45,862 nt of DNA from Acidimicrobiales bacterium. GTDB lineage: Bacteria; Actinomycetota; Acidimicrobiia; Acidimicrobiales; JAHEJN01. Below the pieces are notes generated by a model. It did no database searches. It was not told the origin of the DNA and worked only from the letters and a program-made list of their open reading frames with translations. The stretch's first letter is position 1. Each line of letters starts with the position of its first letter. Shown piece by piece: positions 1-45,862 of the stretch. The stretch covers positions 1-45,862 of the forward strand of contig JAHEJN010000020.1 in the NCBI GenBank assembly GCA_024638845.1. Direction: 5' to 3'. Made by a program: the position numbers and the translations under genes.

Positions 1-2
1 AG

Positions 3-152
3 ACCAAGCCGTTGGCGCCCGACTACACGCCGATGCCGTACTTCACCACTGGTGACAGCGACGACGATCGTGACATCGCCGACTGGCTGGCCAAAGAAGC
101 TGGCGTGACCGACGGCGGCGCTGCCGAAGTCGTCGAGCTCCCGAACCTCTAG
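3..152 (+). CDS. C-terminal fragment of an unidentified protein
   Basis: An open frame runs from the window edge to TAG at 150-152 and encodes about 49 residues. It is rich in acidic residues, with a GDSDDDRD stretch, and ends in VVELPNL. The start lies outside the window. No family could be recognised from this tail. Reading it as coding is supported by the clean frame: the other two forward frames each contain a stop in the same stretch. Confidence 0.5.
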   Translation, partial: TKPLAPDYTPMPYFTTGDSDDDRDIADWLAKEAGVTDGGAAEVVELPNL

Positions 153-163
153 ACACCACCCGG

Positions 164-353
164 TCAGCGAAGGCCGCGGAGCCTCAGTTTGTCGATCTTG
201 CCGGGGCCGGTCTTGGGCAGCTCGTCGAAGAACTCGATCTCGCGGGCAGCTTGTACTTCACCAACCGCTCGGCGAGGTAGGTGCGCAGTTCATCTTCGAG
301 ATCGACCACGTCGACCTCGGTGCGGGGTGGAGTGAGGATCGGGGTGCCTGGCC
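164..353 (-). pseudogene. Decayed 3' end of an AMP-binding acyl-CoA synthetase
   Basis: On the minus strand the translation reads DELRTYLAERLVKYKLPA and then, after a one-base shift near 239-246, REIEFFDELPKTGPGKIDK before TGA at 164-166. This is the C-terminal signature of the ANL superfamily (fatty-acyl-CoA synthetases), including the conserved G-K-I/L-x-K lysine. Both halves are recognisable but lie in different frames, so one base is missing. Upstream of about 353 no continuous homologous frame is visible and no N-terminal domain exists before the next gene, so this is a remnant of some 60 codons out of a usual 500 or more. A sequencing error could explain the frameshift but not the missing domain. 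Confidence 0.7.
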
Positions 354-483
354 GCACCTGTGACCGCGATGTGCGTGTCGTCGAGCCGCAGGCGTTCGGG
401 AAGAGGGCGCTCGGTTCGGCCGAGATCGTAGGGAAGCATCCCCTCGCCTGATGGTTCGGGTACAGCTCGACCACAGTCGGCGT

Positions 484-503
484 CGGACACGTGTCCGTAG
501 GGT
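484..503 (+). promoter_or_regulatory. Perfect 14-bp palindrome abutting a -10 box
   Basis: CGGACACGTGTCCG at 484-497 is a perfect palindrome and is followed at once by TAGGGT (498-503), a -10 hexamer of the type that recurs in this window. The palindrome occupies the -35/-10 spacer, where a repressor would block RNA polymerase or a MerR-type activator would bind. No good -35 is visible. It most likely controls the methyltransferase/VOC genes that begin at 558. The regulator is unknown. Confidence 0.5.
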
Positions 504-557
504 GATCGACACGGGCCATACGTCCGCCGGACCCGACGCCGCGCCGACCGCTCCCGT

Positions 558-1628
558 TTGGATGAGCTGTCGGCCCAACCCTACGATCAGCCGGGAATGG
601 TCCTTCCCTCGTTGGCAACGATGCTCGTCGGCAGCTACGCACCCCCATCGTGGTTGGTCGACACGTCGTTTCTTCGCGGATCGCTCCCGCAGCGGGTGCC
701 GACCAGCGACCTGTGGCGGGTCGAAGCAGAAGACTGGCGAGAAGCGGTCGACGACGCCACCATCGCCGTGGCCGTCGAACAGGTGTCGCTCGGGCTCGAC
801 GTGATCACCGACGGCGAGATCCGACGTCACAGCTACTCCGAACGATTCAGCAATGCTCTCGCCGGCATCGATCGCGAGCGTCCGGGCACTGCGGTGAGCC
901 GCACCGGAGCAGTGGTCGCAGTGCCCCGCGTGGCGGGTCCGATCGAACGCCTCGAACCGGTGGAGGTCGGCGTGGCCGAGCTCGTTCTCTCCCACGTGGC
1001 GGCGCCACTCAAGGTCACGCTCCCTGGGCCCTTCACCATGGCCCAGCTGTGCGACGACGAGTACTACCGCGATGAAGCCGAGCTGGCCATGGCCTTGGCC
1101 CGAGCGGTGAATGCCGAGATGGGCGACCTCTTCGCCGCGGGCGTGACCATGGTGCAGATCGACGAGCCCTACCTGCAGGCTCGCCCCGACCGGGCCCGCG
1201 ACTACGCGCTCGAGGCGGTCTCGCTGGCGCTGGAGGGCGCCACCGGGCGTACGGTCCTCCACTCGTGCTTCGGCTATGGCCAGTACGTGAAGGACAAGCC
1301 GTCGGGGTACCCGTTCTTCGCGGAGCTCGCCGACTGCGCCGCCGACGACATCTCGATCGAGGCGGCGCAATCGAACCTCGACCTAGCGTGCCTGGCCGAG
1401 CTGCCCGACAAGGGCGTCCAGCTCGGAGTGCTCGACTGCGGAAGTCACGACATCGAGTCACCTGACGCAATCGCGCACCGAGTCGCCGAGGCCCTCGAGT
1501 ACGTACCCGTGACGCGTCTCGCTCTCAGCCCCGACTGTGGCATGAAGTATCTGCCCCGCCAGGTCGCCATGGCCAAGCTCCGAGCCATGGTCGGAGCGGC
1601 CGAACGGATGAGAGACGCCCAGGCGTGA
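558..1628 (+). CDS. MetE-like (cobalamin-independent methionine synthase C-terminal domain) methyltransferase
   Basis: This 356-residue protein corresponds to the catalytic barrel of MetE alone; full MetE is about twice as long. The N-terminal MLVGSY motif, the ITDGEIRR segment and QIDEPYLQ are typical of the family. Likely zinc ligands are His235 and Cys237 (LHSCFGYG) and Cys327 ([11 protein letters not shown]), so thiol activation by zinc seems intact. Known short homologues use varied methyl donors; here donor and acceptor are unknown. The ATG at 597 (Met14) is an alternative start because similarity begins near [12 protein letters not shown]. It is the first gene of a unit with the two VOC genes, and its stop overlaps the GTG of the next gene. 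Confidence 0.85.
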
Positions 1629-2101
1629 CCGATCGACCGTTTCGAATCCTCGGGGTGCAGCAGCTCGCCGTCGGGGGCTCGAGCAAACGAGCGCTGCGCT
1701 CACTCTGGGTCGACCTGCTCGGCCTCGAGCCGACGGGGACGTTTCGCAGCGAACGTGAGAACGTCGACGAGGACATCCTCACGATCGGTTCCGGCCCCCT
1801 CGCGGTCGAGGTCGACATCATGGAGCCGATCGATGTCGACCGGTCACCACGGGTCGACACGCCACCGCTGAACCACGTCGGCCTCTGGGTCGATGACCTG
1901 CCTGCCGCAGTCGAGTGGTTGGAGGCCAGGGGCGTCCGGTTCACTCCTGGAGGAATTCGACCGGGTGGGTCCGGACACGACATCTGTTTCATCCATCCGA
2001 AGGGCGACGACGACTCGCCCTTCGGTGGCGAAGGCGTCCTGATCGAGCTGGTTCAGGCTCCGGCCCAGGTCGTGGCGGCCTTGAGCGATCCGAGCCCTTG
2101 A
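1625..2101 (+). CDS. VOC-fold (glyoxalase/epimerase-like) metalloprotein
   Basis: The GTG start overlaps the TGA of the methyltransferase gene (GTGA), implying translational coupling. The 158 residues form two beta-alpha-beta-beta-beta repeats. Candidate metal ligands are visible at VEVD in the first half, [10 protein letters not shown] at the start of the second and VLIELVQAP at the end. The first ligand position, usually His, appears to be Gln in GVQQLAV, as in some methylmalonyl-CoA epimerases. Methylmalonyl-CoA epimerase and lactoylglutathione lyase are both possible labels; the context does not choose between them. Confidence 0.8.
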
Positions 2102-2179
2102 GCTACGGTCGCGAAAGCTCTCGTCCGCACAGCGGCCAGCTGTCCGATACTGTCGAGTCCGTCAAAGGAGTAGAAGATC

Positions 2180-2713
2180 ATGAGTGAAGCCCTCGCACCG
2201 CAAAGACTCCACCACACGGCGTATGTCACGAAGGACCAAGCGGCCACCCGCGCCTTCTACGAGGACCTGATCGGCCTTCCGCTCGTCGCCACGTGGTCAG
2301 AGCAGGATGAGCTGTTCGGGGCACTGCGCGTGTACTGCCACACCTTCTTCGGGCTTCCCGACGGCAGTGCCCTCGCCTTCTTCCAGTTCGCCGACGCGGA
2401 GGACCAGGCACTGTTCGACCCCGACCTCACCCCCTCGCCGTTTCGGCACATCGCGCTGAAGGTCGACGACGAGTCGCAGCGAGCCATCGAGAAGCGACTG
2501 AATGAAGCCGACTGGAAGCCCGAGGGAACCTACGTACTCGAGCACGGATACTGTCGATCGCTGTACACCGAGGATCCCAACGGCATGCTCCTCGAGTTCA
2601 CCACCGATCGCGCCGACGCCAACGACATCAGCGCCGAGCGCCGGGCCGATGCCCACGCCACGCTCGAGCGTTGGCTGGCCGGCGACCACACCAGCAACAA
2701 CGTCTACCGCTGA
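2180..2713 (+). CDS. VOC family (extradiol dioxygenase/glyoxalase-like) protein
   Basis: A 177-residue protein with a clear VOC fold: RLHHTAYVTKDQAATRAFYEDLIGLP at the N-terminus gives the first His, FRHIALKVDD the second and GMLLEFTTD the terminal Glu. This resembles the metal site of glyoxalases and one-domain dioxygenase relatives. The C-terminal 30 residues form an extra helical tail (AHATLERWLAGD). The ATG start is preceded by a good ribosome-binding site, AAAGGAG at about 2164-2170, and by GATACT at 2146-2151 as a possible -10. It may therefore have its own promoter as well as belonging to the upstream unit. Substrate unknown. Confidence 0.82.
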   Translation: MSEALAPQRLHHTAYVTKDQAATRAFYEDLIGLPLVATWSEQDELFGALRVYCHTFFGLPDGSALAFFQFADAEDQALFDPDLTPSPFRHIALKVDDESQRAIEKRLNEADWKPEGTYVLEHGYCRSLYTEDPNGMLLEFTTDRADANDISAERRADAHATLERWLAGDHTSNNVYR

Positions 2714-2930
2714 CTTGACGACGCGCTCAGCGCTACACGGCGGCGGGCTCCACGGCGACGTCGAGCTCGGCGCGGCTGGGAACCACGCAAGGGATCACCC
2801 CGGACTACGACGGCGTGGCCCGCATCGTGTCGATGACGTCGGCCGGCCAATCTCGCCGGTTCGGCCACGTCCGAGATGGTGAGCGCCATCACTACTCCCT
2901 CTGGCTCCATCGCCCTCGACAAAGGATCAC

Positions 2931-4115
2931 ATGCAACACGAATCAGACACCAACTCGACCGGCGGGCCCCTCGACGGCATCATGGTCGCCGACCTGTCCC
3001 GAGTGCTGGCGGGACCGTACTGTTCCATGTTGTTGGCCGACATGGGAGCCACGGTCATCAAGGTCGAGAGCCCTGCCGGCGACGACACCCGCACCTGGTC
3101 GCCGCCCGAGAAGGACGGCGTTGCCACCTACTATGCGTCGATCAACCGCAACAAGAAGTCGATCGTGCTCGACTTTCGCGATCCCGACGACCTCGCGGTC
3201 GTCAAGGAGCTGGTTCGGCGCTCCGATATCACGCTCCAGAACTTCAAGGTGGGCGCGCTCGAGAAGTTCGGTCTCGAGTACGACTCGGTGTCGGCGGACA
3301 ACCCCGGGTTGATCTACCTGTCGATCAGCGGCTTCGGCTCGAAGGGTGGGGCGTGGCTTCCCGGGTACGACCTCCTGGTGCAGGCCGTGTCCGGGTTGAT
3401 GAGCCTGACCGGCGATCCCGACGGTGAACCCTTCCGAGCGGGCATCTCGGTGTTCGATGTGATGGCCGGTCTGCATGGACTCATCGGCGTGCTCGCCGCC
3501 CTCCGCCATCGCGATCGCACCGGCGAGGGTCAACACGTCGAGGTCAACCTGTTGTCGTCGGCCATGTCGGGGCTGGTGAACCAGACCGGTGCCTACACCA
3601 TCGCCGACGTCGTGCCCTTCCGTATGGGCAATGCCCATCCGAGCGTGTACCCGTACCAGAATCTCCCGGTCGCCGATCGCGACATGATCATCGCTGCGGC
3701 CAACGATCGTCAGTTCCGGTCGTTGTGCGAGGTGATCGGTATCCCCGAGGTCGCCGACGACCAGCGTTTCGAAGTGAACGCCGATCGCACGGCGAACCGC
3801 GACGAACTGCATCCGCTCCTGGTCGAGGCGCTGTCCACGAAGACCGCCGACGAGCTCTTCGTCGAGCTCAACGAGCGCGGCGTGCCCGCCGGTCCGATCA
3901 ACACCATCGGCCAGGGCGTCGAGTTGGCCGAGTCGCTCGGTCTCGAACCGCGGGTCACCGTCGGCGAGGCCGGTCGTGCGGTCGACACCGTTCGGAATCC
4001 CGTCACGTTCCATCGGTCGAGGCTGCGCTACGACCTGCCGCCACCCGAGCTCGGGGAGCACTCCGACGAGATTCGTCAGTGGCTCGCCTCGACGCCTGAT
4101 CAGGAGACGCCATGA
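2931..4115 (+). CDS. CaiB/BaiF family CoA-transferase (class III)
   Basis: A 394-residue protein matching the usual length of class III CoA-transferases, which move CoA between carboxylic acids through an aspartyl-CoA thioester. The N-terminal VADLSRVLAGPYCSMLLADMGA and VIKVESP motifs are diagnostic, and the likely catalytic Asp147 is in PGYDLLVQAVSGLM. AAAGGA lies four bases before the ATG. The stop overlaps the ATG of the citryl-CoA lyase-like gene, so the two are probably co-translated. The pair suggests activation of a dicarboxylate or hydroxy-tricarboxylate as a CoA ester followed by C-C cleavage. The actual substrate cannot be read from sequence. Confidence 0.92.
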   Translation: MQHESDTNSTGGPLDGIMVADLSRVLAGPYCSMLLADMGATVIKVESPAGDDTRTWSPPEKDGVATYYASINRNKKSIVLDFRDPDDLAVVKELVRRSDITLQNFKVGALEKFGLEYDSVSADNPGLIYLSISGFGSKGGAWLPGYDLLVQAVSGLMSLTGDPDGEPFRAGISVFDVMAGLHGLIGVLAALRHRDRTGEGQHVEVNLLSSAMSGLVNQTGAYTIADVVPFRMGNAHPSVYPYQNLPVADRDMIIAAANDRQFRSLCEVIGIPEVADDQRFEVNADRTANRDELHPLLVEALSTKTADELFVELNERGVPAGPINTIGQGVELAESLGLEPRVTVGEAGRAVDTVRNPVTFHRSRLRYDLPPPELGEHSDEIRQWLASTPDQETP

Positions 4116-4915
4116 GCACCGAGTCCCCGTTCTCGTTCCCCACCGAGATCGGCGCATCCGACGCCGATACCATCACCCTGCTCGGCCACGACCTGGCCAA
4201 CGACCTGCTCGGCAAGATCAGCTTCGGCGAGCTCGCCTTCTGGCTGGTGACCAAGAAGCGGCCCACCCCCGAACAGCTCACGATGTTCGAGGCGGTGCTG
4301 GTCGCGCTGGCCGACCACGGGTTCACACCCACTGCGATCGCGGCCCGCGTCACCTACATCAGTGCACCCGACTCGCTCCAGGGGGCCTTGGCTGCGGGTC
4401 TGCTCGGTGGTGGGTCGCGGTTCCTCGGCGTGACCGAGGACGCGGCGCAGTTCCTGGCGGCCGAGCTCGCCGAGGCCGACGTGCTCCCCAGCGACGATGC
4501 CGGCTGGGATGCCCTCGCCCGCACGATCGTGGCCGAAACCAAGGCCGCGGGCCGCTTCGTGCCCGGCCTCGGTCACCCGGTGCACAAGGTGCAGGATCCC
4601 CGTACACCGGTGCTGTTCCGCTTGGCGAAGGAGAACGGACTGTTCGGCAGCCACCTCCAACTGTTCGCCGCGATCGGCCGCGTGAGCGAGGACGTGCTCG
4701 GCCGACGACTGCCGCTCAACGGTGCCGGTACCTGCGGTGCCGTGCTCGCCGATCTCGACCTGCCCCTCGAGGTCATGCGGGGCTTTGCCCTCCTCGCCCG
4801 ATGTGCCGGGCTGCTCGGTCACCTCGCCGAGGAGCAACATCCCGAGACCCAGGCCGGCATGGACATCTACCTCGCCGTCGACCGCAACACCGACTACCGG
4901 TCGCCTGCACCGTGA
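4112..4915 (+). CDS. Citryl-CoA lyase/citrate synthase-like protein
   Basis: This 267-residue protein has the citrate synthase-like fold in the short form typical of citryl-CoA lyases, equivalent to the C-terminal domain of ATP-citrate lyase. GLGHPVHK provides the first catalytic His region, and NGAGTCGAVLADL matches the lyase type rather than classical citrate synthases. The usual citrate synthase N-terminal domain is absent. The ATG overlaps the stop of the CoA-transferase gene (ATGA). Together they could form an acid-CoA from a donor thioester and split it into acetyl-CoA (or propionyl-CoA) and a 2-oxoacid. The direction and the substrate are inference. Confidence 0.85.
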   Translation: MSTESPFSFPTEIGASDADTITLLGHDLANDLLGKISFGELAFWLVTKKRPTPEQLTMFEAVLVALADHGFTPTAIAARVTYISAPDSLQGALAAGLLGGGSRFLGVTEDAAQFLAAELAEADVLPSDDAGWDALARTIVAETKAAGRFVPGLGHPVHKVQDPRTPVLFRLAKENGLFGSHLQLFAAIGRVSEDVLGRRLPLNGAGTCGAVLADLDLPLEVMRGFALLARCAGLLGHLAEEQHPETQAGMDIYLAVDRNTDYRSPAP

Positions 4916-4941
4916 GGCTTTCGCCGATGTCCGTTCTGTGG

Positions 4942-4962
4942 TAACATGTCCGCTGTCCGGAC
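4942..4962 (+). promoter_or_regulatory. -10 box with adjacent inverted repeat
   Basis: TAACAT (4942-4947) is a plausible -10 and is followed directly by GTCCG-CTGTC-CGGAC (4948-4962), an inverted repeat with five-base arms and a five-base spacer around the expected transcription start. This placement suits a repressor operator for the membrane protein gene. No good -35 is visible. Confidence 0.35.
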
Positions 4963-4989
4963 GAAAGATCCGGTCAGATGGGGGAAAAC

Positions 4990-5580
4990 ATGTCAACGAC
5001 GCATTCGGGCGCGCGCTCGGTCGAGTTCCGGCCCGGCGACGCCTCACCGCGATGGCACCGATGGGTGGCCGATCATCCGATAGGAGGGCTTCTGCTCATC
5101 GGGGTGATCGCAACTCAGATCGGAACCTACTGCGGCTACGTGTTCCCGGCCATCGGGTTGCCGGTGCTGCCATGGCCTTTGTACAACGGGATTCTGGGTT
5201 CGACGATCGTCGACGGCTTCAACGCCACCATCGTCGACGAGACGTTCGCGGTTTCCGGCGAGTCGTTCTGGCTCGGTAACGGACTGCACTACATCAACGG
5301 CATCGTCTTCACGCTCCTGTTCGGTGTGGTCTTCCGCCCGGCGCTGAGGTTTGCCTACAACCGGGTCGGCCACCTGCTGGCCGGGCTCACGTACGGGTTC
5401 ATCCTCAGCGTGATCAGCATCGGTCTCCTGGTGCCGTACGCGTACGTGGCCAACCAGGGATTCGGGTTCTTCCTGTTCGACGGTCCCGACGGGTGGAAGC
5501 TGCCGTTCGCGGTGGTCCTGTGGCACCTGATCTACGGCTACTTCATCGGGTTGCTCTGGCAGCCGGCTGACAACGACTGA
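4990..5580 (+). CDS. Hypothetical four-helix membrane protein
   Basis: A 196-residue protein with about four predicted membrane segments: near residues 32-52 (LLLIGVIATQIGTYCGYVF), 98-118, 128-150 and 168-190. It is rich in aromatic residues and glycine and has a polar N-terminus of about 30 residues. The start at 4990 is chosen over an in-frame ATG at 4978 because GGGGGAAAAC lies just before 4990, whereas 4978 has no ribosome-binding site. No family was recognised. It is convergent with cysS, separated by a strong hairpin at 5600-5629. Confidence 0.75.
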   Translation: MSTTHSGARSVEFRPGDASPRWHRWVADHPIGGLLLIGVIATQIGTYCGYVFPAIGLPVLPWPLYNGILGSTIVDGFNATIVDETFAVSGESFWLGNGLHYINGIVFTLLFGVVFRPALRFAYNRVGHLLAGLTYGFILSVISIGLLVPYAYVANQGFGFFLFDGPDGWKLPFAVVLWHLIYGYFIGLLWQPADND

Positions 5581-5599
5581 CCGGTTGGCACTTCGATTC

Positions 5600-5629
5600 G
5601 TGGTCCGTCGGCTCCGGCCGGCGGACCAC
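5600..5629. terminator. Bidirectional terminator-like hairpin
   Basis: GTGGTCCG (5600-5607) pairs with CGGACCAC (5622-5629), and CGGC/GCCG continues the stem inside a T-G wobble, giving about 13 base pairs closed by the tetraloop TCCG (5613-5616). It lies between the convergent membrane protein gene and cysS. No U-tract follows on either strand, so it is a GC-rich hairpin without the classical tail. Confidence 0.6.
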
Positions 5630-5643
5630 GGTCGCGTACGGCG

Positions 5644-7023
5644 TCAGGCGCGGTGCCAGGTGGTGCCGTCGGCGGTGTCCTCGAGGATGATGCCCCGCTC
5701 CGCCAGCTCGTCGCGGATGCGGTCGGCCTCGGCGAAGTCGCGAGCGGCGCGGGCCTGGTTGCGCAGGCCGATCGAGGCGGCGATGCCGTCGGCTTCTCCG
5801 GCTGAGGCCGTGCTGGCTCCGGCGGCGAGGCCGAGCACGTCGGCGAGCTGAAGGGCGGTGTGGCCGGCGGAACCTGCGGTGATGTCGTCGTCGACATCGA
5901 GGGCCTGGTTGGCGCGACGGACCAGACCGAAGACCACCTCGACGGCCGCCGGCGTGGAGAAGTCGTCGTCCATGGCCGCGTCGAACCGGGCGACGGCATC
6001 GGCATCGAGCGGCGCGGCGGCGACATCGAGCCCGGCTGCTGCGAGGCGTCGGTGCATGCTGTCGAGTCGTTTCAGCCCCTCGGCCGCAGCAACGAGCGCG
6101 TCGTGGCCGATCTCCATCGTGCGTCGGTAGTGCGTCTGGAGCATCAGCAGGCGCACCGCTCGCGGCGCGTGATGGTCGAGCAGCTCGGCGAGGGTGGTGA
6201 AGTTGCCGAGACTCTTCGACATCTTCTCGCCGTCGACGTTGACCATCCCGTTGTGCAGCCAGTACCGCGCGAAGCGGTGGCCGCTCGCGTCGGCCTGGGC
6301 GAGCTCGTTCTCGTGGTGGGGGAAGACCAGATCGTCGCCGCCACCGTGGATGTCGAAGCCGTCGCCGAGGATCGACAACGACATGGCAACGCATTCGGTG
6401 TGCCAGCCCGGCCGGCCGTTACCCCACGGTGTGGGCCACGACGGTTCGCCGGGCTTGGCCGACTTCCACAGGGCGAAGTCGAGGGGTGACCGCTTGCCCT
6501 CCTCGATCTCGACCCGCTGGCCGGCGCCTTCGGCGAGCTCGTCGCGACTGCGACCGACGAGCTGTCCGTACTCGTCGGCGGCCGACGTGTCGAAGTAGAC
6601 GCCCTTGCCCTCGATGACGTAGGCCGCGTCGTGCTGGAACAGCTCGGTGATCGTGGCGATCATGCCCTCGACGAACTCGGTGGCGCGGGGGCTGAGATCG
6701 GGGCGGGCGATGCCGAGGCGATCCATCTCGCGGTAGTAGACGTCGGTGAACTCGGCGGCGACGTCGGGCTCGGTGCGCCCCTCTTCGGCCGCCCGCCCGA
6801 TGATCTTGTCGTCGATGTCGGTGATGTTGGCCACGTAGGTGACCTCGAAACCGGCGTGAGCCAGATAGCGGCGCATGACGTCGAACACCACCTCGCGGCG
6901 AGCGTGGCCGACGTGCGGGGTGTCGTACACCGTGGGACCGCACACGTACATCGACACCCGGCCCGGTTCGCGGGGCTCGAAGGGCACCTTGCGGCGCTGG
7001 AGGTTGTCGTGGACGTGCAGCAC
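5644..7023 (-). CDS. cysS: Cysteinyl-tRNA synthetase
   Basis: This class I aminoacyl-tRNA synthetase charges tRNA-Cys. At 459 residues it has normal length. The HIGH-type motif is in [18 protein letters not shown] is the second ATP-binding motif, and the zinc site is built from Cys28 (VCGPTVYD), the GWHTECVAM Cys and FPHHENE. It is not the close paralogue MshC of mycothiol synthesis, which lacks the long anticodon-binding C-terminal region present here. The GTG start at 7023 lies six bases after a TAGCCT -10 box, implying a leaderless message. Confidence 0.97.
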
Positions 7024-7029
7024 GCAGAC

Positions 7030-7035
7030 AGGCTA
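7030..7035 (-). promoter_or_regulatory. Leaderless -10 box for cysS
   Basis: TAGCCT on the minus strand is separated by six bases (GTCTGC) from the GTG of cysS. A -10 at this distance places the transcription start at the start codon. No convincing -35 is visible. Confidence 0.5.
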
Positions 7036-7048
7036 CTGACGGGTGGCG

Positions 7049-8485
7049 TCAGTCGGCCTGGGATATGGCGGGCGCTCCCGCCCTCGCCTGACGGGGCAGC
7101 CCCGGCAGGTCGGGCGGATACGGCACCATCTGGGCATCGAGGGCCTCGACCGCGGCGCGAAGGTCGGTGACCAGATCGGGGTGATGCGGGCTCAGGTCAG
7201 CTGCTTCGCGGCCGTCGACGGTCACGTCGTACAGCAGGTCGTACTCGCCGTGGTGCAGCGGCCAGTTGCCGAGCACCGGGCGGGGTCGCCGGTCGCGCAC
7301 GTACTTGAACCGGCCACGTCGCAGCGAGCTCTGGCTGGTGATCCGCCAGTACAGGTCGTGCTCGGGGTACGTGTCGTTCTCGACCAGCCACGGAAGGAGG
7401 CTGGGCCCGTCGAGGGGATGGGTCGCCGCGGGACCCGTGCCGGCGGCATCGAGGAGCGTAGCGGTCCAGTCCATCGTGATGTTCGGCTCGGTGCTGACCT
7501 GGTTTCGGTCGATCGCAGCCGGCCAGCGGAGGATGAACGGCACCCGGATACCGCCTTCGGTGAGGTCGCCCTTCTCGCCGACGAAGGGCCAGTTGCGCGA
7601 CCACCGTTCGCCGCCGTTGTCGGAGCAGAAGCACACGATGGTGTCGTCGGTCTTGCCGGCCGCGTCGAGGGCGTCGAGCACCCGACCGATGCCGGTGTCC
7701 ATCGATTCGACCAACTCGCCGTACTTGGCGAGCGACCCGTCGTGCATGTCGAACAGCGGGTAGGCGTCCGGTTCGTCCTGAGCCTCGAAGTCAGCCTTGA
7801 TGCGGGCTCCGGCCTCGGCGTCGCCGGGCCCTTCCCACGGCCAGTGGGGGGCGGTGTAGTTGAGCTGGAGATAGAAGGGCTCGTCGCGCGCCGCGGCGAC
7901 GAACTCGGCGGCGCGGTCGGAGATCAGCCAGGTGAAGTAGCCGACCTCTTCCACCGGGGTGTCGTTCTCCCACAGGTCAGCCTTGCCGAGCGTGCCGATG
8001 TGCTCGAAGTAGTCGATGGCACCATCGAGGCATCCGAAGAACCGCTGGTAGCCGGCCTTCATGGGGCTGTACCAGGGGAGCCACCCGCAGTGCCATTTGC
8101 CGAACATCGCGGTGACGTAGCCGCCGTCGACGAGCAGCGACGCCAGCGTGGGGTGATCGTGGGGGATGCCCATTCCGTCGACACGGGTGCGCAGCGGCTC
8201 CTCGACGCCCGCGGGGATACGCCCGGGATAGCGGCCGGTGTACAGGCTGATGCGGGTGGCTGAGCACCAGGAAGAGCCGGCGTAGGCGTGGGTGAAGCGC
8301 ACCCCTCCGGCGGCGAGACGGTCGAGGTTCGGTGTCGCGATCTCGGTGGAGCCGAAGCACCCGAGATCGGCCCACCCGAGGTCGTCGGCCAGAATGAACA
8401 CGATGTTCGGTCGCACGGCGGGGCGGCCCGAACCGTTGCTCGCGAAGAGCCGTTCATCACCGACCGGGCCCTGTGCGTAGGTCAA
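7049..8485 (-). CDS. Sulfatase (arylsulfatase family)
   Basis: A 478-residue type I sulfatase, which hydrolyses sulfate esters with a formylglycine made from Cys or Ser. PNIVFILADDLGWADLGCFG provides the metal-binding Asp pair, FGKWHCG and CSDNGGE are further conserved motifs, and the activation site is Cys74 in WCSATR, where Ala replaces the usual Pro of C-x-P-x-R. The start is taken as TTG at 8485 because AGGAG stands a few bases upstream and similarity begins soon after; longer in-frame extensions have no homology. No signal peptide is seen, so it is probably cytoplasmic. It follows the copper monooxygenase gene by 14 bases and is probably co-transcribed with it. Confidence 0.9.
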   Translation of the reverse strand: MTYAQGPVGDERLFASNGSGRPAVRPNIVFILADDLGWADLGCFGSTEIATPNLDRLAAGGVRFTHAYAGSSWCSATRISLYTGRYPGRIPAGVEEPLRTRVDGMGIPHDHPTLASLLVDGGYVTAMFGKWHCGWLPWYSPMKAGYQRFFGCLDGAIDYFEHIGTLGKADLWENDTPVEEVGYFTWLISDRAAEFVAAARDEPFYLQLNYTAPHWPWEGPGDAEAGARIKADFEAQDEPDAYPLFDMHDGSLAKYGELVESMDTGIGRVLDALDAAGKTDDTIVCFCSDNGGERWSRNWPFVGEKGDLTEGGIRVPFILRWPAAIDRNQVSTEPNITMDWTATLLDAAGTGPAATHPLDGPSLLPWLVENDTYPEHDLYWRITSQSSLRRGRFKYVRDRRPRPVLGNWPLHHGEYDLLYDVTVDGREAADLSPHHPDLVTDLRAAVEALDAQMVPYPPDLPGLPRQARAGAPAISQAD

Positions 8486-8497
8486 CGGTGCTCCTGG
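8486..8497 (-). promoter_or_regulatory. Ribosome-binding site fixing a TTG start
   Basis: On the minus strand CCAGGAGCACCG immediately precedes TTG at 8485. AGGAG at a normal distance supports this rare start codon for the sulfatase over any upstream codon. Confidence 0.5.
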
Positions 8498-8499
8498 CC

Positions 8500-10134
8500 T
8501 CAGCCGACGGGTTCGGGCAACACGCTCACGCTGGAGAAGCACATCTCGTCGACAGTGCCCTCGTTCCACGTGATGTAGCGGGGCTCGGGCAGCTCGACGA
8601 GAGCGCGGTCCCACGTGCATTCGAACCGGATGATGTCGTCGGGTTCGATCGGGATGTCGTCGACGGGGACGTAGTACAGCTGCCACTCGAAGTCCCACAC
8701 GGGGATGTCGAGCAGGATCAGCTCGTCGGGAGTATCCGGGTTGAGCGTCATCCGGTATGCGGCCCCGAACTCGTGCATGTGTCCGAGCACCGAATAGAGC
8801 GTGCCTCGCTGGCCGGCCGGCAGGTCACACGAGCTCGAGAAGCGCGTGCCGTCGAGGTCGTCGTAGTCGTCGACGGTGCCGCCGCACTGATTGATGAGGA
8901 AGTCGGGGATGAACGGGGCGATACCGCCGTACTTGCGACCGATGTCGGCCAGCACGGCGTCTCGGTCACAGAGCGGGCCCGACTCCTCCGGGGTACACGG
9001 CCCTTCGGCCGGTGTCAGGTACGTCCGGCCCGACACTGCCGTCATCGGTGTTTCCCGTTCGGCCAGCTCGGCTGGGTCGACCGTCTCGAACACGAGGACC
9101 GACTGATCCGCCGGCGCCGGACCATCGAAGTGGTAGTGGATCTGGTTCACGATGAAGGCACCGGGCGGCAGGAACAGGCCGTAGCCCTCGGGGTACACGC
9201 GAGGCTGCTGGCCGGGTGCCCATCCGCCGATCGACGTCACCCCTTCGGTCTGGAGGTTCGAGAGGCCGAAGCACGTCCAGCCGGGGCGGCCGTCGCTTCC
9301 GTCCTTACGCGTGGCCTCGGCTCGGCCCTCGGCCGGCACGGTGTAGATGATGGAGTGGTGCACGACCTCGTCCTGATCGGGCTCGAAGGCGATGCCGGTG
9401 ATCCACTCGCCGTCGCCTTCGGGATCGTCGATCTCGTGGATGAGGCAGCGGTAGTCGTCGGGAACCGAGGGATCGCCGGTGTAGGGGGCATTGGCCGGGA
9501 CGACCTGGTCGCGTTCGATGGCCTCGAACGCCTCGGCCCGGGCCGCGAGCGGGGTGTCGGCGGCGACGTCGATCACGCCGCCCTCGGCTGCCCAGGCGCT
9601 GATGATCTCGATGTCGCGATCGGAGAGGGAGATGTCGTGTTCGAACGCGAGGCTGAGATCGGATGCGGGGAAGGGGGGCATGTACCGTGCGGCCGTCACG
9701 AGCCCGATGTCCTCTGCGAGGGCGGCGGCGTCGCCGGCGGTGTCGAGCGGGTTGTGCGGCGAGCCGGGGCCGTCGGTGCGGTGACAGGACACGCATCCGA
9801 TCTCGAGGACGGGCTGCACGTGCTCGGCGAAGGTCACGACCGCCGGTAGGGGTGGTTCGTCGGCGGTGTCGGCGTCGGTGGGTTCGGCCGGAGCCGAGGT
9901 GGCCTCGACGGCCGTGGCGGAATCGGGGTCACCGACGGGAACCTCATCGGCGTTGTCGGGTTCTGCTGGTGATGGGGTCGGTTGTGCGGTGGCGGGCTCG
10001 ACCGCCGCCGGGAACTCGGTTGCGACGTCGTCGCCGTTCGATCCGCCGCAAGCGGCCGCCGAGGCGACGATGAGAGTCAGGGCGGCGACGATGCGCCCGA
10101 CCGGTCGGCCATGCGGTGGGAGATGGTCGAACAT
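8500..10134 (-). CDS. Lipoprotein with a cytochrome c site and a PHM-like copper type II monooxygenase module
   Basis: A 544-residue predicted lipoprotein. The start at 10134 gives a short positive N-terminus, a hydrophobic stretch and the lipobox ASAAAC. A Pro/Ala/acid-rich linker follows, then a haem-c site GCVSCH (Cys114, Cys117, His118). The C-terminal half has the spacing of copper type II ascorbate-dependent monooxygenases such as PHM and dopamine beta-hydroxylase: HH at 259-260 and a His at 333 or 335 for the first copper, HMH at 452-454 and Met531 for the second. Known relatives hydroxylate C-H bonds; the haem could deliver electrons in place of ascorbate. The substrate is unknown. 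It is followed by the sulfatase gene. Confidence 0.85.
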   Translation of the reverse strand: MFDHLPPHGRPVGRIVAALTLIVASAAACGGSNGDDVATEFPAAVEPATAQPTPSPAEPDNADEVPVGDPDSATAVEATSAPAEPTDADTADEPPLPAVVTFAEHVQPVLEIGCVSCHRTDGPGSPHNPLDTAGDAAALAEDIGLVTAARYMPPFPASDLSLAFEHDISLSDRDIEIISAWAAEGGVIDVAADTPLAARAEAFEAIERDQVVPANAPYTGDPSVPDDYRCLIHEIDDPEGDGEWITGIAFEPDQDEVVHHSIIYTVPAEGRAEATRKDGSDGRPGWTCFGLSNLQTEGVTSIGGWAPGQQPRVYPEGYGLFLPPGAFIVNQIHYHFDGPAPADQSVLVFETVDPAELAERETPMTAVSGRTYLTPAEGPCTPEESGPLCDRDAVLADIGRKYGGIAPFIPDFLINQCGGTVDDYDDLDGTRFSSSCDLPAGQRGTLYSVLGHMHEFGAAYRMTLNPDTPDELILLDIPVWDFEWQLYYVPVDDIPIEPDDIIRFECTWDRALVELPEPRYITWNEGTVDEMCFSSVSVLPEPVG

Positions 10135-10168
10135 GGAGCTACCCGTCGGCGATCGGACAATGCGCATG

Positions 10169-10174
10169 AGTCTA
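10169..10174 (-). promoter_or_regulatory. -10 box of the copper monooxygenase/sulfatase unit
   Basis: TAGACT on the minus strand would place transcription start near 10161, giving a leader of about 27 bases before the ATG at 10134, with GGGTAG as a weak ribosome-binding site. This supports choosing the 10134 start over upstream in-frame ATGs. Confidence 0.35.
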
Positions 10175-10221
10175 CGGCACCGGCGCTTCATCTGAACCAC
10201 GGAGCGCAACGCCCCGAGGGA

Positions 10222-12246
10222 TCAGATCGGTTCGACCACGATGGCTTCGATGGCTGGTATCGCCAGACCGTCGATCAGCATCTGCCGGTCGCCGGTGGCG
10301 GAGACGAGAATCACGATGGGGGCCAGCTCGGGGCCCTGTTCGACCCACAGATCGAGCGTGAAGTCGGCGGGTGACGAGCCGACGAGGTGGCGCCACGAGC
10401 GCCCACCGATCTCGGCAGGGTCTTCCTCGGTGATCGTCATGTCGAGCTGGTCGCCCACGACAGAAGCGAGCTGATCGGCTATGAAGGCCGGTCCTCCCAG
10501 CTGCACGATGGCCGTCTCGTCGGTGATCGACGCACTGCGGCTCGACTGGATTCCGGTGGCGTCGGCCGTCCAGCCCACCGGCCGAACGCTCGAGAGGCTG
10601 ACGCCGAAGTCGGCGATGTCGACCGAATAGGGCTCGAGCTCGATCGACTCGATGGGGACGGCAAGGAAGGCCGGCGGTTCGAGTCGGTCGACGCAGGAGA
10701 TGTCCAGGGTGTCGGGCTCGACGATGAAGGCAGCCGCGATCTGCATGCCACATGCATCACTCGTCACTCCGTGGGCGAGCGTCGGGAACGTGACCACTCG
10801 GGCGTTGTCGAGCTGGGTCGCGGCCTGCTCGGCCCACTCGGGTGGCGTCACCGGGTCGAAGTAGCCGGCGAGCAGCAGCGTGGGGATCGACCCGGTGACC
10901 GGTTCGTTCTGGCTGGCCGGTGCCTGTCCGGCCGGCCACGCCTCGCACACCTCGAAGGCGAAGGAGCCGACGTTCTCGGAGGTCTCCAGTGATCGTTCCC
11001 AGAGGACGTCGGTGGGCTGGGCGGCGTCGACCGCCTCGGGGGAGCTGAACGGCACCTCGTCGTGGCAGGCGAAGGAGAACAGCAGCCCGGGCGTGAAGAA
11101 CTCCTCGTTGGTGGCATCGAGACTCAGGAAGCTCTCGGCCACGTCGACGCTGCCGGCCTCGAGGTCGACGATCAGCTCCGGGAGATCGGTGAAGGCGATC
11201 GGGTCGTACAACGCACCGAAGACCATGACGAGCAGTGCGTCGCCGTCGATGAGCACGTCGTCGGTGCTTCCGGTGAGGAAGTTGGTTGCGGTCGCGGGCA
11301 GGGGATCGGCCTCGAGGCTCTCGTAGAGGGCGCGGAATCGCTCGTCGAGGAACGGGAAGCGACCGGCGCAGTCGGTGTCGGCCGCGCAAGCTGCCACCAC
11401 CCGTTCGTAAGAGCGGATCAGCGACGCCTGGGTATCGGCGGTGGCGTCGACCTCGGGAGGGAGCGTCGAGTCGAGAACCGCCGTCCGAACGATGTCGGGG
11501 TGGCGCTTCATCACTTCGAGCCCGAGCCGCGTGCCGTAGCTGATGCCGAAGAGATCGAGCTGATCGACGCCGAGGGCGTGCCGAATCCGGTCGACGTCGT
11601 CGGCGTTGTTCGCCGTGTTGTACTGCCCGAGATCGATCCCGGCGAGGCTGAGCCGCTCGTGGCACGCCGTCAACCCGTCGAGAACGTTCTGTCGGTAGGT
11701 GTCGACGTCGAGGTCGGGTTGGAGGGCCGCCGCGTCGTAGACGGCATCGACCTCGGGGCAGTCGAGCCGGGGCAACGATTGGCCGACACCCCGTTGATCG
11801 AACACGACGACGTCGGCGTGGTCGAGAAGCGGTTCGTATCGGTCGGCGTAGACGAACGGAATGGTCTCGAGCGCGTGGCCGCCGGGACCGCCCTCGAGAT
11901 AGATGGTGGGTGTTGCTGCCGGGTTGTCGGCGGTGCTGACCAGCACCGCCACGGCCAAGTCGACGGTGCCCGTCGACGGATCGTCGTAGTCCTCGGGCAC
12001 GCTCACGGTGCCGCATTCGATCGTCGCGTCGCCGGGCACATCGAACGGGCACGGGCCGGGAACGAAGGTCCCGGCGAGCTCGGCCGAACCCGGAGGCTCG
12101 GATTCGGAACTGTCGGCGGATGGGTCCGTCGTGGCTTCGGGCTCGGGTATCGCCAGGTCGTAGTCGGGGCTGCACGCACCTGCCACCGAGACGGTGATGG
12201 CCATGGCGCCGAGGAGCCGCAGGACGTGCCGCCCGAGGGAAGTCAT
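10222..12246 (-). CDS. Secreted alpha/beta-hydrolase lipoprotein, TAP-like (tripeptidyl aminopeptidase family)
   Basis: A 674-residue predicted lipoprotein. With the start at 12246 the N-terminus is MTSLGRHVLRLLGAMAITVS followed by the lipobox VAGAC. The catalytic part has the family order: YLEGGPGG (oxyanion region), FDQRGVGQS, the nucleophile elbow GISYGTR, and a late region with LLAGYFDPVTPPEWA (Asp) and LAHGVT (His), matching the TAP C-terminal domain. Streptomyces and mycobacterial relatives are exported peptidases or esterases. About 150 further residues after the catalytic domain are not explained by the family and may be a binding domain. A TACCCT -10 box six bases before the ATG indicates a leaderless transcript. 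Confidence 0.87.
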   Translation of the reverse strand: MTSLGRHVLRLLGAMAITVSVAGACSPDYDLAIPEPEATTDPSADSSESEPPGSAELAGTFVPGPCPFDVPGDATIECGTVSVPEDYDDPSTGTVDLAVAVLVSTADNPAATPTIYLEGGPGGHALETIPFVYADRYEPLLDHADVVVFDQRGVGQSLPRLDCPEVDAVYDAAALQPDLDVDTYRQNVLDGLTACHERLSLAGIDLGQYNTANNADDVDRIRHALGVDQLDLFGISYGTRLGLEVMKRHPDIVRTAVLDSTLPPEVDATADTQASLIRSYERVVAACAADTDCAGRFPFLDERFRALYESLEADPLPATATNFLTGSTDDVLIDGDALLVMVFGALYDPIAFTDLPELIVDLEAGSVDVAESFLSLDATNEEFFTPGLLFSFACHDEVPFSSPEAVDAAQPTDVLWERSLETSENVGSFAFEVCEAWPAGQAPASQNEPVTGSIPTLLLAGYFDPVTPPEWAEQAATQLDNARVVTFPTLAHGVTSDACGMQIAAAFIVEPDTLDISCVDRLEPPAFLAVPIESIELEPYSVDIADFGVSLSSVRPVGWTADATGIQSSRSASITDETAIVQLGGPAFIADQLASVVGDQLDMTITEEDPAEIGGRSWRHLVGSSPADFTLDLWVEQGPELAPIVILVSATGDRQMLIDGLAIPAIEAIVVEPI

Positions 12247-12252
12247 GGGCGC

Positions 12253-12258
12253 AGGGTA
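12253..12258 (-). promoter_or_regulatory. Leaderless -10 box for the TAP-like gene
   Basis: TACCCT on the minus strand, six bases (GCGCCC) before the ATG at 12246. It also supports this start codon, which yields a standard lipoprotein signal, over the upstream in-frame ATG. Confidence 0.45.
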
Positions 12259-12408
12259 GCGAGGGAGACGGGCCACGCTGTCGCGCATCGACCCGCCGCC
12301 GAAGCAACGGGCCGATGGCACTGGAGGGGAACCCGCCTCACCGAATGGCTCGGCTGGTTGTCCCTTCGACTCGCCAGGTTGCAGTGCGGTTACATTCAGA
12401 CGTCGCGA

Positions 12409-12436
12409 AATCCTGTGGCGTCGCGCACGCAGGATT
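12409..12436 (-). terminator. Terminator of the predicted selenoprotein gene
   Basis: AATCCTG (12409-12415) pairs with CAGGATT (12430-12436), and the stem continues inwards to a small TCG loop with one wobble and one bulged base. On the minus strand the hairpin begins three bases after the final UGA stop and is followed by TTTCG. It separates this gene from the TAP-like gene downstream. Confidence 0.65.
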
Positions 12437-12439
12437 CGA

Positions 12440-13087
12440 TCAGCCCTTGGCCGCCTTGCGTTGCCGGGTCGACTCGAGGTCGGGCTCGACCAATCGGTCG
12501 CGTTTCAGTTCGCTGAAGTTGTCGTAACGGACGAGCCACGACACGTGCTGCCAGAGCGCACGTGCCTCGTCGGGACCGGCGGTGGGATTGGAGATCACCG
12601 GGCCGAAGATGGCGGGCCCGTCGCCGCCGTCGAGCACGATGGCCGGGACGCCGAAAGCAGCCGTACGTTCGACCAGTGCCTCGTGGTCGGCCAGCAACCG
12701 ATCGAAGGTGCCACGATCGGTCAGGGCATCGGTGAGCCGGTCCGACGGCAGGCCGGCGGCGGAGAGCGCGTCGCGAATGACCTGGTGGTCGTCGAGGTCG
12801 AGCCCGGCGTGGTGTCGGGCCGCACCAAGGGCATGGTAGAAGCGCCCGAGGGCCTCGTTTCCGTCGGTGTCGCGCACCAGCACACAGGTACGGAGCGCAG
12901 CCACTCCACGGGCCGACTCGACATCGAGGTCGGCCATGTCGCCGTGGTGGTTCTGGATAGCCAGCGAGAACACGTCCCACTCGACCTCGAGATCGCCCAG
13001 CTCGACGAGCTGTTCGACCCATATCGAGGTCTGGAAACACCATGGTCAGATGGGGTCGAAATGGAAGTCGATCTTCTCGGTCGGCAT
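12440..13087 (-). CDS. Selenoprotein-type mycothiol-dependent nitroreductase (Rv2466c family, DsbA fold), Sec at UGA codon 14
   Basis: Read through UGA at 13046-13048 the gene encodes 215 residues. The start is [13 protein letters not shown], then UGA, then [14 protein letters not shown]. The Rv2466c family has FDPLCPWC here, so UGA replaces the first, nucleophilic Cys of CPWC. The resolving Cys17 is kept. Downstream, [11 protein letters not shown] (cis-Pro), FGPVISNP and FSELKRDR match the family, and the whole length is as expected. M. tuberculosis Rv2466c uses mycothiol to reduce disulfides and nitro-prodrugs. A hairpin at 13013-13036 fits a SECIS. The normal stop is also UGA (12440-12442). 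TAGGGT lies seven bases before the ATG. The first ATG after the UGA, at 12973, would omit the active site. Nonsense mutation or sequencing error are the alternatives. Confidence 0.85.
13013..13036 (-). promoter_or_regulatory. Candidate bacterial SECIS element
   Basis: Starting 10 bases after the UGA, TTC pairs with GAA and GACC with GGTC, separated by a two-base CA bulge. The apical loop is TCGATATG, or CGATAT if the T-G wobble closes, with G among its first two bases. Stem, loop size and distance fit the bacterial SECIS consensus (loop 16-37 bases after UGA). A second hairpin, CAGCTC-GTC-GAGCTG in mRNA sense at 12998-13012, has a GU-containing loop but lies about 40 bases from the UGA. Structure inferred by eye. 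Confidence 0.5.
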
Positions 13088-13094
13088 CGCACCG

Positions 13095-13100
13095 ACCCTA
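13095..13100 (-). promoter_or_regulatory. Leaderless -10 box of the predicted selenoprotein gene
   Basis: TAGGGT on the minus strand is exactly seven bases before the ATG at 13087, the same arrangement as at several other genes here. It independently supports translation starting upstream of the in-frame UGA. Confidence 0.5.
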
Positions 13101-13136
13101 TCGGGGCCCGCCGGTCGCAAGTCGCGCCGAACCCCC

Positions 13137-13142
13137 GTAGCA
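13137..13142 (+). promoter_or_regulatory. Probable -10 of the rpmB-rpmG operon
   Basis: TAGCAT lies 60 bases before rpmB and would start transcription near 13149, leaving a leader of about 54 bases with a GAGGAAAG ribosome-binding site. It is divergent from the predicted selenoprotein gene promoter. No repressor-type palindrome was noticed. Confidence 0.35.
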
Positions 13143-13202
13143 TGGTCAATCGCTCGCGGCCGAAAGGTGCGCCCACACCAGGCCTGTTCCGAGGAAAGAA
13201 CG

Positions 13203-13439
13203 ATGTCGAAGATCTGTCAGGTAACCGGACGCAAGCCGGCGTTCGGCAACAACGTGTCCCACTCGCACCGCAAGACGCGGCGTCGTTGGGATCCCAACAT
13301 CCAGAACCACCGTTTCTGGGTTCCCTCCGAGCGGCGCTGGATCAACCTCACCGTCTCGGCCAAGGGCATCAAGACGATCAACAAGCACGGCATCGAGAAG
13401 GTGCTGGCCGACATGCGCAAGCGTGGGGAGAAGGTCTGA
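13203..13439 (+). CDS. rpmB: 50S ribosomal protein L28
   Basis: A 78-residue basic protein of the large ribosomal subunit. It begins [21 protein letters not shown], the L28 signature, followed by [11 protein letters not shown] and a [10 protein letters not shown] stretch. Only one cysteine is present, so this is the zinc-free form. GAGGAAAG lies before the ATG. The TGA overlaps the ATG of rpmG (TGATG), which couples the two ribosomal protein genes. Confidence 0.97.
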
Positions 13440-13606
13440 TGCCGGCCGGTTCCGACAAGCGACCCATCATCAAGCTCAAGTCCACCGCCGGGACGGGCTA
13501 TACGTACGTGACCACCAAGAACAAGGTGAATCAGCGCGAGCGCATCGAGCTGAAGAAGTACGATCCCGTCGTTCGCAAGCACGTGATCTTCAAGGAAGAG
13601 AAGTAA
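13439..13606 (+). CDS. rpmG: 50S ribosomal protein L33
   Basis: A 55-residue protein starting [20 protein letters not shown] and ending in [17 protein letters not shown]. The [11 protein letters not shown] and LKKYDP motifs are typical of L33. There is no cysteine at all, so it is the zinc-independent type, matching its partner L28. Its ATG shares a base with the rpmB stop. The HD-domain gene begins 22 bases later. Confidence 0.96.
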
Positions 13607-13628
13607 CTCTTCCCGTTAGGGAGTGCTG

Positions 13629-14408
13629 ATGCCCTCGATCGACGACGGGCGTGAGATCCTGTCGGCGGTTCTGGTCACCGACGATCCGCGTCCGGGGCTG
13701 TGGGAGTACGTCGACTCCGGTCTGGCCGACGTCTTCGTACCCGAGCTGCCGGCGCTTCGCCTCGAGCAGGATCCGATCCACCGACACAAGGACGTGCTGG
13801 CGCACACCATCGCGGTGACGGCCCAGACGCGGGCCGATCTGAGGCTCCGCCTGGCTGCGCTGTTCCACGATGTCGGCAAGCCCCGCACGCGGCGTATCGA
13901 CGACGAGGGTGTGACGTTCCGTCATCACGAGGTCGTCGGGGCCAAGATGACGCGGAAGCGGCTGCGCGAGCTCGGCTACGACGACGACGTCGTGGACGAC
14001 GTGACCGAGCTGGTCAGGTTGTCGGGACGGTTCAAGGGATTTGCAGCCGGCTGGAGCGACTCGGCCGTACGGCGGTACGCCCGCGACGCCGGGCACCTCC
14101 TCGGCTTGTTGAACGAGCTGGTCCGGGCCGACTGCACCACGCGACACGAACACAAACGGGTGGAGCTCCACGGCCACGTCGACGAGCTCGAAGCTCGTAT
14201 CCATGCCCTGGCCGAGGAGGACCGACGCAATGCCGAGCGACCTCTGCTCGATGGCGGGGCGGTCATGGCCCACCTCGGGATCGAACCGGGTCCCGACGTG
14301 GGTTCGGCCCTGAAGTTCCTGCTCGCGCTGAAGCGCGCCGAACCCGATCTCGACGAGGCAGCCACCACTGCTCGCCTCGACGAGTGGTGGGCGGCCCGCA
14401 GCCGCTGA
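13629..14408 (+). CDS. HD-domain protein related to the C-terminal half of CCA-adding enzymes
   Basis: A 259-residue protein. HRHKDVLAHTIAV, LAALFHDVGKPRTRRI and FRHHEVVGAKM form an HD phosphohydrolase motif set of the kind found after the nucleotidyltransferase domain in CCA-adding enzymes. The later helices (LLNELVRADC, ALEEDRRNAERPLLDGGAVM-like region) fit that RNA-binding tail. The nucleotidyltransferase head is missing, so it cannot add CCA; a phosphodiesterase or phosphatase role is inference. The ATG at 13629 is preferred to a GTG at 13623 because TTAGGGAG overlaps the latter. It probably belongs to the rpmB-rpmG operon and ends three bases before the convergent crotonase gene. Confidence 0.78.
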   Translation: MPSIDDGREILSAVLVTDDPRPGLWEYVDSGLADVFVPELPALRLEQDPIHRHKDVLAHTIAVTAQTRADLRLRLAALFHDVGKPRTRRIDDEGVTFRHHEVVGAKMTRKRLRELGYDDDVVDDVTELVRLSGRFKGFAAGWSDSAVRRYARDAGHLLGLLNELVRADCTTRHEHKRVELHGHVDELEARIHALAEEDRRNAERPLLDGGAVMAHLGIEPGPDVGSALKFLLALKRAEPDLDEAATTARLDEWWAARSR

Positions 14409-14411
14409 ACG

Positions 14412-15209
14412 TCACCCGCCTCGGAACTCGGGCCGCCGCTTCTCGATGAAGGCCCGCACGCCCTCGGCGTAGTCGTCGCTCTCGTAGCACGCCACCCAGA
14501 GCTCCTCGACCCGATCGGGCGAGCGCTGGTGGTCGGGACGAACTCGGTCGGTGAGGGCGAACTTGGCGGCGCGGAGGGTGAGCGGAGCCAGAGCGGCGAT
14601 TCGGGTGGTCACATCGTCGATGGTCGCCTGGAGCTCGAGCTTGGGCACCGGGTGATGAACCAGACCGAGCATGGCGGCCTCGAGCGAGTCGATGACCCGG
14701 GCCGTCAGCACGAGCTCCTTGGCGGTGGCCGTCCCGACGAGATCGGCCAGCAGGCCCAAGCCGTCGGGTGGATAGCCGATGCCGAGCCGGGCCGGCGGGA
14801 CGGCGAAGGTGGCGTCGTCGGCTGCGTACCGCAGATCGGCGCACGCCGCGAGGGCGAGCCCGCCGCCCCGACACGGACCGTGGATGGCGGCGACAGTGGG
14901 CACCGGTGACTCCAGCAACGCCTCGTGGGCTCGGCGTTCCGCGTCGGCGTACGAGCGCCAGTTCGCAGCCGTGCGCAGCGTGGCGAACTCGGAGATGTCG
15001 GATCCGGAGCAGAACGCCGCCGTGCCCGCCCCCGATATCACGATCACCCGAACACCGGCCTCGACGAGCTGGTCGATGGCGGTTGGCAGCGCCTCGTACA
15101 TGGCGAGGCCCATCGCGTTGTGACGACCGGGGCTGTCGATCGTGAGCGTACCGACCATGGCGCGCACGTGGGTGAGGATTCGGCCGGGTGCCGCGACGGG
15201 AGTGGTCAT
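14412..15209 (-). CDS. Enoyl-CoA hydratase/isomerase family (crotonase) protein
   Basis: A 265-residue crotonase-fold protein. The oxyanion-hole segments are AFCSGSDISEF and AAIHGPCRGGGLALAACADLRYA. In classical enoyl-CoA hydratases two Glu residues activate water; here the corresponding region reads FAVPPARLGIGYPPDGLG, with Pro at the first position and Asp near the second, so the exact reaction may differ. The start is set at 15209 (MTTPVAAPGR); an in-frame GTG lies nine bases upstream next to a TATACC box. It is the last gene of the CoA-ester catabolic region and is probably also transcribed from its own promoter. Confidence 0.85.
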   Translation of the reverse strand: MTTPVAAPGRILTHVRAMVGTLTIDSPGRHNAMGLAMYEALPTAIDQLVEAGVRVIVISGAGTAAFCSGSDISEFATLRTAANWRSYADAERRAHEALLESPVPTVAAIHGPCRGGGLALAACADLRYAADDATFAVPPARLGIGYPPDGLGLLADLVGTATAKELVLTARVIDSLEAAMLGLVHHPVPKLELQATIDDVTTRIAALAPLTLRAAKFALTDRVRPDHQRSPDRVEELWVACYESDDYAEGVRAFIEKRRPEFRGG

Positions 15210-15348
15210 GTCGGTCACGGTATAACGGGGTGGTGGCGCGAGCCGTTCCTGCCTGACGCAGCCGGACGGGGCGAGGCGGCGCTGCCCGATCGGATCGCCG
15301 CGCTTCGTCGGGGGTTCGACGGTGGGTTCGCCGCCTGCTGAGCCGGTG

Positions 15349-16092
15349 CTACTGGAGGCTTCCGGTCTCACCACCGTCGACCGCGATGGCCGCACCGGTG
15401 ATGAAGCCGGCATGCTCGCCGCACAAGAACGCCACGACCGCACCGAAGTCGTCGGGGTCGCCGAGATGTCCGACCGGAATGGCCGCCGCCGCGGCGTCGA
15501 CATTGTCGCCGACCAGGTCGAGGAGCCGGCTCGTACGGTGACTGCCGGGCTGAACGGTGTTCACGGTGACGCCGCTTCGGGCCACTTCGAGCGCCAGCGT
15601 CTTCAGATACGACGTGACGGCCGCGCGCACGGTGTTCGACAACACCATGTCCGACATCGGCTCGCGTACCGATTTCGACGTGACGCCGACGATGCGACCC
15701 CACCCTCGGTCGACCATCTCGTCGATGACTGCGGTGCACATCGTGACCGCCGACTGGAGCATCAGATCGACAGCGTCTCCGAGCTCGGCGGCGCCCAGCA
15801 CGCGGGCCTGGCCCCGCGGGGGGCCGCCACTGTTGGTGACGAGGATGTCGACACCGCCCAGATGCTCGTGCGCACGGGCGATGAACGACGTGGCACCATC
15901 GAGGGTGGAGACGTCGGCTTGAATCGCATGGGCACCAGGAAGCTCGTTGGCGGCGGCGACGAGGCGATGGGGATCGCGGCCGCAGATCACCACGTCGCAG
16001 CCTTCGTTCACCAGCGCTTTGGCGGTGGCGAACCCGAGACCCGATGACGACGCCGCGACGACGGCCCGCTTACCTGCAATACCCAGATCCAT
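15349..16092 (-). CDS. SDR family oxidoreductase lacking the canonical Tyr-x-x-x-Lys
   Basis: A 247-residue Rossmann protein of normal SDR length. The cofactor loop is VVAASSSGLGFA, and LVTNSGGPP corresponds to the NNAG motif. In the catalytic region, GVTSKS has the Ser, but the usual YxxxK is replaced by SNTVR in MVLSNTVRAAV. The same change occurs in a recognisable SDR subgroup with LSNS-x-R sequences, so it is probably not decay. The reaction is uncertain. TAGGGT seven bases before the ATG implies its own leaderless promoter although it lies just after the nitronate monooxygenase-like gene. Confidence 0.85.
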   Translation of the reverse strand: MDLGIAGKRAVVAASSSGLGFATAKALVNEGCDVVICGRDPHRLVAAANELPGAHAIQADVSTLDGATSFIARAHEHLGGVDILVTNSGGPPRGQARVLGAAELGDAVDLMLQSAVTMCTAVIDEMVDRGWGRIVGVTSKSVREPMSDMVLSNTVRAAVTSYLKTLALEVARSGVTVNTVQPGSHRTSRLLDLVGDNVDAAAAAIPVGHLGDPDDFGAVVAFLCGEHAGFITGAAIAVDGGETGSLQ

Positions 16093-16099
16093 TCCCCGG

Positions 16100-16105
16100 A
16101 CCCTA
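16100..16105 (-). promoter_or_regulatory. Leaderless -10 box for the SDR gene
   Basis: TAGGGT on the minus strand, seven bases (CCGGGGA) before the ATG at 16092. It makes the SDR gene a potential start of a separate transcript inside the catabolic region. Confidence 0.45.
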
Positions 16106-16111
16106 GTGGCG

Positions 16112-17257
16112 TCAGGTCTCGAGCTGCTGCGAGAGCGACTCGACCGCTTCGATGAATTCCTCGACCATCTCGAACACCACCTGGGTTGCGGTCTTGCGCT
16201 GATTCATGGTGCCGACCACCTGCCCGACGAAGTAGTTGGCCAGCTTCTCGGCCCCCGACCCGGTGGTGTGGGCGGCACGCGCGATGCGTCGTTGGGCCTC
16301 GGCGGCGAGCACGGGCTGAAGCGGCATACCGAGAGGCGCCGGGGTGTCGGCGCGCTCCCACTCGTCGGTCCACGCCGAGCGCAGCATCCTCGCCGGTTTG
16401 CCGGTGAGCGACCGCGATCGCAGGGTGTCGGCCGACGTTGCCGCCAGGAACTTCTCCTTCACCACAGGATGGGTTTCGGCCTCGTCGGTGGTGAGCCAGA
16501 CCGACCCGCACCACACGCCTTGGGCGCCGAGCGCCATGGCGGCCGCCATCTGGCGGCCACGGCCGATGCCACCGGCGCCCAGAACGGGTATGGCGACGGC
16601 GTCGACGATCTCGGGTATCAGCACCATCGAACCGATCTCACCGGTGTGGCCGCCCGCCTCGGAACCCTGGGCCACGATGATGTCGACACCGGCGGCTTCG
16701 TGTCGTTCGGCGTGAACGGCGCGGCCCGCGAGAGCGCCGACCAGTCGGCCCGCCTCCTTCACGCGGTCGATCAGGAACTGGGGTGGGGGACCGAGGGCGT
16801 TGGCCACGAAGGCCGTGCCGTGGGCGAGGGCGATGTCGAGCTGGGGTCCCGCGGAGTTGGCCGAGAACGGGGCGTCGTCACCACTGCCGTCGATGGCCGT
16901 GCCCGACCGTGTGTCGTCGCCCGGCGGCAGCTCGGGTACGTCGTACCGGGCGAGGATGTCGTTCACGAACTCGACGTGTCCGGCCGGGATGAGCTGGCGG
17001 ATGTCGTCCATCGAGTAGCCACCACCCTCGTCGCCCGCGTACCGGGCCGGCACGATGAGGTCGACGCCGTAGGGCCGATCTCCGATCTCGTTCTCGATCC
17101 AACCGAGGTCGATCTCGAGCTGCTCGGGCGAATGGGCGACCGCGCCCAGCACGCCGAGCCCGCCGGCCTTCGAGACAGCCGCGACCACGTCGCGGCAGTG
17201 ACTGAAGGCGAGGATCGGGAACTCGATCCCCAACATCTCGGTGACATCCGTTCGCAT
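16112..17257 (-). CDS. Nitronate monooxygenase family FMN-dependent oxidoreductase
   Basis: A 381-residue TIM-barrel flavoprotein of the 2-nitropropane dioxygenase/nitronate monooxygenase family. MLGIEFPILAFSH resembles the N-terminal motif, AQGSEAGGHTG carries the likely catalytic His, and GAGGIGRGRQMAAAMALGAQGVWCGS is the FMN phosphate-binding region. The insert with DDTRSGTAIDGSGDD near residues 115-130 is unusual for the family. In CoA-ester catabolic clusters of actinobacteria such proteins often stand beside acyl-CoA dehydrogenases and may act as enoyl reductases or flavin oxidases rather than on nitronates. It starts nine bases after the acyl-CoA dehydrogenase stop and is co-transcribed with it. 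Confidence 0.88.
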   Translation of the reverse strand: MRTDVTEMLGIEFPILAFSHCRDVVAAVSKAGGLGVLGAVAHSPEQLEIDLGWIENEIGDRPYGVDLIVPARYAGDEGGGYSMDDIRQLIPAGHVEFVNDILARYDVPELPPGDDTRSGTAIDGSGDDAPFSANSAGPQLDIALAHGTAFVANALGPPPQFLIDRVKEAGRLVGALAGRAVHAERHEAAGVDIIVAQGSEAGGHTGEIGSMVLIPEIVDAVAIPVLGAGGIGRGRQMAAAMALGAQGVWCGSVWLTTDEAETHPVVKEKFLAATSADTLRSRSLTGKPARMLRSAWTDEWERADTPAPLGMPLQPVLAAEAQRRIARAAHTTGSGAEKLANYFVGQVVGTMNQRKTATQVVFEMVEEFIEAVESLSQQLET

Positions 17258-17266
17258 GGTGGTTGC

Positions 17267-18529
17267 TCACTTCCCTTGGTCGGGTCGGCGGGTCTCGGCC
17301 CAGGTCTTGCCCTTCTCCACGTTCGGTTCGCGGGGAAGCCCGAGCGCCTGCTCGGCGATGATGTTGCGCTGGATGGCCCAGGTGCCACCGCCGAGGGTGA
17401 TAGCGGGTGAGAACAAGTAGCCGTAGTGCCAGACGGGGTCGACGGCGGGGAACTGGCTGGCCTCGCCACGGGGAAAGTTGATCTCGGTCGCGCCGTGACG
17501 CATGGGTGGGGGCACCTCGCCTTCGGGGCCGGACCCCTCGAGCATCCCGCTGGTGCCGGCGAGGTCCTTGGCCAGCTCGAGCACCTCTTGGCCGTGTTCG
17601 TCGGCCATCAGCTTCTGGATCGACGCCTCGGACCCCGGCGTGCGGCCCTGGAGCTTCGCGCTCAGCGTGCGCAGTCGGTTGAGGCGCAGGACCTCGGCGT
17701 GGATGTGGAGGCGGGCCAGGCGATCGCGTCGCAGCGGGTCGGTCTCGCCGCCGCGGTGCCTGACCAGATCGAGCAACACCTCGGCCGACGGGCCCTCGCC
17801 CCACATCGATCCCGCCGACGAGAGCGACACCCGTTCGTTGGCCAGCGTGACCTTGGCCAGTCGCCAGCCGTCGCCCTCCTCGCCGATGCGCATGCGCTCG
17901 TGCAGTCGCACGTCGTCGAAGAACACCTGGTTGAACGAGTGCGCAGTGGTCATGTCGACGATGGGTGACATCGTGATGCCGGCGCTGTCCATCGGACAGA
18001 CGAAATAGGAGATGCCGCGGTGCTTGGGTGCGTGCGGGTCGGTGCGGGCGATGAGGATGCCCATGTCGCTGCCATGGGCGCCGCTCGACCAGATCTTCGA
18101 CCCGTTGATCACGTACTCGTCACCGTCACGCTCGGCTCGCGTCGCCAGCGCGGCCAGATCCGAACCGGCGTCGGGCTCGGAGAACAACTGGCACCAGATC
18201 TCCTCGTGGTTGAAGATCTTCGGCAGGAACCGCTGCTTCTGCTCCTCGGTGCCCGCCAACAGGATCGTGGGCGCCGCCCAGCCGATGCCGATGGCATTGC
18301 TCGCCAGCTCGCGTCGATGGCCCGAACGTCTCACCTTCACGCCCTGCAGCTCCTGCTGGATGATGATCTGGTGCACCGGGTCGGCATCGAGGCCCCACGG
18401 CTGCGGCCAGTGGGGCACCACGTACCCGGCCTCGGCCAGCTCGTGCTGGGTCGGCTCGGGATGGGCCGCCAGCCACGCCCGAACGGCGAGACGGCGGGGG
18501 TCGTCATCGGCGGGTAGGTCGAAGTCCAT
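17267..18529 (-). CDS. Acyl-CoA dehydrogenase
   Basis: A 420-residue FAD enzyme that introduces an alpha-beta double bond in acyl-CoA. WCQLFSEPDAGSDLAALATRA and GSKIWSSGAHGSDMGILIARTD are the central FAD- and substrate-binding segments; the C-terminus FSPAITLGGGTWAIQRNIIAEQALGLPR is typical. It starts within the end of the TetR gene (26-base overlap), so translation is probably coupled. It lies in the carboxylase/AtuA operon and would supply the unsaturated acyl-CoA step. Chain specificity cannot be told from sequence. Confidence 0.93.
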   Translation of the reverse strand: MDFDLPADDDPRRLAVRAWLAAHPEPTQHELAEAGYVVPHWPQPWGLDADPVHQIIIQQELQGVKVRRSGHRRELASNAIGIGWAAPTILLAGTEEQKQRFLPKIFNHEEIWCQLFSEPDAGSDLAALATRAERDGDEYVINGSKIWSSGAHGSDMGILIARTDPHAPKHRGISYFVCPMDSAGITMSPIVDMTTAHSFNQVFFDDVRLHERMRIGEEGDGWRLAKVTLANERVSLSSAGSMWGEGPSAEVLLDLVRHRGGETDPLRRDRLARLHIHAEVLRLNRLRTLSAKLQGRTPGSEASIQKLMADEHGQEVLELAKDLAGTSGMLEGSGPEGEVPPPMRHGATEINFPRGEASQFPAVDPVWHYGYLFSPAITLGGGTWAIQRNIIAEQALGLPREPNVEKGKTWAETRRPDQGK

Positions 18530-19172
18530 GGGCTCCTCGCGGTCGGGGAAGGCCGGCCAGGACGATGTCGACCATCGTGTCGGCGGCGAGCTTCGGTGAA
18601 GTGCGCAGGTGCGGGATCACCTCGGGGCGGGCGAAGTCACGACCGAGGCCGGCAATCACACGGGCCACGGCCACCGTGTCGACGTCGGCGATCTCGCCCC
18701 GCTCGACGGCAAGTTCGAGCAGGCACCGGGTGACATCGACCAGGTAGTCGGAGTGCGCCGCGTTGAGCTCGGATCCGGCCCGGATGGCGGCCATGTCGTT
18801 GGCGAACTCCTCGGTGATGGTGCTGACCGCCACCGTCGCCGCCCCCAGATAGGAGCGGATCGCCTCGAGCGCGGTCATGTCGGCCTCGATGGCGGCGTGG
18901 GCGGCACGGCCGACGGTTCGGAGGTTGCGGTCGACCACGGTCAACACGAGCTCGTCTCGGCTCGGTGCCAGGCCGTAGAGGGTGCGCAGCGAACAGTTGA
19001 GCCGGCTCGCGAGCTCGGCCATGGTGACATCGGCGAACCCCTTGTCGAAGATGCGCCCGAGCTCGTCGAGGAGCTCGCGCTGGCGCTGGGTGAGTCGGTG
19101 TTCTCGGTCGCGGCTGAGCACCGGAGCCGGCGCAGGGACGGTGCGGACTCGATCGACGAGTGAAGCCGTCAT
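18504..19172 (-). CDS. TetR family transcriptional regulator
   Basis: A 222-residue protein with an N-terminal helix-turn-helix: RELLDELGRIFDKGFADVTMAELASRLNCSLRTLYGLAPSRDEL region at residues 30-75, followed by a divergent ligand-binding domain. The gene is embedded between the AtuA-like gene (ATGA overlap) and the acyl-CoA dehydrogenase gene (26-base overlap), so it is autoregulated if it controls the operon promoter at 24514-24557. The inverted repeat there is its most likely operator. TetR regulators of such clusters usually sense an acyl-CoA intermediate. Confidence 0.88.
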   Translation of the reverse strand: MTASLVDRVRTVPAPAPVLSRDREHRLTQRQRELLDELGRIFDKGFADVTMAELASRLNCSLRTLYGLAPSRDELVLTVVDRNLRTVGRAAHAAIEADMTALEAIRSYLGAATVAVSTITEEFANDMAAIRAGSELNAAHSDYLVDVTRCLLELAVERGEIADVDTVAVARVIAGLGRDFARPEVIPHLRTSPKLAADTMVDIVLAGLPRPRGAHGLRPTRR

Positions 19173-20929
19173 GACACCAGCATCTCCGGGATGTCGACGA
19201 CCCGGGCGCGCAACCACTCGCCGAGGCTCTTGGCCTGGCCGTCCTGGCGCGTCGATGCGGCCACTCCCTGCTGGAGCAGGCCGTGGATCACGAAGTTGAT
19301 CGACCACAGGTTGGGGAGCCGATGGCGGTCGATGACCAGTCCGGCCGACTCGGGCAACAACGTGCGGAGTCGCTCGGTGGTCAGGAACTGGTCGATCCAG
19401 ACGAACGCCGCTCCGCTGCGGGTGAACACCCCGAGGTTCGCGTCGCCGCCCTTGTCGCCCGAGCGAGTGCCGACGATCCGCCCGAGGGGGAGACGAGTGG
19501 TGGGGCCGTCGGGCGCGGCGGGCAGCTCGGGCGAGACGGCCTCGACGATCACCGGTTCGTCGGGGACCGGGGCGGTGGAGTCGACCACGTTCCCCCCGAC
19601 GCCGAGCACCACCACGTGCTGGGGAACCAGGTCGGCGGGTATCCGCGCCGGCCGGTAGACGCCGAAGGCCTTCGCCGCCCCGGCGTTCAGGGCGTACATG
19701 CCGGGGATCGTGGCCAGCGCCAGCTCGTTGACCGCGGCTGACAGCTCCCGGCCGAGCTTGGCCTCGTCGGGGTCCTTCACCGTGAGGCGCCAGCTCGCGG
19801 TGGCTTCCTCGTTCGACATCGGGTCGGCCTTGTCGGTGCGCACGACAGCCGAGGTCACCTCGGCGTAGTCGGAGGGTTCCCTCGGGCACGCCCGCCAGAA
19901 CGCGGCATCGACCAAGGCTGCCTTCTCGTCGATGTCGAGTCCGGTGAGGGCGATGCTCAGGTCACGGCGGAAGCCACCGAGGCTGTTCATCGCCACCTTC
20001 AGCGTGGGTGGGGGTGGTTCGCCCCTGGTGCGGTGTATCCGGACCCGATCGGGGGCCATCTGCTCGAGGGCGATGGTGTCGAAGCGGGTGGTCACGTCGG
20101 GACCGAGATACGCAGGGGCACCGATCTCGTAGAGCAGTTGGGCGGTCACGGTTCCGACGGTGATCGCCCCACCGGTTCGGTCGTGCTTGCCGATCACGCT
20201 CGATCCGTCGGACGCGATCTCCGCCCAGGGGAAACCGGTGTGGTCGAGGCCGGGTATCTCGGTGAAGAACGGGTAGTTGCCCCCGGTCGTCTGGGTGCCG
20301 CATTCGACGACGTGTCCGGCCGCCACCGCACCCGCCAGTGCATCCCAGTCGTCGCGCCGCCACCCGTGGTGCCAGGCGGCCGGACCGCAGACGACCGCGG
20401 CGTCGGTCGTACGTCCGGTGATGACGATGTCGGCGCCGCGGTCGAGGGCGTCGACGATGCCCCAACAGCCCACGTAGGCGTTGGCGCTCACGAAACCCGA
20501 CGGGTCGTCGAGGGGTTCGCCGGTCTCGAAGTGCTCGAGGGCCACGCCCGCCGCCGCCAACTCGTCGAGGCGGGGCAGGAGGTCGTCGCCGCTGACGTGG
20601 GCGATCGTCGGTGACAGTCCGAGTCGAGCGGCTACCTCGGCGACGGCCTCGGCGCAGCCGTCGGGGTCGAGTCCACCGGCGTTGGCGACGACCTTGATGC
20701 CGCGGTCGAGGCAGGAACCCATCACGTGTTCCATCTGGGTCACGAAGGTCCGTGCGAATCCGCCGCCCGGGCGTTTCGCCCGGGTGCGGGCCAGGATGAG
20801 CATCGTGAGCTCGGCGAGCCAGTCTCCGGTGAGGACATCGATCGGCCCGCCGTCGACCATCTCGCGGGCAGCCGACAGTCGGTCGCCGTAGAAACCCGAG
20901 CAGTTGGCGATCCGAACGGGTTCAGCCAT
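19169..20929 (-). CDS. Acyclic terpene utilisation AtuA-like protein (DUF1446)
   Basis: A 586-residue protein of the AtuA/DUF1446 family. RIANCSGFYGDRLSA opens the domain, and VDVLTGDWLAELTM-like, VVANAGGLDP, ITGRTTDAAV and SGDKGGDANLGVF motifs are characteristic. The last of these begins the C-terminal domain that some homologues carry as a separate protein. AtuA is needed in Pseudomonas for citronellol/geraniol degradation together with geranyl-CoA carboxylase; its chemistry is not settled. The start at 20929 (MAEPVRIANC) overlaps the end of the biotin carboxylase gene by eight bases, and its stop overlaps the TetR start. Confidence 0.92.
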   Translation of the reverse strand: MAEPVRIANCSGFYGDRLSAAREMVDGGPIDVLTGDWLAELTMLILARTRAKRPGGGFARTFVTQMEHVMGSCLDRGIKVVANAGGLDPDGCAEAVAEVAARLGLSPTIAHVSGDDLLPRLDELAAAGVALEHFETGEPLDDPSGFVSANAYVGCWGIVDALDRGADIVITGRTTDAAVVCGPAAWHHGWRRDDWDALAGAVAAGHVVECGTQTTGGNYPFFTEIPGLDHTGFPWAEIASDGSSVIGKHDRTGGAITVGTVTAQLLYEIGAPAYLGPDVTTRFDTIALEQMAPDRVRIHRTRGEPPPPTLKVAMNSLGGFRRDLSIALTGLDIDEKAALVDAAFWRACPREPSDYAEVTSAVVRTDKADPMSNEEATASWRLTVKDPDEAKLGRELSAAVNELALATIPGMYALNAGAAKAFGVYRPARIPADLVPQHVVVLGVGGNVVDSTAPVPDEPVIVEAVSPELPAAPDGPTTRLPLGRIVGTRSGDKGGDANLGVFTRSGAAFVWIDQFLTTERLRTLLPESAGLVIDRHRLPNLWSINFVIHGLLQQGVAASTRQDGQAKSLGEWLRARVVDIPEMLVS

Positions 20930-22862
20930 CACCAGTACCCGCCTCACGGACATCAATGGTCAAGAGGAGGGCTCCGGTGTCGACCTGGTCGCCCACGCCG
21001 ACCACGACCGCGTCGACGACGCCCGCGAAGGGTGCGGTCACGTGATGTTCCATCTTCATTGCTTCGAGCACCACGAGCAGCTGACCGGCCTCGACGAGCT
21101 CGCCGACGTCGACCCGAACGTCGATCACCGCACCGGGCATCGGAGCGATCAAGCCACCGGTCGGTGCCTCGGAGCCCGGCGGTGGGAACCGAGGGAGGAT
21201 CGTGAGCGCGATCGTGGTGTGCAGCATCTGCACGTGGAGCACCTGGCCGGCTCGGGTCACGCGACACACCCGTCGGACGCCGTCGACGGTGATGTCGATG
21301 TCGGTGTCCGACCAGCGGTGCACGACGGCTCGTCGCTGGGGATCGAGCCGGAACGAGCCGTCGCGGTCGGCCCGATACTCGACGCGGCGCCGATCACCGT
21401 CGGCAAGGACGAAGGTGGCGTTTTCGGCCGGGAGCCGTGCGTTGCGCCAGTTCGACGGCGCCGTCGGCCAAGTGGTGTCGGCGGTTCGGTTGGCCCCCTG
21501 GAGCCACAGCGCACCGATGACGGCCGCGTCGTCGCGGTCGGCGTCGGCGGCCACATCGGTGCCGAGACGGTCGATGAAGTCCGTGGTCGTTGCGCCGTCG
21601 AGGAAGGCATCGGAGCGCAAGGCGGCGGCAAGGAAGTCGCGATTGGTGGTCACGCCCCCCAGGTGCAGGCCTTCGAGGGCGAGCGCCAGTCGTCGGGCTG
21701 CTTCGTGGCGCGTCGGGGCGCACGAAATCATCTTGGCGAGCATGGGATCGAAGTCGACCCCGACCGTCGAGCCCGACTCGACGCCCGAATCGATCCGCAC
21801 GCGGGGCCGGTCGGCGGGAGCGAACGCGGCCAGCGTGCCACTGGCCGGAAGAAATCCTGCGGCTGGGTCCTCGGCGTACAGCCGAGCCTCGATGGCATGG
21901 CCCGCAAAGGCGATGTCGTCCTGGTGGTACCCGAGCGGTTCGCCTCCGGCGATGCGCAGCTGCTCGCGTACGAGATCGATGCCGGTGATCTCCTCGGTCA
22001 CGGGGTGCTCGACCTGGAGTCGGGTGTTCACCTCGAGGAAGAAGAACGCTCGGGTGTCGTCGTCGACGAGAAACTCCACCGTGCCGGCCGACTCGTACCC
22101 GATCGACCGGGCCAGGGCCAGCGCGGCATCACCCATGGACGAACGCATGGTGTCGTCGACGACGGGCGACGGCGACTCCTCGATGATCTTCTGGTGGCGG
22201 CGCTGGATCGAGCATTCGCGTTCGCCGAGATGTACGAGCGATCCGTACCGGTCACCGAGGATCTGGATCTCGACGTGGCGCGAGCGGGCCACGTAGTGCT
22301 CGAGGAAGACCCGGTCGTCGCCGAAGGCTGATGCGGCCTCTCGTCTCGACGCATCCACCGCCGCGCCGAGGTCGGCCGCGGCCCGTACGACCCGCATTCC
22401 CTTTCCGCCTCCCCCGGCCGATGCCTTCACCAGCAGCGGGTAGCCCACCTCTCCGTCGTGCGCTGGGTCCTCGGACGACGGAAGGGTGGCGACCCCGGCG
22501 GCGATGGCCATGCGCTTGGCTGCGATCTTGTCGCCCATCGCCTCGATGACCGACGGCGGTGGACCGACCCACGTGAGACCGGCGGCCTCGACGGCTCGGG
22601 CGAAGCCGGCATTCTCGGACAGGAATCCGTAACCCGGGTGCACCGCGTCGGCTCCCGAACTGATGGCGGCGGCGATCATCGCATCGGTGTCGAGGTAGCT
22701 GGTGTCGAGCCGAAGGGCGAGGTCGGCCTCGCCGACGAAGGGGGCGCCGGCATCGGCGTCGACGTACACCCCGATGCAGTGCATGCCCATCGAGCCGGCG
22801 GTGCGGAAGACCCGCCTGGCGATCTCGCCACGGTTGGCCACGAGAAGCGACGTGATGGTCAC
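20922..22862 (-). CDS. Acyl-CoA carboxylase alpha subunit (biotin carboxylase plus biotin carrier)
   Basis: A 646-residue protein. The N-terminal biotin carboxylase domain is clear: LLVANRGEIARRVFRTA, HPGYGFLSENAGFA, the ATP-grasp loop KASAGGGGKGMR, RHVEIQILGD, ECSIQRRHQKIIEE and EVNTRLQVEHPVTE. The C-terminal carrier domain has the biotinylation motif EAMKMEHH near residue 605. It carboxylates its own biotin for transfer to acyl-CoA by the beta subunit. The GTG start overlaps the beta-subunit stop (GTGA). The context with AtuA suggests geranyl-CoA or 3-methylcrotonyl-CoA carboxylase activity, but specificity is inference. Confidence 0.95.
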   Translation of the reverse strand: MTITSLLVANRGEIARRVFRTAGSMGMHCIGVYVDADAGAPFVGEADLALRLDTSYLDTDAMIAAAISSGADAVHPGYGFLSENAGFARAVEAAGLTWVGPPPSVIEAMGDKIAAKRMAIAAGVATLPSSEDPAHDGEVGYPLLVKASAGGGGKGMRVVRAAADLGAAVDASRREAASAFGDDRVFLEHYVARSRHVEIQILGDRYGSLVHLGERECSIQRRHQKIIEESPSPVVDDTMRSSMGDAALALARSIGYESAGTVEFLVDDDTRAFFFLEVNTRLQVEHPVTEEITGIDLVREQLRIAGGEPLGYHQDDIAFAGHAIEARLYAEDPAAGFLPASGTLAAFAPADRPRVRIDSGVESGSTVGVDFDPMLAKMISCAPTRHEAARRLALALEGLHLGGVTTNRDFLAAALRSDAFLDGATTTDFIDRLGTDVAADADRDDAAVIGALWLQGANRTADTTWPTAPSNWRNARLPAENATFVLADGDRRRVEYRADRDGSFRLDPQRRAVVHRWSDTDIDITVDGVRRVCRVTRAGQVLHVQMLHTTIALTILPRFPPPGSEAPTGGLIAPMPGAVIDVRVDVGELVEAGQLLVVLEAMKMEHHVTAPFAGVVDAVVVGVGDQVDTGALLLTIDVREAGTGDG

Positions 22863-24514
22863 AAGCGGAACACCCCGTAGCCCTCGGCGCCCTCGATGGG
22901 GCGGTTGCCGACCGCGCTGAGGCAGATGCCGAGCACCGTCCGCGTGTCGCGGGGATCGATGATGCCGTCGTCGCTGATGGCGCCGGTTGCCGCCAACGCG
23001 AGCGATCCCTTCTCTTGGATGTCCTCGACGGCGGCGACGATCTGTGCATCGGCCTCCTCGTCGAACTCGATGCCCTTCCGGGCGGCCTGGCCCCGGCGCA
23101 CCATCGACATCACGCCGGCGATCTGTTTGGGGCCCATCACGGCGATCTTGGCCGTCGGCCACAGGAACGTGAAGCGGTTGCCGAAGGCTCTTCCCGACAT
23201 GCCGTAGGTGCCCGCGCCGTATGACGAGCCGATGATCACCGTGAGATGCGGGACCGTCGAGTTCGACACGGCATTGATCATCTGGGAGCCCTTCTTGATG
23301 ATGCCGTCGGCCTCGAAGTCCTTCCCCACCATGAACCCGGTGATGTTCTGGAGGAACAGCAGCGGAATGTCGATGTGGTTGCACAGCTGCACGAAATGGG
23401 CGGCCTTCTGCGCCGAGTCGGGGTAGATCACGCCGTTGTTGCCGAGCACGCCGATGGGGTAGCCGTGAATAGATGCCCAGCCGCACACCATCGAGGGCCC
23501 GAAGCGGGGCTTGAACTCCTCGAATCGCGACCCGTCGACGGTACGGGCGAGCACGTCGCGCACGTCGACGGGCTGGCGGAGGTCGCGACTCACCAGGCCC
23601 AGCAGCTCCTCGGGGTCATGCATCGGCTCGTCGACCCGCAGCGGTGCCGCCGGGTGCGGTTTGCGCCAGTTGAGGTGGGACACGACCTCGCGGCAGAGGC
23701 GAATGGCGTCCATCTCGTCTTCGGCCAGGTACTCGCCGAGGCCCGAGACCTCCGCGTGCATCCGAGCGCCACCCAGCGATTCGGCGTCGCTGTCCTCACC
23801 GGTGGCCATCTTCACGAGCGGCGGCCCGGCGAGGAAGGCGTGGGTCTGCTCCTTGATCACGATGTTGTAGTCGGACATCCCGGGTTGATAGGCGCCGCCT
23901 GCGGTCGACGACCCGAACACCACGCACACGGTCGGGATGCGCATCTTCGACAGTTCGGTCATCTCGTAGAAGAAGCGACCGGTCTCCGCGAAGTGCTCGA
24001 CACGGGCGCCTCCCACGGCGGCACCCCGCTTCACGGCGTCGGGGTCGATGCGGAGGTCGCCACCCGATGACTCGACGAAGCTCACGTAGGGCATGCGGTT
24101 GTCGCGGGCGATCTCGAGGGCCCGCATCCACTTCTTGGCTGCGTACGGCGTGAGTGCCCCGGCGAGCACCGTGGGGTCGTTGCCCATGATCACGCACTCG
24201 GTACCGGCGATGAGACCGATGCCGGCCACCATGCCTCCGCCGATCGCGTAGCTCGAGCCGTATCCGGCCAGGGGGGAGATCTCGAGGAACGGGCTGTCGG
24301 GATCGATCACGTTGGCGATCCGTTCGCGAATGGGGAGCTTGCCCCGCCCGCGATGGCGCTCGAGCGCCGCCGGGCCACCGCCCACGTCAGCCTGATCGAG
24401 GAGCTCGTCGATGATCGCGAGCTGTTCGAGCATGTCGTCGCGGTTGGTGACGAAGGCTTCGGACCCCACGTCGAGCGTCGACGGCAGCGGGGGAGCGAGG
24501 AGGGCGCGGTTCAC
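22859..24514 (-). CDS. Acyl-CoA carboxylase beta subunit (carboxyltransferase)
   Basis: A 551-residue carboxyltransferase of the methylcrotonyl/geranyl/propionyl-CoA carboxylase class. GRGKLPIRERI, VFGSSTAGGAYQPGMSDY, LGGARMHAEVSG, NNGVIYPDSAQKAAHF and GSSYGAGTYGMSGRAF mark the two crotonase-like halves that bind biotin and acyl-CoA. The GTG start at 24514 lies six bases after a -10 box, so the operon mRNA is probably leaderless. It is the first gene of the operon running to at least the nitronate monooxygenase-like gene. The AtuA partner suggests branched or terpenoid acyl-CoA as substrate. Confidence 0.95.
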   Translation of the reverse strand: MNRALLAPPLPSTLDVGSEAFVTNRDDMLEQLAIIDELLDQADVGGGPAALERHRGRGKLPIRERIANVIDPDSPFLEISPLAGYGSSYAIGGGMVAGIGLIAGTECVIMGNDPTVLAGALTPYAAKKWMRALEIARDNRMPYVSFVESSGGDLRIDPDAVKRGAAVGGARVEHFAETGRFFYEMTELSKMRIPTVCVVFGSSTAGGAYQPGMSDYNIVIKEQTHAFLAGPPLVKMATGEDSDAESLGGARMHAEVSGLGEYLAEDEMDAIRLCREVVSHLNWRKPHPAAPLRVDEPMHDPEELLGLVSRDLRQPVDVRDVLARTVDGSRFEEFKPRFGPSMVCGWASIHGYPIGVLGNNGVIYPDSAQKAAHFVQLCNHIDIPLLFLQNITGFMVGKDFEADGIIKKGSQMINAVSNSTVPHLTVIIGSSYGAGTYGMSGRAFGNRFTFLWPTAKIAVMGPKQIAGVMSMVRRGQAARKGIEFDEEADAQIVAAVEDIQEKGSLALAATGAISDDGIIDPRDTRTVLGICLSAVGNRPIEGAEGYGVFRL

Positions 24515-24520
24515 CGTCGC

Positions 24521-24550
24521 AGCGTAGGGACGGTAATGAAACTATGTCAA
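24521..24550 (-). promoter_or_regulatory. Carboxylase operon promoter (TTGACA, 18-base spacer, TACGCT)
   Basis: On the minus strand a consensus -35 TTGACA (24545-24550) is followed after 18 bases by TACGCT (24521-24526), and six bases later by the GTG of the beta subunit. It is the only promoter in the window with a perfect -35. Confidence 0.65.
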
Positions 24551-24557
24551 GATTACC
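24532..24557. promoter_or_regulatory. Inverted repeat operator over the carboxylase promoter
   Basis: GGTAAT (24532-24537) and ATTACC (24552-24557) are perfect inverted arms around 14 bases that include the -35. It lies in the short divergent region between the carboxylase operon and the TIGR03084 gene. The size and position suit the TetR regulator encoded in the operon, which could then control both directions. Confidence 0.55.
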
Positions 24558-24576
24558 TCTCGGGTCCGGGGATGGC

Positions 24577-24582
24577 TAGAGT
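24577..24582 (+). promoter_or_regulatory. Leaderless -10 box for the TIGR03084 gene
   Basis: TAGAGT, seven bases (GCCGCTC) before the ATG at 24590. It supports this start over an in-frame ATG at 24572, which would lie upstream of the -10 box. Confidence 0.5.
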
Positions 24583-24589
24583 GCCGCTC

Positions 24590-25417
24590 ATGGTCTCTGC
24601 CGCCGACATTGCCGCCGATCTCGCCGCCGAGCAGGCGGTCCTCGACCGCATCGTCGAGCCGCTCGACGCCGAGCAGTGGCACCTCGACACGCCGAGCCCC
24701 CGCTGGCGCATCGCCGACCAGATCGCCCACCTCGCGTACTTCGATCACATGGCCGCGTTGGCCGTCACCGATCCTCCGGCGTTCGCCGAACACCGCGACC
24801 AGCTCTTCGCCGCCGATTTCTCGAGCCCCGAAGCGATCGACGCCTTCACGCTGGGCGCAGCACGAGACCTCTTGCCGGCCGAGCTGCTCGCCCATTGGCG
24901 GGCCGCTCGATCGGAGCTGGACGCGGCCGCCGCCCGGCTCGACGACCACACCAGGATCGACTGGTACGGACCGTCGATGAGTGCCCGATCGTTCCTCACC
25001 GCCCGCCTCATGGAGGTCTGGGCCCACGGCCAGGACGTCGCCGACGCGCTCGACGTCGACCGCCCGGTGACCGACCGCATCCGCCACATCGCCCAGCTGG
25101 GCTTCATCACACGAGAGTGGACCTACGCGAACCGCGGGCTGCCGGTGCCCGACACCGACGTCCGGGTCGAGCTCACTGCGCCTTCGGGCGCAACGTGGAC
25201 GTGGGGTCCCGACGATGCCCCGTCCACCCTGGTCGGCTCGGCGCTCGACTTCGTTCTGGTCATCACGCAGCGCCGCAATCCGGCCGACACCGATCTCGTC
25301 ACCTCGGACCCATCGGTACGCGAGTGGCTGACCATGGCCCAGGCCTTTGCCGGTCCTCCCACCGATGGTCCCACACCTCAGCAGCGCGGCGGGAACAACC
25401 GATCAGACGACGCCTGA
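24590..25417 (+). CDS. TIGR03084 family metal-binding protein (mycothiol-dependent isomerase-like DinB fold)
   Basis: A 275-residue protein. The N-terminal four-helix DinB/maleylpyruvate-isomerase domain has putative metal ligands in IADQIAHLAYFD, in the early acidic helix, and in EVWAHGQDVADAL; a smaller C-terminal domain follows (VRVELTAPSG, TWTWG). Family members are actinobacterial and are related to mycothiol-dependent enzymes. Its divergence from the carboxylase/AtuA operon and its position at the shared operator suggest a role in the same catabolic pathway. The 3' end overlaps the convergent PAQR gene by 15 bases. Reaction unknown. Confidence 0.88.
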   Translation: MVSAADIAADLAAEQAVLDRIVEPLDAEQWHLDTPSPRWRIADQIAHLAYFDHMAALAVTDPPAFAEHRDQLFAADFSSPEAIDAFTLGAARDLLPAELLAHWRAARSELDAAAARLDDHTRIDWYGPSMSARSFLTARLMEVWAHGQDVADALDVDRPVTDRIRHIAQLGFITREWTYANRGLPVPDTDVRVELTAPSGATWTWGPDDAPSTLVGSALDFVLVITQRRNPADTDLVTSDPSVREWLTMAQAFAGPPTDGPTPQQRGGNNRSDDA

Positions 25418-26074
25418 ACCGCCCCGCGGGAGCGCGAAGAAGGTGACCGACACGTAGTGCACCGCCACCCCGGCGGTGACCAGCACGTGAAAGACCTCGT
25501 GGTAGCCGAACCATGTGGGCCAGGGGTCGGGTCGTTTCACCGCATACACCGCCGCGCCGACCGAGAAGAGCACACCGCCCACCACCATCAGCACGAAACC
25601 GGCGAGCTCCATCCGGTCCCACATCTGCCCGATGGCGGGCAGGATCGCCCAGCCGCACACGATGTAGGGGATGATCGTGACCCAGCTCGGCGCGGCGGGC
25701 CAGACGATCTGGGTGGCGATGCCGATGACGGCGCCGATCCACACTGCCGCGAGGATCAGGTGCCCTGACGAGTCGGGCAACACGAACAGACTGACGGGCG
25801 TGTAAGTGGCGGCGATGGCCACGAAGATCATCGAATGATCGAGCCGCTTCCAGAAGCCGCGTACGCCGGGCTTCCAGGCGAAGCGGTGATAGGTGGCGCT
25901 CACGGCGAACAACGCGGTGATGGCGCCGGTGTACAGGCCCGCTACCAGTCGGGTGCCGGCTGGAGCCATGGCGATCACGATCGGGGCGAGGGTGACGGCG
26001 ACAACGGCCGACGCGGCGTGCATCCACCCTCGCAGAACGGGCTTGACCCCTTCGAAGGGGGCGGCAAAGCGCAT
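25403..26074 (-). CDS. Hemolysin III/PAQR family membrane protein
   Basis: A 223-residue seven-helix membrane protein. The PAQR signature residues are visible: SATYHRFAW after helix 2, LDHSMIFVAIAATYTP, and HEVFHVLVTAGVAVHYVSV near the C-terminus, which together supply the Ser/His/Asp/His zinc site. Bacterial members are often called hemolysin III but relate to adiponectin receptors and ceramidases, so membrane lipid hydrolysis or stress function is more likely than haemolysis. The start at 26074 (MRFAAPF) is preferred over 26083 because TAGCAT lies seven bases before 26074 and overlaps the upstream ATG. Confidence 0.9.
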   Translation of the reverse strand: MRFAAPFEGVKPVLRGWMHAASAVVAVTLAPIVIAMAPAGTRLVAGLYTGAITALFAVSATYHRFAWKPGVRGFWKRLDHSMIFVAIAATYTPVSLFVLPDSSGHLILAAVWIGAVIGIATQIVWPAAPSWVTIIPYIVCGWAILPAIGQMWDRMELAGFVLMVVGGVLFSVGAAVYAVKRPDPWPTWFGYHEVFHVLVTAGVAVHYVSVTFFALPRGGSGVV

Positions 26075-26081
26075 GATCGTC

Positions 26082-26087
26082 ATGCTA
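26082..26087 (-). promoter_or_regulatory. Leaderless -10 box for the PAQR gene
   Basis: TAGCAT on the minus strand with a seven-base gap (GACGATC) to the ATG at 26074. The box overlaps the alternative ATG at 26083, arguing against that start. Confidence 0.45.
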
Positions 26088-26118
26088 GGTGACCGTGATC
26101 CATCCCGCGCTGCGGCGA

Positions 26119-26940
26119 TCAGATCGCCACGCCGAGCAGACGCGTGCGTTTCACCGCGCGCATGCCGGCGACCAGGCTGAGCATGGCGGCGAGCCAGGCG
26201 ATACCACCGATGAGCAGGGTCGAGGTCCTCGAGGCTCCGAACAGCGTGCCGGTCGACTGGGTGTAGGCGAGGACGATCATCGGCAGCGTCACCAGCCCGG
26301 AGGCCTGTTGAGCGGCGATGGTCGACTTCACCCGCGCCGAAAGCCGCAGCACCAACGTCATCGCGAAGATCAGGAACGGCGGGACGAACCAGAGCATGAG
26401 GATCCACCAGTCGGTAGTAGGGAAGAACCAGCCGCCCACTTTCGGGCCCACGACCGTGTTGACGAGAACCGAGTACACGCCGAAACCGAGGAAGGTCGCG
26501 GCGTAGCCAGGGAGGAAGCTGGCCAGGAGCTTGCCGACGTAGATCTCGTCGGTTCCCGCCGGCGAGTGGGCCAGGAACTCGCCGGTGCCCCGTTCGCGTT
26601 CGCCGACCATGGTGGCGGCGCCGATCGCGGTCGAGATCGTGAGGGGCACGATGACCGCCAGCGGGGCGAAGAGATAGACGGCGAGGGCGTACTCGGTGCG
26701 GGCCGACGGGGTGTCGCCGCGCAACGCGGCCTGCGCCTTCTCCGGCAGGACGTCGAGGGTGGCCGAGATCCGGCTGACGGTGCCCACCTCGCCCAGCCAG
26801 CCGATGGCCAACAGCATCAGCCCGGGCAGGATCAGGAAGAACAGGGCGGCGAGCACACCGAGGGGGATCAGGAAATCCTTGGACGTCAGGAGCTGGCGGA
26901 GGTCGGTGCGGGTGACGACGAGCATGCGGCGGTAGTTCAC
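26119..26940 (-). CDS. ABC-2 type transporter permease
   Basis: A 273-residue membrane protein with a short N-terminal cytoplasmic helix (RRMLVVTRTDLRQLLTSKDF) and about six membrane segments, the first near residues 26-48. MVGERERGTGEFLAHSP is the conserved loop of ABC-2/NatB-like permeases. The GTG start overlaps the stop of the ATPase gene (GTGA), so the two are a transporter pair. Substrate unknown; such pairs commonly export drugs, lipids or Na+. Confidence 0.88.
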   Translation of the reverse strand: MNYRRMLVVTRTDLRQLLTSKDFLIPLGVLAALFFLILPGLMLLAIGWLGEVGTVSRISATLDVLPEKAQAALRGDTPSARTEYALAVYLFAPLAVIVPLTISTAIGAATMVGERERGTGEFLAHSPAGTDEIYVGKLLASFLPGYAATFLGFGVYSVLVNTVVGPKVGGWFFPTTDWWILMLWFVPPFLIFAMTLVLRLSARVKSTIAAQQASGLVTLPMIVLAYTQSTGTLFGASRTSTLLIGGIAWLAAMLSLVAGMRAVKRTRLLGVAI

Positions 26941-27926
26941 GATCGAGCCTTCTCGGCGAGCTGGTCGGGCCGGTCGCGACGGACGCGGAAGTAGAGATCC
27001 TCGAGCGATGGCTTCTCGGGCTCGAGTCGGGTGACCCTCACACCTGCGCCGACGAGGGCGGCGTTCAGATCGGCGATCTGCTCGGCCGAGTCGACCTCGA
27101 CGCGAACGCCGTGGTGCGTGGCGGATGCGACGAAGCCGAGGTCGCGAAGGGTGTCGACCGTGAGGCCGTGAAGTGCGTCGACGGTCACGGCGGGCCGCGT
27201 CCAGTATCGCGAGATCAGCTCGTGCTGGCTGCCGGCGAGAAGGCAGCGGCCGTCCTCGAGCATCACCACGTGATCGGCCAACCCCTCGGCTTCGGCGAGC
27301 AGATGGGTGCACATCACGACCGTGCGGCCACCGTCGGTGAGCTCACGGATGAGGGCCAACACTGCGTAGGACGACTCCGGATCGAGACCCGACGTGGGTT
27401 CGTCGAGCAGCAACAGCTGGGGGTCGTGCAGGACCGCCCTGGCGAGCGCGAGGCGCGTCTTCATGCCGGTCGAGTAGCCCCCGACCGACAGGTGCAGGGC
27501 ATGATCGATGGCGAACCGACGGGAGGCATCGGCGATGCGGTCGTCCCCGTGGTCGACGCCGTACAGGGCAGCGGCGTACTTCAGGTTGGCGAGCCCCGAC
27601 AGACGGTCGTACAGCGAGGGCTTGGCCGATACCACACCCGTGCGCGATCGGACCGACTCCCCGTCATCGACCGGGTCGAGGCCGAAGGTGCGCACCGTGC
27701 CGCCGTCGGGTTCGAGAGCACCGGTCATCATGCGCAGCGCCGTCGTCTTCCCAGCACCGTTGGGTCCGAGAAGCACGGTGATCGCACCGTGTCCCACGAG
27801 GAGGTCGAGCCCGGCAATGGCTTCGACCTGACCGAAGCGACGTTCGACACCGACCAGCTCCACGATGGGAGCACCTACAGCGGCAGATTCGGGGTGGGCG
27901 GGCGGCCGCGTGGCGACGTCGGTCAC
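26937..27926 (-). CDS. ABC transporter ATP-binding protein
   Basis: A 329-residue ATPase of the ABC-2 exporter type. Walker A is GPNGAGKTT, the signature YSTGMKTR replaces the usual LSGGQ, Walker B is LLLLDEPTSGLD, and the switch His is in CTHLL. A C-terminal extension of about 100 residues (SLEDLYFRVRRD) is typical of drug-exporter ATPases. The GTG start gives MTDVATRPPA. It is translationally coupled to the permease downstream and divergent from the nucleotidyltransferase gene. Confidence 0.93.
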   Translation of the reverse strand: MTDVATRPPAHPESAAVGAPIVELVGVERRFGQVEAIAGLDLLVGHGAITVLLGPNGAGKTTALRMMTGALEPDGGTVRTFGLDPVDDGESVRSRTGVVSAKPSLYDRLSGLANLKYAAALYGVDHGDDRIADASRRFAIDHALHLSVGGYSTGMKTRLALARAVLHDPQLLLLDEPTSGLDPESSYAVLALIRELTDGGRTVVMCTHLLAEAEGLADHVVMLEDGRCLLAGSQHELISRYWTRPAVTVDALHGLTVDTLRDLGFVASATHHGVRVEVDSAEQIADLNAALVGAGVRVTRLEPEKPSLEDLYFRVRRDRPDQLAEKARS

Positions 27927-28018
27927 GTGGTGTTCATCGGCAGTTCCACCCCCGAGTTGAGACGCACCCGTAACCTGTGTCCGTCCACGAGCGAGCGATC
28001 GCCCCCCGAGGAGTCCCC

Positions 28019-28870
28019 ATGACCCGCCCGTCTCCCCCCGATGATCTCACCCTGGTGGTGATGGCCGCAGGGCTGGGCAGTCGATTCGGTGGCACCAAAC
28101 AGCTGGCCGAGGTGGGTCCCGACGGCGAGGCGTTCCTCGACTTCGCCATCGATGACGCTGTTGCGGCCGGGGTGTCACGCGTGGTCCTCATCATCCGAAC
28201 CGACATCGAGGCCGACGTCCGGGCCCATCTCGCGAGGCGTGAACGGGCTGTTCCCGTCGACTTCGTCCGCCAGGACGAGCTGGGTCCGGCCCGAGCCAAA
28301 CCGTGGGGTACCGCTCACGCCATCCTGACGGTGGCACCGCTGGTGAAGGGGCCCTTCATCGTGGTGAACGCCGACGACTACTACGGCGTCTCGTCCTATC
28401 GAACGCTCGCCGAGGCGATGAGCGACATGCCGAGCGACCGGATCTACCTCATGGCCTTCGCGCTCGGACGCACCCTTCCGGCGACCGGAACGGTGAGTCG
28501 CGGCGTGTGTGCCACCGAGGGCAGACGGCTGGTCGAGCTGGTGGAGACCCATCTGATCGGGGGCACCGACGATGTCATCACCGTCGACGGCAAGATCGCC
28601 GATCTCACCGCCGAAACGCCCGTCTCGATGAACATGTTCGGCATGCCGGCGTCGTTCCTCGACGAGCTGCCCCAACGGTGGAGCAGATGGTTCGACGAGA
28701 ATGGTGACGGCGACAAGACCGAGTTCCTGTTGCCGACGGTGATCGCCGAGCTCATGGACGAGGGTCGGTTCCACGTCGAGGTGGTGACCACTGACGAGAA
28801 CTGGATCGGTGTGACCAACCCCGACGACCTCGCCGTCGCCCGGCAGATCCTCGCGACCAAGCGAGGGTGA
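28019..28870 (+). CDS. NDP-sugar pyrophosphorylase-type nucleotidyltransferase
   Basis: A 283-residue GT-A-like nucleotidyltransferase. [24 protein letters not shown] carries the glycine-rich nucleotide loop, and NADDYYG supplies the metal-binding Asp pair. Homologues transfer nucleotidyl groups to sugar phosphates; some act on phosphocholine or related head groups. CGAGGAG precedes the ATG by a good distance. TAACCT at 27971-27976 may be the -10. The substrate is not determined by context; msrA follows after 61 bases. Confidence 0.85.
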
Positions 28871-28931
28871 CGGGAACGATCCGAGCCGGGTCGGGGTTGA
28901 TGGCGGTAGATCGGTCCAAGGAGGACACAGC

Positions 28932-29585
28932 ATGGGAATCTTCGGGAGAGACAAGACACAGATGGTGAGCGCCGACGAGGCGTTGCCGGGCCGGTCCGCC
29001 GAGATGCCGGTACCCGGCGCTCACTTCGTGAACGGCAACTCCCTCACCGGGCCTTTCCCCGAGGGCTTCGGCCGGATCGTCGTCGGCATGGGTTGCTTCT
29101 GGGGAGCCGAACGGAAGTTCTGGGAGGCCCCGGGCGTCTACACAACGGCGGTCGGCTACGCCGGAGGGCACACGCCGAATCCGACCTATGAGGAGGTGTG
29201 TTCCGGACGCACGGGTCACAACGAGGTCGTCCTGGCCGTGTTCGATCCGGCCGTCACCAGTTTCGAGAAGTTGCTCAAGGTGTTCTGGGAGAACCACAAC
29301 CCGACGCAGGGAATGCGTCAGGGCAACGACGTCGGGACGCAGTACCGCTCGGCCATCTACACCCTCGACGCCGCGCAGCAGGCCGCAGCCGAGGCGTCGC
29401 GCGACCAGTACCAGGAAGAGCTTCGTACCGCCGGCTACGGCGACATCACCACCGAGATCCTCCCCATCGGTGACTTCTACTACGCCGAGGACTATCACCA
29501 GCAGTACCTGGCCAAGAACCCCATGGGGTACTGCGGCCTCGGCGGCACAGGCGTCAGCTGTCCGGTGGGTATCGTGACGGAATGA
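28932..29585 (+). CDS. msrA: Peptide methionine sulfoxide reductase MsrA
   Basis: A 217-residue enzyme that reduces methionine-S-sulfoxide in proteins. The catalytic motif [10 protein letters not shown] has an ordinary Cys. [22 protein letters not shown] and GTQYRSAIY are family motifs, and two C-terminal cysteines ([13 protein letters not shown]) serve as resolving residues. The long N-terminal extension of about 45 residues matches the E. coli-type long form. AAGGAGG upstream is the strongest ribosome-binding site in the window, suggesting high expression. Confidence 0.97.
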
Positions 29586-29615
29586 TCCGAGGCCGGCCGT
29601 GAACGCTCCGACGTC

Positions 29616-30515
29616 GTGAGCGTCATCTCGGCCGACCAGGTCGCCAAGTCGTGGGGGTCCACGTCGGTCCTCACCGATGTCACCTTCGCCGTCGGCGATG
29701 GTCTCACCGGCCTGCTGGGCAGCAACGGCGCCGGCAAGACGACGCTCATCAAGTTGTTGCTCGGTCTCCATCTGGCCGATTCGGGCACGATGAACGTGCT
29801 CGGCGTCGACCCGGTCACCGCGGGCCCCGAGCTGAGACAGCGCATCGGGTTCGCGCCGGAGCATCACCACCTCCCGCCCGACGTTCACGCGGCCGACCTG
29901 GTGCGCCACATCGCCCATCTTCACGGCATCCCGGCGCGGGTGGCCACCGAGCGGGCCAGCGACGTGCTCTGGGAGGTGGGTCTGGGCGAGGAGCGGTTCC
30001 GCCCGATCGGCACCATGTCGACCGGTCAGCGCCAGCGGGTGAAGCTGGCCCAGGCGATCGCCCACGACCCGCGGCTCGTCGTGCTCGACGAGCCCACCGA
30101 CGGGCTCGATCCCGTGCAACGCGACGACATGCTCGCCCTCATCCGGCGCATCGGTACCGACTTCGGCATCGACATCCTGCTCAGCTCCCACCATCTCCAG
30201 GAGGTCGAGCGGGTCTGCGACAACGTCGTGATCCTCGCCGACGGCGTCGTGCGCCGCGCCGGCAACATCACCGAACTGCGCGGGGCCACGGCCGGGGTCG
30301 TGGTCGAGATCGACGAGCACCACGAAGAGTTCGCCCGCCGCCTCACCGAGGCCGGCTATGCCGTCCAGCAATCGGTCGAGGGACGGTTCGCCATCGAGGG
30401 CGACCAGGTCGCCCTGGCCGTGCGCAACGTGGTGGCCACGATGCAGATCGGGCTGTTGCGCCTCCAGCCCCGTACCGCCTCGCTCGAAGACGTGTTCCTC
30501 GAGGAGGTCAGGTGA
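29616..30515 (+). CDS. ABC transporter ATP-binding protein
   Basis: A 299-residue ATPase. Walker A is GSNGAGKTT, the signature MSTGQRQRVKLA, Walker B LVVLDEPTDGLD, and the switch His SSHHL. The GTG at 29616 follows msrA by 30 bases with no good ribosome-binding site. Its stop overlaps the GTG of the permease. It is the first of four transporter genes (ATPase, permease, ATPase, permease) that overlap end to start. Confidence 0.9.
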   Translation: MSVISADQVAKSWGSTSVLTDVTFAVGDGLTGLLGSNGAGKTTLIKLLLGLHLADSGTMNVLGVDPVTAGPELRQRIGFAPEHHHLPPDVHAADLVRHIAHLHGIPARVATERASDVLWEVGLGEERFRPIGTMSTGQRQRVKLAQAIAHDPRLVVLDEPTDGLDPVQRDDMLALIRRIGTDFGIDILLSSHHLQEVERVCDNVVILADGVVRRAGNITELRGATAGVVVEIDEHHEEFARRLTEAGYAVQQSVEGRFAIEGDQVALAVRNVVATMQIGLLRLQPRTASLEDVFLEEVR

Positions 30516-31393
30516 GCGAAGCCCGCATCCACGACCAGGGCTATCGACGCTTCGAGGGAGAGCGCCTCGGGGTGTCGTCGGCCATCGTCGGGCTGATCAC
30601 TCACGCCATCCAGCGGGTGCTGGGGTTGCGGCGACCGCTGAAGTCGAAGATCCTCCCCGGGCTGGTCCTCGCCATCTCGTTCGCGCCCGCCATCGTGTTC
30701 ATCGGCCTTGCCGCCCTGCTGTCGGGTACCGACGTCGCCGAGGAGATCCTGCCCGGTTACAGCGACTACTACGGGTTCATCGTCATCGGCGTGCTCCTGT
30801 TCGCCGCGTTCGTGGCGCCCGAGGTCCTCTGTACCGACCGCACGTCGGGAATGCTGAGCCTGTACCTGTCTTCGCCGCTCACCCGCGACACCTACGTCCT
30901 GGCCAAGGCGGCGGCCGTCGTCTCCGTGCTGTTGACGGTCACGGTGGCCCCGTTGTTGTTGCTCCTCGTCGCCTACACGCTCGAGGGGGAGGGCCCGGGC
31001 GGGGTTCTCGACTTCATCGAGCTGTTCGCACGCATCGTGGCCGCTGGCACCGCAGCCGCGCTCATGCCGGCGTCCGTGTCGCTCGGCATCTCCAGCCTCA
31101 CCAGCCGTCGTTCCTTCGCCAGCGCGGGCATCATCGTCGTCCTGGTGGCCGGATCGATCGTGGCCAACGTGCTCACCGAGCCGACCGGCCTCGACCTCGA
31201 TCCCATCTTCGGCCTGTTCGACCTGTTCGGCCTGCCTTTCGAGCTGGCGGTTCGGATCCTCGGAGAGCGCAGCACCGACGGCGCGTTGAGCCGCCTCGAC
31301 GATCCGGCCATCGTCGCCGGGAACGTCGGTTGGATCGTCGTCTTCGGACTGCTCACCCGATTCCGGTATCAGCGGGTGGCCGTGGACCGATGA
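30512..31393 (+). CDS. ABC-2 type transporter permease
   Basis: A 293-residue membrane protein. A cytoplasmic N-terminus of about 50 residues, with YRRFEGERLG, precedes about six membrane segments; DRTSGMLSLYLSSPLTRDTYVLAK is the conserved ABC-2 cytoplasmic loop. Residues around 215-250 include a soluble insert (TGLDLDPIFGLFDLFG). The GTG start overlaps the upstream ATPase stop and the end overlaps the second ATPase start (ATGA), so it is coupled to both. Confidence 0.85.
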   Translation: MSEARIHDQGYRRFEGERLGVSSAIVGLITHAIQRVLGLRRPLKSKILPGLVLAISFAPAIVFIGLAALLSGTDVAEEILPGYSDYYGFIVIGVLLFAAFVAPEVLCTDRTSGMLSLYLSSPLTRDTYVLAKAAAVVSVLLTVTVAPLLLLLVAYTLEGEGPGGVLDFIELFARIVAAGTAAALMPASVSLGISSLTSRRSFASAGIIVVLVAGSIVANVLTEPTGLDLDPIFGLFDLFGLPFELAVRILGERSTDGALSRLDDPAIVAGNVGWIVVFGLLTRFRYQRVAVDR

Positions 31394-32373
31394 GCGACCT
31401 GCCCGCCCCGCCGGCCCCCCCGCCGCCGGCACCTCCACCGCCGTCGGCACCGTCGGGTCCGCCACCGATGATCCGATGCGCGAGCGTCTCGAAGTTCTTC
31501 GGGCAGCTCGTGGCCGTATCCGACGTCTCCTTCGACATCGGCCCGGGTGTCACGGCGCTGTTGGGCCCCAACGGGGCCGGCAAGTCCACGTTGTTGCGCC
31601 TGATCACCGGCCAGGCAACACCCTCGAAGGGATCGGTCGAGATCCTGGGCCTCGATCCCCGTGGTGATCGCACCGTGGCCCAGATGCTCGGCGTCGCCCC
31701 CCAACAGGAGATGCTGTTCGACTCCCAGACGCCGCTCGAGTTCGTCGGTCTCGCCGCCACCCTCCAGGGTCTGGACGACTCCGAGACGGCGGCCCGGGCT
31801 GCGCTCGACAAGGTCGAGCTCGATGCCGACGATCCTCGGCCCATCGCCACCTACTCCAAGGGCATGCGCCAGCGGGTGAAGCTGGCCCAGGTCATCGTCC
31901 ACGACCCGCAGATCCTGGTGCTCGACGAGCCCCTCACCGGCCTCGATCCCCGGCAGCGGCTCAGCATGATCAGCCTCTTGAAGAGCCTCGGAGCCGAAGG
32001 CCGGTGCGTCGTGGTCTCGAGTCATGTGCTCGAGGAGGTCGAGCGGATCGGCTCGCGCGTGCTCGTGATCGCCAAGGGTCGACTGGCCGCCGAGGGTGAC
32101 TTCCACGAGATCCGTGCTCTCATGAACGACCGCCCGCACGGGGTCGAGCTGCGCTCCGATCGACCGCGCGAGCTGGCCATGCACCTGATCGGCGCCGGCG
32201 TCGTCGACTCGGTGACGATCGTCGGGGGGCTGCTCACGGTCGAGACCAACGATCTCTCCTCGTTCAGCCGCGCCGTCGCCCCGATCGCCGTGGCTGCGGC
32301 GGCCTCGCTCGACGAGATGAAGCCGCTCGACGAAGACCTCGAGTCCGTGTTCCGCTTCCTGGTCGGTTCGTGA
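31390..32373 (+). CDS. ABC transporter ATP-binding protein with a proline-rich N-terminus
   Basis: A 327-residue ATPase with a Pro/Ala-rich leader of about 26 residues before the core, which is unusual for ABC ATPases and may be a flexible linker or interaction tail. Walker A is GPNGAGKST, signature YSKGMRQRVKLA, Walker B ILVLDEPLTGLD, switch His SSHVL. It is a paralogue of the ATPase at 29616. The ATG overlaps the previous stop, and its own stop overlaps the start of the last permease. Confidence 0.92.
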   Translation: MSDLPAPPAPPPPAPPPPSAPSGPPPMIRCASVSKFFGQLVAVSDVSFDIGPGVTALLGPNGAGKSTLLRLITGQATPSKGSVEILGLDPRGDRTVAQMLGVAPQQEMLFDSQTPLEFVGLAATLQGLDDSETAARAALDKVELDADDPRPIATYSKGMRQRVKLAQVIVHDPQILVLDEPLTGLDPRQRLSMISLLKSLGAEGRCVVVSSHVLEEVERIGSRVLVIAKGRLAAEGDFHEIRALMNDRPHGVELRSDRPRELAMHLIGAGVVDSVTIVGGLLTVETNDLSSFSRAVAPIAVAAAASLDEMKPLDEDLESVFRFLVGS

Positions 32374-33113
32374 TGAACGAAGCGTCGACCATCTCACCCC
32401 CGTCCTCGGTTGTCGCGATCGTCGCCATGACGTCGATGTTCGTACGCGAGATGGTCACTCGCGGTCGTTTCGCCGCGCTCGGAGGCCTTGCCGCTCTGCT
32501 CGTACTGCTCGGGTTCGCCGCGCGCTTCGGCGACGACCGGCTTCAGACGGGCGGGGACGTGCTGGCCGGGCTGGGATTGGGCGTCGTGGTGCCCATCACC
32601 ACGCTGGTGCTCGCCTCGGCCACGCTCGGACGCCTCCGTGGCGACCAGACCCTCGTCTACATCTGGTTGCGGCCGGTGCCCCGCTACACGATGGTGGCCG
32701 CCGCCACGGCGGCGACGCTCGTGCTGGCGCTTCCCCTCTGCGTCGGTTCGATGGTCCTGGCGGGGCTGCTCACCGGTGAGTCGGCGCTGATCGGCGCGTC
32801 GGCGGTGGCCGCCGTCGTGACCGTGGCCGGCTACACCGGCGTGTTCGTTCCGCTCGGCGCGGCCGTGAAACGGTCGTTCATCATCGGCTTGGTCTACGTG
32901 CTGGTTTGGGGCGGTCTCCTGGCCAAGCTCGGCACCGGATTCGCGTCCTTGTCCGTCGAGAGCTTCGGCGTTTCGGTCATCGAGAAGCTGGCCGATGTCG
33001 AGCTGTCGGGCGGCAATCTCGGGCTTGCCGCTTCGGTCCTGTCCGCGCTCGGATTCCTCGTCATGGGTGTCGCCGTGGCGACCTGGCAGCTCCGTCGCCG
33101 CGAGGTCGACTGA
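32373..33113 (+). CDS. ABC transporter permease subunit
   Basis: A 246-residue membrane protein with about six hydrophobic segments and no soluble domain. RGDQTLVYIWLRPVPRYTMVAAAT is the ABC-2-like cytoplasmic loop. The start is taken as the ATG in TGATG shared with the upstream stop; a GTG three bases earlier is possible. It completes the tandem exporter. Whether the two ATPase/permease pairs form one heteromeric exporter or two cannot be told. Confidence 0.78.
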   Translation: MNEASTISPPSSVVAIVAMTSMFVREMVTRGRFAALGGLAALLVLLGFAARFGDDRLQTGGDVLAGLGLGVVVPITTLVLASATLGRLRGDQTLVYIWLRPVPRYTMVAAATAATLVLALPLCVGSMVLAGLLTGESALIGASAVAAVVTVAGYTGVFVPLGAAVKRSFIIGLVYVLVWGGLLAKLGTGFASLSVESFGVSVIEKLADVELSGGNLGLAASVLSALGFLVMGVAVATWQLRRREVD

Positions 33114-33160
33114 TTCCGCCCGCCCCGTGCGGTCGGCGAAGCGATCGCCTGGCGATGCGG

Positions 33161-33166
33161 TAACAA
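33161..33166 (+). promoter_or_regulatory. Leaderless -10 box for the TPM-like gene
   Basis: TAACAA (alternatively TAACAAT read as one base longer) sits seven bases before the ATG at 33174. It marks a new transcript after the ABC transporter genes. A GGCGA/TCGCC hairpin at 33135-33149 could end the previous one. Confidence 0.4.
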
Positions 33167-33173
33167 TGAGACG

Positions 33174-34586
33174 ATGCGCCGTCGCTCCCTGTTCTCGATC
33201 CTCGTGCCGTTCGCGCTGGTGCTCGCCGTGGCCACCACTACCGGTCCGGCCGCGGCCCAGAGTGTCGACGAGGTCGTCGCGTCGGTCGATTCCCGCGGCT
33301 ACTACATCGAGCCGGGCGCCGACGCCGACATCAACCAGATCGAGGCCATCACGTCGCAGTCGGCGTCGGACCGGCGACCGACTGCCGTGGTGCTGCTCGC
33401 CACCGAACCCACGACCATCATCGAGGACGATCTCGCCGCCGCGGTCGTCGAACAGGTCGACGGGATCTCGGCGGCGGTGGTCCTTTGGGGTCCGGCACCG
33501 GGCCAGCGTGGGCTCGGCGCCGCCGGACTCGACGGGGTCTACGGCGACGCCGAGATCGATGCCGCCGCCGACGCCGCTGTCGCCGCCAGCGTCGAGGGCT
33601 CCACGCTCACCGACCTGGCGGCGGCCTTCATCGGCGCGCTTCCCGCGGGCGATGCCGGCGCCGACACCGACGCCGACGCGGCCGACACCGGGGTCACCCC
33701 AGTGAGCACCGATGACGATTCCGGCGGTGGATTCCCCTGGATCATTCTCGTCGTCCCTGCGATCGGTCTGGCCGTCTGGCTGTTCTTCCGGAGCCGGCGT
33801 CGAAAGGCGCTCGGTGGTACGGCCGATCCGGCCGACATCGAGACCGCTCGGGCCGAGATCCGTGAACAGCTCGAAGTGGTGGCCAACGAGATCCTCGAGA
33901 ACGAGAACACCGTAGGTCTGAGCGACAATGCCGAGGCCATCGAGCACTATCGACTCGCCTCCGAGACCTACAACGACGTGCTCGCACGACTCGACAGCAC
34001 CACCAACCTGCTCGAGCTGGCCGAGCTCAACGACCGAGTCGACCATGCCCGTTGGCAGATGGAGGCCGCCGAAGCGCTGGTGGAGGGACGCCCCGTTCCG
34101 CCGGCTCCCGCGCCGGAGAAGCCGGCGGCCTGTTTCTTCGATCCGACCCATCGTCCGGGCAGTGTCGAAGCGACGGTGAAGACCGCTGCGGGTTCGAAGC
34201 TCGTGAACGTGTGTCCGTCGTGTGCGGCCAAGCTCGAACGAGGGGAGCGGCCCGACCCTCGGATGATCGACGTCGGTGGCCGCCGGGTGCCCGCGGCCAA
34301 GGCGCCCAGGTCCCACGGTGGGGCGGGGATGGGTGGCCTCGACATATTCGACATCGTGCTCGGTGGTCTCGGCGGCGTGCTCGGTGGCGCCCTCGGCGGG
34401 GGCGGTTCGGGTTCGTCGCCGGGCCCGGTGTCGATCGACTGGGGATCGGCCCTCGGCAACAAACGACGCACCCGGACCTCGAGTGGCGTGTTCGGCCCCG
34501 ACCGGCTGCCGCCGCGTTCACCCGGACGATCCTCGGGCGTGTCGGTTCCGCGACGAGCCGGTGGTCGTTCCCGACGTAGGATGTAG
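33174..34586 (+). CDS. Secreted/membrane TPM-like protein upstream of pspA
   Basis: A 470-residue protein. Residues 1-28 are a signal peptide ending in GPAAAQ. A TPM-like domain of about 130 residues follows, then an acidic Asp/Ala linker, one membrane segment (FPWIILVVPAIGLAVWLFF), a coiled-coil helical region and a cysteine site (ACFFDP and NVCPSCAAKL, possible zinc ligands). The tail is Gly-rich and then strongly basic. TPM-type proteins are associated with PspA systems in comparative surveys, and pspA lies 62 bases downstream. The TPM assignment is by pattern only. Confidence 0.72.
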   Translation: MRRRSLFSILVPFALVLAVATTTGPAAAQSVDEVVASVDSRGYYIEPGADADINQIEAITSQSASDRRPTAVVLLATEPTTIIEDDLAAAVVEQVDGISAAVVLWGPAPGQRGLGAAGLDGVYGDAEIDAAADAAVAASVEGSTLTDLAAAFIGALPAGDAGADTDADAADTGVTPVSTDDDSGGGFPWIILVVPAIGLAVWLFFRSRRRKALGGTADPADIETARAEIREQLEVVANEILENENTVGLSDNAEAIEHYRLASETYNDVLARLDSTTNLLELAELNDRVDHARWQMEAAEALVEGRPVPPAPAPEKPAACFFDPTHRPGSVEATVKTAAGSKLVNVCPSCAAKLERGERPDPRMIDVGGRRVPAAKAPRSHGGAGMGGLDIFDIVLGGLGGVLGGALGGGGSGSSPGPVSIDWGSALGNKRRTRTSSGVFGPDRLPPRSPGRSSGVSVPRRAGGRSRRRM

Positions 34587-34611
34587 CGCCCACGGACGGC
34601 CGCCGGTCACC

Positions 34612-34642
34612 TAAGCTCGCCGGCGAAACCAACCCACGGGAG
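34612..34642 (+). promoter_or_regulatory. Probable pspA promoter and ribosome-binding site
   Basis: TAAGCT (34612-34617) is a plausible -10, with transcription starting near 34624. GGGAG at 34638-34642 is six bases before the ATG at 34649, supporting that start over the GTG at 34646. Confidence 0.4.
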
Positions 34643-34648
34643 AACGTG

Positions 34649-35383
34649 ATGTTCAAGCGCATCGTCGACTATCTGAAGACGCTGTTCCGGGTGAAGGCCG
34701 AAGGTGCCATGAACCCCGAGATCGAGATCGAACAGGCGATTCAGAACGCCCGGGAGCAGGACCAGCGACTGCGCAGCCAGGCGGCCAAGGTCATCGCCCA
34801 TCGCACGAAGCTCGAATCACGCATCGAGAGCGCAGCCGACGACGTCGGCGATGCCCGCGAGACCGCCAAGCAGGCGATCCTTCGAGCCGAGAAGGCCAAG
34901 GGCGAGGGTGACGCTGCGGGCGTCGAGCGCTGGACCAACGCCGCGTCGAGCTTGGCCATGAAGCTCCAGGCCTCCGAGAACAACCTCGACAGCCTGAAGG
35001 AGCAGTACGAGATCGCCGTGGCCCAGGCCGAGGAGGCGAAGACGGCCGTGCAGCAGAACGCCATGCGGGTCGAGGAGCTCGCCGCCAAGCGGCTCGAGCT
35101 GCTCGGTCAGATCGAACAGGCCAAGATGCAGGAGACGGTCAACGCGGCGGTCGAGTCGATGTCGGCGTCCATGGAGAAGGACAGTCCGTCACTGTCGAAG
35201 GTCGAAGCCAAGATCGAAGACCGTCTCACCGAGGCCAAGGCCAAGGCCGAGCTCCGGTCCGCCACCCCCGAGGGCGCCGAGACCGAGCTGCGAGAAGCTG
35301 TGTCGCTGGCCCGCGCCGACGACAAGCTCGCGGAGCTGCGAGCCGAGCTCGGGCTCGACTCCGCCGGCGAGCTCGAGGCCTGA
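34649..35383 (+). CDS. pspA: PspA/IM30 family envelope-stress protein
   Basis: A 244-residue, almost wholly alpha-helical and coiled-coil protein, the ESCRT-III-like PspA/IM30 family that coats and stabilises the inner membrane. The amphipathic N-terminus FKRIVDYLKTLFRVKAEGAMN and the NPEIEIEQAIQNAREQ motif are diagnostic. The protein ends with an extra low-complexity acidic helix. It probably works with the TPM-like protein encoded just upstream. A hairpin at 35391-35406 ends the transcript. Confidence 0.93.
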   Translation: MFKRIVDYLKTLFRVKAEGAMNPEIEIEQAIQNAREQDQRLRSQAAKVIAHRTKLESRIESAADDVGDARETAKQAILRAEKAKGEGDAAGVERWTNAASSLAMKLQASENNLDSLKEQYEIAVAQAEEAKTAVQQNAMRVEELAAKRLELLGQIEQAKMQETVNAAVESMSASMEKDSPSLSKVEAKIEDRLTEAKAKAELRSATPEGAETELREAVSLARADDKLAELRAELGLDSAGELEA

Positions 35384-35390
35384 TTCCGGT

Positions 35391-35406
35391 TTCCCCGCCC
35401 GGGGAA
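35391..35406 (+). terminator. Terminator hairpin after pspA
   Basis: TTCCCC (35391-35396) pairs with GGGGAA (35401-35406) around a GCCC loop, eight bases after the pspA stop. No T-tract follows. Confidence 0.5.
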
Positions 35407-35425
35407 CGGTGTCGGACCAGGCCGA

Positions 35426-35431
35426 TAGGGT
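35426..35431 (+). promoter_or_regulatory. Leaderless -10 box for the 40-residue membrane peptide
   Basis: TAGGGT, seven bases (GACCGGC) before the ATG at 35439, identical in form to the boxes at 13095 and 16100. Confidence 0.45.
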
Positions 35432-35438
35432 GACCGGC

Positions 35439-35561
35439 ATGGCCCCCAACCGATACCAGCGACGTCGCAAGAAGATGGCCATGGTCATCACGGTCATCGC
35501 GGTCCTGGCCCTGGCTGCGACCGTGATCATTCCGGCCATCGTCGCCATCCGGGGAAGCTGA
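35439..35561 (+). CDS. Small single-span membrane protein (40 aa)
   Basis: The ORF encodes MAPNRYQRRRKKMAMV, followed by a hydrophobic helix (VITVIAVLALAATVIIPAIVAI) and a short RGS tail. A cluster of six basic residues before the helix fits an inside-positive single-span protein. A -10 box seven bases upstream supports expression. It lies between pspA and gpgS, three bases before the latter, and probably shares its transcript. No family recognised; too short to be in many annotations. Confidence 0.6.
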   Translation: MAPNRYQRRRKKMAMVITVIAVLALAATVIIPAIVAIRGS

Positions 35562-35564
35562 CGG

Positions 35565-36776
35565 GTGGCCGACTTCTTCCAGAACGGGAGCATCGCAACC
35601 TTGCACAACCTGCGGGGACGCACGGTCGAGTCGCTCGAGCAGGAGATGTCGTCCTGGGGCGACCGGGCCCCCATGGCGCTCGTCGTACCGTCGCTCTTCG
35701 AGGAGCTGAGCCGCCCGGCCCTCACGACGATCGTCGACGAGCTGACCGAGGTTCCCTACCTCGAGGAGATCATCATCGGTCTCGATGCCGCCGGGCCCGA
35801 CGACTTCGCCGCGGCTCAGGCCTTCTTCTCCCGCCTGCCCCAGCGAACCCGGATCGTCTGGAACGACGGACCGCGAGTGGGCAAGGTGCAAGAAGAGCTC
35901 CGCGCCGCGGGGCTGGCGCCCGAGACGCCGGGAAAGGGCCGCAACGTCTGGTACTGCCTCGGCTACTTCCTGGCGTCGGCGCGGAGCCGGGTCGTGGCCA
36001 TGCACGACGCCGACATCGTCACCTACGACCGCTCGATGCTGGCCCGACTGCTCTATCCCGTGGCTCATCCCACCTTCGGCTACGCCTTCTCGAAGGGGTA
36101 CTACTACCGGTCCGGCGGCGGCACCATGAACGGACGAGTCGCCCGCCTCCTGGTCACGCCTCTGGTGAGGGCACTGAAGGCAACCATCGGCCCGAGCGAC
36201 TATCTCGACTACATCGACGCCTTCCGGTACCCGCTGGCGGGCGAATGCGCCATGCACGTCAACCTGGCCCTCCCACTGCGGATCCCCAGCGACTGGGGGC
36301 TCGAGGTGGGGCTGTTGTCAGAGGTGCACCGCCGGTACACGAACGAACGCATCTGCCAGGTCGACATCGCCGACCTGTACGACCACAAGCACCAGGAGCT
36401 CTCACCCGACGACGCGTCGACCGGTCTGCACAAGATGTCCATCGACATCGCCAAGGCCATGTTCCGCAAACTGGCCATCTCGGGTGCTGTGTTCTCTGCC
36501 GAGACCTTCCGCACGATCAAGGCCTCGTACTACCGCAAGGGGCTCGACCTCGTCGATCACTACAACGCCGACGCCGTCCTGAACGGCCTCCACCACGATC
36601 GCGACGGCGAGGAGCGGGCCGTCGAGTTGTTCGCCCAGGCCATCATCGAGGCCGGTGACCAGTTCCTGTCCAACCCCATGGAGACGCCGTTCATCCCCAG
36701 CTGGTCGCGAGTGGCCGGCGCGCGGCCCGGCCTGGGCGGTCAACTCGTTGCCGCGGTCGAGGCCGACAACGCCTAG
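35565..36776 (+). CDS. gpgS: Glucosyl-3-phosphoglycerate synthase (GT81)
   Basis: A 403-residue GT-A glycosyltransferase. ALVVPSLFEEL, GPRVGKVQEEL, GKGRNVWYCLGYFLAS and the metal site MHDADIVTYDRSML match GpgS, which makes glucosyl-3-phosphoglycerate from NDP-glucose and 3-phosphoglycerate. YNADAVLNGLHHDRDGEE and FIPSWSRV are late family motifs. The product, once dephosphorylated, is glucosylglycerate, a compatible solute and precursor of methylglucose polysaccharide in mycobacteria. No gpgP-type phosphatase gene is seen in the window. The start is GTG; a flippase-like gene follows by 17 bases, and a glucosylglycerate phosphorylase-like gene is convergent. Confidence 0.88.
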   Translation: MADFFQNGSIATLHNLRGRTVESLEQEMSSWGDRAPMALVVPSLFEELSRPALTTIVDELTEVPYLEEIIIGLDAAGPDDFAAAQAFFSRLPQRTRIVWNDGPRVGKVQEELRAAGLAPETPGKGRNVWYCLGYFLASARSRVVAMHDADIVTYDRSMLARLLYPVAHPTFGYAFSKGYYYRSGGGTMNGRVARLLVTPLVRALKATIGPSDYLDYIDAFRYPLAGECAMHVNLALPLRIPSDWGLEVGLLSEVHRRYTNERICQVDIADLYDHKHQELSPDDASTGLHKMSIDIAKAMFRKLAISGAVFSAETFRTIKASYYRKGLDLVDHYNADAVLNGLHHDRDGEERAVELFAQAIIEAGDQFLSNPMETPFIPSWSRVAGARPGLGGQLVAAVEADNA

Positions 36777-36793
36777 CTGCGCTTGGTCAATCG

Positions 36794-37822
36794 ATGACGA
36801 ATACACCAGCTGAGGCCGGCGACCAGGTTTCGCTCACTCGCCGACTCGTCGGGCGGAGCGGATTGCTGCTCGTCACCGGGATCTCGATCTATTTCGTCGG
36901 GCCGAGCGTGCTCGAGGTGTTCTCGTCGTGGGATCAGGTCTCGCAACTCGAACCCGGCTGGATCGCCCTCGCCGCCGCGATGCAGGTCTCGGCTTTCGCG
37001 TTTCTCTGGGCGCTCCAACGATTGGTGCTGCGAACGACCGCGTGGATGCCCGTGATCACTTCTCAACTGGCGGGCAACGCCTCCGGCCGGCTTCTTCCCG
37101 GCGGTCCGGCGACCGGTGCGGCGGTCCAGTTCCGCCTGCTGCGAAGCGCGGGAGTGGACACCGCCACCGCAACCTCGGGCATGACCGCTGCCGGACTGCT
37201 GCAGCTCGGCACGACCTTCGCCCTACCGGTCGTTGCCCTGCCGTTCGTGGTTCTCGGGGGACCGGCGCCCCGCGGCCTGCTCAACGGGGCGTGGATCGGA
37301 GCCGCCCTCTTCCTCGTTCTCGTGCTCTTGGCGGTGGCGGTCTTCGCCGACGATCACATCCTGACCTGGCTCGGACGGGTCGTCGACGTGGTGCGGCGAC
37401 GGCGAAAGCCCGAGAGCGGCCCGGTCGCCGACACCTTCCTCGACGAACGAAGGGCTCTGATGCGGGCACTCGGCGACCAGTGGCAGCGGGCCACGGTGTA
37501 CTCGATCGGCCGCGCCGTGTTCGACTTCCTCACCCTGTTGACCGCCATCGCCGCATTCGGTTCCGACGCCAGACCGTCGCTCGTGCTGCTCGCGTTCGCG
37601 AGCGCCATGTTGTTGGGCATGATCCCGTTCACGCCGGGCGGGCTCGGTTTCGTCGAGGCCGGCCTCACCGCCATGCTGGTCCTGGCGGGGGTTTCGGCCG
37701 CTGACGCAGTAGGCGTCGCCCTTCTCTACCGACTGATGTCGTTCTGGCTTCCGATCCCTGCGGGCCTGCTGGCCGCAGTCGTACATCGACGCTGGTACGG
37801 AAGAGGCCGACCGGCCGACTGA
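36794..37822 (+). CDS. LPG synthase/UPF0104-type flippase-like membrane protein
   Basis: A 342-residue membrane protein with about eight hydrophobic segments, belonging to the lysylphosphatidylglycerol synthase transmembrane (UPF0104) family. SQLAGNASGRLLPGGPATGAAVQF and MIPFTPGGLGFVEAGLTAMLVLAG are the two conserved glycine/proline-rich motifs. The soluble transferase domain of MprF is absent, so a lipid-linked transport or flippase role is more likely. It probably shares the gpgS transcript; whether it moves a glucosylated lipid is inference. Confidence 0.88.
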   Translation: MTNTPAEAGDQVSLTRRLVGRSGLLLVTGISIYFVGPSVLEVFSSWDQVSQLEPGWIALAAAMQVSAFAFLWALQRLVLRTTAWMPVITSQLAGNASGRLLPGGPATGAAVQFRLLRSAGVDTATATSGMTAAGLLQLGTTFALPVVALPFVVLGGPAPRGLLNGAWIGAALFLVLVLLAVAVFADDHILTWLGRVVDVVRRRRKPESGPVADTFLDERRALMRALGDQWQRATVYSIGRAVFDFLTLLTAIAAFGSDARPSLVLLAFASAMLLGMIPFTPGGLGFVEAGLTAMLVLAGVSAADAVGVALLYRLMSFWLPIPAGLLAAVVHRRWYGRGRPAD

Positions 37823-37834
37823 GGAACGGCTTCT

Positions 37835-37848
37835 GGGGTCTACGCCCC
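37835..37848. terminator. Small hairpin at a convergent gene end
   Basis: GGGG (37835-37838) and CCCC (37845-37848) flank a six-base loop between the convergent flippase-like and GH13 genes, overlapping the last codons of the latter. The stem is short; a weak bidirectional terminator at best. Confidence 0.25.
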
Positions 37849-39588
37849 GTCGAGGCCCGCCGGTAGGCGATTGGTCAGCCAGGCACTGGCATAGGGCGCC
37901 AGGCACAAGGTCTCACCGTGGTCGATTCGCCGGCCGGCGATCAGATCGCACCAGTCGTCGGTGGCGATGAGGTTGAGATCGGCCAGGGAGAGATCCTGGG
38001 CCTCGTCGGTCACGTTGTGCACCGCGAAGAGGCTCTGCGTGCGGTCCTTGCTCTGGCGCCAGAACCCGAACAGCTCGTCGGGTAGGTGAAGGGTGAACTG
38101 CACGGCGTTGGGGTGAAAGGCCGGCTGCTGGCGCCGAATGCGCAACAAGTCAGCCAGCCGGCGGAACACCTGGGCGCGAATCGTCTCTGGCTGGTCGAGG
38201 TCGGCCGCCACGTCGGCGGCGGACAGTACGGCTCGGTTGATCGTGCGATGGATGCCCGTCTTGTCGGCCGTTTCGCGGTCGTTCGGCGTGGCGAGGAGGC
38301 TGTGGATGTAGATGGCGGGGATGCCCTCGAGCCCGAGCACGATCGCGTGGGCACAGATGAACCGCGCGACCTCGTCGCTCGGGTCCTGGCCGGGGAGACC
38401 CGACAACAGGTCGTACAACGAGACGTTCAGCTCGTAAGGGCGGGCACTGGCCAGCCCCGAGGAGTAGAACGAGTGCATCCCACCCCGTTCGTGGGCGACC
38501 TCGACGAGGGCATCGATCTGGTCGTCGGTCAGGAGTTGTTCGGCCGGCCGCAGCCCCATGCCGTCGTGGCTGGCCAGGAAGTTCAGGTACGTGCAGTCGA
38601 GCGGGGCCGGCGGCATGCTCATCATCCAGCGGCGGAGGGCGGCGGCGGATCCGTGGAGCAGCGCGTGCACCACCATCGGCGGCAGGCTGAAGTTGTAGAT
38701 CATGTGCGCTTCGTCGCTGCCGCCGAAGTAGCTCAGGTTCTCGCGATTCGGCACGTTGGTCTCGGTGAGGATCACCACCCGGGGAGCACGGAACTCGAGA
38801 AGGGTGTGCAACAGCTTCACGATCTCGTGGGTTTCGGGCAGGTGGATGCAGCTGGTTCCCAGCTCCTTCCAGATGTAGGCGACGGCGTCGAGACGGATGA
38901 AGCGGGCTCCGGCGCTGACGTAGAGGTCGGTGATGCGCAGGAGCTCGAGCAAGACGTCGGGGTTGGCGAAGTCGAGATCGACCTGGTCGGGCGAGAACGT
39001 GCACCACACGTGCTGGGTGCCGGCGGGGGTCAGCACCTCGCGGAGAAGCGGCTGGGCCCGTGGTCGAACGACCGAGCTGTAGTCGGCGTCGGGGTCGCAG
39101 ACGACGAAGTAGTCGCGGCCGGGTGCCTTGCCGGCCTGGAACTGTCGGAACCACGGCGACTCGGCCGACGTGTGGTTCAGGATCAGGTCGAACATCAGGT
39201 CGGTAACGGCGGCGATCGCCCGTATGTCGGACCAGTTGCCGAGCCGGTCGGCCACCTCGGCGTAGTCGATCACCGAGAACCCGAAGTCGCTGCTCGAGGG
39301 GAAAAACGGCAGGATGTGCACTGTGGACACGGCATCGGCGAGTCGGTCGGCCACGAACCGCTGCAGCGTGACGAGCGGTGCCTCGTCGGGGGCGACGAGG
39401 GTGTCGGCGTAGGTGATGCAGATCGCGTCGGACTCGTCCCACAGGGGCGTTCGTTCGTGGGGTGCGAGCCCACGCGGCTCACCGGCGTCGAGGTCGATGC
39501 CGATCGCACGGGCGCAGGCGCGCGCCAGTTCGGCCGTGTCGTGATCGGGATAGAGGACGTCGAGATGTTCGCGAACGCGATCGAGCAT
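37840..39588 (-). CDS. GH13_18 sugar phosphorylase, probable glucosylglycerate phosphorylase
   Basis: A 582-residue alpha-amylase-family enzyme of the sucrose phosphorylase subgroup. HILPFFPSSSDFGFSVIDY, the nucleophile region FIRLDAVAYIWKELGTSCIHLPETHEIVKLL, the acid/base ILTETNVP and NFLASHDGMG are all present. TSCIHLPETHEI and the long form resemble glucosylglycerate phosphorylases (E. coli YcjM type) more than sucrose phosphorylase. Such enzymes release glucose 1-phosphate and glycerate, which fits the convergent gpgS. The start at 39588 (MLDRVREHL) is the first good family start. It lies 41 bases after the alpha/beta hydrolase gene and may share its transcript. Confidence 0.85.
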   Translation of the reverse strand: MLDRVREHLDVLYPDHDTAELARACARAIGIDLDAGEPRGLAPHERTPLWDESDAICITYADTLVAPDEAPLVTLQRFVADRLADAVSTVHILPFFPSSSDFGFSVIDYAEVADRLGNWSDIRAIAAVTDLMFDLILNHTSAESPWFRQFQAGKAPGRDYFVVCDPDADYSSVVRPRAQPLLREVLTPAGTQHVWCTFSPDQVDLDFANPDVLLELLRITDLYVSAGARFIRLDAVAYIWKELGTSCIHLPETHEIVKLLHTLLEFRAPRVVILTETNVPNRENLSYFGGSDEAHMIYNFSLPPMVVHALLHGSAAALRRWMMSMPPAPLDCTYLNFLASHDGMGLRPAEQLLTDDQIDALVEVAHERGGMHSFYSSGLASARPYELNVSLYDLLSGLPGQDPSDEVARFICAHAIVLGLEGIPAIYIHSLLATPNDRETADKTGIHRTINRAVLSAADVAADLDQPETIRAQVFRRLADLLRIRRQQPAFHPNAVQFTLHLPDELFGFWRQSKDRTQSLFAVHNVTDEAQDLSLADLNLIATDDWCDLIAGRRIDHGETLCLAPYASAWLTNRLPAGLDGA

Positions 39589-39629
39589 GCTGGAGCCATC
39601 AGGGGGCGAGGGAGCCCGATGGTAGAACC

Positions 39630-40301
39630 TCAGACCCCGGGGTGGGAGACGAGCCGCCGGACGGCTTCGGCGACGACCTCGGCATCGGCGCCCTCGTGCA
39701 GGTCGTGGCTGCCGCCCTCCACCACGGTGAGCCGCGCGTCGGGCAGCTTGGCCGCGAGGTACTCCATGCCGCCGATGAGCTGGGGGCGCTCCTCGGAGCC
39801 AACCACCAGTTCGACCGGCAGCGTGAGTGCGCTGAGCCCTTCGATGACGACGGCGTCGTGTTGCAGGTTCATCTCGGCCACCTGGTCGGGGACGCCGAAA
39901 CGGTGGGCGTTGCGGCGCGACATGGCGTTCCATGCTTCACGTTTCGACGGGTCGCGAAAGCCGGGACCGGTGGCCAGGATGCACAACCCGGCGGCCCGGC
40001 CGGGCCGAGTGGCCGCCCACGCCAGGCTGAGGTAGCCACCGAGCGAATGGCCGAGCAGGATCGGGGGCGCCGATGCCGTCGCCACGACGGCATCCAGGTC
40101 TTCGAGAACCCGGTCGCGGTCGTAGGCGCTCGGATCGGTCGGGATCTCACTGTCGCCGTGGCCGGGGAGGTCCCACGTGATGACGGTGTGGGTCGGGGCG
40201 AGCAGGTCGACGAGACGGTCGAAGGTGTGGCGGGTTGCACCGATTCCGTGGGTGCATACCACCACGGGGCCGGTGCCGGTTCGCTCGAAGTGGACGCGCA
40301 T
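39630..40301 (-). CDS. Alpha/beta hydrolase
   Basis: A 223-residue single-domain hydrolase. The oxyanion region is VVVCTHGIGATRHTFD, DLPGHGDSE follows, the nucleophile elbow is LLGHSLGG, and SHDLHEGAD carries the His; the Asp is probably in the VVGSEERPQ strand region. No signal peptide. It begins five bases after the pntB stop and may be co-transcribed with the transhydrogenase genes and the downstream phosphorylase. Substrate unknown; esterase is the safe label. Confidence 0.88.
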   Translation of the reverse strand: MRVHFERTGTGPVVVCTHGIGATRHTFDRLVDLLAPTHTVITWDLPGHGDSEIPTDPSAYDRDRVLEDLDAVVATASAPPILLGHSLGGYLSLAWAATRPGRAAGLCILATGPGFRDPSKREAWNAMSRRNAHRFGVPDQVAEMNLQHDAVVIEGLSALTLPVELVVGSEERPQLIGGMEYLAAKLPDARLTVVEGGSHDLHEGADAEVVAEAVRRLVSHPGV

Positions 40302-40306
40302 GGTCG

Positions 40307-41680
40307 TCAGATGTCGGCCAGAGCTGCGGTGATGTCGTCGAGGCCGGCTTTGGCGTCGGCGAAGAGCATGAGGGTCGAGTCCTGGTAGAAGAGCGGATTG
40401 TCGATTCCGGCGAAGCCGGGTGAGAGGCTCCGTTTGATCACGACGGTGGTGGCCGCATGGTCGACCTCGAGGATGGGCATGCCGTAGATGGGGCTGGTCG
40501 AGTCGTCGCGCGCAGCCGGGTTCACCACGTCGTTGGCGCCGATGACGAGCACGACGTCGGTGAGCGAGAACCTGGGGTTCGACTGGTCGAGATCGAGCAG
40601 CACCTCGTAGTCGATGTCGGCTTCGGCGAGCAGTACGTTCATGTGTCCGGGCATGCGGCCGGCGACAGGGTGGATGGCGTACTCGGTGGTGATGCCGCGT
40701 CCTTCGAGGGCCCGGGCCAGGTCGCGAACTGCGTGTTGGGCCTGGGCTACCGCGAGCCCGTACCCGGGCACGACGATCACTCGATCGGCATAGGCGAGAG
40801 CGATGGCGACGTCTTCTGGAGTGGCCCGGTTGACCGGCTGGGTCCCGATGTCGCCGGCGGCGGCTCCGCCGTCGCCACCGAATCCGGCGAACAACACGTT
40901 GGCCAGCGTGCGGTTCATGGCCTCGCCCATCTGGAAGGTGAGGATGAGCCCCGCGGCGCCCACGAGCGCCCCGCCGACGATGAGGGCGAGATTCCCGATG
41001 ACGAGGCCCGCGGTGGCGGCCGCCACCCCCGACAGGGAGTTCAGCAGCGAGATGACGACCGGCATGTCGGCCCCGCCGATGGGCATCACTGCGGTGACGC
41101 CGACCACGAGAGCGAGCGCGCCGAGGAGCCAGTAGGCGAGGGCGTCGTCGGACGCAACGCCCCAGGCGGCAAGTCCGACGGCGACCGCCGCCAACGCGGC
41201 GTTGGTCGCGGTGCCGCCGGGCATGGCCACCGGTTGTCCGGTGATCAGGCCCTTGAGCTTGCCGTAGGCCACGAAACTGCCCGAGAGGGTGACGGTGCCG
41301 ATGGCGACCGACATCGCCACCACCACCGATGTCTCGGTGTCGAAGAAACCACCGGACTGCTCGATCTCCGAGAGCGCAACGAGGGCGGAGGCGCCGCCGC
41401 CGAACCCGTTGAAGGCGGCGACCAGTTCCGGCATGGAGGTCATCTGCACTTTCAGGGCGAGAACGGCGCCGATGGTCGCGCCCACCGCGGCACCACCGAG
41501 GATGATCGCCCACTTGACCTCGGCGTCGAGATCGATCAGCTCGTAGACCGTGACGGCGATGGCCAGGAACATGCCCAGCGCGGCGAGCTGGTTGCCTCGC
41601 CGGGCCGTTCGGGGGGAACCGAGCCCTTTCAAGCCGAAGATGAACAGCACGGCGGCCGCGAGATAGAGGAGCCGGATCAC
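40307..41680 (-). CDS. pntB: Proton-translocating NAD(P) transhydrogenase subunit beta
   Basis: A 457-residue membrane protein with about nine hydrophobic segments followed by the NADP(H)-binding domain III, which begins near residue 285 (DVAIALAYADRVIVVPGYGLAVAQAQHA). GANDVVNPAARDD and MPILEVDHA are the conserved NADP-binding motifs. Together with the alpha chains it uses the proton gradient to reduce NADP+ with NADH. The GTG start overlaps the stop of the small alpha subunit gene. Confidence 0.96.
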   Translation of the reverse strand: MIRLLYLAAAVLFIFGLKGLGSPRTARRGNQLAALGMFLAIAVTVYELIDLDAEVKWAIILGGAAVGATIGAVLALKVQMTSMPELVAAFNGFGGGASALVALSEIEQSGGFFDTETSVVVAMSVAIGTVTLSGSFVAYGKLKGLITGQPVAMPGGTATNAALAAVAVGLAAWGVASDDALAYWLLGALALVVGVTAVMPIGGADMPVVISLLNSLSGVAAATAGLVIGNLALIVGGALVGAAGLILTFQMGEAMNRTLANVLFAGFGGDGGAAAGDIGTQPVNRATPEDVAIALAYADRVIVVPGYGLAVAQAQHAVRDLARALEGRGITTEYAIHPVAGRMPGHMNVLLAEADIDYEVLLDLDQSNPRFSLTDVVLVIGANDVVNPAARDDSTSPIYGMPILEVDHAATTVVIKRSLSPGFAGIDNPLFYQDSTLMLFADAKAGLDDITAALADI

Positions 41681-41973
41681 GAATCGGCCTTCGGCTTCCG
41701 CTTGAACATCTCCAGCATGCGATCGGTCACGAGGAAGCCGCCGACCACGTTCACCGCGGCGAACGTGACCGCGAGGAAACCGAGGACTCCGGCGAGCAGA
41801 CCGCTTCCGAGTCCGCCGGCGACGAGGGCGCCGACGATCGTCACCCCCGAGATGGCATTGGCACCCGACATCAGCGGGGTGTGCAGCGTGGGAGGCACCT
41901 TGGCGATGACCTCGAAGCCGATGAAGGCGGCCAGGACGAACACCACGATGCCATCGATGAACTCGGCGCTCAC
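41677..41973 (-). CDS. pntAb: NAD(P) transhydrogenase subunit alpha, part 2 (membrane segment)
   Basis: A 98-residue protein with three membrane helices. VFVLAAFIGFEVIAKVPPTLHTPLMSGANAISG is the conserved PntA C-terminal segment. In this split form it is a separate gene. GTG start and stop overlap the flanking pntAa stop and pntB start, so the three products are translationally linked. Confidence 0.94.
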   Translation of the reverse strand: MSAEFIDGIVVFVLAAFIGFEVIAKVPPTLHTPLMSGANAISGVTIVGALVAGGLGSGLLAGVLGFLAVTFAAVNVVGGFLVTDRMLEMFKRKPKADS

Positions 41974-43139
41974 CCTGTTCCCTCGCTCACGACGACGTTG
42001 TCGACCGGAAGCTCCATGACCTCACGCGTACGGGGATGCACGACCGTGCCGTTGTGAACGATGGTCGCGGGTCCGACGACCTCGTCGTCGAGGCGTACCG
42101 CGAACCGGTCCTCGTCGCCATCGCCGCCCCGCATCCGACCGACGAGCTCGTGGAGGTTCCGCGAGTACATCGTGCTGGCGTCGGTGGCGACACGGCTGGC
42201 CAGGTCGGTCGGTCCGAACACCCGCGCTCCATCGACACGAACCACCTCGTCGACGACGGTGCCCTCGACGTTGCCGCCGCTCGCCGCGGCCATGTCGATG
42301 ACCACCGAGCCGGTCTGCATCCGTTGGAGCATGGCGCGGGTGACCAGCAGGGGAGCTCGACGCCCCGGCACCTGGGCGGTGGTGATCACCACGTTGGCGT
42401 CGGCGACGTACTGCTCGAGGATCTGCTGTTGGTGCTGGGCAGTCTCGGCGTCGACCTCGGTGGCGTAGCCGCCCTCATCGGCCGCCTGGGTGGGAGCCTC
42501 GACGAACTTGGCTCCGAGGCTCTCGACCTGCTCGCGCGTCTCGGGCCGCAGATCGTAGGCGTGGACAACGGCGCCGAGCCGGCGAGCGGTGGCGATCGCC
42601 TGGAGGCCGGCCACACCGACTCCGAGAACCAACACCCTTGCCGGTCGGACGGTTCCGGCGGCGGTGACGAGCATCGGTACGAGCTTGGGCGATTCGGCCG
42701 CAGCCAGGAGCGCCGCGGAGTAACCGGCGGCAGTGGCCTGCGACGAGAGCGCGTCCATGGCCTGGGCCAGTGTCGTGCGCGGTACGGCCTCGGCGGCAAC
42801 GGCAGTGATCCCCTGCTCGCGGCACGCGGCGATCAGCTCGGTGTCCGCGAAAGGGTCGAGGAACGACACCAGGATCGAACCTGGGGTCATCAGGGCGATC
42901 TCGTCGACCGCGGGAGGACCGACGCGCAGCACGATGTCGCACTCGTGCGCGGCCGCCGTCGAGTCGACGAGCGTCGCACCACTGGTCTCGTAGGCGGCGT
43001 CGGGGAATCCGGCGGATTCACCGGCTCCGGACTGCACGACGGCGTCGAGGCCCCAGCCGGTGAAGACCTTGACCGATGTGGGCACCGCGGCGACGCGACG
43101 TTCGTTCGGCCCCGATTCGACGGGAATTCCGATACGCAT
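41970..43139 (-). CDS. pntAa: NAD(P) transhydrogenase subunit alpha, part 1 (NAD-binding)
   Basis: A 389-residue soluble subunit with two Rossmann domains. RIGIPVESGPNERRVAAVP, GVGVAGLQAIATARRLGAVVHAYDLR (NAD-binding) and TAQVPGRRAPLLVTRAML are typical of PntA/alanine dehydrogenase-like chains. The start at 43139 (MRIGIPVES) is preferred to 43160 on homology. TACCGT lies nine bases upstream and may be the -10. It heads the transhydrogenase operon. Confidence 0.95.
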   Translation of the reverse strand: MRIGIPVESGPNERRVAAVPTSVKVFTGWGLDAVVQSGAGESAGFPDAAYETSGATLVDSTAAAHECDIVLRVGPPAVDEIALMTPGSILVSFLDPFADTELIAACREQGITAVAAEAVPRTTLAQAMDALSSQATAAGYSAALLAAAESPKLVPMLVTAAGTVRPARVLVLGVGVAGLQAIATARRLGAVVHAYDLRPETREQVESLGAKFVEAPTQAADEGGYATEVDAETAQHQQQILEQYVADANVVITTAQVPGRRAPLLVTRAMLQRMQTGSVVIDMAAASGGNVEGTVVDEVVRVDGARVFGPTDLASRVATDASTMYSRNLHELVGRMRGGDGDEDRFAVRLDDEVVGPATIVHNGTVVHPRTREVMELPVDNVVVSEGTG

Positions 43140-43197
43140 GAAAGAGCCACGGTAGGGCATGGGCGGGGCTGGTCGAAACCCAGCGGCCAGAAGACCG

Positions 43198-44397
43198 TCA
43201 AATGGCCGGACGGCGAGAAACCAGGAAGACGCCCGACCGGGGCTTCGGGGTGAAGTAGCTCGATTTCGGCGGGAGGATGTCGCCCCGGTCGGCGCCGTTC
43301 ATGATCGATTCGGTGGGCGTGGCCGCGAGGAGGAATCCGACCCGTCCATGCTGGCAGCGGGACGCGACCGCTTCGATCCCGAGTGTGGCGGGCACGTCGT
43401 GGAGGCGGGGGTCGGTTCGCGGCGAGACGATTCCCATGACCTCGGCCAGCACCTGTTCGTGGAGCCATGCCACGTCGAGATCGAGGCCCGTGTCGTGCGG
43501 CACGAGCCGCCACCACCGGTTGCCATGGACAACGCCGAAGGAGCCGGCTGCAGTAGGAGCGGCGGCGATCGGATCGGACACCTCGGTGAGGTCGGCGACC
43601 CTGGACAGAGCCGCGAGGAGCTCGTCAGTCGACCAGTCGGTGTCGACCAGGCGATGGAACGCCACGGTGTGGAGCTGCTCGGCCGGGAAGACTGCCCCGA
43701 GAACGTTGTGCTGCGGGCCCCCGGCCCCGGGGTGGAGTCGGTCGATGTCGTCGCGGTACCGAAGCGCGGCGACCAACCGGTGGTGCCCGTCGGTCACGTA
43801 CAGCCGCTGGTCGTCGAAGGCCTCGGTGATCTGCTCGGCGATCACGGTGGGCACTCGCCAGACGGTCTGGGACAAGCCGCCGATCCCGACGAAGTCGAGG
43901 AGCGGGTCGCGATCGATCACCGAGCCCAGCAGTGCATCGAGCCCGGCAATGGGTCGGTGAGTCAGACCGACCGGGCTGGCCGAGGCACCGACGATGCGCA
44001 GGTGCAGGGCCAACTGGTCCTCCCGGTCGGTGCGGGTGCGCTCGTGGGGCCGCACCATGTCGCGGTCATGGGCGACGAGGGGAACGTCGCCGACCACCGC
44101 GGTCTGTCGATGGGTGCCGGTGTCGAGCCGGTACAGGTAGAGGGCCGGCGGCAGCTCCCGATAGGCGCCGGCCGCGAGCAGTCGCTCGAGATTGGCTCGG
44201 TTCTGAGCGGCGGATTCCTCGGGCGTGCGCTCGCCGGTGGTGTCGTCCTGGTAGGCCCGGGTGACATGGAGGAAGCTGTCGGGGTTGGCGGCCATGAACT
44301 CGTGGCGGCGGGCGTCGGTGATCGCCGTCGCCGCCGGCGCCACGACCCGTTGCGCCCAATCGGGCGCCACGACGGCGGCAGGCACGGGTGTCAGCAT
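43198..44397 (-). CDS. DUF1015 family protein (SerK/SbnI-like)
   Basis: A 399-residue DUF1015 protein. The N-terminus LTPVPAAVVAPDWAQRVVAPAATAIT differs from the usual RP-x-x-G-LR opening, but LYLYRLDT, VVGDVPLVAHDRDMVRPHERT and the DGHHRLVAALRYRDD motif are diagnostic. Family members include free serine kinases (SbnI, SerK) and ParB-like nucleotidases, so a nucleotide-dependent kinase role is possible. A TAGCGT -10 lies six bases before the ATG. The gene is divergent from the phosphoribosyltransferase gene. Confidence 0.88.
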   Translation of the reverse strand: MLTPVPAAVVAPDWAQRVVAPAATAITDARRHEFMAANPDSFLHVTRAYQDDTTGERTPEESAAQNRANLERLLAAGAYRELPPALYLYRLDTGTHRQTAVVGDVPLVAHDRDMVRPHERTRTDREDQLALHLRIVGASASPVGLTHRPIAGLDALLGSVIDRDPLLDFVGIGGLSQTVWRVPTVIAEQITEAFDDQRLYVTDGHHRLVAALRYRDDIDRLHPGAGGPQHNVLGAVFPAEQLHTVAFHRLVDTDWSTDELLAALSRVADLTEVSDPIAAAPTAAGSFGVVHGNRWWRLVPHDTGLDLDVAWLHEQVLAEVMGIVSPRTDPRLHDVPATLGIEAVASRCQHGRVGFLLAATPTESIMNGADRGDILPPKSSYFTPKPRSGVFLVSRRPAI

Positions 44398-44403
44398 GCG
44401 CGG

Positions 44404-44409
44404 ACGCTA
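44404..44409 (-). promoter_or_regulatory. Leaderless -10 box for the DUF1015 gene
   Basis: TAGCGT on the minus strand, six bases (CCGCGC) before the ATG at 44397. Confidence 0.45.
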
Positions 44410-44501
44410 CCAGCGGGTGTCGCCGACGATTTCTACGCGTGAGTCGCGAGGGGTAGCTTCGGGGCTTCCTGCACGGAGCGATGACTCGAGGTTGCGTCCA
44501 G

Positions 44502-45008
44502 ATGAGTGCCGAACGTGAAGTCATGGACTGGTCGATCTACGGTCGAGCGGTGCGGGACCTGGCCCAGACCGTGGCCGACGACGGCTACCAGCCCGACATC
44601 ATCCTCGCCATCGCTCGTGGCGGGCTGTTCGTGGCTGGTTCGCTCGGCTACGCGCTGGCTGTGAAGAACCTGTACGTGATGAACATCGAGTACTACACGG
44701 GCATCGACGAACGCCTCGACGTGCCGGTGATGCTGCCGCCCCACGTGGACTTCATCGATCTGCACGACTCGAGGATCTTGATTGCCGACGACGTCGCCGA
44801 CACCGGCCACACGCTCGCGCTGGTGCGCAACCACTCGATGGGCAAGGTGGCCGACGTGCGCTGCGCCGTGCTCTACGAGAAGCCGCATTCGGTCGTGCAG
44901 TGTGAGTACGTGTGGAAGCGAACCGATCAGTGGATCAACTTCCCGTGGTCATCCGACGAACCCGTGGTCGCTCCCGGCGAGGGCCAGACGTCGGTGCGCG
45001 ACGCCTGA
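44502..45008 (+). CDS. Phosphoribosyltransferase family protein
   Basis: A 168-residue type I PRTase. RILIADDVADTGHTL is the PRPP-binding loop, and IILAIARGGLFVAGSLGYAL is the N-terminal pyrophosphate loop, resembling xanthine/hypoxanthine-guanine PRTases. The start at 44502 (MSAEREVMDW) is preferred to an ATG at 44481, where a GGAG lies too close. TAGCTT at 44454-44459 may be the -10. The C-terminal VWKRTDQWINFPW motif is common in the gpt-like group. Purine salvage is likely but substrate unproved. Confidence 0.85.
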   Translation: MSAEREVMDWSIYGRAVRDLAQTVADDGYQPDIILAIARGGLFVAGSLGYALAVKNLYVMNIEYYTGIDERLDVPVMLPPHVDFIDLHDSRILIADDVADTGHTLALVRNHSMGKVADVRCAVLYEKPHSVVQCEYVWKRTDQWINFPWSSDEPVVAPGEGQTSVRDA

Positions 45009-45120
45009 GGACCACCTCGCTGGTCAGTGAGCGCGTGCCCGGCGGGTGGGCCGCAGCCGGGACGGCCGCAGCTGCTGGATGCACGGATCTCGCCTTTCGC
45101 AGTCGATCATCGATCGAAGC

Positions 45121-45137
45121 CCGGGCCATCGGCCCGG
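45121..45137 (+). terminator. Perfect GC hairpin downstream of the PRTase gene
   Basis: CCGGGCC (45121-45127) and GGCCCGG (45131-45137) form a seven-base-pair stem with an ATC loop, 112 bases after the PRTase stop in the convergent intergenic region. No T-tract. A weaker GACCA/TGGTC hairpin lies directly after the stop. Confidence 0.4.
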
Positions 45138-45219
45138 CAAGTGAATGGAACATGGGACACTCCTGCGGTGTCGTCGTGTTCACACATGAGTGCGCACCAA
45201 GGGTCGTGATACGAAGAAG

Positions 45220-45243
45220 ACCGCAACCGCGTGAAACTGCGGT
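45220..45243 (-). terminator. Terminator of the HNH gene
   Basis: ACCGCA (45220-45225) and TGCGGT (45238-45243) pair around a 12-base loop, three bases after the HNH stop, and on the minus strand are followed by CTTCTTCG, a partial T-rich tail. Confidence 0.55.
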
Positions 45244-45246
45244 GGG

Positions 45247-45862
45247 TCAGTCGATCTCGGTGCCGTCGGGGCGGGCGGTGTGCCAGTGGCCGGTGGGGTC
45301 GCGCCAGACGCTGAATCCACGTTGTTTCCACCGGTTGTGCCTGCCACACAGTGGCGCCCCGTTTCCGGGGCAGGTACTGCCGCGTCGGGAATGTTCGGTG
45401 AGGTGATCGATCTCGCACTGGCTGGTGGGTCGGTGACAGCCGGGCCAGACGCAGGCGGTGGACTGGAGCTGGACGGCGTGGCGGGCCGATCCGGTGAACC
45501 GACGGGCGCGGCCGAGGTCGATCACCGTGCCGGCTGCATCGGTCACCACGCGGCGCATCTTGGCGACGAAAACGGTGCTCGCGGCTTCGGTGGGTTCGAG
45601 GGGGATGCCGTCGATGGTGGAGCAGCAGTGGGTGCGAGGATCGAATCGAGGTGATTCCCCCGTGGCCAACGACGCCAGCATCGCCTCGAACGACTCGCTG
45701 CTCCACACGATGTTGTGCACCAGATCGGTGGCGGGAGACCCGGGGGCGCCGGCGGCGTCCTGGGCCATCTGCCAGAAGGCGTCGGCCCGGCGCTGAGCGG
45801 GATCTCGGGGCAGGTCGGCGTAGCAGGCGTCGTCGCCGTGCTCGGCTCGGGCCTTCTCCCAG
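45247..45862 (-). CDS. DUF222/HNH endonuclease domain protein (5' end beyond window)
   Basis: The C-terminal 205 residues are inside the window; the open frame continues past 45862. The HNH module is ACVWPGCHRPTSQCEIDHLTEH followed by CGRHNRWK, with two Cys pairs for a structural zinc and the H-N-H catalytic set. Upstream is the DUF222-type helical region. Such 13E12-like proteins are abundant and often multi-copy in actinobacteria; their role is unknown and they are not by themselves evidence of a mobile element here. TGA at 45247-45249. Confidence 0.88.
   Translation of the reverse strand, partial: WEKARAEHGDDACYADLPRDPAQRRADAFWQMAQDAAGAPGSPATDLVHNIVWSSESFEAMLASLATGESPRFDPRTHCCSTIDGIPLEPTEAASTVFVAKMRRVVTDAAGTVIDLGRARRFTGSARHAVQLQSTACVWPGCHRPTSQCEIDHLTEHSRRGSTCPGNGAPLCGRHNRWKQRGFSVWRDPTGHWHTARPDGTEID

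Follow-up and report, generated by a model that had tools for sequence, protein, structure and literature searches.

The window, by which we mean the whole stretch of 45,862 nucleotides that was analyzed, contained on its minus strand a single frame running from position 13087 to 12440, in which the sole internal stop was a TGA at codon 14 and which ended with the residues RQRKAAKG and a terminal TGA at 12442-12440. The frame, with its UGA at codon 14 and open to 12440, had been proposed in an initial annotation of the window, and the same frame was recovered here as Rv2466c-like by the Pfam profile PF22234. The features of the locus are as follows.

12440..13087, minus strand: predicted selenoprotein gene for a thioredoxin-fold reductase of the Rv2466c-like family (PF22234) in a selenocysteine (Sec) version, 215 amino acids long with Sec14, assigned by sequence, profile and fold; the TGA at its end is the stop
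13046..13048, minus strand: TGA codon 14, very probably read as selenocysteine, aligned with the first (nucleophilic) Cys of the CPWC motif in Rv2466c
13037..13039, minus strand: TGT codon 17, for the putative resolving Cys in UPWC, placed by alignment
13011..13039, minus strand: candidate SECIS hairpin of 5 bp, a 3-nt bulge, 5 bp and the loop CGAUAU, with a G as the second loop base, from single-strand folding
13095..13100, minus strand: TAGGGT, a -10-like box of the type TANNNT, 7 nt before the ATG, from the sequence upstream of the start
13203..13415, plus strand: rpmB (ribosomal protein L28), a divergent neighbor
13623..14408, plus strand: gene for an HD-domain protein

The read-through protein matched the Pfam families PF22234 (Rv2466c-like) with 92.3 bits (cut-off 27) and PF01323 (DSBA) with 49.5 bits (cut-off 25.6), and a search of NCBIfam with the same protein gave no match at E 0.001. 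Its sequence matches in the PDB were 4zil, 4nxi and 5xur (best E 2.4e-26), with Rv2466c aligned to residues 6-205, and in this alignment codon 14 faced the first Cys of the Rv2466c CPWC motif. An AlphaFold model, in which Cys was modeled for Sec, had a mean pLDDT of 88, and its ten best fold matches in the PDB by Foldseek were Rv2466c and the M. leprae homolog, with E 3.4e-12 and TM 0.71/0.72 for 4zil_A. The identity to Rv2466c in the Foldseek alignments was 27-34%, or about one third. The active site had at the outset been predicted to read UPWC, and this agreed with the alignment, in that the U coincided with the nucleophilic Cys of CPWC and Cys17 was kept. In Rv2466c, the nucleophile is Cys19, the resolving residue is Cys22 and the enzyme is reduced by mycothiol, according to the parts of PMC8280269 and PMC11841060 that were available. 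Sec14 stands in place of Cys19 in the alignment.

Members of the family were found in 380 of the 397 genomes covered by a search at the level of the order. Close orthologs, defined by a best E of 2e-50 or less, were present in 37 of these, to which we added G085, whose match is only partial owing to an insert and which the tree places in the g37 clade, for a total of 38 genomes. Codon 14 was TGA in 26 of them (G000, which is the genome of the window, G052, G056, G266, G157, G207, G097, G129, G228, G223, G149, G347, G281, G331, G363, G314, G200, G298, G175, G379, G395, G243, G118, G262, G004, and G085) and TGC or TGT in 12 (G057, G162, G067, G232, G030, G305, G270, G288, G187, G012, G038, and G342). 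The genomes with TGA span the families f1, f56, f36, and f5 and six genera, and a pattern of this kind lies far outside what chance would give. At the level of loci, where some genomes are counted twice, 129 of the 130 loci from L017 to L146 covered codon 14 (L054 did not reach it), with TGA in 35, TGC in 73, TGT in 21 and no other codon in any. The 35 rows with TGA continued for 168 to 224 codons without a second in-frame stop, one of them (L018) leaving its contig, so that random stops elsewhere in close relatives, which had been named beforehand as the mark of a pseudogene, were seen in none of them. The flanks of the codon, F.FDP before and PW after, were kept in Sec and Cys forms alike.

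In the rows read, the first active-site residue was always Cys or Sec, which answers the question raised in the initial annotation of whether position 14 is Cys or UGA in the family. The second active-site Cys was often replaced by Ala or Ser in Cys homologs (CPWA, CPWS; L162-L191 and others). Since the first residue is invariant in this sense and the second is often Ala or Ser, the family tolerates a missing resolving residue. It was also noted that one Cys-form ortholog, L165 (G568:C34), contained a TAA 68 codons past the active-site Cys and is a broken or misassembled copy, and that the genome of the window carried at least two other Rv2466c-like genes with no internal stop (C36:4101-4733 and C45:391-960, with 140 and 131 bits).

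A phylum-wide search of 396 genomes returned 30 loci, of which the window alone had TGA at codon 14 and 29, L165 among them, had TGC or TGT. Ten distant homologs flagged for a stop (L055, L056, and L058-L065) were read. Nine of these carried Cys in this position, and where a stop showed in them, it was located C-terminally. The tenth, L063 (G239:C46), is a distant Rv2466c-like paralog (PF22234, 147 bits) with UPWT in place of CPWC, and probably represents a second exchange between Cys and Sec, in which Thr occupies the place of the resolving Cys. Additional distant Sec forms may exist among the stop-flagged matches beyond these ten. A contig scan of relatives kept 80 of 250, and one of its two patterns demanded a Cys codon at the site, so that its proportions of Sec and Cys forms lean to Cys.

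The genome of the window (3.70 Mb in 220 contigs, 96.87% complete) contained the genes for selenocysteine decoding that the initial annotation had suggested searching for, and their absence, named there as an outcome that would count against the reading, was not observed. A tRNA-Sec with a UCA anticodon (66.1 bits) was located on contig C83 together with the adjoining genes selB (280 bits) and selA (378 bits), and selD (365 bits) was found on contig C80 (L156, C80:17000-21000). The selD gene had an in-frame TGA of its own at GAGUACK and is by the same reasoning most likely itself a selenoprotein gene, with a second recoded UGA. Five weaker matches to tRNA-Sec in this genome were Ser, Cys(GCA), and Lys tRNAs. 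The searches for selB and selD covered this genome, whereas tRNA-Sec and selA were surveyed more widely. We found tRNA-Sec in 25 of 27 Sec-form genomes, G239 included, the two lacking it being G266 (76% complete) and G118 (95%), and selA in 25 of 26 Sec-form genomes, counted without G239 and missing from G298; none of the 26 lacked both. Among the 12 Cys-form genomes, 9 had tRNA-Sec and 11 had selA. Taken over both forms, tRNA-Sec was present in 34 of 39 genomes, and selA was found in 56 of the 65 genomes that had been picked by hand from the order. Because most Cys-form genomes carry tRNA-Sec or selA, the machinery fails to separate the Sec forms from the Cys forms, and a loss of Sec decoding does not account for most of the Cys forms.

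To place the Sec and Cys forms relative to each other, we inferred a midpoint-rooted tree from 69 distinct proteins (30 Sec and 39 Cys), consisting of the rows at 38% identity or more and a few named outgroup rows, with duplicates dropped. The tree needed 5 changes between the Sec and Cys labels, and its well-supported branches force at least 2. In the main Sec group (support 90/92), 28 Sec rows from f1, f56, f36, and copies of these were joined by 4 Cys rows, and the Sec row L049 of f5 clustered with Cys rows (support 86/80). The rpmB gene was located near all 14 other Sec loci examined and near none of the 15 Cys loci examined, for which the flanks reached at most 4 kb per side and were often shorter; the gene for the HD-domain protein was present in 13 of those 14 Sec loci. 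In this survey, L152 and L083 represent the same contig, as do L154 and L076. The rpmB neighborhood agrees with a single Sec locus having been inherited vertically.

Other genes beside the Sec gene were less widely shared. A cysS gene (cysteine--tRNA ligase, 477.5 bits) was located on the minus strand of the window at 5644-7023 and, in G157 (L150), at a distance of about 1 kb from the Sec gene, and cysS was not found in the stretches taken from Sec loci other than these two. On contig C54 of G052 there was a cysS-like match, with a C-terminal piece of the Sec gene at the contig end. The minus strand of the window also encoded a sulfatase (PF00884, 7049-8698) and a large alpha/beta hydrolase whose C-terminal part is TAP-like (10222-12321) beside the Sec gene, neither of which had a counterpart in the other Sec loci examined.

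The sequences upstream of the start codons pointed to initiation ahead of the TGA. TANNNT boxes were present in L017, L018 and L049; those of L018 (TAGCGT) and L049 (TATCGT) are comparable to TAGGGT in the window and lie 6 nt ahead of the ATG. Such boxes may be leaderless promoters, with an mRNA starting at the start codon. In the f56 genomes (L019, L022, L026, and their kin), AGGAGG preceded a GTG, TTG, or ATG start located 12-14 codons before the TGA. Given these start signals upstream of the UGA, initiation of translation ahead of this codon is most likely.

A search against Rfam found no SECIS, and the hairpin scan relied on the loop-position and distance rules generally known for SECIS elements. 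Folding energy and a score for SECIS-like hairpins were compared with a null of 300 synonymous-codon shuffles per sequence in a set of 22 Sec sequences and one of 26 Cys sequences, all of them distinct, and neither set had an excess over its shuffles (mean z of +0.47 and -0.34 for the Sec rows, and of -0.19 and -0.06 for the Cys rows). Hairpins obeying the rules were found in 19 of the 22 Sec rows, as compared with 21.5 expected under the synonymous null. For the window itself, a 64-nt fold had a z of -2.68, which carries no weight because three shorter folds were at chance. One Cys-form gene, L088 from a Dormiibacterota MAG, had an unusually strong hairpin right after the Cys codon (z 4.4 for the hairpin score), which could be a relic or could have arisen by chance.

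In the g37 clade, synonymous diversity was 0.116 at codons +4 to +13 after the UGA, as compared with 0.199 thereafter, but other 10-codon intervals were lower still; likewise, 5 scorable codons from +7 to +12 had zero synonymous diversity among the 18 distinct sequences, with other intervals being as conserved. The Sec clade of f56 had the opposite trend, with 0.272 at codons +4 to +13 and 0.212 in the rest. A Cys clade of 12 sequences, 8 of them distinct, served as a contrast and varied at all 5 scorable codons, but was more diverse along the whole gene (0.458, as compared with 0.200). These values hint at constraint after the UGA in the g37 clade only. With no excess over the synonymous null, other intervals of the gene equally conserved and an opposite trend in the f56 Sec clade, the SECIS of this gene is unproved. 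Conserved guanosines in the loops of bacterial SECIS elements are mentioned in a figure legend in PMC1088965, and some known selenoprotein genes deviate from the standard SECIS model according to the portion available of a review (PMC9312934).

We consider that UGA codon 14 is very probably decoded as selenocysteine in this Rv2466c-like family, judging from the gene sequences, and, the SECIS apart, the support is as strong as sequence data can offer. The exact alternation of TGA and Cys codons, combined with a tRNA-Sec(UCA), selA, selB, and a selD of the Sec type, makes this the only credible explanation. The TGA could in principle be a nonsense mutation or a miscalled TGC or TGT, from which it differs by one base, in an assembly of 220 contigs and a family in which broken copies exist (L165 in G568, with its TAA 68 codons past the Cys). 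However, such events do not yield a codon-exact pattern of TGA and Cys, and here the TGA was at exactly the same position in 26 genomes of four families, with the rest of the frames open and conserved, so that we reject a pseudogene or an assembly error as extremely improbable. Bacterial opal tRNAs of other identity exist, and the alternation with Cys taken alone would also be compatible with UGA being read as Cys by an opal tRNA-Cys; a reading as Trp belongs to the same class. This is very improbable in a genome with selA, selB, and a Sec-type selD, where, of the six matches to tRNA-Sec, tRNA-Sec itself was alone in having a UCA anticodon, the tRNA-Cys among them had the anticodon GCA, and UGA also serves as the stop of the same gene.

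A start after the UGA would shorten the protein by its active site and make the upstream part a leftover. The first ATG after the UGA had been placed at 12973, but this position is a GTG and the first in-frame ATG lies at about 12937; the claim that such a start would cost the protein both active-site residues held for either codon. Although both could serve as starts, F.FDP before the UGA and PW after it are conserved in Sec and Cys forms and the start signals lie upstream, and we regard a downstream start as scarcely credible. Hence, in the preferred reading, the gene would be intact, with codon 14 read as Sec by the SelB/tRNA-Sec system and the second UGA serving as an ordinary stop.

The cofactor of the product is less certain than the decoding. 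Mycothiol is the actinobacterial thiol that takes the role of glutathione, and the initial annotation described the product as a mycothiol-dependent enzyme. The genome of the window contained an MshC-like gene that scored about 421-423 bits to MshC (cut-off 485.1) and about 344 bits to cysS (343.6, just passing the cut-off of 340), whereas the separate, proper cysS in the window scored 296 bits to MshC and 478 bits to cysS. It also contained an MshA-like gene (375 bits, cut-off 462.5, next best 203) and a full-length gene resembling that for mycothione reductase (Mtr; 576 bits, cut-off 635.65, next best 226). The search, which covered MshC, MshA, and Mtr, thus gave genes resembling all three, each with a score below the curated cut-off, and a dependence on mycothiol is plausible. 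Given Sec, the product could instead be a general disulfide reductase reduced by thioredoxin, or a scavenger of peroxides or electrophiles. The loss of the resolving Cys in several Cys homologs (CPWA, CPWS), the msh and mtr matches under the curated cut-offs, including an MshC-like gene that passes the cysS cut-off too, and the low identity to Rv2466c (27-34% by Foldseek) would suit such a role. The MshC-like gene nevertheless fits MshC better than cysS (421 vs 344 bits) and exists beside a proper cysS, and entries for Rv2466c head the matches by sequence as well as by fold. We regard a role apart from mycothiol as rather unlikely, and a mycothiol step in the reaction of the product as fairly probable.

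In the mechanism that we propose, the product would be a thioredoxin-fold reductase of the Rv2466c/Mrx2 family of DsbA-like mycoredoxins, with Sec for the nucleophilic Cys in a U-P-W-C motif. In the most likely cycle, the selenolate would attack an oxidized substrate, such as a disulfide, a mixed disulfide with mycothiol or some other electrophile, to form a selenosulfide or selenenic acid. Either Cys17 or mycothiol would resolve this intermediate, and the enzyme would be regenerated by mycothiol, mycothione reductase and NADPH. We infer the actual insertion of Sec, the SECIS, the dependence on mycothiol and the substrate. In its broadest form, the proposal is of a Sec branch of mycothiol-dependent DsbA-like mycoredoxins, that is fixed across four families within a single actinobacterial order (with records under Acidimicrobiales and Candidatus Poriferisocius), and of a separate second Cys/Sec exchange in the distant paralog L063 (UPWT), to which we give slightly more than even credence.

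If true, replacement of the nucleophilic Cys by Sec in an enzyme of the Rv2466c type would link selenium chemistry with mycothiol. The order moreover offers natural Sec and Cys pairs of one enzyme, and 9 of the 12 genomes with the Cys form have tRNA-Sec all the same, so that the benefit of Sec can be asked. Annotation easily overlooks selenoproteins by mistaking the Sec codon for a stop, and the lack of an NCBIfam match suggests that automatic pipelines will probably truncate the protein encoded at 12440-13087.

DsbA-like proteins with Sec are known from several surveys, which we could compare by description and from the parts available. The Sargasso Sea set contained 9 DsbA-like UxxC sequences under COG2761 (PMC1088965), the GOS set contained DsbA 1 and 2 with UxxC and DsbA 3 with UxxV (PMC2398784), and two table columns in PMC5029168 give 45 DsbA-like selenoproteins in 41 organisms. 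A 2026 review of 119 selenoprotein families (PMC13188914) includes, in the part accessible, a "DsbA-like protein form 1, PF01323, UxxC" and a form 2, and its Table 1, as available, has no entry for PF22234, Rv2466c, or mycothiol. Nor was a selenoprotein of the Rv2466c or mycothiol type found in the searchable literature, including the accessible text of PMC9312934, PMC12013277, PMC1794560, and PMC5029168, with supplements, subscription papers and preprints outside the scope of this search. Some published DsbA-like selenoproteins, compared by description only, may belong to the Rv2466c-like Sec clade; NIP15863.1 is one published representative of form 1. The novelty is at the level of the subfamily, as a Sec variant of Rv2466c/Mrx2, whose superfamily already has known Sec members.

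The closest known system is Rv2466c/Mrx2 of Mycobacterium tuberculosis (PF22234), a mycothiol-dependent reductase and nitroreductase with CPWC, which belongs to the same family and shares with the protein described here the predicted fold, the C/U-P-W-C motif and a conserved GVP loop. It differs in having Cys19 where we predict Sec and is about one third identical to a protein known from its sequence and a predicted model. The DsbA-like form 1 selenoproteins (PF01323, UxxC; Sargasso Sea 2005, GOS DsbA 1-2) share with the UPWC protein, which scores 49.5 bits to PF01323, a UxxC motif in the thioredoxin fold of the DsbA superfamily. The 2005 set was filed under COG2761, whereas PF22234 is the best match here; the two are set apart by the descriptions available, and an overlap, for example with the GOS "DsbA 2", is possible. 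Finally, NCgl2478 and NCgl2339 of Corynebacterium glutamicum, in the DsbA-Mrx1 cluster, are likewise mycothiol-linked DsbA-like reductases (PMC8280269, in the part available), but these are Cys enzymes with CPFC, in contrast to the predicted UPWC of the protein in the window.
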